Shown here piece by piece: positions 1 to 64,000 of a stretch of DNA of 64,000 nt. The position numbers were made by a program, and so were the translations under genes. The stretch's first letter is position 1; each line of letters begins with the position of its first letter. The notes under the pieces are model-generated. The model saw only the letters and a program-made list of their open reading frames with translations, had not been told where the DNA came from and searched no databases. Source of the DNA: Alteripontixanthobacter maritimus (GTDB lineage Bacteria > Pseudomonadota > Alphaproteobacteria > Sphingomonadales > Sphingomonadaceae); assembly GCF_003340475.1 (NCBI RefSeq), contig NZ_QBKA01000002.1, positions 1,063,501-1,127,500 of the forward strand. The letters run 5' to 3'.

Positions 1-581
1 TCGCTCTTCTTGAGCGCAGACGGAGCAACGAGGGTGGCGATGGTGAAGTCGCGGTCGGTGATGGCGCTCGTGCTACCTGCGGGCAGGGTGATCTCGCTGA
101 TATGGATCGAATCGCCGACTTCCTTGCCGGTGACGTCGATCTCGATCTCGTCGGGGATCTTGTCCGATTCGCAGATCAGTTCCAGCTCGTGACGGACCAC
201 GTTAAGAACGCCGCCCTTCTTCAGGCCGGGGCTTTCTTCCTCGTTGATGAAGACGACGGGGATATCGACCTCGATCTTGGAATCTTTCGAAAGGCGCAGG
301 AAATCCGCGTGCAGCGGCCAATCCTTGACGGGGTCGAACGCGACATCCTTGGGCAGGGTGCGCACCTTCTTGCCGCCGACCTCGATCATCACGATCGAAT
401 TCATGAAGTGGCCGGTGCCGAGCTGACGGATCAGCTCCTTCTGCTCAACATGGATGGGGAGGGCTTCTTCCTTGCCGCCATAGATCACGGCGGGGACACG
501 GCCTTCGCGACGCAGTGCACGGGAGGCTCCCTTGCCAGCCCGTTCGCGCGTCTCGGCCGGCAGGGTCAGAGCGTCGCTCAT
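1..581 (-). CDS. rplY: 50S ribosomal protein L25/general stress protein Ctc, 3' end cut by window edge
   Basis: Ribosomal protein L25 of the long Ctc type, which binds 5S rRNA in the large subunit. About 193 codons are visible, starting [10 protein letters not shown], and the reading frame is still open at the window edge, so the C-terminus is missing. The N-terminal L25 domain contains RVPAVIYGG and HVEQKEL, followed by the TL5/CTC beta domain with [20 protein letters not shown] and later [14 protein letters not shown]. The ATG at 581 is preceded by GAAAGG, a good ribosome-binding site. Alphaproteobacteria normally carry this two-domain form with peptidyl-tRNA hydrolase downstream, which would lie outside the window. 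Family assignment is secure. Confidence 0.95.
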
Positions 582-721
582 AGTCACTTACCTTTCGATT
601 TGCATTTGTTGTTGTCATTTCCGGCTGCCACACCTCCAGGGATGACGCTGGCACCGGAGGCGCGCGCTATACAGGCGATACGCGCAAATGCAAGCCAAGA
701 CGCGGCCTGCGAAGGTGGCGC

Positions 722-1612
722 TTATCGGATCCGCCGGGCCGCAATTCCGCGCGTCTCCAGCTCAGCGAGCAGATTGCCCGGCCCGGCCATATGCGCGGCT
801 CCTACGGCGATCAACAGCGCGTCATGCTCCGCAAGCAACGCCTCGATCGTACTGGCCCATTGCTGGTTACGCCGGGTCACCAGCGCCGCACGCAGCGCGG
901 GCCGCGATCCCAAGTCGCGGGTGAGCGAAGCGGCAAGGCCGTCCATATCGCCGCGATACCAGGCAACCGCATCTGCCTTGCGAGCGGAGTTTCCTGCCAA
1001 AGCACTCTTGACCGCAAGGTCAAGCAGTTCGCGCTGCGTGTTCTCCGGCAGCTCGTCGAAAATACGAAGCTGGCCTTCTACGCCTTCCAGTTCGCGCGTT
1101 TGTACTGGAGCAAATGTTTCCAGCAGCGCGCGGTCCACGCCATTTGCGCTGCTGCCATAACCGCCTGCGCCAGACAGCATCAGCGCCGCGGCCCAGGTCT
1201 CGGTGGCGGTGAAGTCCGCCGCCTTCATATCCTGGTGCGCAAGGGCAGCATCGATCTGTCCCCTATCGCCGCGCTGGTTCAGCGGGGGCAAGCCGGGCGT
1301 AACCGACATATGCGCGAAAATCATCGCATGTCGGTCCTTGTCGGTGATGCCCTTGGCCTCGACCACCAGACCCTCGGCCTGTTCGATCGCACGCTCGACC
1401 GGTTTGCTGCGCCATTCAACACCGTCCGGCAAGCTGTGGATCGTACCCAGCAGCCAACCGCCATGCTCTCCATTGGCGCTCCTTAGCTCCCAGATTGGAG
1501 GGGCGGGCGCATTGCGAAATTCTGGTGGCGGGGCTGACGCCTCGTCTTTGCACCCGGTCAAGGCCAGCGCCAGCACCATCACTACCGCCAACACCATTGA
1601 CACCCGGACCAT
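722..1612 (-). CDS. TraB/GumN family lipoprotein (downstream copy of a tandem pair)
   Basis: A 296-residue protein of the TraB/GumN family (PF01963), a fold related to Tiki-type metalloproteases whose bacterial substrates are unknown. The start at 1612 gives an N-terminus MVRVSMVLAV followed by a hydrophobic stretch and lipobox ALTGC, so it is predicted to be a lipoprotein. Family signatures are LLGTIHSLPDG near the mature N-terminus and AVGAAHMAGP near the C-terminus, each with a conserved histidine. Longer in-frame starts at 1663 and 1684 exist, but they would place a strong RNA hairpin (1623-1653) inside the coding region and precede the signal peptide with charged residues, so I prefer 1612. 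It is paralogous to the gene at 1708-2643. Confidence 0.85.
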   Translation of the reverse strand: MVRVSMVLAVVMVLALALTGCKDEASAPPPEFRNAPAPPIWELRSANGEHGGWLLGTIHSLPDGVEWRSKPVERAIEQAEGLVVEAKGITDKDRHAMIFAHMSVTPGLPPLNQRGDRGQIDAALAHQDMKAADFTATETWAAALMLSGAGGYGSSANGVDRALLETFAPVQTRELEGVEGQLRIFDELPENTQRELLDLAVKSALAGNSARKADAVAWYRGDMDGLAASLTRDLGSRPALRAALVTRRNQQWASTIEALLAEHDALLIAVGAAHMAGPGNLLAELETRGIAARRIR

Positions 1613-1622
1613 GATATAACCG

Positions 1623-1653
1623 AAAGGGGCGCGCCAAAGTGGCACACCCCTTT
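1623..1653 (-). other. Strong intercistronic RNA hairpin
   Basis: On the minus strand, 14 bases (AAAGGGGTGTGCCA) pair with TGGCGCGCCCCTTT across a 3-nt loop. All 14 positions pair in RNA, two of them as G-U. It lies between the two tandem TraB/GumN genes and ends 11 nt before the ATG at 1612. Only three U residues follow, so it could be a weak terminator, an mRNA processing or stability element, or a structure that limits access to the downstream start codon. Confidence 0.6.
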
Positions 1654-1707
1654 CCTGTTTCATTCGCGGCAGACCAATGTTCACGTCACCGCTCTACAGC
1701 ATTATCC

Positions 1708-2643
1708 TTACTGGACGCGATAGGATTTGATCCCGCGCGTGTTGAGATAATCCTGTACGCTTTTCTCACCAGCCAGATGCGCAGCGCCGACCGCCATGAA
1801 TACGGTGCCCGGCGTATCGAGCCGTGTGTCGATCCAGTCCGCCCAATTGGCGTTGCGCGTGTAAAGCAGCCGTTCGAGGAACAGTGCATCCTCCACCATT
1901 GAATCGTCCAGCATATCGACCACTGTATCGACATCGCCCTTGGCCCAGGCTTCGATGATCGTGTTCAGCATCGGACCGATCTCGTCGATCCCTTCCATGG
2001 TCGAAATCAGATATTCGATTTGCATGTCCTGCGGCATACCATCGAACATTTCGAGTTGGAATTCTGCCGTCTCCAGCGCGCCGCGTTTCATGGTTTCCGG
2101 CATGGTTGCTTCCAGAACGATCTCGACGCCGTTCTCGCCGGTAATGCCGGCTTTCATCATCGTGACCTGATAGGCGCTGAGTGCTGCAAACCACGGTTCG
2201 AACTGGTCGAACGCTTCCACCGGAATGCCGAGCTTGGTCATGCCGGCTTCGTATTTCATGCGCTGGTCGTCATCGAACAGGCTGCGCAGCGTCGTACCGG
2301 TAGGCAGTGTTGCCAGCGCGAGAGCCTTGGGCGGCAAGGCGGCCAAAATCTCCGGTGTCATGTCGACCTCGGTCACCAGAATATCGGACCCGGCCAGGGC
2401 ATCCTTTACCGCGCCGGCGTTCCAGTTCACATCGTCGGGCAGTGCGTGCACCGTGCCGAACATCCAGATCGTGGTATCCTCATCCGCGACTTTCCATAGG
2501 GCAGGCCCCACCATCTCACGTGTTTCCGCCGCCACCATCGTGGTGCTCTGCGGGGTCGGCAACTGCTGCTGGGCACAGCCGGACGTAGCAAGCATCGCGG
2601 TACTGGCGGCGAGCGCGAAGGTAAGTTTCTTGAACTGTTTCAT
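1708..2643 (-). CDS. TraB/GumN family lipoprotein (upstream copy of a tandem pair)
   Basis: A 311-residue TraB/GumN protein with a clear lipoprotein signal: MKQFKKLTFA, a hydrophobic stretch, then lipobox ATSGC at about residues 19-23. The signatures WMFGTVHALPDD and AVGAAHLAGEKS match those of its downstream neighbour at equivalent positions, and both proteins end in a TRGI motif followed by a short tail. The two are diverged paralogues (many differences between the signatures), not a recent duplication. The 95-nt gap to the next gene contains a strong hairpin. Likely envelope-anchored; substrate unknown. Confidence 0.88.
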   Translation of the reverse strand: MKQFKKLTFALAASTAMLATSGCAQQQLPTPQSTTMVAAETREMVGPALWKVADEDTTIWMFGTVHALPDDVNWNAGAVKDALAGSDILVTEVDMTPEILAALPPKALALATLPTGTTLRSLFDDDQRMKYEAGMTKLGIPVEAFDQFEPWFAALSAYQVTMMKAGITGENGVEIVLEATMPETMKRGALETAEFQLEMFDGMPQDMQIEYLISTMEGIDEIGPMLNTIIEAWAKGDVDTVVDMLDDSMVEDALFLERLLYTRNANWADWIDTRLDTPGTVFMAVGAAHLAGEKSVQDYLNTRGIKSYRVQ

Positions 2644-2692
2644 GGTAGTTATATCCTTAGAATGTTGATTTGAAGGTATTGTAAGTTGCCTG

Positions 2693-3139
2693 TCAGCGCC
2701 AGCCCAGCTTTCGGGCGGTATAGGACAACAACAGCAAACCGACCGTAATCATTACGAGCCACAGGGGGTCGGGTGATCGCAACACTCCCACGTCATGAAG
2801 GGCGAACCAGCCAAAGAACACGATCATGGTGCCGTAAAGTGCGATCGTATTGGCCCACAGATTATCCAGCAAATCGAATTCATCGATCCGGCGGAAGTAG
2901 TCGCGAGTGAACCAGACGAATGCGGCTGCCATCATGCCAAGTAAAATATACAGGGCGAACATTGGCAGAGTACCATCCTTGACCTGGTCCAGTAACCAGC
3001 CGTTTAGAGCTCCTATAAAAATCGACATGACAAAGGCGATCGTGCTGTAGCGCCAGAAGCGATTTCGCTTCGTCCTCAGCTTGGCCTCGCCATCGGTTGG
3101 AACGGCGGCTGTTTGCGTGTGCATGTCAGGTCCGGTCAT
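2693..3139 (-). CDS. Small four-helix membrane protein in an XRE-regulator operon
   Basis: A 148-residue protein not recognised beyond its topology. After a polar N-terminus of about 30 residues there are four hydrophobic segments, roughly residues 31-50 (STIAFVMSIF), 60-77 (MFALYILLGM), 95-112 (IALYGTMIVF) and 125-142 (LWLVMITVGL). A charged cytoplasmic-looking loop (FTRDYFRRIDEFD) separates helices 2 and 3. Its ATG overlaps the stop codon of the upstream XRE regulator by four bases (ATGA), so the two are translationally coupled. Membrane proteins paired this way with small XRE regulators are common in proteobacteria, but their function is poorly defined. Confidence 0.75.
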   Translation of the reverse strand: MTGPDMHTQTAAVPTDGEAKLRTKRNRFWRYSTIAFVMSIFIGALNGWLLDQVKDGTLPMFALYILLGMMAAAFVWFTRDYFRRIDEFDLLDNLWANTIALYGTMIVFFGWFALHDVGVLRSPDPLWLVMITVGLLLLSYTARKLGWR

Positions 3140-3345
3140 GCTTTGTCTCCTGCAAGTCCGTCATCGAAGATCGCCTCGATCGGGCTGTCGAACAGCCGCG
3201 CAATGCGGAAGGCGAGGGGGAGGGAGGGGTCGTGCTTGCCGGTCTCGATGGCATTGACCGCCTGGCGCGACACTTCGAGATGCCCCGCCAGTTCCGCCTG
3301 GCTCCAATTGCGTTCGGCGCGCAGCACTTTCAGCCGGTTGTTCAT
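3136..3345 (-). CDS. Small XRE-family HTH transcriptional regulator
   Basis: A 69-residue, single-domain helix-turn-helix protein of the Cro/C1-XRE type. The HTH reads LKVLRAERNWSQAELAGHL then VSRQAVNAIETGKHDPSL, and the short tail ends IEAIFDDG. This compact form resembles YozG/PlcR-like small regulators that act as dimers. The start MNNRLKV at 3345 is chosen because the preceding 38-aa reading frame stops two bases upstream (TGACATG), which indicates coupled translation. It overlaps the downstream membrane-protein gene by four bases. Upstream lies an array of TGAC repeats (3491-3578) that is a plausible autoregulatory operator. Confidence 0.9.
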   Translation of the reverse strand: MNNRLKVLRAERNWSQAELAGHLEVSRQAVNAIETGKHDPSLPLAFRIARLFDSPIEAIFDDGLAGDKA

Positions 3346-3346
3346 G

Positions 3347-3463
3347 TCAAAATAGAACATCGGAAATCTGCATGGCGATGGTGCCGACAGCATAACCGGC
3401 CAGCGCCATGACCGTGCTGGCCATGAGTTGCGCGATTTTTTCAGGGTCCACCTTGTCCAGCAT
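3347..3463 (-). CDS. Putative 38-aa hydrophobic peptide, first gene of the XRE operon
   Basis: A short reading frame encoding 38 residues (MLDKVDPEKI, then a hydrophobic stretch LMASTVMALAGYAVGTIAM, ending SDVLF). Support comes from a GGAG ribosome-binding site 8 nt before the ATG and from its stop codon lying one base before the ATG of the XRE regulator. The central stretch is long enough for one membrane-spanning helix. It may be a genuine small membrane protein or a leader peptide that couples translation of the regulator. No family was recognised. Confidence 0.55.
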   Translation of the reverse strand: MLDKVDPEKIAQLMASTVMALAGYAVGTIAMQISDVLF

Positions 3464-3490
3464 ATTGGTCTCCGCGTTGTCATTCGAACA

Positions 3491-3578
3491 TGACGGAATG
3501 TCAGGTTCTGCTGACTAAATGACGCGATTCGCTGACTATGTCAACACTACCTGACATAAAGTACGATCAAGCTGACAT
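3491..3578. promoter_or_regulatory. Phased array of TGAC half-sites between the XRE operon and glyQ
   Basis: On the plus strand TGAC occurs at 3491, 3512, 3533, 3552 and 3573, giving spacings of 21, 21, 19 and 21 nt, close to two helical turns. Four of the five are extended to CTGAC. Inverted GTCA half-sites at 3500-3503 and 3540-3543 form TGACGGAATGTCA and TGACTATGTCA. An additional TGAC lies at 3520. The array occupies the divergent intergenic region between the XRE operon and glyQ, as expected for an operator with several bound dimers. The binding protein is inferred to be the XRE regulator. Confidence 0.5.
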
Positions 3579-3653
3579 ATCTCCGCCGGTTCGTGTCCGG
3601 GGTGGCAGCCGCGCCATTGACCCTATTTCGCACCTGCGGCATGGCCCGGCGCG

Positions 3654-4553
3654 ATGGCTTACGAACCCGCAAAATCCTTTCAGGACATGATCCTCGCGCT
3701 GCATGAATTCTGGAGCGCGCAGGGCTGTCTGGTTTTGCAGCCCTACGATATGCGCATGGGGGCAGGCACGTTTCATCCCGCAACCACCTTGCGTGCGCTC
3801 GGGCCGGAACCGTGGAACGCAGCGTTCGTGCAGCCGAGCCGCCGCCCGACCGACGGGCGCTATGGCGAGAATCCGAACCGGCTGCAGCATTATTACCAGT
3901 ACCAGGTCATCCTGAAGCCTAGCCCGCCGGATATTCAGGACCTTTATCTCAAATCGCTCGGCGTTATCGGCATCGATCCGCTGAAACACGACATCCGGTT
4001 CGTGGAAGACGACTGGGAAAGCCCCACGCTTGGAGCCTGGGGCCTCGGCTGGGAAGTCTGGTGCGACGGTATGGAAGTGACGCAGTTCACCTATTTCCAG
4101 CAGATGGGCGGCTATGATTGCAAGCCCGTCGCCGGCGAGCTGACTTACGGTCTGGAACGGCTTGCGATGTATATCCAGGGGGTCGACAGCGTCTACGACC
4201 TCGACTTCAACGGCCGCGGCGTTTCCTATGGCGAGGTGTTCCTCGAGAACGAACGCCAGATGTCGAAATGGAATTTCGAAGTGGCGGACACGGATGCGCT
4301 GTTCGACCTCTTCAACAAGGCGGAAGCGGAGTGCCGTAACGCGCTGGCCGCCGACGTGCCGATTGCCGCTTATGAACAGGCGGTCGAGGCCAGCCATGTG
4401 TTCAACCTGCTACAGGCGCGCGGCGTCATCAGCGTGCAGGAACGTGCCAGCTACATGGGCCGGGTGCGCGATTTGGCGCGTGGATCATGCGAAGGCTACA
4501 TGGCCAAGGAGCAAGACCGCTGGGCGAAGGAATATCCGGGGTGGTCGGCGTGA
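3654..4553 (+). CDS. glyQ: Glycyl-tRNA synthetase alpha subunit
   Basis: A 299-residue alpha chain of the bacterial (alpha-beta)2 glycyl-tRNA synthetase, the class II catalytic subunit that adenylates glycine and charges tRNA-Gly in the cytoplasm. Diagnostic sequence includes [16 protein letters not shown], the class II motif 2 region [17 protein letters not shown], and [21 protein letters not shown] as motif 3. The length matches the family (about 290-300). Its stop overlaps the GTG start of glyS by four bases. The start is supported by conserved family N-terminal sequence ([13 protein letters not shown]) immediately after it. Confidence 0.98.
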
Positions 4554-6709
4554 ACGACTTCCTCCTGGAACTTCGCAGCGAAGAAATTCCTGCGCGTATG
4601 CAGGCCGGCGCGCGCGTCGAACTGGAGAAACTGTTCCGCCGCGAAATGGATGCAGCTGGAGTTAGTCCCGGCGAAATCACCGTATGGTCCACACCGCGCC
4701 GCCTTGCGCTGATTGCGCGCAATCTGCCGACCGAAACCGAGGACGTCCGTGACGAAGCGAAGGGTCCACCGGTTGGCGCTCCCGATCAGGCGGTGGACGG
4801 CTTCTGCCGCAAGAACGGTATCGAGCGCGGGCAGCTTCAGACCCGTGACGTCAAAGGGCGTGCGACTTATTTCGCCGTAATCGAAAAGCCTGGCCGCGCC
4901 TTTGGCGAAGTGCTGGCCGATGCCATTCCCGCGATTATCCGCAATTTCACCTGGCCGAAATCGATGCGCTGGGGCGAAGCTTCGATAAGCACCGAAAGTC
5001 TGCGCTGGGTCCGCCCGCTATCCGGCATTGTCGCGCTATTAGGTGACCAGATCGTGGAGTGCGAAGTGCATGGCGTAACTTCCGGTGCGGTCACGCTGGG
5101 CCACAGGTTCCAGCATTCCGGTGACATTACCATCGGCGGCGCCAGCGATTATGCGATGAAATTGCGCGCGGGGCATGTGATCGTAGACCACGCTGAACGC
5201 GAGGCACTGATCCGTACCGGCGCCGCGCAAATCGCCTCCGAAGCTGGTCTGTCGCTGGTCGAGGATGAGGGGTTGGTGGTAGAAAACGCCGGCCTCACCG
5301 AATGGCCCATCCCGTTGCTGGGCCGGTTCGAGGACGACTTCCTCGATGTACCGCCGGAAGTCATCAAGCTGACCGCGCGGGTCAACCAGAAATACTTCGT
5401 GTGCGAGGATCAATCAGGCAAACTGGCCAATGCCTTCATCTGCACCGCCAATATCGAGGCCAGCGATGGCGGCGCGGCAATCGTGGATGGCAACCGCAAG
5501 GTCCTCGCCGCCCGGCTGTCCGATGCGCGGTTCTTCTGGGACCTCGACCGCAAGAAAACGCTAGTGCAGCATACGCAAGGCCTCGAACGGATAACATTCC
5601 ACGAGAAACTAGGCACGGTCGCCGACAAGGTGGACCGCGTGGCGAAGCTGGCAGACTGGCTGGTATTCGATGCTAAGGCGCCCAATGGCGATCATAAGCT
5701 GGCACGGCACGCAGCCGAACTTTGTAAAGCCGACCTTGTGACCGAGATGGTTGGGGAGTTTCCAGAACTTCAAGGAGTTATGGGCGGTTATTATGCCCGA
5801 TCCGAGGGGCTGCCGGATGAAGTAGCCGAAGCCATTTCCGACCATTACAAGCCCGTCGGCGCGCATGACGACGTTCCCATTGCGCCGACGTCGGTTGCGG
5901 TAAGCCTGGCTGACAAGCTCGACACGCTGCTCAGTTTCTTCAAGATCGGTATCCTGCCGACCGGATCGAAGGATCCGTTCGCACTTCGCCGTGCGGCGCT
6001 CGGCTATTTACGCTTGGTGCAGACAAACGATCTGAAGCTGGCACTCGATACGGTCGTGCATGCCTGGGATGGCAGGCCGAATGCCGTTCTGGCGGAAAAG
6101 CTGGCGGAGTTTCTGTTCGACAGGTTGGGCGTGCAGCTTCGCGATGAAGGCGTGCGACACGACTTTATCCACGCATCGCGGCTTTGGCAGGGCCGCCCCG
6201 ATCTGCGGATCGACCGCGTGGAAGCGCGGGCGCGGGCGTTGGCCACCTTCCTCGGTTCTACCGATGGTGCCAACCTTCTGGCCGGATACAAGCGCGCGGC
6301 CAATATCCTGAAGAAGGAAAGTCGCGGTGCGGACAGCGATCTGGAACCCCATACTGGCGAGGAGGATCCTCTCGCACTGGTCGACGACCCGGACATTCGC
6401 GCGGTTGTCGAGGCGCGAGTTGCGCAGAATCGCAAGTCTTCACTGTCCTACACGCCCGAACCGGCGGAGAAGGCGTTGATCGATGCGCTCGTGGCCGCAG
6501 AGCCGGAAGCTCGCATGGCCGTCGATGCTGAAGATTTTGCGAAAGCCATGGCGGCGCTGGCTCGCCTGCGCGCACCGATCGACAGGTTTTTCGAGGAGGT
6601 GACTGTCAATGATACAGACTCGGACAAGCGCACTGCACGGCTCGACCTGCTCGCCAGATTCCGGAATGCTGTCCATCAGGTTGCAATTTTCGATAAGATC
6701 GAAGGATAG
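4550..6709 (+). CDS. glyS: Glycyl-tRNA synthetase beta subunit
   Basis: A 719-residue beta chain of heterotetrameric glycyl-tRNA synthetase, which carries the tRNA-recognition and anticodon-binding regions. The start is GTG at 4550, giving [16 protein letters not shown], a classic GlyS N-terminus; longer in-frame starts would lie inside glyQ. Recognisable blocks include [18 protein letters not shown], the HD-like region and the C-terminal DALR-type anticodon domain ([23 protein letters not shown]). The GTGA overlap with glyQ indicates translational coupling, which suits a complex with equal subunits. Confidence 0.97.
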
Positions 6710-6763
6710 AATATTTCTTTTATGATGCGATCACGCACAGCGTCCGATCCCTCTAAAAACGTA

Positions 6764-6773
6764 TTACATGTAA
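6764..6773. promoter_or_regulatory. Perfect palindrome TTACATGTAA upstream of ppdK
   Basis: A 10-bp perfect palindrome centred 71 bp before the ppdK start, in the only intergenic gap between glyS and ppdK. Short AT-rich palindromes in this position often bind a dimeric regulator, but no particular regulator can be named from sequence. Confidence 0.3.
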
Positions 6774-6838
6774 CAGCTTAGGTTTGGTGTCGCGAAGCGT
6801 TCCAAGTGTCGCTTGTGTCACCCTCAACAGGAAATTCC

Positions 6839-9505
6839 ATGGTGCAGACGGTTTACAGCTTCGGCGGAAATGCGGACCATTCGGACCCGCGCCAGAAGGA
6901 CAAGATCGTCACCGGCGGGAAGGGCGCAAATCTTGCTGAGATGGCGAGTATAGGACTGCCGGTGCCCCCGGGTTTCACGATCACCACCGAAGAAAGCGTG
7001 CGCTATCTCAACGAAGGCGCGGATTTTTCCGATACGCTGCGTGCGGATGTTGCCAAGGCGCTCGAACATATCGAACAAACCGTCGGTAAGTCCTTCGGAT
7101 CGAAGGACGACCCACTGTTAGTATCCGTACGCTCCGGCGCGCGGGTTTCGATGCCTGGGATGATGGACACGGTCCTGAACCTTGGCCTGAATGACGAAAC
7201 CGTAGGAGGCCTAGCCACCACATCGGGCGACGCGCGCTTCGCGTGGGACAGCTATCGCCGCTTCATCCAGATGTATTCCGACGTGGTGCTCGGTATCGAT
7301 CATGGATTGTTCGAAGAGGCGCTGGAAATCGCCAAGGAAGACAACGGCTTCTATGCCGATACCGATATGTCGGCTGAAGACTGGCAGTCGCTGGTCGCGC
7401 AGTACAAGACGACCGTAGAAGAAGAGCTTGGCAAGCCGTTTCCACAAGACGTGCAGGAACAGCTGTGGGGCGCCATTGCCGCGGTGTTCGACAGTTGGGA
7501 TGCGGACCGGGCCAAGACCTATCGCCGCCTGAATGACATTCCCGCCGATTGGGGCACTGCCGTCAACGTACAGGCGATGGTGTTCGGCAATATGGGCGAT
7601 ACCAGTGCAACGGGCGTGGCCTTCACCCGCGATCCCTCGACCGGGGAGAAGGCCTATTACGGCGAATGGCTGGTCAACGCTCAGGGCGAAGACGTCGTGG
7701 CCGGCATTCGCACACCGCAATATCTGACGCAGCGCCGCCGCGAGGCGGCCGGGGCCAGCGCGCCGAGCATGGAAGAAGCCATGCCCGAAGCCTTCGCCGA
7801 ACTGGCAGAAACCTTCGACCTGCTGGAACGCCACTACCGGGACATGCAGGATATCGAATTTACGGTTGAGCGCGGCAAGCTGTGGATGCTGCAAACCCGC
7901 TCCGGCAAGCGTACTGCCAATGCCGCCCTCAAGATGGCCGTGGACATGGAGGGCGAGGGCCTGATCGACCGCAAGGAAGCGATCCTGCGCGTCGATCCGA
8001 TGGCGCTGGACCAATTGCTTCACCCCACGCTTGATCCGGACGCCACACGCGACGTCGTCACCAAGGGTTTGCCCGCATCACCCGGTGCAGCGAGCGGCAA
8101 GATCGTGCTCGATGCCGATACCGCCGAACAATGGGCTCAGCTGGGCGAGAGAGTTATCCTTGTCAGGGTCGAAACCAGTCCGGAAGACATTCACGGGATG
8201 CATGCCGCAAAAGGTATTCTGACCGCGCGGGGCGGCATGACGTCGCACGCAGCTGTGGTGGCGCGCGGGATGGGGCGACCTTGTGTGTCCGGAGCATCTG
8301 CCGTGTCGATCGACCGGGAAGCGCGCACATTGAGGATCGGCAGCCGCGAGATGAAGGAAGGCGACACTTTGACGCTGGATGGCGCGACGGGCGAGGTGAT
8401 GGCGGGGGTCGTCGTCACGATTGAACCTGAACTGGCAGGCGACTTCGGTGTCCTGATGGAATGGGCCGACGCCGAACGCCGCATGGGCGTGCGCACCAAC
8501 GCCGAAACGCCCGCAGACTGCCGCATGGCACGCCAGTTCGGGGCCGAGGGTATCGGGCTTTGCCGGACTGAGCATATGTTCTTTGATGCGGGCCGGATAC
8601 GCTCGGTGCGGCAGATGATACTGGCCGAAGATGAGGCTGGCCGACAGGGGGCACTGGACGCGCTGCTCCCAGAACAGCGCGCGGATTTTGCGGCCATTTT
8701 CAAGGAGATGTCGGGGCTTCCTTGCACCATCCGTCTGCTCGATCCGCCATTGCATGAATTCCTTCCCACCCAGGATGCGGATTTTGCGGATCTCGCCGAT
8801 GCAACCGGGCTCGGCGTCGATCATCTGAAGCGCCGTGCCGCGGAATTGCACGAATTCAATCCCATGCTGGGCCATCGTGGCTGCCGGCTCGGCATTACCT
8901 ATCCCGAAATCTACGCCATGCAGTCGCGCGCAATATTCGAGGCTGCGTGCGATGTTGCGGCGGAAAGCGGCGAAGCACCGGTGCCCGAAATCATGGTCCC
9001 ATTGGTCGCCACACGGCGCGAGCTGGCTATTCTGAAGGAGCAGATCGACACTGTTGCCGAGGCGGTATTCGGAGAAAAAGGGCGCAGGATCGACTATCTT
9101 GTCGGTACCATGATTGAATTGCCACGCGCGGCGCTGATGGCCAATGAGATTGCCCATGAAGCTCGATTTTTCTCATTCGGGACCAATGACTTGACGCAAA
9201 CAACCTTGGGCGTTTCGAGGGACGATGCGGCGCGGTTCCTGGCGCCGTATGTGGAGCGCGGGATATTTGCCCGCGACCCGTTCGTGAGTCTGGACATCGA
9301 AGGTGTGGGCCAGCTCGTACGCATGGGTGTCGAGCGCGGCCGGCAGACGCGCGCCGATCTCAAGCTGGGTATTTGCGGCGAACATGGCGGCGATCCGGCC
9401 AGCATCGCATTCTGCGAAGAGGTCGGGCTCGATTACGTAAGCGCCTCGCCTTATCGCGTTCCCATCGCACGTCTTGCAGCAGCGCAAGCGGCACTGAAGG
9501 CTTAG
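6839..9505 (+). CDS. ppdK: Pyruvate, phosphate dikinase
   Basis: An 888-residue dikinase that interconverts pyruvate, ATP and phosphate with PEP, AMP and diphosphate. The N-terminal ATP-grasp domain begins VYSFGG and includes GGKGANLAEMASIGLPVPPG. The central swivelling domain contains the phosphohistidine motif GGMTSHAAVVARGMG near residue 465. The C-terminal PEP/pyruvate TIM barrel includes GLCRTEHMFF and GICGEHGGDP with the catalytic cysteine. Length matches bacterial enzymes. ATG 6839 is preferred over 6806 because AGGA lies just upstream and the family normally starts close to VYSFGG. It ends convergently, overlapping the methyltransferase stop by four bases. Confidence 0.97.
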   Translation: MVQTVYSFGGNADHSDPRQKDKIVTGGKGANLAEMASIGLPVPPGFTITTEESVRYLNEGADFSDTLRADVAKALEHIEQTVGKSFGSKDDPLLVSVRSGARVSMPGMMDTVLNLGLNDETVGGLATTSGDARFAWDSYRRFIQMYSDVVLGIDHGLFEEALEIAKEDNGFYADTDMSAEDWQSLVAQYKTTVEEELGKPFPQDVQEQLWGAIAAVFDSWDADRAKTYRRLNDIPADWGTAVNVQAMVFGNMGDTSATGVAFTRDPSTGEKAYYGEWLVNAQGEDVVAGIRTPQYLTQRRREAAGASAPSMEEAMPEAFAELAETFDLLERHYRDMQDIEFTVERGKLWMLQTRSGKRTANAALKMAVDMEGEGLIDRKEAILRVDPMALDQLLHPTLDPDATRDVVTKGLPASPGAASGKIVLDADTAEQWAQLGERVILVRVETSPEDIHGMHAAKGILTARGGMTSHAAVVARGMGRPCVSGASAVSIDREARTLRIGSREMKEGDTLTLDGATGEVMAGVVVTIEPELAGDFGVLMEWADAERRMGVRTNAETPADCRMARQFGAEGIGLCRTEHMFFDAGRIRSVRQMILAEDEAGRQGALDALLPEQRADFAAIFKEMSGLPCTIRLLDPPLHEFLPTQDADFADLADATGLGVDHLKRRAAELHEFNPMLGHRGCRLGITYPEIYAMQSRAIFEAACDVAAESGEAPVPEIMVPLVATRRELAILKEQIDTVAEAVFGEKGRRIDYLVGTMIELPRAALMANEIAHEARFFSFGTNDLTQTTLGVSRDDAARFLAPYVERGIFARDPFVSLDIEGVGQLVRMGVERGRQTRADLKLGICGEHGGDPASIAFCEEVGLDYVSASPYRVPIARLAAAQAALKA

Positions 9506-10257
9506 GCTTTCCAACCTGTCAGCGTGACAATCTCGAACGATTCGAGAGTGCGGCCGTTCTCACCCAGATCGGCAAAGGCTTTCTCCGCGAGGGCGCGATG
9601 CGATGCGGTGAGGGACGGTGAGTGGGAGGCAAGGGCGCTGCCCATACCTTGATCGCGAAGGTCGTCGATCAGCCGCTGCAGCGTTCCGTATGACACGCTG
9701 AGGGTAAAGGAATCAGCCACTTGGCTGCGGAAATTCGCACGCGCCAGCAGGTCTGCTCCGCCGCGCGCATCGATCTGCGGGTGAATACGGGCGGCAGGCC
9801 GCTCACCATCGGCTGCCATCATCGCGGCTTTGAGCGTAGTCAGGCTGCCAGCCCCCGAAAAAACCGCGAGCAGTAAGCCGCCCGGCTTCATGGCGGCATT
9901 GAGGATCAAAAGCGCACCCGGCACGTCATTCAACGTATCGAGCGAACCGATGGTCACCACCAAATCATACTTCTCAAACGCAATCGGCGATTCCTCATCA
10001 AACGTACCGATGCAGCGCGTTTCGACCTCCGCGCCGACTGTTTGAAGGTAAGCCGTCACCATGCCGGTCAAATCGCCGATCACCAGCGCAACCCCGGGCT
10101 TGACCTGCATGAAGCCAAGACGTTCGACAGTCTCTTCCGCCATGGCATCGAGGAGGAAACGAGCGGCATCGGGACGGGCCTGCCGGATCATGGCCCGTGC
10201 GACACGGGCTGCGCGGCGTCGTTGCGAAAAGATGCGGGGGATGGACCGTTCAGCCAT
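9502..10257 (-). CDS. Class I SAM-dependent methyltransferase, NDUFAF5/BioC-like
   Basis: A 251-residue methyltransferase. The start at 10257 gives MAERSIPRIFSQRRRAARVARA, matching the IFD-type arginine-rich N-terminus of NDUFAF5-like proteins, followed by FLLDAMAEETVERLGFM. The Rossmann core has VALVIGDLTGMV as a divergent motif I and FEKYDLVVTIGSLDTLNDVPGALLILNAAMKPGGLLLAVF as motifs II-IV. NDUFAF5 hydroxylates an arginine of complex I, and BioC methylates malonyl-ACP; which applies here cannot be decided by reading alone. The divergent position next to comF is a common alphaproteobacterial arrangement. Confidence 0.85.
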   Translation of the reverse strand: MAERSIPRIFSQRRRAARVARAMIRQARPDAARFLLDAMAEETVERLGFMQVKPGVALVIGDLTGMVTAYLQTVGAEVETRCIGTFDEESPIAFEKYDLVVTIGSLDTLNDVPGALLILNAAMKPGGLLLAVFSGAGSLTTLKAAMMAADGERPAARIHPQIDARGGADLLARANFRSQVADSFTLSVSYGTLQRLIDDLRDQGMGSALASHSPSLTASHRALAEKAFADLGENGRTLESFEIVTLTGWKA

Positions 10258-10313
10258 GATGCAAACGCCTGACACGGGTTGCGCGTTCATAGCAAGCAGG
10301 GCAGCACGACTGC

Positions 10314-11156
10314 ATGGAAACCCGCTCCTTTCTTGGTCGGCTTGGCCATGAGGTCGGGGAAGCACTGACGCCGGCGGTGGACCTTGCATTTCCGCCGCGT
10401 TGCGCGCTTTGTGGTGACGCCATTGCGGCGCAGACCGGGCTGTGTATCGACTGTTGGGCAACGCTGGCTGTACCGGGCGAGCCATCTTGCCGATTATGTC
10501 AGCGACCGCTCGCGACAGGGCCCCTCGACGGCGAGCCGGTTTGCGCTCCATGCTTGGCCGATGCGCCGCGCCATAACGGCATTGCGGCGGCGACGTTGTA
10601 TAACGAATCGTCCCGGCAGCTGGTTTTGTCGTTCAAGCATGGCCGACGCCTTGGCCTCGCCCCGGTGTTGGCCAGGCTGATGGCGGCACGGCTACCCACG
10701 CTGGAGGGGAACTGGATATTAATCCCGGTTCCGCTTCATCGGCTGCGTTTGTGGAAACGCGGGTACAATCAGGCTGTGCTCCTCGCCAGCGGCATAGCCC
10801 GGTTGCGCGGACTGCCATTGCTGCGCGAAGGCTTGATCCGAAGGAAATCGACGCCATCACTGGGCGGGTTGGGCAAGCGTGCCCGAGCAAAAGTTCTGAC
10901 GGGCGCACTTGCCGTAAACAAGCATCATTCAGAAACGATTAGGGGTGCCAATATCATACTTGTCGATGACGTGCTGACTTCAGGCGCTACATCGGATGCG
11001 TGTATCAAGGCATTGAAAAAAGCCGGAGCGAACAAAATAATGGTGTCATGCTTCGCCCGTGTCATGGACGAGGCGCTGGATAATGCGCACCACGCAGCAC
11101 CCAATACGGACTTACTCCTGAATTCGGACACCGCATACGAAAACGCCCGGGGCTGA
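10314..11156 (+). CDS. comF: ComF family phosphoribosyltransferase-like protein
   Basis: A 280-residue ComF-type protein. The N-terminus carries a double zinc-binding unit (CALCGD, CIDCWA, CRLCQR, CAPCLAD at about residues 30-82), and the C-terminal type I phosphoribosyltransferase domain has the PRPP loop IILVDDVLTSGAT. ComF proteins function in natural DNA uptake in some bacteria; elsewhere their enzymatic role is unproven. The last codons run into a GC-rich hairpin, with the TGA stop inside the hairpin loop (11154-11156). The tail beyond about residue 245 (MDEALDNAHHAAPN) is longer and less conserved than usual. Confidence 0.93.
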   Translation: METRSFLGRLGHEVGEALTPAVDLAFPPRCALCGDAIAAQTGLCIDCWATLAVPGEPSCRLCQRPLATGPLDGEPVCAPCLADAPRHNGIAAATLYNESSRQLVLSFKHGRRLGLAPVLARLMAARLPTLEGNWILIPVPLHRLRLWKRGYNQAVLLASGIARLRGLPLLREGLIRRKSTPSLGGLGKRARAKVLTGALAVNKHHSETIRGANIILVDDVLTSGATSDACIKALKKAGANKIMVSCFARVMDEALDNAHHAAPNTDLLLNSDTAYENARG

Positions 11157-11167
11157 AACCCCGGGCG
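11140..11167 (-). terminator. Intrinsic terminator on the minus strand, with no minus-strand ORF upstream
   Basis: A perfect 9-bp GC stem (CGCCCGGGG/CCCCGGGCG, 11144-11152 and 11159-11167) with a 6-nt loop. Read on the minus strand it is followed directly by UUUU (11143-11140). On the plus strand no T-run follows, so it serves transcripts moving leftwards. The stem overlaps the comF stop codon. Confidence 0.75.
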
Positions 11168-11407
11168 CCGCGTGACGAAAATCGCTGGGCCACAGTGGCG
11201 GTTGCATCGGATCCCCGTTGCCGGTTCTCCTCACGCCAGTCCCCCAACCGGCAAGTGCAATTGGTCCGCGCAGGCCCAATCCTCATCGTGCAAAGGGCGC
11301 GCACCATCAACGGTGGTGTTGCGGCAACCCTCTCCCCGAACCCCGGCATGCTTCCGATGCGGGTATTCGATAACCGCGTCATTCCACCACCAGACATATT
11401 GTGAAAG
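11140..11407 (-). ncRNA. Candidate structured non-coding RNA in the comF-hisI gap
   Basis: This 356-nt gene-free stretch (11157-11512) shows strong long-range complementarity. Plus-strand segments CTGG (11185), GCGGTT (11198), GCATCGGA (11204) and CCGGTTC (11221) pair in order with CCAG (11390), AACCGC (11372), TCCGATGC (11353) and GAACC-CCGG (11338), closing a long imperfect stem. Inside are further minus-strand hairpins such as CACCA/TGGTG and ATTGG/CCAAT. A minus-strand terminator closes the unit, and a TATGAT -10-like box lies at 11414-11419, predicting a transcript near 11407. I could not match it to 6S, tmRNA, RNase P or SRP RNA. Strand and boundaries are inferred. Confidence 0.5.
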
Positions 11408-11512
11408 AGCGCAATCATACTGGCCTGTATTTTGCGCCGGAAATGTTGTTATCGTGCAACAAGCACGTTTCGTCCCCCAACCGGCCCCTCCCTCAAGCTT
11501 TTCGAGCAACCC

Positions 11513-11920
11513 ATGTCCAACACGAAAACGCCAATCTCAGCCGGCCCTTCAGACCTCGCCGTAAACGAGCGCGAGCAGGGCAGGTCGTTCCAGCCGAAAT
11601 TCGATGCAGCGGGGTTATTGACTGCCGTGGTGATCGAAGAGTCTACTGGTCGGATTCTGATGGTAGCCTTCATGGACCGTGAAGCTCTGGACCGCACTAT
11701 TGCGTCAGGCAAAGCGCATTTTCATTCCCGATCGCGGGGCAAACTATGGATGAAGGGAGAGACATCCGGCAACACCCTCACCGTAATAGATATACTGGTC
11801 GATTGCGATCAGGACGCTCTCGTTCTGCTAGTAAGCGCTGTTGGACCGGCCTGTCACACGGGCGCGGCAAGTTGCTTCTACCGCCGAATGGATGACGGAC
11901 GACTGGCTCCCGTTACTTGA
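11513..11920 (+). CDS. hisI: Phosphoribosyl-AMP cyclohydrolase
   Basis: A 135-residue HisI, the zinc-dependent enzyme that opens the adenine ring of phosphoribosyl-AMP in histidine biosynthesis. Signatures are MVAFMDREAL, HFHSRSRGKLWMKGETSGN, VDCDQDAL (metal-binding aspartates and cysteine) and GPACHTGAASCFYR. No HisE domain is fused, as usual in alphaproteobacteria. The start MSNTKTP at 11513 is used; the longer in-frame extension would reach into the RNA-like region and shows no family sequence. It stands alone, away from other his genes in this window. Confidence 0.95.
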   Translation: MSNTKTPISAGPSDLAVNEREQGRSFQPKFDAAGLLTAVVIEESTGRILMVAFMDREALDRTIASGKAHFHSRSRGKLWMKGETSGNTLTVIDILVDCDQDALVLLVSAVGPACHTGAASCFYRRMDDGRLAPVT

Positions 11921-11951
11921 CGCTTACGTAAGCGGCTGTTAGGTGCCGTTC

Positions 11952-12443
11952 ATGGCAACACAATATTCCGATAAAGAAAGTCGCGGCGGGAACGCCCGCG
12001 GTTCCACCGTGCACACCGCGCAGCGCACCGGCGCGCATATCGATCGCCCTGACCATCTGCAGCGTGAACACTACTCCATTTCAGACCTGACCGGCGAGTT
12101 CGATTGCACGGCGCGCGCCTTGCGATTTTACGAGGATGAGGGGCTGATCGCACCGTCTCGCGCCGGGCTGACACGCATTTATTCCAAGCGTGATCGCGCG
12201 CGGCTTGCATGGATCATGCGGGCCAAAAATGTCGGGTTCAGCCTGACCGAGATCAAGGAGATGATCGATCTTTACGATCTGGGCGACGGCCGCATCGAGC
12301 AGCGCCGTGTCACGGTGGAAAAATGCCGCAACCACGTTGCTAAACTAAAAGCGCAGCGGCGTGATATCGATTCCAGCATCAAGGAACTGACGGGGTTTAT
12401 CGCAGAAGTCGAAAGCCTCGACCTGGAACGCAAACCCGACTGA
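11952..12443 (+). CDS. MerR-family transcriptional regulator
   Basis: A 163-residue regulator. A polar N-terminal extension of about 40 residues precedes the MerR winged HTH: YSISDLTGEFDCTARALRFYEDEGLIAPSR, then TRIYSKRDRARLAWI and GFSLTEIKEMIDLYD, followed by a coiled-coil dimerisation helix (EQRRVTVEKCRNHVAKLKAQRRDI). It lacks the C-terminal cysteine cluster of metal sensors. Similar MerR regulators control branched-chain amino acid or fatty acid degradation next to acyl-CoA dehydrogenases, and such a gene lies 65 bp downstream. The ATG at 11952 has AGGTG 6 nt upstream; a GTG at 11943 is also possible. Confidence 0.9.
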   Translation: MATQYSDKESRGGNARGSTVHTAQRTGAHIDRPDHLQREHYSISDLTGEFDCTARALRFYEDEGLIAPSRAGLTRIYSKRDRARLAWIMRAKNVGFSLTEIKEMIDLYDLGDGRIEQRRVTVEKCRNHVAKLKAQRRDIDSSIKELTGFIAEVESLDLERKPD

Positions 12444-12508
12444 TCCGAACTACCTTTCCATTACAATCGAGCCCCTCCGGGGCGCCGCACTATTAGAAAG
12501 CCACCATC

Positions 12509-14311
12509 ATGCCGACCTATACAGCACCCACTCGCGACACCCGTTTTGTAGTGAACGAGGTTCTCGACCTGCCTAGCTACGGCAACCTTCCGGGTTTCGA
12601 ATCCGCAACGCCCGACATGATCGATACGGTCATTAACGAAGCCGGCAAGTTTTGCGCCGAAGTGCTCGCGCCGCTTAATCAGATCGGCGATCAGGAAGGC
12701 TGTACGCGCCATGCCGATGGCAGTGTGACGACACCTACCGGCTTCAAGCAGGCATACGAACAATATCGCGAATCAGGCTGGGGCACGCTGGCACATCCAG
12801 AAGCGCATGGCGGGCAGGGCATGCCGCATGTGCTGGGTTTCGTAGTCGAGGAGTTCATGGCAACGTCGAACCAGGCGTTCGCCATGTATCCCGGACTTAC
12901 GAATGGCGCGATCTCGGCCATCGTAGCGGCGGGCTCGGACAAGCAGAAAGAGACTTACGTTCCCAAGATGGTGTCGGGCGAATGGCTCGGCACGATGAAC
13001 CTGACCGAGCCACATTGCGGCACTGATCTTGGCCTAATCCGCACCAAGGCCGAACCGCAGGCCGATGGCAGCTATGCCATTACCGGAACGAAAATCTTCA
13101 TCTCGTCGGGCGAACACGACCTGACGGACAATATTATCCATCTCGTGCTGGCGAAAACGCCGGGTGCGCCGGACAGTTCGAAAGGCATTTCGCTGTTTAT
13201 CGTGCCGAAGGTGCTGGTCAATGAAGACGGATCGCTGGGCGAAAAGAACACGCTTGCCTGCGGTTCCATCGAACACAAGATGGGCATTCACGGCAACAGC
13301 ACCTGCGTCATGAATTACGACGGCGCGACCGGCTATATGGTTGGTGAGGAGAACCGCGGGCTGGCGGCCATGTTCATCATGATGAACGCGGCACGCCTGG
13401 GCGTGGGTATCCAGGGGTTGGGCCAGGCCGAAGTGTCCTACCAGAATGCCGTAAATTACGCACTAGACCGCCGTCAGGGCCGCGCCCTGACTGGCCCCGC
13501 CGAACCGGAAGCCAAGGCCGATCCGATCTTCGTCCACCCCGATGTTCGCCGAATGCTGATGGACGGCAAGGCATTCAGCGAAGGGATGCGCGCGCTCGCA
13601 TTGTGGGGCGCTTTGCAGGTGGATCTGACGCACAAGGCGCAGACCGAAGAAGAGCGTGAGCGCGCCGATATGCTTATCAGTCTGATGACGCCGGTCATCA
13701 AGGGCTACGGGACCGACAAGGGTTATGCCATCGCGACCGATATGCAGCAGGTCTATGGTGGCCACGGCTATATCCAGGAATGGGGCATGGACCAGTTCGT
13801 GCGCGATGCCCGTATTGCCATGATCTACGAAGGCACTAATGGCGTGCAGGCGATGGATCTGTGCGGTCGTAAGCTTGCGCGTGACGGCGGCAAGGCAATC
13901 CAGGCCTTTTTCGAGCTGGTGGGCGACGAAGTGGCGGCGGTGAAGGGCACCGATCTGGAAGATATCGGCACGGCTTTGGAAAAGGCACTCGGCCAGCAAC
14001 AACAGGCCACCATGTGGTTCATGCAGAATGCGATGCAGAACCCCAACCAGCTGGGGGCGGGTGCACATCACTACATGACGATGATGGGTATCGTGACGAT
14101 TGGCCTGATGTGGCTGAAAATGGCCCGCGTCGCCGCTGAGGCACTGAAAGGCGAGCCGGAAGACAAGGCCTTCTACGAGGCGAAGCTTGTTACTGCCCGC
14201 TATTATGCCGACCGGTTCCTGCCCGATTGCGGCGCGCTGCGCCGAAAGATCGAGGCAGGTAGCGAAAATCTGATGACGCTGGGTGAAGAGGCATTTGCCA
14301 CCGCCGCATAA
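12509..14311 (+). CDS. Acyl-CoA dehydrogenase with C-terminal extension
   Basis: A 600-residue FAD-dependent acyl-CoA dehydrogenase of the long subclass that has an extra C-terminal domain (related to DmdC/FadE-like enzymes). It has MNLTEPHCGTDLGLIRTKA (FAD/substrate region), KIFISSGEHDL, and the catalytic-base segment MIYEGTNGVQAMDL near residue 445. The C-terminal domain follows (about residues 470-595). These enzymes desaturate acyl-CoA thioesters and pass electrons to ETF. It follows a MerR regulator on the same strand and is closed by a terminator at 14342-14365. The exact acyl substrate cannot be read from sequence. Confidence 0.94.
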   Translation: MPTYTAPTRDTRFVVNEVLDLPSYGNLPGFESATPDMIDTVINEAGKFCAEVLAPLNQIGDQEGCTRHADGSVTTPTGFKQAYEQYRESGWGTLAHPEAHGGQGMPHVLGFVVEEFMATSNQAFAMYPGLTNGAISAIVAAGSDKQKETYVPKMVSGEWLGTMNLTEPHCGTDLGLIRTKAEPQADGSYAITGTKIFISSGEHDLTDNIIHLVLAKTPGAPDSSKGISLFIVPKVLVNEDGSLGEKNTLACGSIEHKMGIHGNSTCVMNYDGATGYMVGEENRGLAAMFIMMNAARLGVGIQGLGQAEVSYQNAVNYALDRRQGRALTGPAEPEAKADPIFVHPDVRRMLMDGKAFSEGMRALALWGALQVDLTHKAQTEEERERADMLISLMTPVIKGYGTDKGYAIATDMQQVYGGHGYIQEWGMDQFVRDARIAMIYEGTNGVQAMDLCGRKLARDGGKAIQAFFELVGDEVAAVKGTDLEDIGTALEKALGQQQQATMWFMQNAMQNPNQLGAGAHHYMTMMGIVTIGLMWLKMARVAAEALKGEPEDKAFYEAKLVTARYYADRFLPDCGALRRKIEAGSENLMTLGEEAFATAA

Positions 14312-14341
14312 CGCACCACGAACCACTATCATGACTTTGAA

Positions 14342-14365
14342 ACGGGCGGCCTGCGGGTCGCCCGT
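14342..14365 (+). terminator. Probable terminator after acyl-CoA dehydrogenase
   Basis: ACGGGCGGC and GTCGCCCGT form a 9-bp stem (one G-U) with a 6-nt loop, followed by CTTAGTTT. The T content is modest, so efficiency is uncertain. Confidence 0.6.
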
Positions 14366-14528
14366 CTTAGTTTCGATGCGATCACACGTGCCAGTCGTGC
14401 GATCAGTTTGTTGCAAATTTCGCTTTGCCGCGAAGATAATTACAATTCGTCGAAAAGCGACTGGTTCTATCGGCCAGGATGACGATGTTTGATGGTGACA
14501 GGGGGTTTGCTACGTATTGGAGCAACCG

Positions 14529-15074
14529 ATGTCGCTTAAACTCAATTCTATTTTCTTCCGCGCACCTGGCGCTATTCTTGCCTGTTCCTCAGCCGCGCTT
14601 CTTGCTCAAGATACCGGCACGGTGGACGAGGTGGACGGCCATGGCGCTGCCGTGATTGTCGCAGATCAGGAAGCTTCGGCTCCGGACGAAGTTACCGCGC
14701 AGCCTACGCCTACGCAGCAACCTGACGTGCCCGCCGAGCCGCCGGTCCCGCCGGTACAGGAGGTTCCGACCGAGCCGGTAATGCCGCCACCACCGACCAT
14801 CGATACCGATAATGACGGAGTGATGGATGCCTGGGACCGCGACGGTAATGGCATGGCGGATATTTGGGACCTTGATGGCGACGGTGTGCCCGACGCGATC
14901 GACGATGATGGTGATGGCCGGCCGGACCGGGTGGCTCCGCCAAAGGATGGCTCGCAAGATGAGGCTGATACGAGGTTGGACCCGCAGTCTGACACCATGT
15001 CCGATATGGGGGACTACCCTCCGAGCGATACCCCGACGGACGAAACTCCGGATGTAGCGGACCCGGACGGCTGA
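14529..15074 (+). CDS. Secreted protein with four DxDxDG calcium-binding-type repeats
   Basis: A 181-residue protein. An N-terminal hydrophobic segment (residues 1-26, ending ALLAQ) looks like a signal peptide. A proline-rich linker (about residues 59-90) leads to four acidic repeats with an exact 11-residue period: DTDNDGVMD, DRDGNGMAD, DLDGDGVPD and DDDGDGRPD (residues 92-133). These resemble thrombospondin type 3 repeats, which bind calcium. The tail is also acidic. GGAG lies 6 nt before the ATG. There is no anchoring domain, so it is probably periplasmic or exported. Function unknown. Confidence 0.8.
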   Translation: MSLKLNSIFFRAPGAILACSSAALLAQDTGTVDEVDGHGAAVIVADQEASAPDEVTAQPTPTQQPDVPAEPPVPPVQEVPTEPVMPPPPTIDTDNDGVMDAWDRDGNGMADIWDLDGDGVPDAIDDDGDGRPDRVAPPKDGSQDEADTRLDPQSDTMSDMGDYPPSDTPTDETPDVADPDG

Positions 15075-15099
15075 TAGTCGCGAGCTAGGGGGGAAGGAA

Positions 15100-15135
15100 G
15101 GCGGCGCGGTTAGTCCCTGATCGCGCCGCCTTTTT
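15100..15135 (+). terminator. Strong intrinsic terminator
   Basis: A perfect 9-bp stem GGCGGCGCG/CGCGCCGCC with a 13-nt loop, followed by TTTTT. It ends the DxDxDG gene and separates it from the convergent cysK. Confidence 0.85.
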
Positions 15136-15180
15136 CGTTCGGGTGCTCAGCCTGCAGGATGCGGCTGAGCGATTATATAT

Positions 15181-16101
15181 TCATGCTTCGGGCAAGAAGT
15201 CCGGGACCGACAGATATCGCTCGCCGGTATCGTAGTTGAAACCCATCACGCGCGCGCCGGGCGCCAGGTCAGGCAGCTTCTTCGCAATCGCCGCAAGTGT
15301 CGCGCCGCTGGAGATACCCACCAGCATACCCTCTTCCCGCGCAGCCCGCCGTGCCATTTCCCGCGCGTCTTCCGCATCGACCTGAATTGCACCATCGATC
15401 GCCTGTGTGTGCAAATTACCGGGAATGAAGCCAGCACCAATGCCTTGAATAGGGTGTGGGCCGGGCTGTCCGCCGGAGATTACCGGCGAAGCTTCCGGCT
15501 CGACGGCATAGGCTTTCATATCCGGCCATGTTCGCTTCAGTTCTTCTGCGCAACCGGTCAGATGACCGCCCGTACCGACACCGGTTATCATCGCATCGAT
15601 AGGAGCGTCGGCGAAGTCTTTGAGGATTTCCTGAGAGGTCGTGCGGACATGAACCTTGTAATTCGCCTCATTGTCGAACTGTGAGGGCATCCATGCGCCA
15701 TCCGTTTGCTCGACCAATTCACCAGCGCGCGCAATTGCAGCCTTCATGCCGCCTTCCTTCGGGGTGAGATCGAATGTCGCGCCGTAGGCCAGCATGAGCC
15801 GCCGACGTTCGAGCGACATGGATTCCGGCATCACAAGCACCAGCTTGTAGCCTTTGACAGCAGCAACCATAGCAAGCCCGATCCCGGTGTTGCCGCTGGT
15901 CGGTTCGATAATCGTGCCACCCGGTTTCAGCGCGCCGCTGGCCTCGGCATCCTCGACCATGGCGAGCGCGATCCGGTCCTTGATGCTGCCACCGGGATTG
16001 GCGCGCTCGCTTTTCACCCAGACCTCGTGATCGGGGAATATCCTGGCGAGGCGGATATGCGGCGTATTGCCGATCGTGGCGAGGATGGTGTCGGCCTTCA
16101 T
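15181..16101 (-). CDS. cysK: Cysteine synthase A (O-acetylserine sulfhydrylase)
   Basis: A 306-residue PLP enzyme that makes cysteine from O-acetylserine and sulfide. It shows IGNTPHIRL, the PLP lysine in NPGGSIKDR (K41), the substrate loop TSGNTG (about 69-74), [10 protein letters not shown] (PLP phosphate) and GISSGAT. The start ATG overlaps the stop of the upstream MFS gene by four bases, so the two are likely co-transcribed. Length and motifs favour CysK over CysM or cystathionine beta-synthase. Confidence 0.95.
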
Positions 16102-17453
16102 GGGGTCTGCTCCTGCGTAATCTGATTGTCCGGGTTTCGGTCGCGTTCCGGATTGTCCGGTTCATCTATCAATTCATCAGGCGGGTCAAAGGTCCGGGTG
16201 GTGCGCAAAACCGGGAAGACACGGCTCCACAAGGCAACCGTCACCACCGCCCCGATGCCGCCGCTGACAACAGCGATAACCGGGCCGAACAGGAACGCGA
16301 GACTGCCTGAAAAAAAATCGCCGAATTCGTTGCTTGCCGAGATCGTCAGCATGGAGACGGACGACACCCGCCCGCGCTTTTCATCGGGCGTGTGCATCTG
16401 GATCAACGACTGCCGGATGTAGACGCTGAACATGTCGGCGGCTCCCACCACGAACAGCAGCGCCAGCGATAGCGGCATGGATTTCGACAGCCCGAAGCCG
16501 ATGGTTGCGAACCCGAAAATCGCGACCGCCCACAGCATTTTCGGGCCGACACCGGTCTTCAGCGGGCGGAAGGAGAAGAACAATGCCGTCAGCGCAGCCC
16601 CGACAGCCGGAGCTGCGGCAAGCTGGCTCAACCCGGTCGAACCAACCTGCAGGATGTCCCGCGCATAGACAGGGAACAGTGCGGTCGCACCGGCGAGGAA
16701 CACCGCAAACAGGTCAAGCGTAATGGCCCCCAGCACCATCTTGTTGTGTACGACATAGCGTAACCCGTCGACGATCTGGGCAACCGGGCGCTGCGATCCC
16801 ACACGGTTCGGCCCCGGCACCTTGCCGATCATGCTGAGCGCAACGAGGCAGACAAGGAACAGCAGCGCCGCCACTGCATAGGGAAGGGCGGGCGCAATTA
16901 TATAGAGATATCCGCCGATAGCCGGGCCGACGATCATGCCAACCTGCCAAGCGATGGACGAAAGCGCGATCGCATTGGGCAAAATCGCCTTGGGCACCAG
17001 ATTCGGTGCAAGCGCGCTCAGTGCAGGGCCCGCAAAAGCGCGCGCAATGCCGAGAAAGACGGCGATAGCGAAAAGCGCCGGGATGGTGATAGCGTCGGTA
17101 TGGGTCAGCAATGCCAGGATTGCAGCGCAAAGGAGCTGCATGGCCACGGTGATGCGTGCCACGTTCCTGCGGTCGAAACGGTCCGCGGCCAGTCCGGTAA
17201 ACGGCGTCAGCAGGAATAACGGCACGAACTGCAACAGGCCGATCAATGCCAGCTGACCCGAGGCCTCGCCCACGCTCATCCCGCCATCGCGCGCGATATT
17301 GTAAGTCTGCCATCCGATGATCAGCAGCATGGCATACTGCGCCAGCGTCATGGCTAACCGCGCCGCCCAATAGGCGCGGAAGTTGGCTATCCGGAACGGT
17401 GATGTGCCAGCGGGCGGTATGGCGGCGTCAGTCTCTGATGCGGTATCGGTCAC
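16098..17453 (-). CDS. MFS transporter, EntS/MFS_3-like exporter
   Basis: A 451-residue major facilitator with about twelve hydrophobic segments. The A-motif loop between helices 2 and 3 reads [16 protein letters not shown], and the second-half equivalent region includes [16 protein letters not shown]. The central segment and [14 protein letters not shown]-terminus are typical of the MFS_3 (enterobactin-exporter-like) group, usually exporters. The C-terminal tail is polar and acidic ([15 protein letters not shown]). The start is GTG at 17453. It overlaps cysK by four bases; coupling with cysteine synthesis might suggest export of a thiol or amino acid, but that is speculation. Confidence 0.85.
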
Positions 17454-17515
17454 CGCGCCGCCATGGCATTGGGACCCGGCCCTGCCAACCGCGTCTGCGA
17501 ATTAAGAAACGTGTA

Positions 17516-17851
17516 TCAGCGTGCGCGATTGGTTCGTGAGTTGGGTTTTAGTTCCTCGATCATGGCAAGGAAGTCATCGAGGCGGATGATCCGCTCGAAC
17601 TGAAAACCGGCACGCTCGTCGCGGGTCCAGATGACATAGGCTTCGATCCGTCCGATGACGGGCATGCGGATGATTGCCCGTTCGCCACGCTCGAGCGAGT
17701 TGGCATCGTCGACCATGAATCCATTGGCCGAAACATTGCAAATGTGCAGCTTCACATCGCCCCGGTCGCGATGTTCCGCGATAACCGGATGATCCACAGG
17801 ATGCCGCGTGGCACGCCGTAAATCCGTTACTGTCAGTTGTGCTCCAGCCAT
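17516..17851 (-). CDS. PilZ domain protein
   Basis: A 111-residue single-domain PilZ protein, a cyclic-di-GMP receptor fold. The first binding motif RRATRHPV (RxxxR) lies at residues 12-16 and the second, NVSANGFMV (usually D/NxSxxG), at 39-44; both are intact, so c-di-GMP binding is plausible. The strand WTRDERAGFQFERII closes the barrel. It sits between tyrS and the MFS-cysK pair on the same strand and has an 18-20 bp palindrome just upstream. Its target is unknown. Confidence 0.88.
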   Translation of the reverse strand: MAGAQLTVTDLRRATRHPVDHPVIAEHRDRGDVKLHICNVSANGFMVDDANSLERGERAIIRMPVIGRIEAYVIWTRDERAGFQFERIIRLDDFLAMIEELKPNSRTNRAR

Positions 17852-17867
17852 GATCGGACCACCACCC

Positions 17868-17887
17868 TCCCTAAATTAATTGAGGGA
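17868..17887. promoter_or_regulatory. 20-bp near-perfect palindrome upstream of the PilZ gene
   Basis: TCCCTAAATT and AATTGAGGGA are inverted repeats with one mismatch, centred 26 bp before the PilZ start codon. The AT-rich core and position fit an operator for a dimeric regulator; as RNA it would also form a hairpin in the leader. Confidence 0.4.
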
Positions 17888-17996
17888 CCTTAGTGATCGG
17901 AAATGGCTGACATACGGTTAAGGAGGATTGTCCTATTATGGCACAAAACGGCGCTTTGCTGCGGGTTTCGGCACTAATGTCGAAGGCAGGCCGGGC

Positions 17997-19229
17997 CTAT
18001 TTCGCGACGAGCAATCCGTGTTTCTTTTTACCCAGGCTCAACCGCAATTGCTCACCCGCGGCCGGTACCACAATCAGTCCAGGGTCGGATACCGCGCGAT
18101 CGTCGAGACGGACTGCACCTTCTGCAACTTTGCGCTTCGCTTCCTTGCCCGAACCCGCAAATCCTAATGCCACCAGTGCGGCACCGATGCGAATGCCTTC
18201 GCCATCGACGGAAAGCGTCGGCAGGTCCGCCCCGATCCCGTCGCCGGCAAACGTCTCGGTCGCAGTTGCCGCCGCCGCTTTGGCCGCGTCGTTCCCCCGC
18301 ACCAGTGCCGTGACTTCGTCGGCAAGAACTGTCTTGGCGGCGTTGATCTCGCTGCCTTCCAAGGATTCGAGCCGCCCAATTTCCTCCAATGGCAGATCGG
18401 TGAACAGCCGCAGGAACCGGCCCACGTCACGGTCATCGACATTGCGCCAGTATTGCCAGAAATCGTAAGCTGGCAGACCTGCCTCGTTAAGCCACACCGC
18501 GCCGGCGGCAGTCTTGCCCATCTTTGCGCCATCCGCCGTCGTCAGCAGCGGCGTAGTCAGCCCGAATAGCTCTGCACCATCCATACGGCGTCCCAGCTCC
18601 ACGCCGTTCACGATATTGCCCCACTGGTCGCTGCCCCCCATTTGCAGGCGCACACCCTGCTCCTTCGCAAGATGCCGGTAATCGTAACCCTGCAGGATCA
18701 TGTAGTTGAATTCGAGGAAAGTGAGGGGCTGTTCGCGCTCCAGCCTGAGCTTCACCGAATCGAAGGTCAGCATCCGGTTTACGGTGAAATGCGTGCCGAC
18801 CTTCTGCAGCATCTCGATGTAGCCCAGATCGCCGAGCCAATCCTGATTGTTGACCATGACCGCGTCGGTCGGTCCGTCACCGAAGGTAAGGATCTGTTCG
18901 AAAATCGTGCGGATGGATGCGATGTTCTCGTCGATCGCCTCGTCCGTCAGCATCTTGCGGCTTTCATCCCGCCCGGACGGATCGCCGATGCGCGTGGTGC
19001 CGCCGCCCATCAGCACGACCGGCTTGTGACCGGTCTGTTGCATCCGGCGCAGCAGCATGATCTGCACCAGGCTGCCAATATGCAGCGATGGCGCGGTTGC
19101 GTCGAAGCCAATATAGCCGGGCACAACTTGCTTTGCCGCAAGCGCATCGAGTGCCGCTGCGTCGGTAGCCTGATGGATGTAGCCGCGCTCGTCCAGCAGG
19201 CGCAGCAGATCGGAATTGTATTGGCTCAT
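17997..19229 (-). CDS. tyrS: Tyrosyl-tRNA synthetase
   Basis: A 410-residue class I synthetase that charges tRNA-Tyr. The HIGH equivalent is APSLHIGS, the tyrosine pocket includes LQGYDYRHL and GGSDQWGNI, and the KMSKS equivalent is GAKMGKT. A C-terminal S4-like RNA-binding domain follows ([20 protein letters not shown]). Start [11 protein letters not shown] at 19229 is chosen because the longer frame adds 49 residues without family similarity and no ribosome-binding site. Divergent from the DOMON-like gene 60 bp away. Confidence 0.97.
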
Positions 19230-19289
19230 CGGTTTTGCTTTCGTAACGCGCGGCGCGGGTAGCATTTGCGGAACTTGGGGGGAAGGCGC

Positions 19290-19844
19290 GTGGAAACTTA
19301 TCGGTTGCAGGCGCATCCGGCGTGCCCGCCGCAATCCATAACCGGCGTTCGTGCGTCGGTCGTGTCCTTTGACCAAGACTGGCTGACGTTGCGATGGCGC
19401 GTCGATGGCAGCGGCAATTTGATGCTGCCACCATTTGCCGGAAAGACGCGCCGCGACGAATTGTGGTCGACCACCTGTTTCGAACTGTTCCTTCGGACTG
19501 AGGGTGAGGAAACTTACACCGAGTTCAATTTCAGTCCATCGGACGCCTGGGCCGCTTACGACTTTACCGCTCGGCGACAGAGGATGAGGCCACGGGCCCT
19601 TTCACGCCCACCGGTCTGCACGATGCGTCCAGGTCGCACGTTCGCGCTGTTCGATGTGGCTGTTCCTGCATCAGCTCTGCCGGCAATCCCGGCCGCCTTG
19701 GGTTTGACGGCTGTGCTGGAGGAAACCGGCGGCAACAAGAGCTTTTGGGCGATGGACCATGGAGCGGCGGATAGCGGTAAGCGACCCGACTTTCATGATC
19801 CGTCTTGCCTCGCCGCGCGGCTTGCGGCAACCGGCGCATCATGA
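19290..19844 (+). CDS. DOMON-like domain protein
   Basis: A 184-residue protein of the DOMON-like type seen next to DUF1343 genes in Sphingomonadales. Beta-strand-rich sequence includes [30 protein letters not shown] and [16 protein letters not shown], and ends [29 protein letters not shown] folds bind sugars or heme. There is no signal peptide. The start is GTG at 19290 with GGGAAGG directly upstream. The ATGA overlap with the NamZ-like gene suggests a shared role in cell-wall sugar metabolism, but this is inference. Confidence 0.8.
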
Positions 19845-21070
19845 AAACTTCCGTCCCGTTCGGCATCGACCGCCTGCTTTCCGACCAGACCCTGAGCGCT
19901 CCGCTGGACGGTAGACGCGTAGCGCTCGTCGCGCATCCTGCGTCGGTAACTGCCGATCTCACCCACTCGCTCGATGCGCTTATCGCGGCCGGCGTCAACG
20001 TGACCGCAGCCTTCGGTCCGCAGCATGGGCTGAAAGGCGACAAGCAGGACAACATGGTCGAAACGGCGGACGAGATCGATCCGCAATACGGCATTCCGGT
20101 GTACAGCCTGTATGGCGAAGTACGGCGTCCCACCGAACAGATGATGTCCAGCGCCGATGTATTCCTGTTCGACCTGCAAGACCTCGGTTGCCGTATCTAC
20201 ACATTTGTCACCACTTTGTTGTATCTGCTTGAGGAAGGCGCGAAGCAGGGCAAGACAGTGTGGGTGCTGGACCGCCCGAACCCGGCGGGCCGCCCTGTAG
20301 AAGGTACGCTGCTGGTGCCGGGTTATGAAAGCTTCGTTGGCGCTGCAGCCATGCCGATGCGCCACGGGTTGACCATGGGCGAAATGGGTCATTGGTTCAT
20401 CGACCATTTCGGCCTCGATGTGGATTACCGCGTGATCGCGATGGAGGGCTGGCAACCGGCCGCCGGTGGTAACGGGTTTGGGGGATATGGCTGGCCGCAG
20501 GACCGGGTGTGGATCAATCCCAGCCCTAATGCGGCGAGCGTGAACATGGCGCGCGCCTATGCCGGAACGGTAATGCTGGAAGGCGCGACACTGAGCGAAG
20601 GACGAGGCACTACGCGTCCTCTGGAAGTGCTGTTCGGAGCGCCAGACCTGGACGCCTCGGCTGTCCTTGCGGAAATGCACCGGATTGCGCCAGAATGGAC
20701 GACCGGCTGCGCGCTGCGCGTATGCCATTTTGAACCGACGTTCCACAAGCACGCAGGGGCATTGTGCAACAGCCTTATGGTGCATGCCGAAGGGCCGTTC
20801 TACGACCATTTCGCGTTCCGCCCATGGCGCTTGCAGGCGCTCGCATTCAAGGCAATCCGCAGCCTTTATCCTAACTACGATTCGTGGCGTGGTAAGGACT
20901 TCAACTATGAATATACTGACGATGTGCTGGCGATCGACGTAATCAACGGTGGACCGGCTCTGCGCGAGTGGGTCGATAACCCGGAAAGTGCCCCGGCCGA
21001 TCTGGATAGGCTGGCCTTACCGGACGAGGCGGACTGGGCTGAAAAGGTTAGGCCGCACCTTCTCTATTGA
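19841..21070 (+). CDS. DUF1343 protein, probable exo-beta-N-acetylmuramidase (NamZ-like)
   Basis: A 409-residue DUF1343 protein (glycoside hydrolase family 171). Characterised members (NamZ) remove N-acetylmuramic acid from the ends of peptidoglycan fragments. Signatures are FGPQHGLKGDKQDNM, YGIPVYSLYGEVRRPTEQM, FDLQDLGCRIYTF, VLDRPNPAGRPVEG, MPMRHGLTMGEM and the C-terminal FKAIRSLYPNYDSW. No signal peptide is visible at the ATG (19841), which suggests a cytoplasmic enzyme acting on imported muropeptides. The ATG overlaps the DOMON-like stop by four bases, and the 3' end overlaps the convergent DUF817 gene by 23 bp. Confidence 0.88.
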   Translation: MKTSVPFGIDRLLSDQTLSAPLDGRRVALVAHPASVTADLTHSLDALIAAGVNVTAAFGPQHGLKGDKQDNMVETADEIDPQYGIPVYSLYGEVRRPTEQMMSSADVFLFDLQDLGCRIYTFVTTLLYLLEEGAKQGKTVWVLDRPNPAGRPVEGTLLVPGYESFVGAAAMPMRHGLTMGEMGHWFIDHFGLDVDYRVIAMEGWQPAAGGNGFGGYGWPQDRVWINPSPNAASVNMARAYAGTVMLEGATLSEGRGTTRPLEVLFGAPDLDASAVLAEMHRIAPEWTTGCALRVCHFEPTFHKHAGALCNSLMVHAEGPFYDHFAFRPWRLQALAFKAIRSLYPNYDSWRGKDFNYEYTDDVLAIDVINGGPALREWVDNPESAPADLDRLALPDEADWAEKVRPHLLY

Positions 21071-21920
21071 GTTTGGCAACAAAAGCTTTCGGCTTCTGGA
21101 TCGAGGCGACGAGTACGAACGAGATCAACATCAGTAAATACCAGCTTCCCAGTTTGGCGAGGCCGACAAGCTGCCAGTCCCGTTCCTGATCCGGATAGCG
21201 CCACGCATTGGCAAACGTCGCGATGTTTTCGGCGAACCAGATAAACAATGCTACCAGCCCGAAGCCCACAAGCATCGGCATTGCGCGATAGGTTTGCCAG
21301 GGTTTGAAGTGCACCCGGCACTGCCACCATACCAACGCAGTCAGCACGAACAGCACCCACCGCATATCGGCAACATAATGATGCGCGAAAAAGTTTACAT
21401 ATATCGCGACGGCCAACAGCCAGGTTGCCCATAATGGCGGGTAGGCGGAAAACCGAAATTCGAAAATTCGCCAGATACGTGCAATGTAACTGCCGACAGC
21501 CGCGTACATGAAACCCGAGAATAGCGGCACCGCTCCAATATGAAGCAGGCTTTCTTCAGGATAGGTCCACGATCCAACAGCGGTCTTGAACAGTTCCATC
21601 ACCGTTCCGACCACATGGAACACCAGTATCACCGCTGCTTCGCGCACGGTTTCCAGCCGGAACAACACGAGCGTTACCTGGATCGCAATCGCGGCGAGCG
21701 TGAGAAAGTCATATCGGTGCAGCGCCGCGTCATCTGGATAGAACAGATGGGTGGCAAGCAGCAGGGCAAGCAGAAGACCACCGAACAGACAAGCCCACGC
21801 CTGCTTGAAGCCGAACAGCAGAAATTCGTATACACCCTTGCGCCAACCGGAACGCGGAACGCGCGCCTCAAGTGCCAGGCGAATAGCATGGAACCGGCTA
21901 TGTCGACGGGCTCCTGTCAT
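21048..21920 (-). CDS. DUF817 integral membrane protein
   Basis: A 290-residue membrane protein of the DUF817 family. After a basic N-terminus there are about eight hydrophobic segments. The central polar stretch contains VMELFKTAVGSWTYPEESLLHIGAVPLFSGFMYAAVGSYIARIW, typical of the family, with later motifs FFAHHYVADMRW and FAENIATFANAWRYPDQ. The histidines and acidic residues in the membrane suggest an enzyme or ion-binding role, but none has been assigned. ATG 21920 is used rather than TTG 21923. It follows the VWA gene by 13 bp. Confidence 0.85.
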   Translation of the reverse strand: MTGARRHSRFHAIRLALEARVPRSGWRKGVYEFLLFGFKQAWACLFGGLLLALLLATHLFYPDDAALHRYDFLTLAAIAIQVTLVLFRLETVREAAVILVFHVVGTVMELFKTAVGSWTYPEESLLHIGAVPLFSGFMYAAVGSYIARIWRIFEFRFSAYPPLWATWLLAVAIYVNFFAHHYVADMRWVLFVLTALVWWQCRVHFKPWQTYRAMPMLVGFGLVALFIWFAENIATFANAWRYPDQERDWQLVGLAKLGSWYLLMLISFVLVASIQKPKAFVAKLNREGAA

Positions 21921-21933
21921 CAACGTCCGACCG

Positions 21934-23115
21934 TCAGCCCACCTTCCGGCTCAACTCCCGCATCGCATCGTCCAGCCCATCCAGCGTCAGCGAGTACATG
22001 CGATCGTTCAGCAGTTGCTGGATCATCTTGGTGCTTTGGGAATAACCCCATTGCTTTTCGGGTACCGGGTTGAGCCAGACGGTGGCCGGGTAGGTGTTGG
22101 CCACACGTTGCAGCCACACCGCGCCCGCTTCTTCGTTCATATGTTCCACACTGCCGCCAGGATGGGTGATTTCGTACGGGCTCATTGCGGCGTCGCCCAC
22201 GAATATTACCTTATAGTCATGGCCGTATTTGTGGAGAATATCCCACGTCTTGGTGCGATCGGCCCAGCGGCGTTTATTGTCCTTCCACACGCCTTCATAC
22301 AGGCAGTTGTGGAAGTAGAAGAATTCCATGTTCTTAAATTCACTGGTTGCGGCGCTGAATAGTTCTTCCATCATCTTGACGAACGGATCCATCGATCCGC
22401 CAATGTCAAGGAACAGCAGTAGTTTTACCGCATTGCGGCGTTCGGCGCGCATATGGATATCGAGCCAGCCCTGTTTGGCCGTGCCTTCGATCGTCGCGTC
22501 GATATCCAGCTGGTCCTGAGCCCCTTCACGCGCGAAACGGCGCAAGCGGCGCAGCGCCATCTTGATGTTGCGAGTGCCCAGCTCCTTGGTGTTGTCGAGG
22601 TTCCTGAACTCTCGCTTTTCCCAGACCTTCACGGCGCGCTTATGCTTGCTTTCGCCGCCGATGCGCACGCCTTCCGGGTTGTAGCCGGAATGGCCGAAGG
22701 GTGATGTGCCGCCCGTGCCAATCCATTTGTTGCCGCCTTCGTGGCGTTTTTCCTGTTCCTCCAGCCGCTTCTTAAGCGTGTCCATGATCTCGTCCCAATC
22801 GCCCAGGCTTTCGATCTTGGCCATTTCTTCCTCGGACAGGAATTTCTCGGCGACTGCCTTCAGCCAGTCTTCCGGAATATCGACAGGGTTCTGCCCGTAA
22901 TCGGACAACAGGCCCTTGAATACCTTGTTGAACACTTGGTCGAACCGGTCGAGCATGCCTTCGTCCTTCACGAAGGTTGCGCGGGCGAGGTAATAGAACG
23001 CTTCGGGCGTCTGCTCGATCACATCCCGATCGAGCGCCTCGAGCAGCGTCAGATGCTCCTTGAAGCTTGCCCCGATCCCGGCAGCGCGCAATTCGTCGGT
23101 GAAGTCGAAGAACAT
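21934..23115 (-). CDS. VWA domain protein of the CoxE family
   Basis: A 393-residue protein partnered with the MoxR ATPase upstream. The N-terminal half is helical and charged (for example LKKRLEEQEKRHEGG); a glycine-rich link (GTGGTSPFGHSGYNPEG) follows. The von Willebrand A domain (about residues 220-393) has a MIDAS motif written DIGGSMDPF, where the usual first S of DxSxS is replaced by G. Later, FFYFHNCLYEG and VIFVGDAAMSPYE complete the fold. MoxR-VWA pairs act as chaperones for metal-cofactor insertion or complex assembly; the client here is unknown. Confidence 0.9.
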   Translation of the reverse strand: MFFDFTDELRAAGIGASFKEHLTLLEALDRDVIEQTPEAFYYLARATFVKDEGMLDRFDQVFNKVFKGLLSDYGQNPVDIPEDWLKAVAEKFLSEEEMAKIESLGDWDEIMDTLKKRLEEQEKRHEGGNKWIGTGGTSPFGHSGYNPEGVRIGGESKHKRAVKVWEKREFRNLDNTKELGTRNIKMALRRLRRFAREGAQDQLDIDATIEGTAKQGWLDIHMRAERRNAVKLLLFLDIGGSMDPFVKMMEELFSAATSEFKNMEFFYFHNCLYEGVWKDNKRRWADRTKTWDILHKYGHDYKVIFVGDAAMSPYEITHPGGSVEHMNEEAGAVWLQRVANTYPATVWLNPVPEKQWGYSQSTKMIQQLLNDRMYSLTLDGLDDAMRELSRKVG

Positions 23116-23124
23116 CGGTTGCGC

Positions 23125-23973
23125 TTACGTCTGACGCCGCGACATGAACGCCAGACGCTCGAACAGCATCACGTCCTGTTCGTTCTTCAGTAGCGCGCCG
23201 TGCAGCGGCGGAATGGCATTGTTGGGATTGCTGTCCTGCAGCGTTTCCAGCGGCATATCCTCGTTCAAGAGCAGCTTCAGCCAGTCGAGCAATTCGCTGG
23301 TACTGGGCTTCTTCTTCAGTCCAGGCACTTCACGCAGTTCGTAGAAGATATCCATCGCCTTCTTCACCAGCCGTTCCTGGATGCCGGGGTAATGCACGTC
23401 GATAATTGACTGCATCGTGTCGCGGTCGGGAAACTTGATATAGTGGAAGAAACAGCGGCGCAGAAACGCGTCCGGCAGTTCCTTCTCATTGTTCGAGGTA
23501 ATGACAACGATCGGGCGTTCCTTGGCCTCGACCCGCTCCTGCGTTTCGTAAACGTCGAAGCTCATCCGGTCGAGTTCCTGCAACAGATCGTTAGGAAATT
23601 CGATGTCAGCCTTGTCGATCTCGTCGATCAGCAGCACCGGCAGTTCAGGCGCTGTGAAGGCTTCCCAAAGCTTGCCTTTCTTGATGTAGTTGCGGATGTC
23701 GTGAACCCGCTCCTCACCAAGCTGACCGTCACGAAGGCGCGCAACCGCATCATATTCATACAGGCCCTGCTGCGCCTTGGTGGTGGATTTGATATTCCAT
23801 TCGATCAGTGGGGCGCCCATGGCCTTGGCCACTTCATGCGCCAGCACTGTTTTGCCGGTGCCCGGTTCACCCTTGACCAACAGCGGGCGGCGCAACGTGA
23901 CCGCCGCGTCTACGGCCACTTTCAAATCGTCTGTCGCGATGTAGTCTTTGGTACCCTCGAAATGCTGACTCAT
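23125..23973 (-). CDS. MoxR-family AAA+ ATPase
   Basis: A 282-residue MoxR ATPase. Walker A GEPGTGKT (residues 35-42), Walker B LLIDEID, sensor 1 VVITSNNEKELPDAFLRRCFFHYI. The start MSQHFEGTKDY at 23973 matches family N-termini; the extended frame adds ten unrelated residues. It lies 9 bp upstream of the VWA gene, the usual MoxR-VWA order, and 68 bp downstream of the serine hydrolase. The pair likely acts in maturation of a metalloenzyme or complex (as in CoxD-CoxE), though no CO-dehydrogenase genes are present nearby. Confidence 0.93.
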   Translation of the reverse strand: MSQHFEGTKDYIATDDLKVAVDAAVTLRRPLLVKGEPGTGKTVLAHEVAKAMGAPLIEWNIKSTTKAQQGLYEYDAVARLRDGQLGEERVHDIRNYIKKGKLWEAFTAPELPVLLIDEIDKADIEFPNDLLQELDRMSFDVYETQERVEAKERPIVVITSNNEKELPDAFLRRCFFHYIKFPDRDTMQSIIDVHYPGIQERLVKKAMDIFYELREVPGLKKKPSTSELLDWLKLLLNEDMPLETLQDSNPNNAIPPLHGALLKNEQDVMLFERLAFMSRRQT

Positions 23974-24041
23974 CGGTTTTCCTATGCAACTTGCTTTGCG
24001 CACCGCGTTAAACAGCAGAGGGGGGCAGGGGCAAGTGCGGA

Positions 24042-25352
24042 TTAAGGATGGGGTAGCGACAACAGCCGATTGGCCAGCATTTCCATCTGCCGGGCATCGA
24101 CGGGTTTGGCAGGGTCGTTCCAGTTTATGGCAGCCATGTGCCAGGCCCCGGCTTCGTCCTGCAGCAGCCAGGTCAGATTGAGCACACCGGGTTCAGAGCC
24201 GCCTTTGAACCCGATATATTTCCATTTGTCGGCTGCCGCACCAGAAAGTGACGGGTTCACGGCGAGTATGTCGCGCGCAGTGCCATCTTCCAGATCGACG
24301 ATCCGCTGCAACAGCCGGCGCAGATCTTCGCCGCTGGCGAACCATTCGGCAGTATCGATCGCGGTTGGGGTGGTGAAGGTCGGTACCGTGATCCTTGCGG
24401 GATCGCCGCCAAACCGTTCGCCCATCTCGGCCAGAATGACGCGCCGGGTTGCCTCGTCGCCGCTGATATAGCGCTGGCGTAGACCGGGATCGCCCTTCAA
24501 TGCAAACAGCTCAAGCGTTGTCAGGAACGGCAGGGTGCGCGACGGCATCGCATGACCGCTGTTGCGCAGTTCCATCTCGATACGATCCCGGCCAAGCAGT
24601 GCGATAAGCTGGTCGGTGGCGGTGTTGTCGCTGACGGAAATCATCAGCGTCGCTAGAGTGTGGACGGTGACTGGTGCGCCTTTCGGCCAGGTATGCAGCG
24701 AACCGCTTGGCAAGGAACGGGTTTCGAGAGCGACCACTTCATCCCATGAATGCTCGCCAGCATCGACAGCCTGCGCCAGCGCGGACAACACATACAGTTT
24801 GAAAGCCGATCCGATCGCATATTGCCCCGCTGCGTCGAGCGCGAAGGTCGGCGTTGCGTCATCCGCCAGCGGTGCGAAGAACACGCCCACACGGCCAGGC
24901 AGCGCTTTGAAGTCTTCTTCCAGCGAGCCTTTGTCGACGTCCAGCGGTGTGACCTCGTTAAGCAATAAACCGTCGATCAGGGGCGGCGTATCGGCCGTTA
25001 TTCGCATAGGGCCAGCCACCAGAGCGTTTTCAAATTGCAACGTCAGCTTCGCGGAACCCGGTCCTGTGACTTCGACCGAGTCGACGCCGACTACCGCCCC
25101 GAACCGTGCGGTCATTTGCGCATTTACGGTTGCCAGCGTCGCTGGGGGCACGCTGGCGAGGAATGCCGGACTGAACAAATCCTCCGCCTCGGCAGCGCCT
25201 TTGAAAAACGCGACCACATCTTCGGCACGTTGTTGCAGGTTTGTTTCGGCGATCTGTGCATCGGTCGGCGCAGCATTGTCCTGTGCCCATACGGTGGGCG
25301 CAAAAGCGGTAGAAGCTGCGGTAAGCGCCAGTGCGGCAATCAATTTGATCAT
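24042..25352 (-). CDS. Secreted serine hydrolase, beta-lactamase class A-like fold with ORF12-type N-terminal domain
   Basis: A 436-residue exported protein. The signal peptide MIKLIAALAL...WAQ ends near residue 24. Residues about 35-135 resemble the NTF2-like N-terminal domain seen in ORF12/LpqF-type proteins. The C-terminal domain has the serine hydrolase triad motifs S182-AF-K185, SDN at 241-243 and KGG at 383-385. The class A catalytic glutamate motif is not evident, so beta-lactamase activity is doubtful; an esterase or peptidase role is possible. GGGAG lies 8 nt before the ATG. It precedes moxR on the same strand. Confidence 0.85.
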   Translation of the reverse strand: MIKLIAALALTAASTAFAPTVWAQDNAAPTDAQIAETNLQQRAEDVVAFFKGAAEAEDLFSPAFLASVPPATLATVNAQMTARFGAVVGVDSVEVTGPGSAKLTLQFENALVAGPMRITADTPPLIDGLLLNEVTPLDVDKGSLEEDFKALPGRVGVFFAPLADDATPTFALDAAGQYAIGSAFKLYVLSALAQAVDAGEHSWDEVVALETRSLPSGSLHTWPKGAPVTVHTLATLMISVSDNTATDQLIALLGRDRIEMELRNSGHAMPSRTLPFLTTLELFALKGDPGLRQRYISGDEATRRVILAEMGERFGGDPARITVPTFTTPTAIDTAEWFASGEDLRRLLQRIVDLEDGTARDILAVNPSLSGAAADKWKYIGFKGGSEPGVLNLTWLLQDEAGAWHMAAINWNDPAKPVDARQMEMLANRLLSLPHP

Positions 25353-25573
25353 AAGCAAAACTCCCTGTTGCATGCGTGTTAGCAGAATTGAATCCGACAG
25401 GTCAGGCCTGCACTTTTGACCAAGCGACCGCGATGGGGGCGAACTTTTGGCGCACGCTTGTCGATGGTAGACGGTGCGCGGCAATTCTTACAAGGTTGCG
25501 GCGACGTTTTAATTAGCGGCGCTGATCGGATGTCGGTCACATGAAACGCCCACAGCTTTCTGCGGAGAATTTT

Positions 25574-26776
25574 ATGCCCACCGAATCCATCAGGATCAAA
25601 ACTACGCTTGGGCACGAGCTATCCGGTTCGCTCGAACTGCCAACCGGTCTGGTGCGCGGTGCCGCCCTGTTTGCACATTGTTTCACCTGCACGCAGAAAA
25701 GCCGCGCGGCCGTGGCGATTACGCGTGCACTGGCGGCGCGCGGCATAGCCAGTCTGCGCTTCGACTTCACGGGCCTCGGCGGAAGCGAAGGCGAGTTCGG
25801 GCGGGCGGGGTTTGCTACCGACGTATCCGATCTGGTGGCGGCGGGGCGGTTCCTGGCCGGGCGTTTCGGAGACGGTATCCTGCTGGTTGGACATAGTCTG
25901 GGCGGGGCGGCGGTTCTGGCCGCGGCCGAACAGATGGGCGGTGTGGCCGCAGTCGCCACAATCGGCGCGCCTTCGGATGTGCCACACGTGCTCGAGAATA
26001 TCGAGGGCGACCTTAAAGCGATCGAAGCATCCGGAAGCGGCGCGGTAACTATTGGCGGACGCAAGTTCGATCTATCGTCGGAGTTCATCGCAAATACCAT
26101 GCAGACCGACCTTCTGGAGCGGGTGGCAGCCATGCGCCTGCCCATGCTGGTGCTGCATTCGCCCACCGACCAGATTGTGGGTATCGAACATGCTGGCCAG
26201 ATTTTCGACGCGGCATTCCATCCCAAAAGTTTTGTTAGCATGGCGGGCGCAGATCACTTGCTGCTCAATAAGGAAGACGCGGCATTCGCGGCTGACATGG
26301 TCGCCAGCTGGGCCAGCCGGTATCTGCCGCTTCGCGACGAACTGGAAATGCCGGAGAACGGGGTGATCGTGCGTACTGGCAATGGAAAATTCGGCACCGA
26401 AGTTCACACCGAATCCCACCGCTTCGTAGCCGACGAGCCTGCTTCCTATGGCGGCGACGACACGGCACCGACCCCTTACGATCTGCTCAACGCCGCGCTC
26501 GGCACGTGCACCGCCATGACGATCAAGATGTATGCCGACAGGAAGGGAATGGCGTTCGAAGGGACGACGATTCACATCACCCATGACCGCGACCACGGCA
26601 CAGATTGCGACCATTGCGAGGACGGCGCAAGGATCCAGTCACTCGACCGCCGGATCGAGCTGCACGGGGATTTGTCTGCAGAAGAACGTGCAAAACTGAT
26701 AGAAATCGCCGACAAATGTCCAGTCCACCGCACCCTTGAGGGGGAGCTGCATATTCACACGGACGTGGCCGACTGA
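25574..26776 (+). CDS. Bifunctional alpha/beta hydrolase-OsmC fusion
   Basis: A 400-residue fusion. The N-terminal alpha/beta hydrolase (about 1-255) has nucleophile motif GHSLGG with S108, candidate acid D199 (HSPTDQ) and H228 (GADHLL). The C-terminal OsmC/Ohr-type domain (about 265-400) carries the two peroxidatic cysteines, C312 in LGTCTAMT and C382 in DKCPVHRTL. OsmC proteins reduce organic hydroperoxides; a fused hydrolase may release or act on lipid-derived substrates. Such fusions are known in proteobacteria. ATG 25574 has CGGAG upstream. Its stop is 4 bp from the convergent parE stop. Confidence 0.92.
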   Translation: MPTESIRIKTTLGHELSGSLELPTGLVRGAALFAHCFTCTQKSRAAVAITRALAARGIASLRFDFTGLGGSEGEFGRAGFATDVSDLVAAGRFLAGRFGDGILLVGHSLGGAAVLAAAEQMGGVAAVATIGAPSDVPHVLENIEGDLKAIEASGSGAVTIGGRKFDLSSEFIANTMQTDLLERVAAMRLPMLVLHSPTDQIVGIEHAGQIFDAAFHPKSFVSMAGADHLLLNKEDAAFAADMVASWASRYLPLRDELEMPENGVIVRTGNGKFGTEVHTESHRFVADEPASYGGDDTAPTPYDLLNAALGTCTAMTIKMYADRKGMAFEGTTIHITHDRDHGTDCDHCEDGARIQSLDRRIELHGDLSAEERAKLIEIADKCPVHRTLEGELHIHTDVAD

Positions 26777-26780
26777 CCAA

Positions 26781-28772
26781 TCACGCGTCGATCAGGTCGC
26801 GGTCCATGTCGCCGGCGTTGTTCTGGATGAAGTTGAACCGGTGTTCGGGGTTGCGGCCCATTAGCTGATCGACCAGTTCCTTTACTGCCGCGCGCTGTTC
26901 GAATTCGGGCGGCAGGGTAATGCGGATCAGGCTGCGCGTCTCGGGGCTCATCGTCGTTTCGCGCAATTGCGCCGGGTTCATTTCGCCCAAACCCTTGAAC
27001 CGGCCGACTTCCACGTTCTTGCCCTTGAATACCGTCGCTTCCAGTTCGGCGCGATGCGCGTCGTCGCGCGCGTAGCGGTTTTCCTTGCCGGCGGTCAGGC
27101 GGTAAAGCGGCGGCTGCGCCAGATAGAGGTATCCGCCCCGGACCACTTCGGCCATTTCCTGGAAGAAAAACGTCATCAGCAGCGTGGCGATATGGGCGCC
27201 GTCCACGTCAGCATCGGTCATGATGATAATGCGGTCGTAACGCAGATTTTCAGGATCGCAATCCTTGCGCGTGCCGCAACCCATCGCCAGCGACAGGTCG
27301 GCAATTTCGGAGTTCGCGCCGATCTTCTCCCGCGTGGCGCTGGCGACATTCAGGATTTTGCCGCGGATGGGCAGGATCGCTTGGGTCTTGCGGTTGCGCG
27401 CCTGTTTGGCGCTGCCCCCGGCGCTGTCGCCTTCCACGATGAAGAGTTCGGTCTCGCCTTCGCCTTCGCCGGAACAGTCGGTCAGTTTCCCCGGCAAGCG
27501 TAGCTTTTTGGCATTGGTGGCGCTTTTGCGCTTGATCTCGCGTTCCTGCTTCCGTCGCAGGCGTTCGTCCATCCGCTCCATGACCTGGCCGAGCAGCGCC
27601 TTGCCGCGCTCCATATTGTCGGCAAGGAAGTGGTCGAAATGATCGCGCATCGCGTTTTCGACCAGGCGTGACGCTTCGGGAGAAGTTAGCCGGTCCTTCG
27701 TCTGCGACTGGAATTGCGGTTCGCGCACAAAGACGGACAGCATAACTTCCGCCCCGTTCATCACGTCGTCCGCAGTCAGGTCCTTCGACTTTTTCTGTCC
27801 CACCATATCGCCGAACCCGCGCAGCGCCTTGGTCAAAGCCGCCCGCGCGCCCTGTTCGTGGGTGCCGCCATCGGGAGTGGGGACGGTGTTGCAATACCAG
27901 CTGGTGGAGCCTTCGGAATAGAGCGGCCATGCAATTGCCCATTCCACGCGGCCCTGACCTGTTCCATCATCGCCGCCGGGAAAATTCTGGTTGCCGGAGA
28001 ACGGAACCGCAGTGACGCATTCGCGCCCTTCCAGTTGCTCTGCCAGATGGTCCGCCAAGCCGCCGGGAAACTTGAAAACCGCCTCGGCCGGTACGTCATC
28101 CGTGACCAGCGCCTCGTCCAGCTTCCAGCGGATTTCAACACCCGCAAATAGATACGCCTTGCTGCGCGCGAGCTTGAACAGGCGTTTGGGGCTGAACATG
28201 CGTTTGCCGAAAATTTCCGTATCCGGCGTAAAGATCACGGTGGTGCCGCGCCGGTTCGGGGTCGGGCCTAATTCCTGCAATGCGCCGCTGGTGATGCCCC
28301 TGGAAAACTCCTGCGCATAAAGCTGGCGGTCGCGTGCCACTTCCACGCGGGTGTCCGAAGAAAGCGCATTGACCACACTGACCCCCACACCGTGGAGGCC
28401 GCCACTAGTGGCGTAGGCCTTGCCAGAGAACTTCCCGCCGGAATGCAGCGTGCCGAGGATCACCTCGAGCGTCGACTTGCCGGGAAATTTGGGATGTTCC
28501 GCAACCGGAATACCGCGTCCGTTATCCGCAACCGAGAGCCGGTTGCCTTCCATCAGGTGCATTTCGATGCGGGTCGCATGGCCGGCCACAGCCTCGTCCA
28601 TGGCGTTGTCGAGCACTTCTGCGGCAAGATGGTGCAGCGCGCGGTCGTCGGTGCCGCCGATATACATGCCGGGCCGCTTGCGAACGGGCTCAAGCCCTTC
28701 CAGCACCTCGATCGAGGATGCGTCGTAATCGCCGCTAGAGGCGGGTGTATCTGCAAACAGATCGTCGGCCAT
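26781..28772 (-). CDS. parE: DNA topoisomerase IV subunit B
   Basis: A 663-residue GHKL-type topoisomerase subunit that provides ATPase and TOPRIM functions for chromosome decatenation with ParC. N-terminal motifs are VRKRPGMYIGG, DNAMDEAVAGHA and VADNGRGIPV; GLHGVGVSVVNALS forms the ATP lid. The TOPRIM part has EGDSAGGSAKQARNRKTQAILPIRGKILN and DADVDGAHI. The KQAR sequence in place of GyrB KQGR, and the lack of a GyrB insert, favour ParE. Start MADDLFADTP at 28772. No parC is in the window. Confidence 0.93.
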   Translation of the reverse strand: MADDLFADTPASSGDYDASSIEVLEGLEPVRKRPGMYIGGTDDRALHHLAAEVLDNAMDEAVAGHATRIEMHLMEGNRLSVADNGRGIPVAEHPKFPGKSTLEVILGTLHSGGKFSGKAYATSGGLHGVGVSVVNALSSDTRVEVARDRQLYAQEFSRGITSGALQELGPTPNRRGTTVIFTPDTEIFGKRMFSPKRLFKLARSKAYLFAGVEIRWKLDEALVTDDVPAEAVFKFPGGLADHLAEQLEGRECVTAVPFSGNQNFPGGDDGTGQGRVEWAIAWPLYSEGSTSWYCNTVPTPDGGTHEQGARAALTKALRGFGDMVGQKKSKDLTADDVMNGAEVMLSVFVREPQFQSQTKDRLTSPEASRLVENAMRDHFDHFLADNMERGKALLGQVMERMDERLRRKQEREIKRKSATNAKKLRLPGKLTDCSGEGEGETELFIVEGDSAGGSAKQARNRKTQAILPIRGKILNVASATREKIGANSEIADLSLAMGCGTRKDCDPENLRYDRIIIMTDADVDGAHIATLLMTFFFQEMAEVVRGGYLYLAQPPLYRLTAGKENRYARDDAHRAELEATVFKGKNVEVGRFKGLGEMNPAQLRETTMSPETRSLIRITLPPEFEQRAAVKELVDQLMGRNPEHRFNFIQNNAGDMDRDLIDA

Positions 28773-28860
28773 GGCGCAGGCTATAGGCTGCTGTCTTGCG
28801 CAGCGACAAGCCGCGCGCACGAATTATCGTCGATCGCAGCGATTTCTGTCCTGATGAAAC

Positions 28861-30087
28861 CTAATTCGCGGGGACGGCATCGCGGAAGACCGTCGGGGCG
28901 GGGTCGATTTCCACCACGCTGCCGCCCCGGATCTCGCGCACTTCCATGGCGCGGTCCACCATACCATCCCTGTCGAAACGGAACACACCGTCGAGGCCGA
29001 GGAAACCGCCGCGATCATACAGTTGGCCGATTGGGAAAGGTTCCCCCACGCGCCAGTCCTGCGCTACTCGCAGCGTCAGAAGCACCGCGTCATAGCCGAG
29101 CGTTGAGACACGATAGGGGCGTTCGCCGAAGCGTTCTTCGAAACTGTCGGAAAACCGTTTAAAGCGGCTATCCGATATTGCGGAAAACCACGCACCGCGC
29201 AGCGAAGGCGTGCGGGTGACCGAACTGACTCCGCTCCACAATTCGGTGCCGATTACCTTGATCGTGCCGGTACCGCGCGGACGCAGGATGTCGGCTGCCT
29301 GCTTGGCGAGCGACGCGTTGTCCGCCAGCAGCACGGTGTCGAACCCGCCGCGTGCGTTCAACCGGGTGGCAGCGCCCATGATGGAGGTGTTGGAACGTGC
29401 GTAACGTTCTGTCCGTACAAAGGTCGCGCCGGTTTCCAGCAACGCTGCCGAAAGCGCAGCTTCGGCGCGGTCGCCATAGCCACCCTCGGGCAGGATTGCG
29501 GCAAACCGCTGCGAACCACGCTCCCGTGCATAGGCCACCGTCCGGGCGATCGATTGTTCGGGAGCCTGTCCCAGCATGAACACATCAGGCCGCGCGACGC
29601 TGCCATCGTTTGAGAATGCGAGCACCGTAACGCCTGCCGGTTTTGCCTGAGCCAGCACCGGCGCCACATTCTCCGGCATCAGCGGGCCGAGAACCAGCGC
29701 ATTCCCATCGGCCATGGCGCGTGCCGCTGCGCTGCTGGCACCGGTGGCGGTATCATATGTCGTGATGCGCAAATTGGCGGCATTGGTGTCGAGCAGCGCC
29801 ATAGTAGCGGCATTGGCGATCGACAGGCCGACGCTGGCGTTGCGCCCGGTAGTTGGCACGAGCAACGCGATCCGGTGGCGTTGTTCGGCGTCCTGCGGCA
29901 GGTTGGAGACAGGCGGGGCGGGCACGGGAACCGCGACCGGCGGCGGAGTGCGCGGCGGTTCGTAAGACGTGCCGGGGCGCGATGTGTCGGGAATGATCTG
30001 ACAAGCGCCCAGCAGCGCCGCGCCAACCATCATACAAGCCGTCCGTCCCAGCCGGCGAGCCGTAAACGCTTTTGACAGGCCGCTCAC
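28861..30087 (-). CDS. Penicillin-binding protein activator, LpoA-like lipoprotein
   Basis: A 408-residue protein with a lipoprotein signal (lipobox LLGAC near residue 29), a proline-rich spacer (about 38-65) and a periplasmic binding-protein-like domain: HRIALLVPTTGRNASVGLSIANAATMAL, then LVLGPLMPENVAPVLAQAKPAGVTVLAFSND and VFMLGQAPEQS. The C-terminal half of E. coli LpoA has the same fold and stimulates PBP1A. The start is GTG at 30087. Position next to rsmI and yraN mirrors lpoA-rsmI-yraN in enterobacteria, although here it is divergent. Direct partner in this organism is inferred. Confidence 0.85.
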   Translation of the reverse strand: MSGLSKAFTARRLGRTACMMVGAALLGACQIIPDTSRPGTSYEPPRTPPPVAVPVPAPPVSNLPQDAEQRHRIALLVPTTGRNASVGLSIANAATMALLDTNAANLRITTYDTATGASSAAARAMADGNALVLGPLMPENVAPVLAQAKPAGVTVLAFSNDGSVARPDVFMLGQAPEQSIARTVAYARERGSQRFAAILPEGGYGDRAEAALSAALLETGATFVRTERYARSNTSIMGAATRLNARGGFDTVLLADNASLAKQAADILRPRGTGTIKVIGTELWSGVSSVTRTPSLRGAWFSAISDSRFKRFSDSFEERFGERPYRVSTLGYDAVLLTLRVAQDWRVGEPFPIGQLYDRGGFLGLDGVFRFDRDGMVDRAMEVREIRGGSVVEIDPAPTVFRDAVPAN

Positions 30088-30190
30088 GCTACTAGGCTCG
30101 CTATCCGGCCGTAATGCATCTTCACCTCATAGGCCTTCACCATGTTCATGCTTGCCGCTCCCGTCCTTCATGGTCCATTGCGCGTGCACC

Positions 30191-31045
30191 ATGACCGATG
30201 ATGCGCCGTCCCTGTTACCGGGACTCTATATTGTAGCCACGCCGATTGGCAATCTTGGCGATATCACCCTGCGCGCGATCGAGACGCTGCGGGGTTGCGA
30301 CGGTGTGGCTTGCGAGGATACGCGCGTTACTGGCAAACTGCTAAAGCATTTGGGGATCAGCAAGCCGCTGTGGCGCTATGACGATCATAGCGAGGAGCGG
30401 GACCGTGCGCGATTGGTGGCTTCGATGGACACCCGCGCAGTGGTGCTGGTCAGCGACGCTGGCACGCCGCTGGTGTCCGATCCCGGGTTTCGGTTGGTAC
30501 GCGAGGCACGGGCGGCAGGCATTCCCGTCACCAGCCTGCCGGGTGCATGTGCGGCGGTGGTCGGGCTGACGCTGTCGGGGCTACCCAATGACCGATTCAT
30601 GTTTGCAGGCTTCCTGCCGGTGAAGGACAAGGCGCGACGCGATATTCTGGCCGAGCTGGCCAAGATCGAAACCACCCTGGTGTTCTACGAAACCGGGCCG
30701 CGACTGGTGAAGTCATTGGCTGCAATTGCCGCGGTATGCCCGGGACGGGACGTATCCGTCGCTCGCGAGCTGACGAAATTGCACGAGGACTGCCGGACGG
30801 GCGAGCCTGATGTGCTTGCCGAACATTACACGCAGCATCCGCCCAAGGGGGAGATCGTCCTGCTGATCGGACCACCGGTTGCCCGCGAGGCTTCGGGGGA
30901 GGATGTCGATACGATGCTGCGAGAGGCCTTGGCTGGCGAAAAGGCCTCTCGCGCTGCCGCAATCGTGGCGAAGGCGACTGGCCGTGAACGCGGCGAGCTG
31001 TATGCCCGCGCGATGGAGCTGCGTGCGGAAATGCAAACGCAATGA
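30191..31045 (+). CDS. rsmI: 16S rRNA (cytidine(1402)-2'-O)-methyltransferase
   Basis: A 284-residue tetrapyrrole-methylase-fold enzyme that 2'-O-methylates C1402 in the 16S rRNA decoding centre. Signatures are LYIVATPIGNLGDITLRAIETL, CEDTRVTGKLLKHLGI, VVLVSDAGTPLVSDPGFRLVREA and FLPVKDKARRD. The C-terminal RsmI-type helical domain follows. Start is uncertain: ATG 30191 is closest to the conserved sequence but has no clear Shine-Dalgarno; upstream in-frame ATGs at 30152 and 30170 are possible. It overlaps yraN by four bases. Confidence 0.95.
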   Translation: MTDDAPSLLPGLYIVATPIGNLGDITLRAIETLRGCDGVACEDTRVTGKLLKHLGISKPLWRYDDHSEERDRARLVASMDTRAVVLVSDAGTPLVSDPGFRLVREARAAGIPVTSLPGACAAVVGLTLSGLPNDRFMFAGFLPVKDKARRDILAELAKIETTLVFYETGPRLVKSLAAIAAVCPGRDVSVARELTKLHEDCRTGEPDVLAEHYTQHPPKGEIVLLIGPPVAREASGEDVDTMLREALAGEKASRAAAIVAKATGRERGELYARAMELRAEMQTQ

Positions 31046-31404
31046 CGGCTGCTCCGCGCCGCCAGCGCGCCGAAGCCAGCGGCCGGGAAGGGGAACGCGC
31101 CGCTGCGCTATGGATGCAGGCCAAGGGCTGGCGCAAGCTGGCAGAGCGCGTGAAAACACCGCGCGGCGAGATCGACCTTGTGATGAAGCGCGGCGGCACT
31201 GTGGCCTTCATCGAAGTCAAATTCCGCCGCAAGGCCGACGATCTCGATCATGCCATAGACGAATACCGCCTACGCCGGGTGGCGGGGGCGGTTGAGTGCG
31301 TAGCGCATGAATATGCGGGCGAGGGGGACGATATCAGTATCGACGTCATCCTGCTTGCCCCGCGCCGATTGCCGCGTCACATCGTCAACGCCTGGCAACC
31401 ATAG
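31042..31404 (+). CDS. YraN family (UPF0102) endonuclease-fold protein
   Basis: A 120-residue UPF0102 protein. The restriction-endonuclease-like core has GREGERAAALWMQAKGWRKL, then RGEIDLVMKRGGTVAFIEVKFRRK with the E-D-ExK pattern of the nuclease active site. Its physiological role is not established; it commonly accompanies rsmI, as here with an ATGA overlap. gshB starts 13 bp downstream, so the block probably forms one operon. Confidence 0.92.
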   Translation: MTAAPRRQRAEASGREGERAAALWMQAKGWRKLAERVKTPRGEIDLVMKRGGTVAFIEVKFRRKADDLDHAIDEYRLRRVAGAVECVAHEYAGEGDDISIDVILLAPRRLPRHIVNAWQP

Positions 31405-31417
31405 GAACACGGCCGAT

Positions 31418-32371
31418 ATGACTACAAACCCTTTGCGTGTCGCGTTCCAAATGGACCCGATGAACAGTATCAATATTGCGGGAGATTCCAGCTTCGCACT
31501 CATGTTGGCGGCCCAGTCGCGCGGGTATGAATTATGGCATTACGATGTGCGTTCGATCGCGTGGCTCGATGGCAAAATCACTGCATATGCGGCGCCTGTA
31601 ACAGTGCAGCAGGTTGAGGGCGATCACTTCGAACTGGGCGACTATCGCCAACTTGATCTCGCCGAAGATATTGATGTTATCCTGATGCGACAGGACCCGC
31701 CCTTCCATCTGGGATATATTACCGCCGCGCTATTGCTGGATCGGCTGAAGGGCAAAACGTTGGTGCTGAACGATCCGAAGGAGGTCGTGAACGCGCCGGA
31801 AAAAATGTTCGTGCTGGATTATGCGCAGTTCATGCCGCCTACACTGATTGCCCTCCATATCGACGATGTCCGTGCATTTCACGAACAGCACGGCCGGATT
31901 GTGGTGAAGCCGCTTCACGGAAATGGCGGCAAGGCGATTTTTCGGATCGAGGAGGATGGCACCAACCTTTCGGCGCTCACCGAAATGTTCGGGCAGATCT
32001 GGCACGAACCATTCATGGTGCAGCCGTTCCTTCCCGAGGTGGCCGAGGGCGACAAGCGCATCGTACTGGTGGACGGCGAAGTTACGGGCGCAATCAATCG
32101 TAAGCCGGGCAAGGGCGAATTCCGCAGCAATCTGGCGCAGGGCGGCTATGCCGAACCTGCCGGGCTGACGCCGCGCGAAGAAGAAATATGCGCCGCGATG
32201 GGGCCCGAACTGAAGCGCCGCGGGCTATTGTTCGTGGGGATCGATGTGATCGGGGGCAAATGGCTGACGGAGATTAACGTCACCAGCCCGACCGGCATCG
32301 TGGCAATCGACAAGTTCAACGGCACCGACCACGGCACCCTGATATGGGATGCGATCGAAAAGCGGCTTTAG
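31418..32371 (+). CDS. gshB: Glutathione synthetase
   Basis: A 317-residue ATP-grasp ligase joining gamma-glutamylcysteine and glycine to make glutathione. The N-terminus RVAFQMDPMNSINIAGDSSF is characteristic; DVILMRQDPPFHLGYIT, VLNDPKEVVNAPEKMF, VVKPLHGNGGKAIFRI, VQPFLPEVAEGDKRIVLVDGE and INVTSPTGIVAID follow in order. The start MTTNPLRV at 31418 follows yraN by 13 bp. Longer upstream frame lies within yraN. Confidence 0.96.
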   Translation: MTTNPLRVAFQMDPMNSINIAGDSSFALMLAAQSRGYELWHYDVRSIAWLDGKITAYAAPVTVQQVEGDHFELGDYRQLDLAEDIDVILMRQDPPFHLGYITAALLLDRLKGKTLVLNDPKEVVNAPEKMFVLDYAQFMPPTLIALHIDDVRAFHEQHGRIVVKPLHGNGGKAIFRIEEDGTNLSALTEMFGQIWHEPFMVQPFLPEVAEGDKRIVLVDGEVTGAINRKPGKGEFRSNLAQGGYAEPAGLTPREEEICAAMGPELKRRGLLFVGIDVIGGKWLTEINVTSPTGIVAIDKFNGTDHGTLIWDAIEKRL

Positions 32372-32415
32372 CCCCGATCTGCATGCCCAATCTGCTTGCC
32401 GAGCGTTGAGGCTTC

Positions 32416-33021
32416 ATGGATGCCATCATCATCGCGGCCATCGCCAAAGGGGGCTATCTTGGCATCTTCCTTTTAATGGTGCTGGAAAACGTGGTCCCGC
32501 CGGTCCCTTCCGAAGTCATCATGGGACTGGGCGGCGTGCTGGTCGAACGGGGCCGGATGGATTTCTGGCTGCTGCTCCTTATCGGTACTACGGGTGCGAC
32601 AGCAGGTAATCTGTTCTGGTTCTGGCTTGGACGCCGCTGGGGTTACGTAGGGATGCGACCGTTTGTGGAGCGACACGGCCGTTGGCTGACAATAGAATGG
32701 GCCGATATCGAGCGGGCCGCGGTGTTCTTTCGCAAACATGGGCAATGGGTAGTGTTCGTGATGCGCTTCTCGCCGTTTATGCGAACGCTGATATCCCTGC
32801 CGGCCGGGATGACCGGAATGGGACTTGGCAGGTTTGTGCTGTTCACGTTTACCGGCACGCTGATCTGGAATGCCGGGTTGATCATGGCAGGCGGGGCGCT
32901 GGCGCGCCATCTCGGTGAATCGCAGCACTGGCTTGGTATCGCCACGCTTACCGCCATCGGGCTGGGGCTGGTCTGGTATGTGCGCCGCGTATGGATTTGG
33001 CGACCGCGCGCGGATCGTTAG
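32416..33021 (+). CDS. DedA family membrane protein
   Basis: A 201-residue DedA (SNARE-associated/VTT) membrane protein. Conserved features are NVVPPVPSEVIMGLGG near residue 25 (VLENVVPPVPSE), the TGATAGNLFWFWLGRRWG helix, the FFRKHGQWVVFVMRFSPFMRTLISLPAGMTGM re-entrant segment with its arginine, and FTFTGTLIWNAGL. DedA proteins support membrane homeostasis and undecaprenyl-phosphate or phospholipid translocation. GAGG precedes the ATG. Its stop overlaps the convergent xerC stop region by four bases. Confidence 0.93.
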   Translation: MDAIIIAAIAKGGYLGIFLLMVLENVVPPVPSEVIMGLGGVLVERGRMDFWLLLLIGTTGATAGNLFWFWLGRRWGYVGMRPFVERHGRWLTIEWADIERAAVFFRKHGQWVVFVMRFSPFMRTLISLPAGMTGMGLGRFVLFTFTGTLIWNAGLIMAGGALARHLGESQHWLGIATLTAIGLGLVWYVRRVWIWRPRADR

Positions 33022-33935
33022 TCGCTGTCCGCTGCGGGTCTTTTCTGCTCGCGTGGATGCGCGCCGCGATAGGTCTCAAGCAATGTCGCCGCATCGACTT
33101 TGGTATATATCTGTGTACTGGAAAGGCTCGCATGGCCGAGCAATTCCTGCAGGCTTCGCAAGTCCGCCCCGGCACCCAGTAGATGGGTCGCGAAACTATG
33201 CCGCAGCGCGTGCGGTGTGGCCGTGCCGGGCAGACCGAGCGCAATGCGCGCCTGCCGCGCTGCCTTCTGCACCATCCCCTGCGACAACGCGCCGCCTTTT
33301 ACCCCGCGAAACAGCGGCAGGTCCGGTGCGATGGGGTAGGGGCATTGCGCAATATAAGTCTCCACCGCTTCCGATATCAGCGGAAGGATCGGCACGACCC
33401 GCTGCTTGCCGCCCTTTCCGGTCACAGTCAGCGTCTGCCCCAATGGCACAGCCTTTCCGGTCAGCGAGAGCGCTTCCGCAATACGCAGCCCAGCACCATA
33501 CAACAGCAAAAGAACTGCGCGGTCGCGCGCGCCGACCCATTCCTCCGCGGCCTGCGCACCTGCCAGATCGGCCATGTTCAGCGCGTCATCGGGCGTGACG
33601 GGGCGGGGCAGTCCTTTCTTGATTCGCGGGCCTCTAAGGCGCGGATTGGCGGCGTCCGGCAGACCAGCCTCTTCCCGCGCAAACGCAACGAAACTCTTGA
33701 CAGCGGATAGCTCGCGCGCCGCACTGGCATTTCCTAAACCATCCGTCCGCCGAGCGGCCAGATGTCGGCGAAGCGCGTTGGTGTCGAGCCCGGCGACCTC
33801 GGCCCACGCTGCAAGGTCTTGCGCGTCGATCAATCGCTTCGCCGCAGCTACGTAAGCGCGCACCGTATGGGGACTGCGACGGCGGCCTTCGGTGAGATGC
33901 GCGCTCCACGCGGCCAGCAGGTCGGCGCGGGTCAT
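33018..33935 (-). CDS. xerC: Tyrosine recombinase XerC
   Basis: A 305-residue tyrosine recombinase. The SAM-like core-binding domain spans about 1-95 and the catalytic domain follows with R151 (GAGLRIAEA), K174 or K177 (GKGGKQR), H242 and R245 (HALRHSFATHLL), H268 (LLGHASL) and nucleophile Y277 (STQIYT). It acts with XerD at dif to resolve chromosome dimers; chromosomal setting beside hemW and rdgB, with no integrase-associated att repeats, supports housekeeping XerC rather than a mobile integrase. Its ATG overlaps the hemW stop by four bases. Confidence 0.93.
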   Translation of the reverse strand: MTRADLLAAWSAHLTEGRRRSPHTVRAYVAAAKRLIDAQDLAAWAEVAGLDTNALRRHLAARRTDGLGNASAARELSAVKSFVAFAREEAGLPDAANPRLRGPRIKKGLPRPVTPDDALNMADLAGAQAAEEWVGARDRAVLLLLYGAGLRIAEALSLTGKAVPLGQTLTVTGKGGKQRVVPILPLISEAVETYIAQCPYPIAPDLPLFRGVKGGALSQGMVQKAARQARIALGLPGTATPHALRHSFATHLLGAGADLRSLQELLGHASLSSTQIYTKVDAATLLETYRGAHPREQKRPAADSD

Positions 33936-35083
33936 CCCGCCACCAGTTCGGCGGGCACAATTTCGCCCAGAAGCCCATCCAGCAAGGGCATTCCATCGGG
34001 CGTAACGGTCAGATGCGATCCGGTCCGTTCAAGCATGCCAAGCTGTTCGTAAAAGGCCGCTCTGTCTGTATCGATCAGTTCGGCAGTCGTTGTGCGGAAG
34101 CGCGATGCGAGGGTATCAAGATCCACTCCCTCGGCCAGACGCAGACCCATCAACAGCGCTTCGCTCGCTTGCTCTTGCAAACCCAGTTTGCGACTCTCGA
34201 GCAGTCCGTCGCCGCGTGCGTCTATCGCAGCGAGGAAGTTTTCGGGCTTGCGATGCCGCTGTGTGGCCGAGCCACCGCGCCTTCCATGCGCGCCCGGCCC
34301 GATCCCGCAATAATCGCCGTACCGCCAATAGGTCAGATTATGGCGGCTTTCCTCGCCCGCGCGGGCATGATTGCTGATCTCATAAGCCGGAATGCCTGCC
34401 GCCACCGTCAGTTCGCGCGTGATGGCGAACAGGTCAGCCGCTTCGTCGTCGTCCATCGGCGCGAAGACCCCGCGCCGGACATCGGTGGCATAGCGCGTGC
34501 CCGGCTCGATGGTTAGCTGGTACAGCGACATGTGCCAGGTCCCGAAGCCGAGCGCGCGCGCCAGATCGGCTTCCCATTGCGCGGCCGTTTGGTCCGGTCG
34601 GGCATAGATCAGGTCGAAACTGACCCGGCCGAAATGGTCTTGCGCAGTATCCAGCGCCGCCAAGGCTTCACGCGTATTATGCAGCCGCCCAAGCCGGGCC
34701 AAGGCCTCATCGTTCAGCGCCTGCAAGCCAAGCGATACGCGGTTCACTCCTGCCGCCGCGATATCGGCAAAACGGGCCGCTTCAACCGAGGATGGGTTTG
34801 CCTCCAACGTGATTTCGCAGTCGGGCGCAAGCCCCCACAATCGGTCCGCTTCCGCGATCAACGACCCGACAATGGCCGGCGGCATCAATGACGGGGTGCC
34901 ACCGCCGAAGAAGATGGAGGCGAGCGGGCCTTGCGGACTCTCCCCGTGTTCGAAACGCATGTCGGCCAGCAAGGCCGCGGCCCATAAATCATCATCGACC
35001 GTAGCGCGAACATGGCTGTTGAAGTCGCAATAGGGGCATTTCTTTTCGCAAAAAGGCCAATGGATGTAGAGCGCGCGTGCCAC
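33932..35083 (-). CDS. hemW: HemW-type radical SAM protein (coproporphyrinogen oxidase-like)
   Basis: A 383-residue radical SAM protein with iron-sulfur cysteines C12, C16 and C19 in WPFCEKKCPYCDF, then SIFFGGGTPSLM and ITLEANPSSVE. The HemN C-terminal domain follows. HemW proteins act in heme insertion and lack coproporphyrinogen oxidase activity; the short N-terminus, which begins directly at the strand before the cluster motif, supports HemW over HemN. The start is GTG 35083 with AAGGCAGG upstream; the longer frame would run into rdgB. Gap to rdgB is 10 bp. Confidence 0.93.
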   Translation of the reverse strand: MARALYIHWPFCEKKCPYCDFNSHVRATVDDDLWAAALLADMRFEHGESPQGPLASIFFGGGTPSLMPPAIVGSLIAEADRLWGLAPDCEITLEANPSSVEAARFADIAAAGVNRVSLGLQALNDEALARLGRLHNTREALAALDTAQDHFGRVSFDLIYARPDQTAAQWEADLARALGFGTWHMSLYQLTIEPGTRYATDVRRGVFAPMDDDEAADLFAITRELTVAAGIPAYEISNHARAGEESRHNLTYWRYGDYCGIGPGAHGRRGGSATQRHRKPENFLAAIDARGDGLLESRKLGLQEQASEALLMGLRLAEGVDLDTLASRFRTTTAELIDTDRAAFYEQLGMLERTGSHLTVTPDGMPLLDGLLGEIVPAELVAG

Positions 35084-35093
35084 GCCGCCTGCC

Positions 35094-35723
35094 TTACTGC
35101 GGAAATTGCTCCGCCACCAGCTTGGCAAAGGCATCGGCGCGGTGGCTGATGGTGTGCTTTTCTGCCGGGTCGATTTCGGCGAAGGTTTGCTCACGTCCTT
35201 CGGGCACGAACACGGGATCGTAACCGAAGCCCATTTCGCCGCGCGGGGGCCAGGTCAGGCTGCCATTGCAGCGCCCTTCGTACACCGCATGGTCGCCATC
35301 GGGCCATGCAATCGCCAGGACACAGCTGAACCATGCCGAACGGTCCGCGTCCGGTCCTTGCGCGGCCAACAGACCCTCAACTTTGCCCATTGCAAGATAC
35401 CAGTCGCGGCCTGCATCGCCTTCGAACCACTGCCGTTCGGCCCAGTCGGCGGTATAGACACCGGGCCGTCCATCCAGCGCAGCGACCGACAGACCGCTAT
35501 CGTCCGCCAGCGCAACGATCCCGGAAGCCTCCGCCGCCGCACGCGCCTTAAGCAGCGCGTTGTCGACAAAGGTCGTGCCTGTTTCGGCTGGTTCGGGCAG
35601 GCCCAGCGAACCTGCCGACAGGCAATCCACCCCGTGCGGGTGCAGGAGGGCGGAGATTTCCTTCAGCTTGCCGGCGTTATGCGTAGCTATCACCAGCTTT
35701 CCGGGACCGAGGCGGCGGGTCAT
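35094..35723 (-). CDS. rdgB: Non-canonical purine NTP pyrophosphatase (RdgB/HAM1)
   Basis: A 209-residue house-cleaning enzyme that hydrolyses dITP, ITP and XTP to monophosphates. Signatures: [14 protein letters not shown] at the N-terminus, [38 protein letters not shown], and [15 protein letters not shown], with SHRADAF near the C-terminus. It lies between rph and hemW in the order rph-rdgB-hemW, a frequent alphaproteobacterial arrangement, and is 21 bp downstream of rph. Confidence 0.96.
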
Positions 35724-35744
35724 TCGGTTTATCCTTGTTCGGCG

Positions 35745-36461
35745 TCAGCCCTTGGTTGCATCCAGTTGCGCTGCAAAGATGCCGTCGCAGCCGATCTTGG
35801 CAAGACGCAGCAGACGGAGCAGGCCTTCCTCGTCATAGGTCGCACCTTCCGCAGTCGCCTGTACTTCGGCAATCTGTCCGCCTTCGATCAGCACGAAATT
35901 CGCGTCCGCGTCGGCACTGGAATCTTCGTCGTAATCCAGATCGAGGACCGGGGTGCCATTGTAAATACCGCAAGAGATGGCGGCGACCTGCGCAGCGATG
36001 GGATCGGATTTGATATCCCCCGATTTCATTAAGCCGTTTACCGCCAGACGCAACGCGACCCAGGCACCGCTGATGGAGGCTGTTCGGGTGCCGCCATCGG
36101 CCTGGATTACATCGCAATCGAGCGTGATCTGCCGTTCGCCCAGTTTCCTGAGGTCGACGACGGAACGCAGCGAACGCCCGATCAATCGCTGGATTTCCTG
36201 CGTCCGTCCGCTCTGTTTACCCCGTGCAGCTTCGCGGCTGCCGCGTGTATGGGTGGCGCGGGGCAACATCGAATATTCGCCGGTCACCCAGCCTTCACCC
36301 TTGCCGCGAAGCCATGGCGGGATGCGTTCCTCGACGCTCGCCGTGCACAACACCTTCGTTTCGCCGAAGCTGATGAGGCAGCTTCCCTCGGCGTGCTTGG
36401 TAAATCCGGTTTCGATGGTGATGGCGCGCATTTCGTCGGGCGCGCGGTTCGATGGTCGCAT
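35745..36461 (-). CDS. rph: Ribonuclease PH
   Basis: A 238-residue phosphorolytic 3'-to-5' exoribonuclease that trims tRNA 3' ends. Family sequences include [59 protein letters not shown], and the phosphate-binding [32 protein letters not shown] provides catalytic acids. The start [12 protein letters not shown] at 36461 matches family N-termini. It is divergent from hrcA (123 bp apart), the same arrangement as in many alphaproteobacteria. Confidence 0.97.
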
Positions 36462-36546
36462 CAATATGTCCTTGTATGAAGCGCGAGCGTTGCGGCGGTC
36501 CGCAGGTCGCGTTGGCATAATTCTCGCGCCGCCTACGCGCTTCGCC

Positions 36547-36574
36547 CTTGAGGCTGCAAGGGGATACGCTAGAT
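36547..36574 (+). promoter_or_regulatory. Candidate RpoH-type promoter of hrcA
   Basis: CTTG (36547-36550), 18 nt, then CTAGAT (36569-36574), one base different from the CTTG-N18-CTATAT arrangement upstream of dnaK in this same window. The predicted transcript would start about 4-6 nt before the hrcA ATG, which has no Shine-Dalgarno, implying a nearly leaderless mRNA. Confidence 0.45.
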
Positions 36575-36584
36575 TGTACCGGCA

Positions 36585-37658
36585 ATGAGCGCCCGATCCC
36601 CTACAAATCTCGACGTTTCGGAACTATCCGGTCGCGCGCGCGACATCTTTCGTCTCGTCGTGGAAGGCTATCTGGATAGCGGCCACCCGGTCGGGTCTAA
36701 GGCATTGGCAGGGGAAGGGGGCGTCGATCTGTCGCCCGCCTCGATCCGATCCGTCCTGGCCGAACTGGAAGCGGGTGGCTTGCTGTCGGCCCCGCACACC
36801 AGCGCCGGCCGGATGCCCACCACCAGCGGGCTGCGGCTGTTCGTCGACGCAATGATGCAGGTCGCGCAGCCGAACGAGCAGGAACGCGCCGCCATCGCTC
36901 AGCGCATTGCAGCGCCAGGACCGGTAGAGAATGCGCTGGAGGCAACCAGCGCGTTACTATCGGACCTGTCGGGTGCAGCAGGAATGGTGATGGTGCCAAC
37001 GCGGGAACCCCGGCTTTCGCAGGTCAACCTGCTGCCGCTCGGGGAAACCAAGGCATTGGCAGTGCTGGTCGGAGAAGATGGATCGGTAGAAAACCGGGTG
37101 CTGGAACTGGCGGAAGGCGGCGCTTCCCCTTCGGTGCTGGAGCAAGCAGGCAATTACATTACTGCGCAGCTTGCCGGGCGCACCCTTCAAGAAGCGCTGT
37201 CGGCTATCCGGCAGGATATCAAGAACGGCCATACCGCGCTCGACGATGCGAGCCGGGATCTGGTCGAGCGCGGTCTGGCAACGTGGAGCGAGGATGCGCA
37301 GAAGCGTCCGGTGCTGATCGTCAGGGGCCAGGCGAACCTCCTCGACGAAAGCGCGCTGGACGATCTCGACCGGGTGCGATCATTGCTGGACGATCTTGAA
37401 AACAAGCAGTCGGTTGCGGCCCTGATGCAGCGCGCCCAACGCGCGAAGGCGGCGCGCATTTTTATCGGATCGGAGAACCGCCTGTTTGCGCTTTCGGGCT
37501 CCAGCGTGATCGCTTCGCCCTATCACGATGCGGAGGGCAAGGTGATCGGCGTGCTGGGAGTGATCGGCCCTACGCGGTTGAATTACGCAAGGCTGGTCCC
37601 CATGGTAGATTTCACGGCCCAGTCACTGGGCAAATCCCTTTCCAGAATGATTGGTTGA
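36585..37658 (+). CDS. hrcA: Heat-inducible transcription repressor HrcA
   Basis: A 357-residue HrcA repressor. The N-terminal winged helix includes [59 protein letters not shown]. The central GAF-like domain and inserted region follow, ending with [35 protein letters not shown]. HrcA binds CIRCE operators, mainly at groESL, and needs GroEL for activity. No CIRCE sequence (TTAGCACTC...GAGTGCTAA) is seen upstream of hrcA or dnaK here. grpE follows after 9 bp, forming an operon. Confidence 0.96.
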
Positions 37659-37667
37659 ACAGCTTTT

Positions 37668-38345
37668 ATGAACGACGGAAAAATGCCGCCCAAGAGCGCC
37701 GGTAACAGCACTGATAAGGGTAAATCCGAAGAAATTCCGGCTGCGGAAGCGGGGCTGGATGCAGCCCGTGATGCCGCCATTCGCGACGAATTGAAAGGCG
37801 TGCCGGAAAGCATGCTGGCCGATAATGATGGTGACGATGCTGGCGATGGCAGCGGCGACGGGGGGGACTCTATCGATGATGCGCTCGATCGGTTGCGGTC
37901 CGATCTCGATGCGGCACAGCAGGATGTCTTGTACGCTCGCGCGGATACCCAGAACCTACGCCGCCGTATGGAGAAGGATATCGCCGATGCCCGTGCCTAC
38001 GGTGCGACCGGTTTTGCGCGCGACATTCTTTCCGTAGCCGACAATCTGGCGCGTGCGCTGGATGCTGTTCCCGAAGAATTGCGCGCGGACGAAAAATTTA
38101 AAGGACTGGTTGCCGGTATCGAGGCGACCCGGCGCGAGCTCGACAAGGTGTTCGGGCAGCATGGTGTGACCCGCATCGCCTCGACCGGAATGCCGCTAGA
38201 TCCAAATCAGCATCAGGCCATGCTGGAAATCCCCACCGATGACGCCGAACCCGGCACTATCGTGCAGGAAATGCAGCCCGGTTATATGATCAAGGATCGG
38301 CTGCTACGTCCTGCGATGGTTGGTGTTGCAAAGAAGGCGGACTGA
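37668..38345 (+). CDS. grpE: Nucleotide exchange factor GrpE
   Basis: A 225-residue co-chaperone that releases ADP from DnaK. The first 75 residues are acidic and low-complexity (DNDGDDAGDGSGDGGDSIDD); the coiled-coil (about 75-140) has YARADTQNLRRRMEKDIADARAY and the beta-wing contains GVTRIASTGMPLDPNQHQAMLEI and VQEMQPGYMIKDRLLRPAMVGVAK. The acidic N-terminal extension is longer than in E. coli. Position 9 bp after hrcA implies co-expression. Confidence 0.97.
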   Translation: MNDGKMPPKSAGNSTDKGKSEEIPAAEAGLDAARDAAIRDELKGVPESMLADNDGDDAGDGSGDGGDSIDDALDRLRSDLDAAQQDVLYARADTQNLRRRMEKDIADARAYGATGFARDILSVADNLARALDAVPEELRADEKFKGLVAGIEATRRELDKVFGQHGVTRIASTGMPLDPNQHQAMLEIPTDDAEPGTIVQEMQPGYMIKDRLLRPAMVGVAKKAD

Positions 38346-38429
38346 ATAAGGCTGAAAGCTACAGGCTCACTTGCGTTCAGCTTCGATCTTTTATCCCGAC
38401 GTTACGTATGGGCATGAAGGAGATTGATG

Positions 38430-38726
38430 ATGACCCGAGTTCGTAAAATGTTCGTTCCGCTGGCAATGGTTTCGGCGCTTTCGCTAACTGCTTGTGCAGA
38501 AAACTATGCTGCCGAGGGTGCGCTTGGCGGCGCCGCAGTCGGCGCCGGTGTTGCGGCTGTCACTGGTGAGAATATTGCACGTTATGCTTTGGCTGGTGCC
38601 GCAGCTGGCGGTCTTGCCGGTTATTTTGTCGACAAGAACGACAAGTGCGATGGCTATAGTGCGAACCGCTATCTCGACGATGATTGCTTCGGCACCGCGG
38701 GATACCCTGCCGATCCACGTAGGTAA
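38430..38726 (+). CDS. Small glycine-zipper lipoprotein
   Basis: A 98-residue lipoprotein. The signal peptide MTRVRKMFVP ends at lipobox LSLTAC (about residues 17-22). The mature part has an alanine/glycine-rich region (EGALGGAAVGAGVAAVTGE then ALAGAAAGGLAGYFVD) typical of glycine-zipper outer-membrane-associated lipoproteins, followed by a short tail with two cysteines (KCDGY and DDCFG). AAGGAG lies 7 nt before the ATG at 38430; ATG 38427 is also possible. A terminator follows. Function unknown. Confidence 0.8.
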   Translation: MTRVRKMFVPLAMVSALSLTACAENYAAEGALGGAAVGAGVAAVTGENIARYALAGAAAGGLAGYFVDKNDKCDGYSANRYLDDDCFGTAGYPADPRR

Positions 38727-38738
38727 CTAAAACAACGA

Positions 38739-38775
38739 AAGGCCCGGACCTTGCTGCAAGCATTGTCCGGGCCTT
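38739..38775. terminator. Bidirectional terminator between convergent genes
   Basis: AAGGCCCGGAC and GTCCGGGCCTT form a perfect 11-bp stem with a 15-nt loop between the plus-strand lipoprotein gene and the minus-strand membrane gene. T-runs on either side are short (TT on plus, TTTCG on minus). Confidence 0.65.
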
Positions 38776-38824
38776 CATGCATTGTCACAAGAGACGACCG
38801 CCAGAATGGTATTTCGGCGAATGG

Positions 38825-39409
38825 TCAGGTCAGATAATTGAACAGATAGCGCGCGATGAGCAGACCAAGCAGGATGCCGCTTGCCCATTTCGTCCGCACG
38901 ACCATTGCTGCTCCCATTAACGCAATCAGTAACAGCGTCATGGCAATCGGGCCGACTAGCGCCACTTGCGACCATATGGCCGGGATCGTGGACATGTACC
39001 CCCATTGGACCAGCACCAGCGTTATTAGAATGGCAAACACGATCCGCCGAATCCTGAAATAATGGGTATCGAGATCTGCGAACCGCGCTGGTTCGGTTGG
39101 AAACACAAGCCTGGCTGCGAGAAAATAACTGGCAGCGAACGTCATGATCGCGAGCAACGATTGGCTTGAAATCGCGAGCTCGTCTCGCACGATCCACGCG
39201 TAAGCCCAGAATGACATCAGATCGAGTATGACGAACAGGCCTAGCAACGGCGTAAGCCAGCCAATCTTGAACTGGCTTGATCCGGCATTGGGGTCGTCGA
39301 TTTGCGCGGAGCGAAGTTCCAGAGCGCGTCCCAAACCAGACAGCAGCTCGACCAGCGAAAGACCAAGGATGAGGCTGTAAAGCGCGAACAGGAATTCGAA
39401 CTGGGTCAT
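38825..39409 (-). CDS. Five-helix integral membrane protein
   Basis: A 194-residue hydrophobic protein with about five predicted membrane segments: residues 7-25 (LFALYSLILGLSLVELL), 50-70 (WLTPLLGLFVILDLMSFWAY), 80-100, 120-140 (IVFAILITLVLVQWGYM) and 150-170 (VALVGPIAMTLLLIALMGA). No family was recognised. It overlaps the upstream metalloprotease-like gene by four bases (39406-39409), so the two are likely translationally coupled and may work together at the membrane. Confidence 0.75.
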   Translation of the reverse strand: MTQFEFLFALYSLILGLSLVELLSGLGRALELRSAQIDDPNAGSSQFKIGWLTPLLGLFVILDLMSFWAYAWIVRDELAISSQSLLAIMTFAASYFLAARLVFPTEPARFADLDTHYFRIRRIVFAILITLVLVQWGYMSTIPAIWSQVALVGPIAMTLLLIALMGAAMVVRTKWASGILLGLLIARYLFNYLT

Positions 39410-39963
39410 GCTGCACCCGGGAAACGCACCAGCAAATCATAAGCCGCAGCGTCGCCGACGCCAGCAACCTTGGCACCGTTTCGCAGGAAGAACGCGTGTT
39501 TGACGATTTCCGCCTGCTGCTCGATGCCGTACCGAACTAGTGACCAGCCCGGCTTCAGGCTGTAATCGTAACGGCACCATGGATGCCGGCGCAGTATCAA
39601 ATACCAGTCGCCTCGCGTCTGCGTTTGCCAGACATGGACCATCTCATGGATGAACAACCCCTGCCGCATCAGGCCCACTTGGCTGAAGTCGTCGCAATAG
39701 CTGTCGCCGAGCGGATGAAAATGCAGATGCCCGCGCGGAGCCATGGTCACACGGCGCGGCTGGAAGGGAAACCATTTGCGCCGCTTTATCGTGACCTTGT
39801 CGTAATCGATCGCGTCCCCGAATACCGTGCGGGCGAGCGCAACCTCACCCGCAGTCAGAGCGCGGTCGCCGCCTGCTGGGCAGGAGTTTACCGGCGGTAT
39901 GAGGGCGCCCGAAATGGCAGAATCGACCGGCAACGGTCCGTTGAACGTCCCGTCAGCGCGCAT
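39406..39963 (-). CDS. Putative zinc metallopeptidase-like protein (HExxH; 'Vgr-related' type)
   Basis: A 185-residue protein containing the zincin motif HEMVHVWQ near residue 106, preceded by LHFHPLGDSYCDDFSQVGLMRQGLFI and by RALTAGEVALARTVFGDAIDYDKVTIKRRKW. The ARxVFGDxIDYxxVxI and HExxHVWQ arrangement is reminiscent of DUF4157/eCIS-core-like sequences and of proteins sometimes labelled Vgr-related. A third zinc ligand (possibly in IEQQAEIVKHA) cannot be confirmed. No signal peptide. It starts 11 bp inside the PCu(A)C gene and overlaps the membrane gene downstream. Confidence 0.7.
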   Translation of the reverse strand: MRADGTFNGPLPVDSAISGALIPPVNSCPAGGDRALTAGEVALARTVFGDAIDYDKVTIKRRKWFPFQPRRVTMAPRGHLHFHPLGDSYCDDFSQVGLMRQGLFIHEMVHVWQTQTRGDWYLILRRHPWCRYDYSLKPGWSLVRYGIEQQAEIVKHAFFLRNGAKVAGVGDAAAYDLLVRFPGAA

Positions 39964-40432
39964 CGCCAGCGGCGAGGATTTCCACCGGGAAGCTCAATTT
40001 ATCGCCGCCCGACACAATCAACGTCACCTCGGTCGTGCCGCCCGGCTTGAGGTCTGGCGAAACGCCGGTCGCCATTACATGCTGACTGCCCGGTTTGAAT
40101 TCCAGCTTGGTGCCTTTTTTAAGCGGGCTCGGCGACATTTCCATCATTTCGACCTGGAAATCCATTTCGCCATATTGGTGAAAGGTAGCGTCCTCCGCCC
40201 CTTCCACGGCAACGCGGTTCAAGGCGAGCCCGCGATCCCCATCGTAGGCGAGATTAAAGTATACTGCCGCAGGATTGCCTTCCACGGCGGCCAGAACCAT
40301 CCGCCCGTCGGTCACCGACAAACCCGGCACCGCTTCAGGCGCGACTTCCTCGGTCGGGGCGCTTTCGCCGCATCCCGATAGCGTCAGTGCAGAAAATCCG
40401 AGCAGTCCTGCTGCCAGCTGTACCTTGTTCAT
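39953..40432 (-). CDS. Copper chaperone PCu(A)C lipoprotein
   Basis: A 159-residue lipoprotein with lipobox LTLSGC near residue 21 and a PCu(A)C domain. Copper ligands of the family, H(M)x10Mx21HxM, are represented by FHQYGEMDFQVEMMEM and KPGSQHVMATGV. These periplasmic chaperones deliver Cu(I) to the CuA centre of cytochrome c oxidase. It is the first gene of a three-gene minus-strand overlap series with the HExxH and membrane proteins. Confidence 0.9.
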   Translation of the reverse strand: MNKVQLAAGLLGFSALTLSGCGESAPTEEVAPEAVPGLSVTDGRMVLAAVEGNPAAVYFNLAYDGDRGLALNRVAVEGAEDATFHQYGEMDFQVEMMEMSPSPLKKGTKLEFKPGSQHVMATGVSPDLKPGGTTEVTLIVSGGDKLSFPVEILAAGDAR

Positions 40433-40519
40433 GCGTAAGAACCCTATTTGCGAATAATGCGCCCTGCTGGGCTGCGTAGCAGTAACCTAGCGCGGCAGGT
40501 TCCGCTGCGCCACGAAAAC

Positions 40520-40547
40520 TTGTGCCGCGAGAAAGCACACCTATATC
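40520..40547 (+). promoter_or_regulatory. RpoH (sigma-32) promoter of dnaK
   Basis: CTTG at 40520-40523, a 17-nt spacer, then CCTATAT at 40541-40547. This matches the alphaproteobacterial heat-shock promoter form (CTTG with CYTATNT spaced 17-18 nt). It lies about 100 bp upstream of the dnaK start with no competing CIRCE element. Confidence 0.75.
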
Positions 40548-40644
40548 GCCCTCGAACACAACCTGACGAGCCGCCCAGCCCGCTCCGCCGTTAATGGGGA
40601 GCAACCGGGCGGCGTCCAGTTACAAAGAAGGCAATAGGGAAACT

Positions 40645-42609
<1,965 letters not shown>

Positions 42610-42630
42610 GTCAGCTCATGAACACCATGT

Positions 42631-42661
42631 CCGCCACCGGTGCCTCGCGCATCGGTGGCGG
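42631..42661 (+). other. dnaK-dnaJ intergenic hairpin
   Basis: CCGCCACCG and CGGTGGCGG form a perfect 9-bp stem with a 13-nt loop, followed by TCTGGTTT. It may act as a partial terminator or an RNA processing/stability element that lowers dnaJ relative to dnaK. Confidence 0.5.
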
Positions 42662-42683
42662 TCTGGTTTGAGGCAGGAACATC

Positions 42684-43817
42684 ATGTCTACCGAAACCGA
42701 TTATTACGAACTCCTCACCGTTTCGCGCGATGCGGATGCAGCGTCTATCAAATCCGCCTATCGAAAGCTGGCAATGAAGTGGCACCCGGATCGCAACCCT
42801 GGCGATGCTGCTGCGGAAGCGAAGTTCAAATCCATATCCTCTGCTTACGAGTGCCTGAAGGACCCGCAGAAGCGCGCGGCCTATGATCGGTACGGCCACG
42901 CCGCATTCGAGCAGGGCATGAATGGCGGCGGCTTCGGAGGCGGCGGGCAGCAGGGCTTCAGCGACATCGGAGATATCTTCGAAACCATTTTCGGTGGTGG
43001 ATTTGCTAGCGGCGGCGGTGGCGGGCAACAGCGCGCGCGCCGCGGTGCAGATTTGCGCTACGATATGGAGATCGGCCTGGACGAAGCATTCCACGGCAAG
43101 GAAACCCAGATCGAGATCGAAGTCAGCCAGACCTGCGACACTTGCGACGGGTCGGGCAGCAAACCGGGCACCGGCACCCGCGCCTGCAACTTGTGCCGCG
43201 GTCACGGCAAGGTGCGGGCCAAACAGGGGTTTTTCGTGGTCGAGCGACCATGCCCCAATTGCGATGGTCGCGGCGAAGTTATCGAACATGTCTGCGGCGA
43301 TTGTCGGGGGGAGGGCAGGGTGGACTTGCCGCAAACCCTCGACGTCGAAATCCCGCCTGGCGTCGATACCGGTACGCGCATCCGCCTGTCCGGCAAGGGC
43401 GAAGCGGGGCCGCGCGGCGCGCCTTCGGGCGACCTTTATATTTTCGTGCACGTCCGCGAACACGATGTGTTCCAGCGCGAAGGCACCACCCTCGGTACAC
43501 GCGTACCCATCAGCTTTACCACGGCAGCACTTGGCGGATCGGTGGATATTCCGGATCTGTCCGGCTCCACCAACACGGTGGACATTCCCGCCGGGATCCA
43601 GTCCGGCCGGCAATTACGTGTGCGCGGCGCGGGTATGCCCGTTTTGCAAGGGCGCGGACGCGGCGACCTAGTTGTGGAGATCGCGGTCGAGACACCAACC
43701 AAGCTCAGCAAGGCGCAAAAGGATTTGCTCGCCCAATTCCGCGATACGGAAACAGGTGCCGAATGCCCCGAAAGCCAGGGTTTCTTCGACAAGCTGAAAG
43801 GCGCGTTTGCCGGATAG
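42684..43817 (+). CDS. dnaJ: Chaperone DnaJ (Hsp40)
   Basis: A 377-residue full-length DnaJ. The J domain (about 1-70) has the HPD motif in MKWHPDRNPGD. A Gly/Phe-rich region (GMNGGGFGGGGQQGFSDIGDIFETIFGGGF) follows, then four zinc-binding repeats (CDTCDGSG, CNLCRGHG, CPNCDGRG, CGDCRGEG, about 150-215) and the C-terminal substrate-binding domain. It lies 74 bp downstream of dnaK, forming the usual operon. Confidence 0.98.
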   Translation: MSTETDYYELLTVSRDADAASIKSAYRKLAMKWHPDRNPGDAAAEAKFKSISSAYECLKDPQKRAAYDRYGHAAFEQGMNGGGFGGGGQQGFSDIGDIFETIFGGGFASGGGGGQQRARRGADLRYDMEIGLDEAFHGKETQIEIEVSQTCDTCDGSGSKPGTGTRACNLCRGHGKVRAKQGFFVVERPCPNCDGRGEVIEHVCGDCRGEGRVDLPQTLDVEIPPGVDTGTRIRLSGKGEAGPRGAPSGDLYIFVHVREHDVFQREGTTLGTRVPISFTTAALGGSVDIPDLSGSTNTVDIPAGIQSGRQLRVRGAGMPVLQGRGRGDLVVEIAVETPTKLSKAQKDLLAQFRDTETGAECPESQGFFDKLKGAFAG

Positions 43818-43909
43818 CGTGGTCCACTTGCCGGGGCAGGGCAGCACGCCGCCCGTGTTTTACAAGACGCGCGGCGTATCCTAACGATGGCGTGAAAGGG
43901 ATTTCCTCC

Positions 43910-44809
43910 ATGCGTCTCAACCCAACTGTCCTTCTAGCTCCTCTCTTCCTGGGCTTGCTTGCCGCGCCCGCGATCGCCCAGCGCAATTTCGACGATGTCG
44001 AAATTACCGCCGAAGAGGTCGCGCCCGGAATTTCGGTGCTGTTCGGCGCTGGTGGCAATATCGGCGTAAGCCATGGTCCCGACGGCACTGTCCTGATCGA
44101 CGACCAGTTTGCCGAACTATCGGACAAGATCGAAGCGGCGGTCGCCGAGCTGGGGGCAGCGCCCGTCAGCTATCTGATCAACACCCATTGGCACGGGGAT
44201 CATACCGGCGGGAACGAAGCCTTTGGCCGCAACGGCGCGCTTATCTTCGCACACGAGAACGTTCGGCAGCGACTTGCCAATGGGCGCGGCGGCTCACGGC
44301 CGATCCCACCCGCTCCCAAGGCTGCGCTGCCGGTCGTCACATTCGGCCAGGGTTTGTCGATGCACCTCAACGGGGACGATGTGCGGATCATTTTTACAGG
44401 CGGCGGGCACACCGACGGCGACAGCGTGGTCTATTGGGAGAAAGCCGACGTCATCCATATGGGCGACCTGTATTTCAAGATCCCCGGCTACCCATATATG
44501 GACATGGATTCTGGCGGCAACGTCTTGAACGCCATGAACTCGCTCGGTACGGTCATCCGCATGATCGGGGACGATACCAGAGTGATCCCCGGTCATGGTC
44601 CGATGTCGAACAAGGCGGAACTGGTCGCCTATCGCGCCATGATAGGACAAGCGGTAGACCGCGTGCGCGCGCTGAAGGATGACGGCAAGACGCTTGAAGA
44701 AGTGGTCGCCGCCAAACCGCTGACGGACTTTAACCGGGGGGAGGGCTTTGTCGGACCGGACCAGTTCGTAACCTCGATCTACAACAGCTTGAAAACCGGC
44801 AACCCGTAA
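43910..44809 (+). CDS. Exported MBL-fold metallo-hydrolase
   Basis: A 299-residue metallo-beta-lactamase-superfamily protein. The start at 43910 gives MRLNPTVLLA and a signal peptide ending near AIAQ. The zinc motif HWHGDHTGGNEAFG (HxHxDH) lies near residue 90, with HTDGDSVVYW and VIPGHGPMSNK as later metal-ligand regions. These match secreted MBL hydrolases such as those associated with quinoprotein or thiosulfate systems; substrate is unknown. The long upstream frame (to 43142) is a shadow of dnaJ. Its stop is 1 bp from the patatin stop, convergent. Confidence 0.9.
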   Translation: MRLNPTVLLAPLFLGLLAAPAIAQRNFDDVEITAEEVAPGISVLFGAGGNIGVSHGPDGTVLIDDQFAELSDKIEAAVAELGAAPVSYLINTHWHGDHTGGNEAFGRNGALIFAHENVRQRLANGRGGSRPIPPAPKAALPVVTFGQGLSMHLNGDDVRIIFTGGGHTDGDSVVYWEKADVIHMGDLYFKIPGYPYMDMDSGGNVLNAMNSLGTVIRMIGDDTRVIPGHGPMSNKAELVAYRAMIGQAVDRVRALKDDGKTLEEVVAAKPLTDFNRGEGFVGPDQFVTSIYNSLKTGNP

Positions 44810-44810
44810 G

Positions 44811-47141
44811 TCAGGCGGGCATCGGTCCCATCCGTTCGGTCATTTCCCGGCGCAGTCTCCCGACGAGCCCGGGATTGGCGCGCAGGCGCGGCTCCTCTTC
44901 GTCTAGGATAGCCTGGAAGGCGGCGCGCTTGAAATCTTGCACCTGATCGCGCGACACACCGTCCGGCACTGTCGAAACCAGCAGGTCGATCATTCGTTCG
45001 GCACCGTGCAAACGCCCCCACAGATAGTCGTTTTCGCGATAGGCCCGGCTGAAAAACGCGCCGAAATTGTAGAATTCGATTCCGCGTAGTGTCGCATTGG
45101 TGCCGCCTTCGCGGATCGATGTGGCATCGTCGGGCGATATCCGGTCCACCTTCACCGGATCGAACTCCGTCAGGCCCTCGCTCCTGAGTAAAGGAAGAGT
45201 GGCTACGTCGTAGAATGGGAAGCCGAGATAGGCGAGCAGGGCGCGGCGGCGGAGTTCGCGGGGCATGGCTTCCAGCGCCGCCGCAAATTTCTCCTCGGCC
45301 TCGGTATCGGCTTCGATCAGACGGCGACGTTCGCCAAGTGCTTCCAGAACCCCCGCGGGGTCGTCCAGAACCGTTTCCGCAATGGCGGCAAAATCATCAC
45401 CCAGCACCGTGTTGTCGCTGCGTTTGTGATAGATCGCCAAGATGCGATGAATGGCGGTGCGGGCCGTATCCACCGCCTCGTCATCCAGGTCCGGATCTGC
45501 CTCCCATTCCCGTGACAGGCGTCGGACGATGGATTGCAGGCGCCTGACGCGGAAGTTGACGTCATGCGCACGGAAAAATGCGACAGCTTCCTCGCTTGCT
45601 CCGCCGGACGGGTCGGCCAGGGTGGTAAGGCCGCGTGTGGCAAGTTCGTTATGCAACCGCGCCGCCACCGCACCTTGCGGCAAGTCGGCGAGTGCAGGGG
45701 CAGCATTGCGAATAGTGCGCGCGAAGCCTTCCACGATTGCGGTGAACTTGGCCTGCGCATAGGGGTGGAAGGCGAAGCCAGCGCTGGTAGCGGCCGCCTG
45801 CTGCGCACGATTGCGCCAGTTGGCAAGCCGTTTGGTGGTGGGCTTGTCCAGGAACAGGGTACGCCCGAACAGCTTGTCGACCGATCGTTCGACATCGGGC
45901 CGCATCGCCTGCATGATCCGCTGCAAACGGCGTGCCTCATGCGATTGTTTCTCCAGCACTTCCAGATTGTCGCGGATCGGTTGTTCGCGCGGGATTGTGG
46001 ACAGCGACCCGAAGATTGCGCGGAAAAACCCGATTGGCCGGGCGGGTTCGTCATCCGGTTCGTTCCGGTCCGGGCGCGGGTCGATATAGACGAAGCGCCG
46101 GTCTACCTCGCGCTGAGCAGTGCGGGCCGGGAGAGCTTCGATCGCGCTGGCGAAGGGTGCGTTGACCAGCACCGACCCGTCGATCAACGCCACAGTGTCC
46201 AGCGTCTGGCGGCGGACATGAACCGGCATGATGCGCTGCAGGAAAGCTTCGCGGCCACCCCATTCTCGCCCCGTGGTGAAGGCAAGGCTGTCGATCTCGG
46301 CAATCTGCATCGGGGGAAAAGCCCCAGGAAAGCTAGCCGTGGCGCGTGCGGCGAAGGTCAGTTCCAGCGGGTCGGCCAGTTCATGCCCCTCCGCCGCCGG
46401 CACCTTGCTGCGAAAATTCACTGGCAGGCGGTGTTCGCTTTCCAGCACACGTGGCGGGCTGTTCAATTCCAGCACTTCGGGATGCCCGCGAAAGTCGGTT
46501 GTCGTCACCATCAGGTCGATCGTATGGCCGGGCGGAAGCAGCGGTGCACCGTCGGGAGTTGCCTTCATCGCGTCTAGTGCCCGCGCCAGCAGCCTTGCAA
46601 ATCCTCCGCCCGAAAAGGGCGGGCTGAACCATCGACCGCGCACGAGGCGTGAGACCTTGCGCCGGACTTCGGCGCGGGTTTCCGGCGCCACGCTGTCACT
46701 CACCGCATTGCCGGGACGCCGAAGCAGCCATGACGCTATCGGTTGCGCCCAGAACTTCGCGAAACGCCACATCGGCCGCGCATCAGGATGGGTCAGCTCC
46801 TCGACATCGGCGAGGTCGAGCCACAAATCGGTCAATGGATCGAGCGATTGGCCCGAATGCACTGCCTGCGCTAGGAACACCGCGTTGATACCGCCCGCGC
46901 TGGCACCGGTCAGAATGTCGGGAAGCACGCGAAGGCGAAGATCGCATTCATCCTCGAATCGCTGGAGGATATCGCTATAGACCATTGATGCAGCTGGTCT
47001 TTCTGACCCGGCTAACCCTCCATGATAGTCGCGGCTAGCGCGGGCTAGATGCCACAATTCCTTCGTGACGCCATGCATGTATACCGCGAGACTGACGCCG
47101 CCATAGCAAACGAGGGCAATGCGGAGTTCTTTTTGGCGCAT
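44811..47141 (-). CDS. Patatin-like protein (long form)
   Basis: A 776-residue protein with a patatin-like phospholipase domain. Glycine-rich anion-hole region VCYGGVSLAVYMHGVTKEL near the N-terminus, nucleophile GASAGGINAVFL near residue 80 (GxSxG) and DGSVLVNAPF as the catalytic aspartate region, which replaces the usual DGG/A. The family of long patatin-related proteins (about 750-800 residues) is known from alphaproteobacteria and has a large helical C-terminal part of unknown role. No signal peptide. Divergent from radA. Confidence 0.85.
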   Translation of the reverse strand: MRQKELRIALVCYGGVSLAVYMHGVTKELWHLARASRDYHGGLAGSERPAASMVYSDILQRFEDECDLRLRVLPDILTGASAGGINAVFLAQAVHSGQSLDPLTDLWLDLADVEELTHPDARPMWRFAKFWAQPIASWLLRRPGNAVSDSVAPETRAEVRRKVSRLVRGRWFSPPFSGGGFARLLARALDAMKATPDGAPLLPPGHTIDLMVTTTDFRGHPEVLELNSPPRVLESEHRLPVNFRSKVPAAEGHELADPLELTFAARATASFPGAFPPMQIAEIDSLAFTTGREWGGREAFLQRIMPVHVRRQTLDTVALIDGSVLVNAPFASAIEALPARTAQREVDRRFVYIDPRPDRNEPDDEPARPIGFFRAIFGSLSTIPREQPIRDNLEVLEKQSHEARRLQRIMQAMRPDVERSVDKLFGRTLFLDKPTTKRLANWRNRAQQAAATSAGFAFHPYAQAKFTAIVEGFARTIRNAAPALADLPQGAVAARLHNELATRGLTTLADPSGGASEEAVAFFRAHDVNFRVRRLQSIVRRLSREWEADPDLDDEAVDTARTAIHRILAIYHKRSDNTVLGDDFAAIAETVLDDPAGVLEALGERRRLIEADTEAEEKFAAALEAMPRELRRRALLAYLGFPFYDVATLPLLRSEGLTEFDPVKVDRISPDDATSIREGGTNATLRGIEFYNFGAFFSRAYRENDYLWGRLHGAERMIDLLVSTVPDGVSRDQVQDFKRAAFQAILDEEEPRLRANPGLVGRLRREMTERMGPMPA

Positions 47142-47267
47142 GGGCAGCTTTTGGCGCGGCAGGATACGAGCGGCAAGGGGTGTTTGTTCAAGGCGTCGAA
47201 CCGTAGTTGTTTACCGGCTAACATCACAAGCTTGCGTTCTCGATGTGTTCCAACTACCGACGCCGTT

Positions 47268-48635
47268 ATGGCGAAGCCCAAACGCAAATATACATGCCAG
47301 GCCTGTGGTTCCATCGCGCATCGCTGGCAGGGGCAATGCGCCGATTGTGCGGAATGGAATACACTGGTCGAGGATGCCCCGGCCACGGTGTTTTCGCAAA
47401 AGCACGATTTGTCGGCAGGTGGGCGAGCGGTAGAATTTGTTGCGCTCGACGCGCCGTCCGAACCGCTGAAACGGCGCCCCACCGGGCTCGCTGAATTCGA
47501 CCGCGCGCTTGGCGGTGGTCTGGTGCCGGGTAGCGCCATCCTGATGGGCGGGGATCCCGGCATCGGGAAATCCACACTGCTGTTGCAGGCGGCTGCGCAC
47601 GTCGCGAAAGCTGGCGGAAACGCAGTCTATGTCAGCGGGGAGGAAGCTTCGGCGCAGGTGCGGATGCGCGCCTCGCGGCTCGGTCTGGCAGATGCCCCGA
47701 TCAAACTGGCTGCAGCGACCTCGGTCCGCGACATTCTGACCACATTGGGCGGGATGGAGCCACCGTCGCTGCTCGTCATCGATTCGATCCAGACCATGCA
47801 TTCCGACACGATCGAAGGCGCGCCGGGCACGGTCAGCCAGGTGCGCGGCTGCGCGTTCGAACTGGTACGCTATGCCAAGGAGACCGGTGCAGCGGTCGTA
47901 CTGGTCGGTCATGTGACCAAGGACGGCAGCATCGCAGGTCCGCGAGTGCTGGAACATATGGTCGATGTTGTGATGAGCTTCGAAGGAGAGCGCAGCCATC
48001 AATACCGAATCCTGCGCGCGCTCAAGAACAGGTTCGGCGCGGTAGATGAGATCGGTGTGTTCGCCATGGCGGGCGACGGGCTGGAGGAGGTGGCAAACCC
48101 GTCCATGCTGTTCCTGTCTGGCCGCGACATGCCGCTTGCTGGCAGCGCGGTGTTCCCGGCGCTGGAGGGGACGAGGCCGGTGTTGGTCGAGATACAGGCA
48201 CTGATCGTGCGCTTGCAATCCGGTGCAACGCCGCGGCGAGCGGTTGTGGGGTGGGACAATTCGAGATTGTCCATGTTGCTGGCGGTACTGGAATCGCGCT
48301 GTGGGCTGAACTTTTCCTCGGCCGAAGTCTATTTGAATGTCGCCGGCGGGTACCGGTTGTCCGATCCTGCGGCGGATCTCGCAGTGGCCGCTGCGCTGGT
48401 ATCGGCTCTGGCGGACAAGCCCCTGACCAATAAGAGCGTTTGGTTCGGCGAAGTCTCTCTGGCCGGTGAAATACGCCCGGTATCGCATAGCTCCCTGAGA
48501 GTGCGCGAGGCAGCCAAGCTTGGCTTCGATCATGGGTTTGGCCCGCAGGAAAGCGATGCGAATTTACCCGGACTTAACTTTACTGGCCTCAAGCAACTGG
48601 CCAATCTCGTTGACCGCATCGTTACAAAGGCATAG
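47268..48635 (+). CDS. radA: DNA repair protein RadA (Sms)
   Basis: A 455-residue RecA-like ATPase involved in processing recombination intermediates. It has the N-terminal zinc finger CQACGSIAHRWQGQCADC, Walker A GGDPGIGKS, KNRFG motif (LKNRFGAVDEIGVFAM), and the C-terminal Lon-like domain SRCGLNFSSAEVYLNVAGGY. Start MAKPKRKYTCQACG at 47268 is chosen; upstream extension would overlap the divergent patatin gene without family similarity. cvpA follows at 13 bp. Confidence 0.96.
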   Translation: MAKPKRKYTCQACGSIAHRWQGQCADCAEWNTLVEDAPATVFSQKHDLSAGGRAVEFVALDAPSEPLKRRPTGLAEFDRALGGGLVPGSAILMGGDPGIGKSTLLLQAAAHVAKAGGNAVYVSGEEASAQVRMRASRLGLADAPIKLAAATSVRDILTTLGGMEPPSLLVIDSIQTMHSDTIEGAPGTVSQVRGCAFELVRYAKETGAAVVLVGHVTKDGSIAGPRVLEHMVDVVMSFEGERSHQYRILRALKNRFGAVDEIGVFAMAGDGLEEVANPSMLFLSGRDMPLAGSAVFPALEGTRPVLVEIQALIVRLQSGATPRRAVVGWDNSRLSMLLAVLESRCGLNFSSAEVYLNVAGGYRLSDPAADLAVAAALVSALADKPLTNKSVWFGEVSLAGEIRPVSHSSLRVREAAKLGFDHGFGPQESDANLPGLNFTGLKQLANLVDRIVTKA

Positions 48636-48648
48636 TTTTCGCAGGATT

Positions 48649-49176
48649 ATGACGGGCTTTGACATTATCGTGTTGGCGATTGTCGGATTGGCGGCGATCG
48701 GCGGTTTCATGCGCGGCTTCGTGCAGGAAACGCTGTCACTGGCCGCGTGGATCCTGGCAGTGTTCGCCATCCATTATCTTCACACACCACTTTATGATTG
48801 GTTGGTAGGCGCCGTCGGGACGGAACCCGGGGCGGCGATCCTCGCCTTTGTGCTGCTGTTGTTGATACCATATGCGGCCATGAAGGTAATTGTGCGGTGG
48901 ACCGGTGAGACGCCGGAGAACCCGGTGCTCGGGCCGTTTGACCGTGTTCTCGGCTTCGGCTTCGGCATGGTGAAGGGCGCTATCGTGGTGGTATGCGCGT
49001 TCGCACTACTCGTGCTGGGTTTCGATAGTGCTTGGGGCGTGGCGGGGCGGCCGACATGGATCCAAACCGCACGCACGTATCCATTGGTGAATGCGGGCGC
49101 GAACCAGTTGGTCGATCTAATCGGGCAGCGGCGGGCAAACCTGCGCAGTGCAGAAGCGGAAACAGACGGCCAGTGA
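48649..49176 (+). CDS. cvpA: CvpA family membrane protein
   Basis: A 175-residue CvpA family protein (linked to colicin V production and biofilm or envelope phenotypes). Four hydrophobic segments: FDIIVLAIVGLAAIGGF, LSLAAWILAVFAI, AAILAFVLLLLIPYAAM and GFGMVKGAIVVVCAFALLVLG; GFMRGFVQE and NPVLGPFDRVLGFGFGMVKG are typical. GCAGGA directly precedes the ATG at 48649. It is between radA and a NifU-like gene, with GTGA overlap to the latter. Confidence 0.9.
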   Translation: MTGFDIIVLAIVGLAAIGGFMRGFVQETLSLAAWILAVFAIHYLHTPLYDWLVGAVGTEPGAAILAFVLLLLIPYAAMKVIVRWTGETPENPVLGPFDRVLGFGFGMVKGAIVVVCAFALLVLGFDSAWGVAGRPTWIQTARTYPLVNAGANQLVDLIGQRRANLRSAEAETDGQ

Positions 49177-49622
49177 CCGCGTCGTCCGGTGTGCTGTATA
49201 CTCCTGAAATTCTGGGACTCGCCGTATCGCTGGCAGCCTTTCCCTATGACGATAATGCCAGCCTGAAAGGAAGCGAACGGTCGCGCACTTGCGGCAGCCG
49301 GATCGCTTTTTCTTGCGAAGCTGCGGCTGACGGCGCGATAGAATCGCCAGGTATCGCGGTTTCGGCATGTGCCATCGGGCAGGCGGCGGCAGCGATCTTC
49401 GTTACTGATGCTGCGGGGCGCACCCCAGCTGATTTGCTGCGAGCTTTGAAATCGATCGAGCGTTGGCTTCGGCACCCCGATGCTGCAACTGTAACACCAC
49501 CGGACTTGCCAGGCCTGCAGGTGCTGGCCCCGGCCGCCGCCTTTCCCGCCCGGCACGACGCCATCATCTTGCCGTGGAGGGCAGGACTTGCAGCGCTTTC
49601 CATCATCGGAGCCGCGGGTTAA
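49173..49622 (+). CDS. NifU/IscU-like scaffold with incomplete ligand set
   Basis: A 149-residue protein similar to the IscU/NifU N-terminal scaffold. C40 (SRTCGS) and C66 (VSACAIGQ) are 26 residues apart, exactly the spacing of the first two cluster cysteines in IscU. The third cysteine is replaced: the motif aligned with the H-C pair reads PARHDAIIL (D129), and the aspartate normally two residues after the first cysteine is S42. The start is GTG 49173, overlapping cvpA. It likely retains the fold but not normal iron-sulfur scaffold chemistry. Confidence 0.75.
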   Translation: MTASSGVLYTPEILGLAVSLAAFPYDDNASLKGSERSRTCGSRIAFSCEAAADGAIESPGIAVSACAIGQAAAAIFVTDAAGRTPADLLRALKSIERWLRHPDAATVTPPDLPGLQVLAPAAAFPARHDAIILPWRAGLAALSIIGAAG

Positions 49623-49677
49623 GGCTGCGTGCGACATTCGGGCCTGAGGGGGCCTTTGGGGGAGGAACCGCCGCGCC

Positions 49678-51321
49678 ATGAACGACGCTGTAAAACCGAA
49701 CATCAAACCGTATCACGAACCTAGCGAAAAGGAGGTTCGCCTGGTCATTGCGGCCTCCAGCGCAGGCACGGTGTTCGAGTGGTATGACTTCTTCATCTAT
49801 GGGACATTGGCGAGCCTGATCGGAGCCGCATTCTTCCCCAGCGGCAACGAAACACTGCAGATCCTGCTTGTCTGGGCCGGCTTCGCGGTCGGCTTTGGAT
49901 TTCGTCCATTGGGAGCAATCCTGTTCGGTTATCTTGGAGACCGGTTGGGGCGGAAGTACACGTTCCTCGTCACGGTGACGCTGATGGGAATAGCGACTGC
50001 CGGGGTAGGCATGATACCTAGCGCTGCAACCATCGGCCTGGCTGCGCCCGTCATCGTGATTGCTTTCCGCATCCTGCAGGGTCTGGCTCTTGGCGGGGAA
50101 TATGGCGGAGCCGCGATCTATGTCGCCGAACATGCGCCGCCTGAAAAGCGCGGTTATTATACCAGCTTCATCCAGGCGAGCGTGGTCGGCGGTTTTGTCT
50201 TGTCGATCGCCGTAGTGCTGGCCTGCCGGGCACTGATCCCTGCCGACGACTTCGCCGAATGGGGTTGGCGCCTGCCGTTCCTGCTTTCCATCGTCCTGCT
50301 GATAATTTCGCTTTGGATGCGGCTGAAACTTTCCGAAAGTCCGGTGTTCCGCGCCATGAAGGAGGCGGGGGAGACAGCCGCCAACCCGTTCAAGGAAAGC
50401 TTCACCTACCCCGGCAACAAGAAGCGCATTTTCGTGGCTTTGTTCGGCATCACGGGCGTGCTGACCACCATCTGGTACACCGCGTTCTTCAGCGGGTTGT
50501 CGTTCCTGCGGCGCGACATGCGGATGGAGGAACTGTCGGTCGAACTAATCCTGTTTGCAGCCGGTCTGCTGTCGATGGGGATGTATGTGATCGTGGGCCG
50601 CTGGTCGGACAGGGTGGGGCGCAAAAAGCCGATTATTATCGGCGCGCTGCTGGCGCTGGTCCTGCTGTTTCCGGTGTTCTGGGCGATGGGCAGCCTTGCC
50701 AACCCCGGCCTGGCCGCTGCCGCGCGCGATAATCCTGTGATGGTGACCGGGCAGGAATGCTCGACCGATCCGTTCGCGGAACTGTTCGACCGCGAACAGA
50801 GTGAGTGCGGACGTATCCTCGAAAGTCTGACTGCAAGCGGCGTTGCGTATGACGTGGCCGAGGGCGATACGCTGGCAGTGACAGTGGGTGACAGTGCGGT
50901 AGCGATCGCACCGGAGTGGATGGCGGACGGCACCGCGCGCCGTGAAGGGTTGCAGGCGGCTCTCGCCGGCAATGGTTTCGACTTTTCCCGCCAGACCCCG
51001 TCGTCACCCGCCGTGCTCGGCATTCTTGCGTTGCTGCTGGTGCTAGGCGGTTTGTCCGCGCTGACCTACGGGTCGGTCGCGGCTCTTCTGGCGGAGATGT
51101 TCCCACCGCAAATCCGCTACAGCTCGATGTCGATTCCGTATCACATCGGCGCCGGCTATCTGGGCGGTTTCCTGCCGCTGATTTCCGGATTTATCGTAGC
51201 GCGGACGGGCGATGTGTATGCGGGGTTATGGTATACCTGGGTGGTGGTAGCGTTCGGAGTAATCGTGGCCTGGTGGGGCCTGCCGGACGGGCCGCCGCGC
51301 GATTTTGACGACCGTGGCTGA
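49678..51321 (+). CDS. MHS-family MFS transporter with a large loop insertion
   Basis: A 547-residue sugar-porter-like symporter of the metabolite:H+ symporter (MHS) group: FEWYDFFIYG in helix 1, GYLGDRLGRKYTF as the A-motif, RILQGLALGGEYGGAAIYVAEHAP and GRWSDRVGRKKP. About 100 residues (about 345-443, containing C361 and C377) are inserted between helices 9 and 10 compared with usual 430-residue transporters. GGAGG lies 11 nt before the ATG. Substrate unknown; MHS proteins move organic acids, proline or betaine. The stop overlaps the alr start. Confidence 0.88.
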   Translation: MNDAVKPNIKPYHEPSEKEVRLVIAASSAGTVFEWYDFFIYGTLASLIGAAFFPSGNETLQILLVWAGFAVGFGFRPLGAILFGYLGDRLGRKYTFLVTVTLMGIATAGVGMIPSAATIGLAAPVIVIAFRILQGLALGGEYGGAAIYVAEHAPPEKRGYYTSFIQASVVGGFVLSIAVVLACRALIPADDFAEWGWRLPFLLSIVLLIISLWMRLKLSESPVFRAMKEAGETAANPFKESFTYPGNKKRIFVALFGITGVLTTIWYTAFFSGLSFLRRDMRMEELSVELILFAAGLLSMGMYVIVGRWSDRVGRKKPIIIGALLALVLLFPVFWAMGSLANPGLAAAARDNPVMVTGQECSTDPFAELFDREQSECGRILESLTASGVAYDVAEGDTLAVTVGDSAVAIAPEWMADGTARREGLQAALAGNGFDFSRQTPSSPAVLGILALLLVLGGLSALTYGSVAALLAEMFPPQIRYSSMSIPYHIGAGYLGGFLPLISGFIVARTGDVYAGLWYTWVVVAFGVIVAWWGLPDGPPRDFDDRG

Positions 51322-52372
51322 GCGGACCGCCGCTTCGACGCCATTGCCGCCTCCTACCCTCAGGCTGAGAGTCGACACCGAAGCGTTGGCCGGCAACTGG
51401 CGCGCGATGGACGCGCTGTCGGGTAGTGCGGCGACAGGCGCTGCGATCAAGGCGGACTGTTATGGCCTGGGTGTCGATACCTGCTTGCCTGTACTGCGCG
51501 ATGCAGGGGCGGCGGGGTTTTTCGTGGCGCATTGGAGCGAGGTTCCCGGCGCTCTAGCCTATGTTCCGGGCGAAAAAATCGCGGTGCTGCACGGCCCGCT
51601 CCACGATGCGGATTGCAGTTTCGCCCGCGCGACCGGAGCGGTGCCGGTTATCAACTCGCTAGAACAGGCGCGGCGCTGGACCAGTTCCGGCGGCGGGCCA
51701 TGCCACCTGATGGTCGATACAGGGATCAACCGGCTGGGTATCGCACCTGGCGAAGCAGGCGATCCATCTATCGCAGCGCTGGAGGTGGATGTCCTGATGT
51801 CGCATCTCGCCAGCGCGGATGAAGATAGCGATCGCAATGCGCAGCAATCGCGACGGTTTGCCGAAATTGCCCAGAGCTTACCGCATAAGCGCACTTCGCT
51901 GGCCAACAGCGCGGGCATCGCGCTCGACGAGGGTTTTCATCATGATCTGACCCGGCCCGGTCTGTCGCTTTACGGCGGCATCGCCCGGGCGGAACTGGGG
52001 AGCCGCATTCGGCAGGTGGCCTTTCCGCAAGCCGCCATCCTCCAGACCCGGCAGTTGGGCACTGGCGATGCGGTGGGTTACAATGGCGAGTTCGTTGCCC
52101 CTTCACCTACGCCCACCGCCATCGTATCGCTGGGCTATGCCGACGGTTTCCTGCGCGGATGGGGCGGCGCATACCTTATCCACGAAGGACGCAAATTGCC
52201 CCTGCTAGGCAAAGTGTCGATGGATATGGTGGTGGTCGACCTATCCGCCGCGCCGGAGCTGGCAGAGGGAGACTGGCTGGATTTGCCGTATTATTTGCCC
52301 GATGCTGCGCGGCTATCCGGCCTGTCCCAATACGAAGCATTGACCGTACTGGGCCGCCGTTTCCGGCGATAA
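51314..52372 (+). CDS. alr: Alanine racemase
   Basis: A 352-residue PLP enzyme converting L- to D-alanine for peptidoglycan. The PLP lysine lies in AIKADCYGLG, here with D-C instead of the usual N-A (AIKANAYGHG). VDTGINRLGI, LANSAGIALD, TRPGLSLYGG (tyrosine base region) and LGYADGFLRG are typical. The start is uncertain: GTG 51314 (VAERTAAS) and TTG 51305 are both possible; both overlap the MHS gene. A perfect inverted repeat starts at its stop codon. Confidence 0.9.
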   Translation: MAERTAASTPLPPPTLRLRVDTEALAGNWRAMDALSGSAATGAAIKADCYGLGVDTCLPVLRDAGAAGFFVAHWSEVPGALAYVPGEKIAVLHGPLHDADCSFARATGAVPVINSLEQARRWTSSGGGPCHLMVDTGINRLGIAPGEAGDPSIAALEVDVLMSHLASADEDSDRNAQQSRRFAEIAQSLPHKRTSLANSAGIALDEGFHHDLTRPGLSLYGGIARAELGSRIRQVAFPQAAILQTRQLGTGDAVGYNGEFVAPSPTPTAIVSLGYADGFLRGWGGAYLIHEGRKLPLLGKVSMDMVVVDLSAAPELAEGDWLDLPYYLPDAARLSGLSQYEALTVLGRRFRR

Positions 52373-52422
52373 TGTTGCATTGCACATATTGCAGGTGCTA
52401 AATGCAGCAAAACTGCAACATT
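52371..52422. promoter_or_regulatory. Probable PhaR operator: long inverted repeat with TGCA motifs
   Basis: AATGTTGCA (52371-52379) and TGCAACATT (52414-52422) are perfect 9-bp inverted repeats flanking four further TGC/GCA elements. It lies 43 bp upstream of phaR. TGC-rich sequences bind PhaR in Paracoccus (TGC-rich sites with paired TGC/GCA spacing), which makes autoregulation the most likely role. Confidence 0.55.
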
Positions 52423-52465
52423 TCGGCGTACAGATCGCCTACATCCTACTGAAAGTAATCGCCAC

Positions 52466-53041
52466 ATGGCCAAGCGCAAAGCCCAAGACGGCGACATCAT
52501 CATTATCAAGAAATACGCCAACCGGCGCCTCTACAACACCGGTACTTCCAGCTACATCACGCTGGACGATTTGTCGGCCATGACGCGCGACGGGGTCGAG
52601 TTCAAGGTGATCGACGCCAAGTCGGGGGAGGAGATCACCCACTCCATTCTGACGCAAATTATCATGGAGGAAGAGGCAGGTGGCAACCAGATGCTGCCGC
52701 TGAGTTTCCTGCGCGACTTGATCGGAATGTACGGCAATTCGATGAGCGCGATGATGCCATCCTATCTCGAGGCGATGATGGGCAATTTCCGGCAGAACCA
52801 GTCCAAGATTGCCGAGGCTTTCAAGGCCGGGGCGGGCAAGAACCCGATCGCCGCCGTGCATGAAACCAACATGGCGTTGATGCGCGCCGCCGCCGACGTG
52901 ATGATGCCCGGCAACAAGCCGAGAACGCCGCAGGGCAAGCAGGCGGCAGATGCCGCAGCCCCTTCCGAAAGCGACGAGATTGCCGAGTTGCGCGCGCAAA
53001 TGAAGGCCATGCAGGCGAAGCTGGACAGACTCAGCAAGTAA
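52466..53041 (+). CDS. phaR: Polyhydroxyalkanoate synthesis repressor PhaR
   Basis: A 191-residue PhaR. The DNA/PHB-binding N-terminal domain reads IIIIKKYANRRLYNTGTSSYITLDDLSAM, the hallmark of the family, followed by a second conserved block KSGEEITHSILTQIIMEEEAGGNQMLP and a C-terminal coiled coil (ELRAQMKAMQAKLDRLSK). PhaR represses phasin and its own gene until PHB granules titrate it. No PHB synthase is present in this window. Upstream operator at 52371-52422. Confidence 0.95.
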   Translation: MAKRKAQDGDIIIIKKYANRRLYNTGTSSYITLDDLSAMTRDGVEFKVIDAKSGEEITHSILTQIIMEEEAGGNQMLPLSFLRDLIGMYGNSMSAMMPSYLEAMMGNFRQNQSKIAEAFKAGAGKNPIAAVHETNMALMRAAADVMMPGNKPRTPQGKQAADAAAPSESDEIAELRAQMKAMQAKLDRLSK

Positions 53042-53115
53042 TAACTTTCGGCAGTCCGACGCATAGCTGCATCCAACCCCTTGCATTCATGCCCGATCCG
53101 CTCGACAACCGGGTC

Positions 53116-54468
53116 ATGCGCAAACTCATCCTGCTCGCCGCCTGCCTTTCCGTACCGGCCTTGGGGCATAGCGTTCCTCCACCAGCGCCGGAAGAGGCCG
53201 TTTCGGCAGATCGCCTCCGGGCCGATGTGGAAAAACTGGTGTCCTTCGGCACCCGCCACACACTTTCGTCGCAGACCGATCCGACGCGCGGAATCGGCGC
53301 GGCGGTCGATTGGGGTGCCGACACGTTTCGAGCCATCTCGATCGATTGCGGCGGCTGCCTGACAGTCGTCCTGCCGGAGCGTATGGTGGAAGGCCGCCGT
53401 ATCCCCACGCCCACACGCCTGCGCAATGCGGTTGCCATTCAACGCGGGACCGAGCGACCGAACGAGGTGGTGATCATACAGGGACACATCGACAGCCGCG
53501 CCACCGATGCGTTTGACGCGGTCAGCGATGCGCCCGGCGCGAATGACGATGCCTCCGGCACTGCCTTGACGATCGAAGCCGCGCGGGTGCTCTCGAAAAA
53601 CAGTTACCCAACCACCATCGTATATGCACTGCTTTCAGGTGAGGAACAGGGTCTGTATGGCGGGCGGTTGTTGGCCGATTACGCCGAGGAACAGGGGTGG
53701 ACTGTAAAGGCGGTGCTGAACAACGACGTCGTCGGCAATAGCTGCGGCTCTGACGGATATTGCGATGCGGAGCATGTGCGTGTCTTTTCCGAAGGACCGC
53801 GCGCCGATCTGACCGACGACATTCGCGCTGACCAGCGCCGCAGCGGCGGCGAGAACGACAGTCCCAGTCGCAACCTGTCTCGTTGGCTCGACACGCTGGC
53901 CAGCGAAGACCCCGCCGGCCTCGACGTGCGCCAGATCTGGCGGGTCGACCGGATGGGCCGCGGCGGCGACCAGATACCTTTCGTTGAAAAAGGGTACCCC
54001 GCCATCCGGTTTTCCGTTGCGGTGGAAGACTATGAACATCAGCACCAGGATCTGCGCGTGGAAGACGGCGTGACATATGGCGACACGGTGGACGAGATGG
54101 ACTTCGGCTACCTTGCCAAGGTCACGCAACTGAACGTGCGTGCCGCATCGCGTCTGGCATCGGCCCCCATGCCGCCCGCGCCCACTGCGCAAGCCGCCGT
54201 TCGGACCTTTACCGAACTGGAGTGGGAACCAGTGCACGGCGCGCTCGACTATACCATCTGGAAACGTCGCACCGATCAGCCGTATTGGGAAGCCGAGCCG
54301 GTCATCGAAAACGTGGTTGCCACGTCCGCCAAGCTGGAGGGCGTTCGCGGTGACGACTGGTTCTTCGGCGTGAGCGCGCGGGGCGAAACCTTCGTATCCA
54401 GTCCCATCGCCAGCGCGGTTCCGGCTGGCGCGTTTGCGCCCGTAACGCAGCCCGCCAACCCGAAGTAA
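53116..54468 (+). CDS. M28 family zinc aminopeptidase, exported
   Basis: A 450-residue M28 peptidase. The start ATG 53116 gives a signal peptide (MRKLILLAACLSVPALG); an upstream ATG at 53089 is possible. Zinc ligands and catalytic residues: HIDSRATD (H, D), APGANDDASGTAL (D), SGEEQGLYG (catalytic E and ligand E), LNNDVVGN (D) and EHQHQDLR (H) near the domain's end. The last 90 residues after HQDLR resemble a beta-rich fibronectin-like module with TEPELEWEP-type strands. Function is likely periplasmic peptide degradation. Confidence 0.9.
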   Translation: MRKLILLAACLSVPALGHSVPPPAPEEAVSADRLRADVEKLVSFGTRHTLSSQTDPTRGIGAAVDWGADTFRAISIDCGGCLTVVLPERMVEGRRIPTPTRLRNAVAIQRGTERPNEVVIIQGHIDSRATDAFDAVSDAPGANDDASGTALTIEAARVLSKNSYPTTIVYALLSGEEQGLYGGRLLADYAEEQGWTVKAVLNNDVVGNSCGSDGYCDAEHVRVFSEGPRADLTDDIRADQRRSGGENDSPSRNLSRWLDTLASEDPAGLDVRQIWRVDRMGRGGDQIPFVEKGYPAIRFSVAVEDYEHQHQDLRVEDGVTYGDTVDEMDFGYLAKVTQLNVRAASRLASAPMPPAPTAQAAVRTFTELEWEPVHGALDYTIWKRRTDQPYWEAEPVIENVVATSAKLEGVRGDDWFFGVSARGETFVSSPIASAVPAGAFAPVTQPANPK

Positions 54469-54526
54469 TCGCGCCCGACTGCTCAACCATTGCGCCGGGG
54501 CACGCTTGCGCCCACATTGGGGCGGA

Positions 54527-56854
54527 ATGAAAAAACAACCAAAATACGGCCTGCCAACACCTGCGCAGGTCCTCGAATTCCTGCAAACCTCTACCGGCCA
54601 GACCGGAAAGCGCGAAATCGCGAAGGCTTTCGGCCTCAAGGGACAGGAAAAAATCGCACTCAAGAAACTGCTGAAGGACATGGCCGAAGAAGGCCTGATC
54701 GACGGCCGCAAGACTGCGTTCCACAAAATGGGCGGCGTACCCAAAGTCTCCGTTTTAAAAGTCGTCGAGATTGAAGATGGCGAGGCGATTGCCGTACCAG
54801 AAAGTTGGCAACCCGATGATGGGACTGCCCCGCCGCGTCTGCGCCTGATCGAACGCAAGAAAGGCGGTGCGGTGCGTGTGGGCCACCGCGTGCTCGCCCG
54901 GACCGAGCAGGTGGGGAAGGGGTGGCAAGCCCATGTGATGAAGGTTTTGCCGGAGCGAACCGAGGGGCTGATGGGCGTCGTCGAAGTGGATGCCGGCGGC
55001 ACCGCCTGGCTCGCGCCGGTCGACAAGCGCGTGCGCCATTCGTCCGAGATCAAGGATCTTGGCGGAGCCGAAAAGGGTCAGCTGGTTCTCGCAGAACCAG
55101 CGGGGCGCTCACCCAAGGCCGGAGTGAATGTGATTGAGGTGCTAGGCGATCCGCTCGCCCCGAAAAGCTTCAGCCTGATCGCGATTGCGAAGCACGGTAT
55201 CCGGCATGTGTTTCCGGACGAAGTACTGGCCGAGGCCGAGATTGCAGCGAAGCTTCCGCTCAGCATCGAGGATCGCGAAGACCTCCGCCAATTGCCCATC
55301 GTCGCCATCGATCCTGCCGATGCGCGCGACCATGACGATGCCATCTGGGCCGAACCCGATGGCGAGGGCGGCTTCGATGCGCTGGTCGCGATTGCCGACG
55401 TCAGTTTCTATGTCCGCCCCGGTAGCGAAATCGACCGCGAGGCGCGCAAGCGCGGCAATTCCGTCTATTTTCCCGACCGCGTCGTGCCGATGCTACCCGA
55501 AGTTCTCAGCGCGGACGTATGCTCGCTGAAATCGGGCGAAGACCGTGCAGCCATGGCGTGCCACCTCAAGATCGACAAGGATGGCGAGATCACCGGCTGG
55601 CGTTTCACGCGAGCGATCGTCAGGATCGAGCAGGTCATCGCTTACGAGGATGCGCAGGCGGCCATCGACGCCGACACTGCGCCTGAATATCTGCGCAATC
55701 TGTGGCGTTGCTGGAAGCTTCTTTCCGAAGCGCGGTCCGCGCGCGAACCGCTTGATCTCGACCTACCGGAACGCCGCGTGATGCTGGACGACGAGGGCAA
55801 AATTACCGAAATCGCCGTACGTGAACGGCTGGATGCGCACCGCGTCGTCGAAGATTTCATGATCGCTGCCAATGTCGCCTCGGCCAAGGCGCTGGAAGCG
55901 AAAAACGCGCCGGTCGTTTACCGTATCCACGAAACGCCAAGCCGGGAAAAGCTATTAGCGCTTAAGGAATATCTGCAAACGCAGGGACGCAAGCTGGCAT
56001 TGGGTCAGGTCGTCACACCCGGCCTTTTCAACCGTTTCTTGAAGGATGTGGCGGACGAAAACGAGAAGGCACTGCTGATGGAGGCGGTGCTGCGCAGCCA
56101 GGCGCGGGCAGAGTACAATCCTGCAAATGTGGGGCATTTCGGCTTGGCGCTGGCGTCCTATTCGCACTTCACCTCGCCCATTCGGCGCTATGCCGATCTG
56201 CTCCTACACCGCAGCCTCGTCGATGCGTTCAAACTGGAACAGCCTGCTCCCAAAGCGAAGCTGCCTGCGGAATCGGGCCTGTCGGATCGTGACCGTGAGG
56301 ACCTGTCGAAGATTACCGACATCATCAGCCAGGCTGAACGGCGGGCGATGGAGGCGGAACGCGATACAGTGGATCGATATGTCGCGGCATGGCTTTCCGG
56401 CCGCGTCGGGGAAACGTTCGAAACGCGCATAACGGGCGTGCAGAGCTTCGGCTTCTTTGCCACCATACTGGGACTGGGCGGCGATGGTTTGGTGCCGGTT
56501 TCCACACTGGGCAACGACTATTTCAAATATGACGAAAAGGCTCAGGCCCTGGTCGGCGAACGGTCCGGCCAGAGCTACACCACTGGCGACCGACTGAAGC
56601 TGAGACTGGGCGAAGCCAATCCCCTGACCGGAGCAATGAAGTTCGAACCGCTGGATGCCGATGGCAACCCCATCGAACCACGTGGCCGCAAACCGGCACC
56701 AGGTCGCAGCGGATCGGGCAAGGCGCGCGGAGCCAAGGGTAAGCGGGACGGTTCGGGCGCAAAGCCTGCGCAGGGCAAGCGCGGACGGCCTTCCAACATC
56801 CGGCATCAGGGCCGCAAGAAAGGCGGGAAGGGCCCGTCCAAAAGCAAGCCCTGA
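54527..56854 (+). CDS. rnr: Ribonuclease R
   Basis: A 775-residue RNase II/R family 3'-to-5' exoribonuclease. The N-terminus has a winged-helix region (QVLEFLQTSTGQTGKREIAKAFG), then cold-shock-like parts, the RNB catalytic core with VAIDPADARDHDDAIW (acidic catalytic cluster), HFGLALASYSHFTSPIRRYADLLLHRSL, and a C-terminal S1 domain (VGETFETRITGVQSFGFFATI). The tail (about 90 residues) is rich in lysine, glycine and arginine (GKARGAKGKRDGSGAKPAQGKRG), as in other RNase R proteins that unwind structured RNA. Start 54527 is preceded by GGCGGA. Confidence 0.97.
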   Translation: MKKQPKYGLPTPAQVLEFLQTSTGQTGKREIAKAFGLKGQEKIALKKLLKDMAEEGLIDGRKTAFHKMGGVPKVSVLKVVEIEDGEAIAVPESWQPDDGTAPPRLRLIERKKGGAVRVGHRVLARTEQVGKGWQAHVMKVLPERTEGLMGVVEVDAGGTAWLAPVDKRVRHSSEIKDLGGAEKGQLVLAEPAGRSPKAGVNVIEVLGDPLAPKSFSLIAIAKHGIRHVFPDEVLAEAEIAAKLPLSIEDREDLRQLPIVAIDPADARDHDDAIWAEPDGEGGFDALVAIADVSFYVRPGSEIDREARKRGNSVYFPDRVVPMLPEVLSADVCSLKSGEDRAAMACHLKIDKDGEITGWRFTRAIVRIEQVIAYEDAQAAIDADTAPEYLRNLWRCWKLLSEARSAREPLDLDLPERRVMLDDEGKITEIAVRERLDAHRVVEDFMIAANVASAKALEAKNAPVVYRIHETPSREKLLALKEYLQTQGRKLALGQVVTPGLFNRFLKDVADENEKALLMEAVLRSQARAEYNPANVGHFGLALASYSHFTSPIRRYADLLLHRSLVDAFKLEQPAPKAKLPAESGLSDRDREDLSKITDIISQAERRAMEAERDTVDRYVAAWLSGRVGETFETRITGVQSFGFFATILGLGGDGLVPVSTLGNDYFKYDEKAQALVGERSGQSYTTGDRLKLRLGEANPLTGAMKFEPLDADGNPIEPRGRKPAPGRSGSGKARGAKGKRDGSGAKPAQGKRGRPSNIRHQGRKKGGKGPSKSKP

Positions 56855-56894
56855 CAGGAAAGGCGGAACGGCGAACGCACGGCGCGCATTGGTC

Positions 56895-56914
56895 TGGAAA
56901 GGAGTTACTTTCCA
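56895..56914 (+). promoter_or_regulatory. Hairpin covering the Shine-Dalgarno of the peroxiredoxin-like gene
   Basis: TGGAAAG and CTTTCCA form a 7-bp perfect stem with loop GAGTTA, ending 2 nt before the ATG at 56917. The AAAGGAG ribosome-binding sequence is partly in the 5' arm and partly in the loop, so folding should reduce initiation. Confidence 0.5.
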
Positions 56915-56916
56915 AT

Positions 56917-57432
56917 ATGCTCAAGCCAAACCAAACCGTCCCGACACTGGAACTGCCGCTGACCATCGACGCGCGTTTCAGCCTTGCCGACCAGACGCCC
57001 CACACCTTCACGATGCTGGTGTTCTATCGCGGTAAGCACTGCCCCATCTGCAAGAAATATCTGACCGAAATTGGCAGCAAGCTTGGTGTAATAACCAAAC
57101 GCGGGATCAATCCGTTCGCGATCTCGATGGACAGCCCGGAACGGGCCGCCGTCAGTCACGAGGAATGGGAGACCGGCGATCTGCCGCTCGCGCACAGCCT
57201 GACTGAAGACACGGCTCGCGAATGGGGTTTGTATATCTCGTCGGGCCGCGAGGGGAGCGAAGAGCCGGACGTGTTTTCCGAACCTGCACTGTTCCTTATA
57301 CGCCCCGATGGCACTTTGTTTTTCGCCCAGACACAGAGCGCCCCGTTCACCCGGCCGTCGATCGACGATCTAATGGACGCGGTCGATTTTGTGGTCGAGA
57401 AAGATTATCCGGCGCGCGGCAACCTTACCTGA
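56917..57432 (+). CDS. AhpC/TSA-type peroxiredoxin-like protein
   Basis: A 171-residue thioredoxin-fold protein. The active region reads LVFYRGKHCPICKKYLTEI: the CPIC cysteine pair takes the place of the usual PVCT peroxidatic motif of peroxiredoxins, a pattern found in a Sphingomonadales/alphaproteobacterial group. FAISMDSPERA and PALFLIRPDGTLFFAQ are typical of redoxin domains. No signal peptide. A 7-bp hairpin covers the ribosome-binding site. It is convergent with uspA. Confidence 0.85.
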   Translation: MLKPNQTVPTLELPLTIDARFSLADQTPHTFTMLVFYRGKHCPICKKYLTEIGSKLGVITKRGINPFAISMDSPERAAVSHEEWETGDLPLAHSLTEDTAREWGLYISSGREGSEEPDVFSEPALFLIRPDGTLFFAQTQSAPFTRPSIDDLMDAVDFVVEKDYPARGNLT

Positions 57433-57441
57433 TGTGACAGC

Positions 57442-57894
57442 TTAGGCGAGGCGGTCGATCTGCTCGACCGCCATGCTGCCCGGTACGATATAGACGGGGC
57501 AGGCAAGCGCGCCGGCGTGGGCGCTGAAATGCGACACCAGCGGCCCGGGCGGGCCTTCGGCTGCTGCGCCCAGCACCAGCGCTGCAATGTCTGGATTGTC
57601 GGCGATGTAATCCTTGATGACGGCCTGCCCCTCGCCTGTCCGTACGGCAATGGTAGGCATCCGGCCGCTTTCGGTGAATAGATTACCTGCCGCGCTGGTT
57701 GCCAGAACCTCAGCCCGGTCGCGTGCTTCTTCTTCGATCGTTGCCTGGATGGTGCCGAATGCATTGAAGTTTTCGCGCGGGACGAGCGCAAGGATATGCA
57801 ACCGTCCGCCGGTGTTGGCGACCCGGCGCGAGGCGAACCGCAGCGCCTTTCGCGCTTCCTCCGTCTCGTCCATAATTACCAGGTAAACGCGCAT
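57442..57894 (-). CDS. Universal stress protein family (UspA-like)
   Basis: A 150-residue UspA-fold protein: YLVIMDETEEARKALRFASRRVANTGGRLHILALV at the N-terminus, and LVLGAAAEGPPGPLVSHFSAHAGALACPVYIVPG at the C-terminus, where the family's ATP-binding G2xG9GS motif would lie; here it is altered (GAAAEGPPGPLVS), so ATP binding is uncertain. ATG 57894 is taken over GTG 57897. Stop is 9 bp from the convergent peroxiredoxin gene. Confidence 0.85.
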   Translation of the reverse strand: MRVYLVIMDETEEARKALRFASRRVANTGGRLHILALVPRENFNAFGTIQATIEEEARDRAEVLATSAAGNLFTESGRMPTIAVRTGEGQAVIKDYIADNPDIAALVLGAAAEGPPGPLVSHFSAHAGALACPVYIVPGSMAVEQIDRLA

Positions 57895-58085
57895 CACAAT
57901 CTCCCACCAGACGCTCGCGGCGCAGGCCTGACTATCGTTTGAAAACGTATGCGTTGCAAGCTGGCCGCGTTCTCCGGCGATTTCCGTAGCGTTCAGCCTT
58001 GCCCGTCAGTTGCAAATTGTCCATCAGAGCAAGGCTGGCCGTATCGCGGTCACGGTACCGACCAGAAGGGGCCTTGCCAGAAGCC

Positions 58086-59429
58086 ATGCCGATCCAGATT
58101 CGAATGCCCGCATTGTCCCCCACGATGGAGGAGGGCACGCTTGCCAAATGGCTGCTGAAAGAAGGCGACGCAGTTGCCTCGGGCGATATCATGGCGGAAA
58201 TCGAGACCGACAAGGCGACCATGGAATTCGAGGCGGTGGACGAAGGCACCATCGCGCAGATCGTGATTGCGGAAGGCACGGAAAACGTGAAAGTCGGCGA
58301 TGTGATCGCAATTCTGGCCGAGGACGGCGAAAGCGCCAAGGACGTGGCGGCTGCCGGCACGGGTGATGGAGAGGATGTAGCTGAAGTTAAGCCCGCTGCT
58401 GCTACCGCCGATGAAGCGTCCAGCAGCGATGAAGCAGTGCCCGCTAAAGCTGCTTCGCGCTCCTCGCAATCCGCGACGGAGCAAGCAGACGCGAAACCGT
58501 CCGCTGCGCAGAAATCTACCAGCGACCGCATCATTGCGTCGCCGCTGGCCAAACGCATTGCAGAGCAGAAGGGCATCGACCTCGCCTCCGTCACCGGTTC
58601 AGGCCCGAACGGGCGTATTGTAAAAGCCGATGTGGATGGCGCGAAAGCCGGTGCTGCGCCTGCCCAGACGGCGCCGTCCGATGCCACGATGCCTGCACCG
58701 AAAGTGCCCGTCAAAACTCCTGCCGAAAGCGAGTTCGGCGCGCCATACGAAGCGCAGAAGCTCAACAATGTGCGCAAGGTTATCGCGCGTCGCCTGACCG
58801 AGGCGAAGCAGACCGTGCCGCATATCTATCTAACCGTGGACGTCCAGCTGGATGCGCTGCTCAAGCTTCGCAGCGAGCTCAATGCTACGCTGGAAGCGGA
58901 CGGGATCAAGCTGTCGGTCAACGATCTGCTGATCAAGGCGCTGGGCCGCGCGCTGGCCCGCGTTCCGCAATGCAACGTCAGCTTCCAGGGCGACGAACTG
59001 CACCAGTACTCGCGGCAGGACGTGTCAGTCGCCGTGGCCGCGCCGTCTGGGCTGATAACACCGATCATCGTAGATGCCGGCCGCAAGGGCCTCGCCCAGA
59101 TCAGCACCGAGATGAAGGAACTGGCGGACAAGGCACGCGAGGGCAAATTGCAGCCGCACGAATATCAGGGCGGCACCGCCAGCCTGTCCAACCTCGGCAT
59201 GTTCGGTACCAAGCAGTTCGACGCGGTCATCAACCCTCCGCAGGGCATGATCCTGGCCGTGGGCGCTGGCGAGAAACGCCCGCATGTGATCGACGGCGCG
59301 CTCGGCATCGCTACTGTAATGAGCGCCACCGGCAGCTTCGACCACCGCGCCATCGACGGCGCGGACGGCGCCCAGCTGATGAGCGCGTTCAAGGAATTGT
59401 GCGAAGCGCCGATGGGGCTGGTGGTCTAA
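58086..59429 (+). CDS. aceF: Pyruvate dehydrogenase complex E2, dihydrolipoamide acetyltransferase
   Basis: A 447-residue E2 core of the pyruvate dehydrogenase complex. The single lipoyl domain (1-75) has the lipoylated lysine K43 in [13 protein letters not shown]. An Ala/Ser-rich linker (about 85-155) precedes the E1/E3-binding domain ([24 protein letters not shown]). The catalytic domain ends with [13 protein letters not shown], containing the active histidine and DG motif. ATG 58086 begins directly at the lipoyl domain. Its stop overlaps the thioesterase start (TAATG). E1 and upstream genes lie outside the window. Confidence 0.96.
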
Positions 59430-59854
59430 TGACCGATCGCATTCCTTTCATCCGCACCACCGCCATGCCGGCCGATACCAACCCCTATGGCGGGGTGTTT
59501 GGTGGCTGGCTGATGGCGCAGATGGCGCTTGCCGCGGGGTCGCTGGCGAGCCGTGAGGGGCAGGGGAAGGCGGTGGTTGTTTCTGCCACCGACTTTGCAT
59601 TTCCGGGCGCGATGGCGGTTGGTGACGAGCTTAGCGTCTATTGTGACATTACGGCGACCGGGAACACCTCGCTCACCATCGCGGCGGAGGCCATTGCGCG
59701 CGAACGGAACGGCGATGCGACCACACTGGTCGCAAGCGGAACTTTCAAGTTCGTGCTGCTCGATGATGAGAACCGTCCGCGCGGTGTCCGTTTGCCGAAT
59801 GAAGCGGCGCTGGAAGTGCCACCGACCATTCTGAAATCCGGCAATGACGCATGA
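59429..59854 (+). CDS. Acyl-CoA thioesterase, YciA-like hotdog protein
   Basis: A 141-residue single-hotdog thioesterase. Starts TDRIPFIRTTAMPADTNPYGGVFGGWLMAQMALAAGSLA, matching the YciA/BFIT group signature (NxxGxxFGGWLM), and ends with FKFVLLDDENRPRGVRLP. It probably hydrolyses acyl-CoA in the cytoplasm. The TAATG overlap couples it to aceF; acyl-CoA thioesterase between aceF and lpdA is common in Sphingomonadales, though its link to the complex is unclear. Confidence 0.9.
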   Translation: MTDRIPFIRTTAMPADTNPYGGVFGGWLMAQMALAAGSLASREGQGKAVVVSATDFAFPGAMAVGDELSVYCDITATGNTSLTIAAEAIARERNGDATTLVASGTFKFVLLDDENRPRGVRLPNEAALEVPPTILKSGNDA

Positions 59855-60071
59855 GTTGGCCTGGCTGCACAAGAGCATCGCTTGGACGATTACCTGTTCT
59901 ACAGCGCAGCAAACTTGGCAGGTGTTGCGTATGACCGATAAACCGTGTCATTTCGCCGCGCCCGAACGGGCCTTCAAGCGGGTCGACCGGGCACGCTGAA
60001 CCCAAGCCAAAAGATGACGCAATGGGCGTATGCCGACTGTCACTCTCCTACAGACAAAACAGAGAATTCCG

Positions 60072-61484
60072 ATGGCCGAAACCAATTATGACGTGATTGT
60101 GCTGGGCAGCGGACCGGGCGGCTATGTGGCCGCGATCCGGTGTGCCCAACTAGGTTTGAAAACAGCGATTGTGGAGCGGGAGAAGCTGGGCGGCATCTGC
60201 CTCAATTGGGGCTGCATCCCGACCAAGGCGCTGCTGCGCTCTGCCGAGGTGTTGCACTATATGCAGAACGCCAAGGATTACGGCCTGACGGCCACCGGAA
60301 TCGAGGCCGATCTGGATGCGGTGGTGAAGCGTAGCCGGGGCGTGGCCAGCCAGCTCAACCAGGGCGTTACGCATCTAATGAAGAAGAACAAAATTGCGGT
60401 GCATATGGGGGAGGGGACGCTGACCTCCGCCACCACGCTGGACGTGAAGGGCGAAAAGGGCACGGAGACACTGTCCGCCAAACACGTCATCGTCGCCACG
60501 GGTGCGCGGGCGCGGGACTTGCCCTTCGCTCCAGCGGACGGGAAGCGCGTCTGGACCTACCGCCATGCCATGACGCCGACCGAAATGCCGACGAAGCTGC
60601 TTGTCATCGGCAGCGGTGCCATCGGGATCGAATTCGCCAGTTTCTACAATGATATGGGCGCGAATGTGACCGTGGTCGAAATGCTCGACCGGATCGTACC
60701 GGTAGAGGATGCGGACGTATCCACCTTCCTTACAAAATCGCTGACCAAACAGGGTATCACCATTCGCACTGCGACCAGCGTGGAGGATCTGGAAGTCGGC
60801 GCGAACGGCGTAACCGCCAGCATCAAGGGGCAGGACGGTAAGGTCGAGAAGGCCGATTTCAGTCACGTCATCGTCGCCATTGGCATCGTGCCGAACACCG
60901 AAAACATAGGCTTGGATAAACTTACCGAAATGGAGCGCGGCTTTATCCAGATCGACGACTATGGCCGCACTGGAACCAAGGGCTTGTGGGCTATCGGAGA
61001 TTGCGTGCCCGGCCCATGGCTGGCGCACAAGGCCAGCCATGAAGGCGTGACCGCGGCAGAAGCCATCGCGCAGGAACTGGGCAACACAGACGTTCATCCG
61101 CACCCGCTCGACCGCAACAACATTCCCGGCTGCACCTATTGCCATCCGCAGGTCGCCAGCGTCGGCCTAACGGAGGCAAAGGCGACGGAGGCGGGGCATA
61201 AGGTGCGCGTCGGCAACTTCCCTTTCATCGGCAATGGCAAGGCTATCGCGCTGGGCGAGGCGGAAGGCTTCATCAAGACCGTGTTCGATGCCGGCACCGG
61301 CGAGTTGCTCGGCGCGCATATGGTGGGGGCTGAGGTTACCGAGCTGATCCAGGGCTATACCGTGGGCAAACAGCTGGAAACCACCGAGGCGGAACTGATG
61401 CAAACCATATTCCCGCACCCGACACTGTCGGAAATGATGCATGAGAGCGTGCTCGATGCCTACGACCGGACGCTGCATATGTAA
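60072..61484 (+). CDS. lpdA: Dihydrolipoyl dehydrogenase
   Basis: A 470-residue flavoprotein disulfide reductase (E3) re-oxidising lipoyl groups of 2-oxoacid dehydrogenase complexes. FAD motif LGSGPGGYVAAIRCAQLG, redox-active C43 and C48 in GGICLNWGCIP, NAD motif VIGSGAIGIEFASFYNDMGANVTVVE, and the C-terminal HPTLSEMMHE with the catalytic His-Glu pair. ATG 60072 begins directly before the FAD motif. Proximity to aceF indicates it serves the pyruvate dehydrogenase complex. Confidence 0.98.
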   Translation: MAETNYDVIVLGSGPGGYVAAIRCAQLGLKTAIVEREKLGGICLNWGCIPTKALLRSAEVLHYMQNAKDYGLTATGIEADLDAVVKRSRGVASQLNQGVTHLMKKNKIAVHMGEGTLTSATTLDVKGEKGTETLSAKHVIVATGARARDLPFAPADGKRVWTYRHAMTPTEMPTKLLVIGSGAIGIEFASFYNDMGANVTVVEMLDRIVPVEDADVSTFLTKSLTKQGITIRTATSVEDLEVGANGVTASIKGQDGKVEKADFSHVIVAIGIVPNTENIGLDKLTEMERGFIQIDDYGRTGTKGLWAIGDCVPGPWLAHKASHEGVTAAEAIAQELGNTDVHPHPLDRNNIPGCTYCHPQVASVGLTEAKATEAGHKVRVGNFPFIGNGKAIALGEAEGFIKTVFDAGTGELLGAHMVGAEVTELIQGYTVGKQLETTEAELMQTIFPHPTLSEMMHESVLDAYDRTLHM

Positions 61485-61485
61485 G

Positions 61486-61506
61486 CCCGTCCGCCGGAAC
61501 GGGTTT
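61486..61506 (+). terminator. Weak terminator-like hairpin after lpdA
   Basis: CCCGT and ACGGG form a short stem around an 8-nt loop followed by TTT. Stem length is marginal. Confidence 0.35.
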
Positions 61507-61543
61507 GCTGCGCCGCACGTTATATGCGGCAAGGAGAACCGCG

Positions 61544-61741
61544 ATGGAATATGAAATGACGGACGAGCCGCAGCGCAGCGAAGGCGAACCGGAAGCGCCC
61601 GACTATGAGGATACGAGCGAAACCACCGAAGAGCATCGCGCGCTGATGAACCAATCCTCGGTCAAGCCGAGCCAGTATCCCAAATCCGAACTGGCGGCGC
61701 AGTCTCTCGTTCAGAAAAACAAGCTCAAGCAGCCGAAATAA
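61544..61741 (+). CDS. Small acidic hypothetical protein
   Basis: A 65-residue hydrophilic protein with many glutamates and threonines (MEYEMTDEPQRSEGEPEAPDYEDTSETTEEH) and a basic C-terminus (NKLKQPK). No family recognised, no signal or membrane segment. It is supported by AAGGAG before the start at 61544 (an ATG at 61556 is also possible) and its position between lpdA and the convergent DUF819 gene. Confidence 0.65.
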   Translation: MEYEMTDEPQRSEGEPEAPDYEDTSETTEEHRALMNQSSVKPSQYPKSELAAQSLVQKNKLKQPK

Positions 61742-61748
61742 TTTGGGT

Positions 61749-62963
61749 CTACCCTACGGCGCGCATCATCTCCGCACACAGGATCGCGCCGTAGGTCCCC
61801 AACGCATAGCCCAGCACCGCAAGCAAAACGCCGACCGGCGCAAGGGCCGGGTGGAATGCAGCAGCGACCACAGGAGCGGACGCTGCTCCGCCCACATTGG
61901 CCTTGCTACCGACTGCAACGAAGAAAAACGGCGCGCGGATTATCTTCGCCACGACCAGCAGCAGAATAACGTGGAACAGCATCCAAACGAGGCCAATAGC
62001 CATGAACGCTGGTGCATCGCCCAGCATCAGGATGTTCATCTTGGTTCCGATTACGGCCACCAGCAGGAAAATGAACACGGTTCCGAACTTCGAGGCACCA
62101 ACCCCCTCCAACTGACGCGCCGGCGTGAAGCTGGCGATCAGTCCAAGGGTAGTCGCGAAGACCACGACCCAGAAGAAGGTGCTGGCCATGACGCTGTCTT
62201 CACCATTCACAGACGCAAAATATGCACCAAGTGGCTGCGACAGAAGATGGCAGATTCCGACCACTGCAAACGCCACGCCAAGCAGCAGGACGAGATCGTT
62301 GGCTGTCGGGGTGCGCTCGACCGAACTGCTGAAATTCGCCATCTTGACCTTCAATCGCTCGATGGCGGAACTGTCCGCACCCAGCCACGCATCGACCTTC
62401 TCGCTCGCGCCCGCGCCATAAAGCAGGAACGCCATCCAGATATTCGCCACGATAATGTCCACTGCGATTAGCGCGGAGTAACGGGTCTGGTCGTATTGGT
62501 AAACTTCCAACATGGCAGTCTGGTTGGCGCCTCCGCCGATCCAGCTACCCGCCAGCGTTGCCAGTCCGCGCCAGGCAGCCTGATCACCGGTACCAAGGAC
62601 GGACGGATCGAACTGCGCCACGATCCACAGCGCTAATGGACCGCCCAGAACAATACCGATGGTGGCGGTAAAAAACATGATCAACGCTTTGCTGCCAAGG
62701 CCAATGACACCCTTCAAATCGATACTCAATGTCATCAGGAACAGCGCGGCAGGCAGGAAATAATCCTTGGCGATGGTCCACAAGTTGGATTCGGTTACAT
62801 CGATCAGCCCGAATGTCGTCATCAGCGATGGCAGCAAGTAAGCGACAAGAATGATGGGGACGAAGGTGTAGAATTTCTGCCAGCCCGGACGGCCGCGGGT
62901 GAAGAACACGAATGCCAGAACGGTCGCCAGCAGGCCGAAGATTATGCGATCGTCGGTGATCAT
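61749..62963 (-). CDS. DUF819 family integral membrane protein
   Basis: A 404-residue membrane protein of the DUF819 (YjcL-like) family, with about eleven hydrophobic segments. Family sequences include LFLMTLSIDLKGVIGLGSKALIMFFTATIGIVLGGPLAL, LAGSWIGGGANQTAMLEVY, MAFLLYGAGA and GSKANVGGAASAPVVAAAF. The pseudo-symmetric helices with GGGANQ and GGAASAP glycine-rich segments resemble transporters of the CPA/NhaA-like architecture, but the substrate is unknown. The start is ATG 62963; the longer frame runs through tRNA-Ser. It follows the tRNA by 57 bp on the same strand. Confidence 0.9.
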   Translation of the reverse strand: MITDDRIIFGLLATVLAFVFFTRGRPGWQKFYTFVPIILVAYLLPSLMTTFGLIDVTESNLWTIAKDYFLPAALFLMTLSIDLKGVIGLGSKALIMFFTATIGIVLGGPLALWIVAQFDPSVLGTGDQAAWRGLATLAGSWIGGGANQTAMLEVYQYDQTRYSALIAVDIIVANIWMAFLLYGAGASEKVDAWLGADSSAIERLKVKMANFSSSVERTPTANDLVLLLGVAFAVVGICHLLSQPLGAYFASVNGEDSVMASTFFWVVVFATTLGLIASFTPARQLEGVGASKFGTVFIFLLVAVIGTKMNILMLGDAPAFMAIGLVWMLFHVILLLVVAKIIRAPFFFVAVGSKANVGGAASAPVVAAAFHPALAPVGVLLAVLGYALGTYGAILCAEMMRAVG

Positions 62964-63019
62964 CTTGGCGCCCCTCCCAAGGCGATTTTTTATTTCCCCA
63001 CCCCCTGAAGTGGATTTTA

Positions 63020-63109
63020 TGGCGGAAGAGGTGGGATTCGAACCCACGGTACGGTTCCCCGCACGACGGTTTTCAAGACCGTTGCATTCGACCACTCTGC
63101 CACTCTTCC
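63020..63109 (-). tRNA. tRNA-Ser (anticodon UGA)
   Basis: A 90-nt class II tRNA including an encoded CCA end. Acceptor GGAAGAG (63109-63103) pairs with CTCTTCC (63030-63024); the anticodon arm gives loop CTTGAAA with anticodon TGA. The long variable arm CGTGCGGGGAACCGTACCG and T-arm GTGGGTTCGAATCCCAC identify a serine tRNA. It reads UCA and, with wobble, other UCN codons. Confidence 0.97.
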
Positions 63110-63121
63110 GCAGTCGCGCAT

Positions 63122-63150
63122 CGGCTAGCGATCCCCGGCGCATTTGTCAC
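63122..63150 (-). promoter_or_regulatory. Candidate tRNA-Ser promoter
   Basis: GTGACA (63150-63145) is a good -35 and TAGCCG (63127-63122) a weak -10 with a 17-nt spacer, placed 12 nt before the tRNA 5' end on the minus strand. Confidence 0.35.
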
Positions 63151-63262
63151 CTGCGCTAGGCCGTGTTTGCTTGTAGGACCGAACAAGTTCTGTTTGCGTT
63201 ATAATTCATTGGCGGGTCACGCGCAGTGTGAGACAAGCCCAATCATGAGAAAAACTCCCCCT

Positions 63263-64000
63263 ATGAAGCATCTCTTTGTCGCACTCGCCGCTACCGCCTG
63301 TGCTGTCCCGTCAGCGCCGATCGCCGCGCAGGATATGTCGTTCGATGCGTATAAGCAGCTGCTGATCGCCCGCGCCCGCGCCGAGGGAGTCAGTGAGCCG
63401 ACGATTCGCCGCATGACCAGCGACTTGACGCCGAACTCCCGCGTGATCGAGCTCGATCGGGGTCAGCCTGGATCGCCCACGAGGCGCGGTTATCCAGCGC
63501 TCCAACCCTATCTCGACAAGCATGTCGACAATGCGCGCATTTCTGGCGGCCAGCGAATGTACAGTGCGACGCGCGGCATCAGCAGCCGGCTGGAGCGCGA
63601 ATACGGCGTGCCAGCGCAGATCATGGTCGCTATCTGGGGACATGAAACAAACTACGGCAGCTATACCGGCAATTTCGATCTGTCGCGCAGTCTGGCCACC
63701 TTGGCATGGGAAGGTCGCCGCCGCGACTTGTTCGAGGCTGAATTCGTCGATTTGTTGAAGGTCGCGGACAAGGGATATCCCCGCTCGCGCCTGAAAGGGA
63801 GCTGGGCCGGCGCGTTCGGCAATCCGCAGTTCCTGCCGAGCGTTTACCTGCGGCTGGCGCAGGATGGTGATAATGATGGTCGCGCGGATATTTTCGGCAA
63901 TCGGGCCGACACGTTGGCGTCCATTGCCAATTATTTCCGTGATGCCGGATGGCGTCCCGGACAACCCTGGGGCGTACGCGCGAGTGTTCCGTCCAACCTT
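63263..64000 (+). CDS. Lytic murein transglycosylase, SltB/MltB family, 3' end cut by window edge
   Basis: A partial gene of 246 codons running off the right edge. A signal peptide (MKHLFVALAATACAVPSAPIAAQ) is followed by the SLT2/MltB-type domain, which cleaves glycan strands. The catalytic glutamate lies in IWGHETNYGSYTG. The downstream family motif normally written GAMGQTQFMPS reads GAFGNPQFLPS here. NDGRADIFGNRADTLASIANYF is typical. ATG 63245, six codons upstream and in frame, is an alternative start. A TATAAT box at 63200-63205 may be the promoter -10. Confidence 0.9.
   Translation, partial: MKHLFVALAATACAVPSAPIAAQDMSFDAYKQLLIARARAEGVSEPTIRRMTSDLTPNSRVIELDRGQPGSPTRRGYPALQPYLDKHVDNARISGGQRMYSATRGISSRLEREYGVPAQIMVAIWGHETNYGSYTGNFDLSRSLATLAWEGRRRDLFEAEFVDLLKVADKGYPRSRLKGSWAGAFGNPQFLPSVYLRLAQDGDNDGRADIFGNRADTLASIANYFRDAGWRPGQPWGVRASVPSNL

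Follow-up and report, generated by a model that had tools for sequence, protein, structure and literature searches.

The small folded RNA encoded between comF and hisI in Alteripontixanthobacter maritimus may be compared with several described systems. Of about the same size, 6S RNA (RF00013) is likewise a structured, free-standing regulatory RNA, but it forms a rod with a central bubble, whereas the RNA of the comF-hisI gap is predicted to form a row of hairpins. An identity with 6S RNA was rejected: its model has no match in the window (the whole 64,000-nucleotide stretch of DNA analysed here), and the 6S RNA of this genome is located elsewhere (G000:C2:910708-910893; L001), with a score of 51.8 bits (cut-off 46.4). 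A score this near the cut-off suggests that the 6S RNA of sphingomonads may only just be caught by Rfam. CrfA of Caulobacter captures the sRNA alphaR8, also named SisA (PMC12559287). The likeness to CrfA is that of an alphaproteobacterial intergenic sRNA with a G/A-rich loop that can face the C-rich core of alphaR8, with Hfq present (PMC12559287), but the covariance models R1 and R2 described below detected no homology to CrfA among 385 genomes of the class, and the alphaR8 match seen here is not conserved family-wide. CcnA exposes a CCCC motif and pairs with GGGG of the ctrA and gcrA leaders (PMC8959179); it too is an ncRNA from the Alphaproteobacteria whose loop exposes a homopolymer, but the loops of the present RNA are G-rich and thus of opposite polarity. 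Closer in taxonomy are the experimentally detected Zms sRNAs of Zymomonas mobilis (PMC6970203, PMC7064620), which share with this RNA a sphingomonad origin, and a Zymomonas-like group of genomes (G023/G109/G170/G216) carries a copy of the RNA between proS and pyrG (L081). Zms4 and Zms6 are ~280-300 nt long, whereas the Zymomonas-like proS-pyrG homologue comprises ~150 nt; the homologue may correspond to another Zms RNA.

At the gathering score of Rfam 15, the window yielded a tRNA alone, and permissive E-values returned nothing relevant. The copies of the RNA at L003, L007, L022, L067, L068, L071, L078 and L081, drawn from both genomic contexts, were equally devoid of a match to Rfam 15. This covariance check had been proposed in a preliminary description of the locus, and its outcome agrees with the possible new structured RNA suggested there. 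A search of literature available without subscription did not find a description of the RNA. The family is specific to the Sphingomonadaceae (in the GTDB sense), is absent from Rfam and would represent a new family of bacterial small regulatory RNA. Judged from sequence comparison, the comF-hisI gap almost certainly holds a minus-strand gene for a small folded RNA of ~240 bases that is conserved across most Sphingomonadaceae.

Distribution and genomic addresses of the RNA gene

The case for an RNA gene from the window alone would be weak, with a single-sequence fold that is unremarkable (z = -1.2; 21 of 200 shuffles as stable), and it is the relatives that decide. A blastn search with the gap sequence returned short conserved blocks in 48 of 150 family genomes, and these matches cluster in two blocks, one at an upstream box and the other at the 3' end, ~250-330 nt apart; the genus-level search covered the window's own genome alone. 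The loci that were fetched, window included, are flanked by comF and hisI in 29 of 30 cases. The alignment of these relatives keeps the order of the elements, with insertions and deletions placed between them. A pattern scan of genome contigs in another collection gave, among the matches listed, mostly chance occurrences, but also named carriers in Qipengyuania, Croceibacterium, Erythrobacter and Novosphingobium.

The covariance model R1 represents the 3' domain (114 positions) and was trained with the window kept out. It matches the window at 11292-11131 with 68.9 bits, and finds 191 of 250 family genomes, belonging to 77 of 96 genera (E <= 0.01). Its weaker matches fall at a second site, on the antisense strand in the proS-pyrG interval or next to proS with no pyrG in the fetched stretch. 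These proS-pyrG or proS-adjoining copies occur in other Sphingomonadaceae (L028, L067-L081) and share the motifs GGUUCgGGG and GGGGG, the segment UCGUCACG (invariant in all 10 copies of alignment A3, the proS-pyrG set) and the terminator. A second model, R2, was built from ten copies unmatched to comF-hisI, mostly those between proS and pyrG. R2 matches the window end to end at 11461-11128, box included, with 35.8 bits and E = 7.9e-10, and this is the single match both in the window and in its genome. Since a model trained on the proS-pyrG copies recovers the window RNA over its entire length, the two sets are concluded to represent a single RNA gene that can occupy either of two addresses, which in turn implies that the role of the RNA is tied to neither neighbour.

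Within the family, R2 matches 210 of 250 genomes, nearly always once, with a few of these matches being terminator pieces alone. Matches of the terminator type alone, or extra matches limited to the terminator, were seen in G019, G106, G048, G072 and others. Among the 385 genomes of the class outside the Sphingomonadaceae, the matches of R1 and R2 were weak with none convincing at full length, and those of R2 mostly cover model positions 210-242, which correspond to the terminator.

Conserved hairpins, terminator and strand

The gap between the comF stop and the hisI start spans 356 nt (11157-11512, with hisI starting at 11513). Read 5' to 3' on the minus strand, the elements are the box, CAAAATAC, a promoter-like stretch, the hairpin P2, a G-rich segment, GATGAGGATTGGGCC, P5a, GGCCCAGCG, TTTTCGTCACG and the terminator hairpin with its UUUU (Table 1). 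The 5' end of the gene was placed from the predicted promoter. The P2 of the window is imperfect, being built of 4 bp, a mismatch and 3 bp, and it lies ~7 nt nearer the box than in the relatives, so that the exact 5' end of the window RNA is uncertain by ~6 nt.

Table 1. Elements of the RNA gene and its upstream region, in window positions, listed 5' to 3' along the minus strand
Feature	Position	Strand	Basis or remark
Upstream box TTGTTGCACGATAACAACA (family TTGTTGCAcGATAACcACA)	11444..11462	-	Near-invariant in alignment; putative activator site
CAAAATAC, conserved CAAAATC block	11427..11434	-	~10 nt past box; alignment
Putative promoter, TTTCAC (11406-11401), 17 nt, AATGAC (11383-11378)	11378..11406	-	Comparison with relatives and proS-pyrG copies
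RNA gene	11137..11377	-	Predicted transcript of ~235-240 nt, from P2 (start near 11377-11371) to terminator U run
P2 hairpin, GCGGTTATCGAATACCCGC	11359..11377	-	In relatives, 7-bp stem and 4-nt loop
G-rich segment GGGGTTCGGGGAGAGGG (family GGUUCAGGGGG)	11328..11344	-	3' side of P3 and next unpaired stretch; alignment
GATGAGGATTGGGCC	11273..11287	-	Counterpart of conserved AUGAGGGAU and P5 5' strand; alignment A1, R1 match
P5a stem TTGCCGGTT/AACCGGCAA, 9 bp, loop containing GGGGG	11218..11254	-	
GGCCCAGCG, P5 3' strand	11183..11191	-	Pairs with TTGGGCC at 11273-11279
TTTTCGTCACG, invariant UUCGUCACG segment before terminator	11171..11181	-	Alignments
Intrinsic terminator hairpin and UUUU	11140..11167	-	Sequence, pair counts

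Across the relatives, 94% of the P2 cells are paired and all 7 of its pairs change on both sides. The alignment holds 64 two-sided cells compared to 15 in shuffles, and a covariation score of 0.888 compared to 0.309, although the P2 hairpins in this alignment (A4) were chosen by folding and these counts lean towards structure. For this reason P2 was retested at a fixed position without picking, where at least 6 of the 7 pairs form in 44 of 60 relatives, as opposed to 8.7% of shuffles. The non-Watson-Crick cells of P2 comprise 51 G.U and 6 A.C, an asymmetry that identifies the minus-strand RNA as the folding molecule. Further downstream, P5 encloses P5a, and all 6 of the P5 pairs change on both sides in the relatives; taken with the terminator, P5 presents 41 two-sided cells compared to 13.8 in shuffles. 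The G run of P5a is framed by a helix of 6 bp or more in 45 of 60 relatives versus ~12% of shuffles, and the loop of P5a is enlarged in the window.

The RNA is predicted to end at a minus-strand terminator of the form CGCCCGGGG-UUUCAG-CCCCGGGCG-UUUU, confirming the perfect 9-bp hairpin with U4 reported earlier, and both the hairpin and its U run are conserved in the relatives. The terminator overlaps the final codons and stop of comF (the stop ends at 11156), and the plus strand has no U run. Just before it, all 26 sequences of alignment A1 carry the UUCGUCACG segment unchanged. In one clade, which includes L003, L004, L005, L006, L015, L017 and L035, a possible pseudoknot would join the P2 loop (UGACG) to an invariant CGUCA near the 3' end; such pairing of at least 5 nt occurs in 10 of 39 sequences compared to 1.7 expected. 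In the proS-pyrG copies, UGACGA instead pairs locally with UCGUCA.

The preliminary description had folded this stretch by way of four complementary segments into a long closing stem, and had named compensatory changes among relatives as a check. The segments are present in the sequence, but their significance was not confirmed. The longest of them (GCATCGGA at 11360-11353 with TCCGATGC at 11211-11204) is an 8-bp pairing, and when the 268 nt are shuffled with dinucleotides preserved, 24% of the shuffles contain a helix of 8 bp or more with a span of 100 nt or more, placing the stem at the level of chance. The segments also overlap the position of P2, which pairs locally in the relatives. The long closing stem was rejected as a conserved fold on both grounds, and compensatory changes were found in P2 and P5. 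The conserved shape predicted from the alignments is a row of local hairpins and not a rod. The broader proposal of a structured ncRNA on the minus strand stands, supported by the compensatory changes in relatives, the G.U asymmetry and the intrinsic terminator. From these comparisons, the existence of the RNA gene and its strand are well supported.

Upstream box and proposed mode of action

The core of the upstream box, TGTTGC-N8-CACA, is of the form TGT-N12-ACA and is common to the comF-hisI and proS-pyrG contexts. Among 8 genomes, matches to the box with 0-1 mismatch are located only at the RNA gene, with one other site bearing 2 mismatches, and this near-unique placement suggests that the box is a dedicated activator site. 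The TGT-N12-ACA arrangement resembles the PpsR/CrtJ consensus. The box was not assigned to these regulators, as it is also found in the Zymomonas-like genome group. The putative promoter that follows is a weak assignment inferred from comparison: the proS-pyrG copies carry an invariant TGACA with a near-invariant TA ~17 nt downstream, and a scan for consensus promoters did not list the putative promoter in the window.

Arguments for a free-standing RNA acting in trans come from its terminator, from the conservation of the box and from the change of neighbours. The favoured reading, with a probability of roughly 0.6, is a free-standing trans-acting sRNA with its own regulated promoter and G-rich seeds, probably assisted by Hfq; that it regulates by base pairing in trans has a slightly better than even chance of being correct. 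A protein bound to the TGT-N12-ACA box would control a sigma-70-type promoter ~40 nt downstream, giving rise to a transcript of ~160-250 nt that would end at the terminator and may load on Hfq through its U-rich 3' end. The G-rich unpaired segments, namely AGGGGG, AUGAGGGAU and the GGGGG loop of P5a, would then pair in trans with C-rich stretches of other RNAs. As the unpaired conserved letters of the RNA are G-rich, its partners should be C-rich. The usual targets of sRNAs are Shine-Dalgarno sequences, with which G-rich seeds cannot pair. The duplex energy with the anti-Shine-Dalgarno sequence was no better than that with scrambled sequences, and a duplex calculation with the whole molecule, which ignored internal structure, was uninformative. 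In 5 of 5 genomes tested, a single open frame of ~170-218 aa encodes Hfq with two Sm domains (tandem Hfq); that of the window's genome is encoded at G000:C2:1143049-1143474. Tandem Hfq is known for Zymomonas.

Alternative readings

In a narrower form of action in trans, the RNA would be a sponge of alphaR8 (suhB/MmgR/SisA) and a counterpart of CrfA, with its G-rich loops capturing the C-rich core GGC-AUCCUCUCCCAA. The potential partner is encoded in the window's genome (G000:C2:2175439-2175517) and in 27 of 30 genomes searched. The window offers GGGAGAGGGU, which would form 10 bp with the alphaR8 core when G.U pairs are counted, as well as the segment GGGAGAGG, complementary to CCUCUCCC of alphaR8. 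The complementarity extends to 13 bp with the core in L025, and in L027 to a perfect 15 bp through TTGGGAGAGGATGCC. The L027 sequence is the complement of the alphaR8 core GGCAUCCUCUCCCAA and lies within the G-rich segment that follows P3, where the window reaches 8-10 bp. The capture of SisA by CrfA provides a precedent (PMC12559287), and in an initial test the mean duplex energy with the alphaR8 core was below that of all 60 scrambled cores. However, the region is G-rich in any case, the complementarity displays no family-wide excess over dinucleotide shuffles and the signal is lost as the core window is shifted. Given the outcome of these finer tests, the alphaR8 sponge is kept as a minority hypothesis and is unlikely as a general explanation; it would fit a few lineages only, the window genome (L002) among them, together with L025 and L027. 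Marginally less probable is a more ambitious proposal, in which the RNA would be a family-wide single-copy hub with a dedicated activator site that counters C-rich sRNAs such as alphaR8 in the manner of a sponge, employs the tandem-domain Hfq and arose independently of CrfA.

The G-rich loops might alternatively serve to bind a protein. Several similar G-rich unpaired motifs are present per molecule in both genomic contexts, as would suit an RNA that sequesters an RNA-binding protein on repeated loops, in the way that CsrB and RsmZ act on CsrA. However, CsrA (PF02599) is absent from 20 of 20 genomes searched, the window's included, which excludes titration of the CsrB/RsmZ type, and with no other protein nominated, protein titration is a somewhat poorer prospect than the alphaR8 sponge. 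Far more improbable is a cis-acting element, be it a hisI leader or attenuator or, for comF, a terminator or long 3' UTR. The location of the RNA between these two genes in one clade would accommodate such an element, but the U run of the terminator and the G.U pairs both belong to the strand that does not encode comF and hisI, and at the other address of this RNA, beside proS and pyrG, neither hisI nor comF is found in the flanks fetched. Least probable of all is a small protein gene in place of the RNA: contrary to the earlier statement that no minus-strand ORF lies upstream of the terminator, mechanical ORFs do cross the region on that strand (11062-11418, 118 aa; 11231-11509, 92 aa), but the absence of coding constraint that this statement implied is borne out by the relatives, where ~1.4 stops occur in each of the three frames, an equal frequency that makes coding unlikely, where all frames are interrupted in 25 of 60 and where the changes preserve base pairs.

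The favoured reading of a free-standing sRNA concerns a group of bacteria that matter for pollutant degradation, aerobic phototrophy and ethanol production. Most sphingomonad genomes carry roughly one copy of the RNA, which is backed by strong comparative evidence yet has no match in Rfam 15. It also provides an example of an RNA gene whose genomic address has changed while its upstream box and terminator were kept. The alignments and covariance models can be used at once on existing RNA-seq data, and, as a potential regulator across the family, the gene is a clear choice for knock-out.
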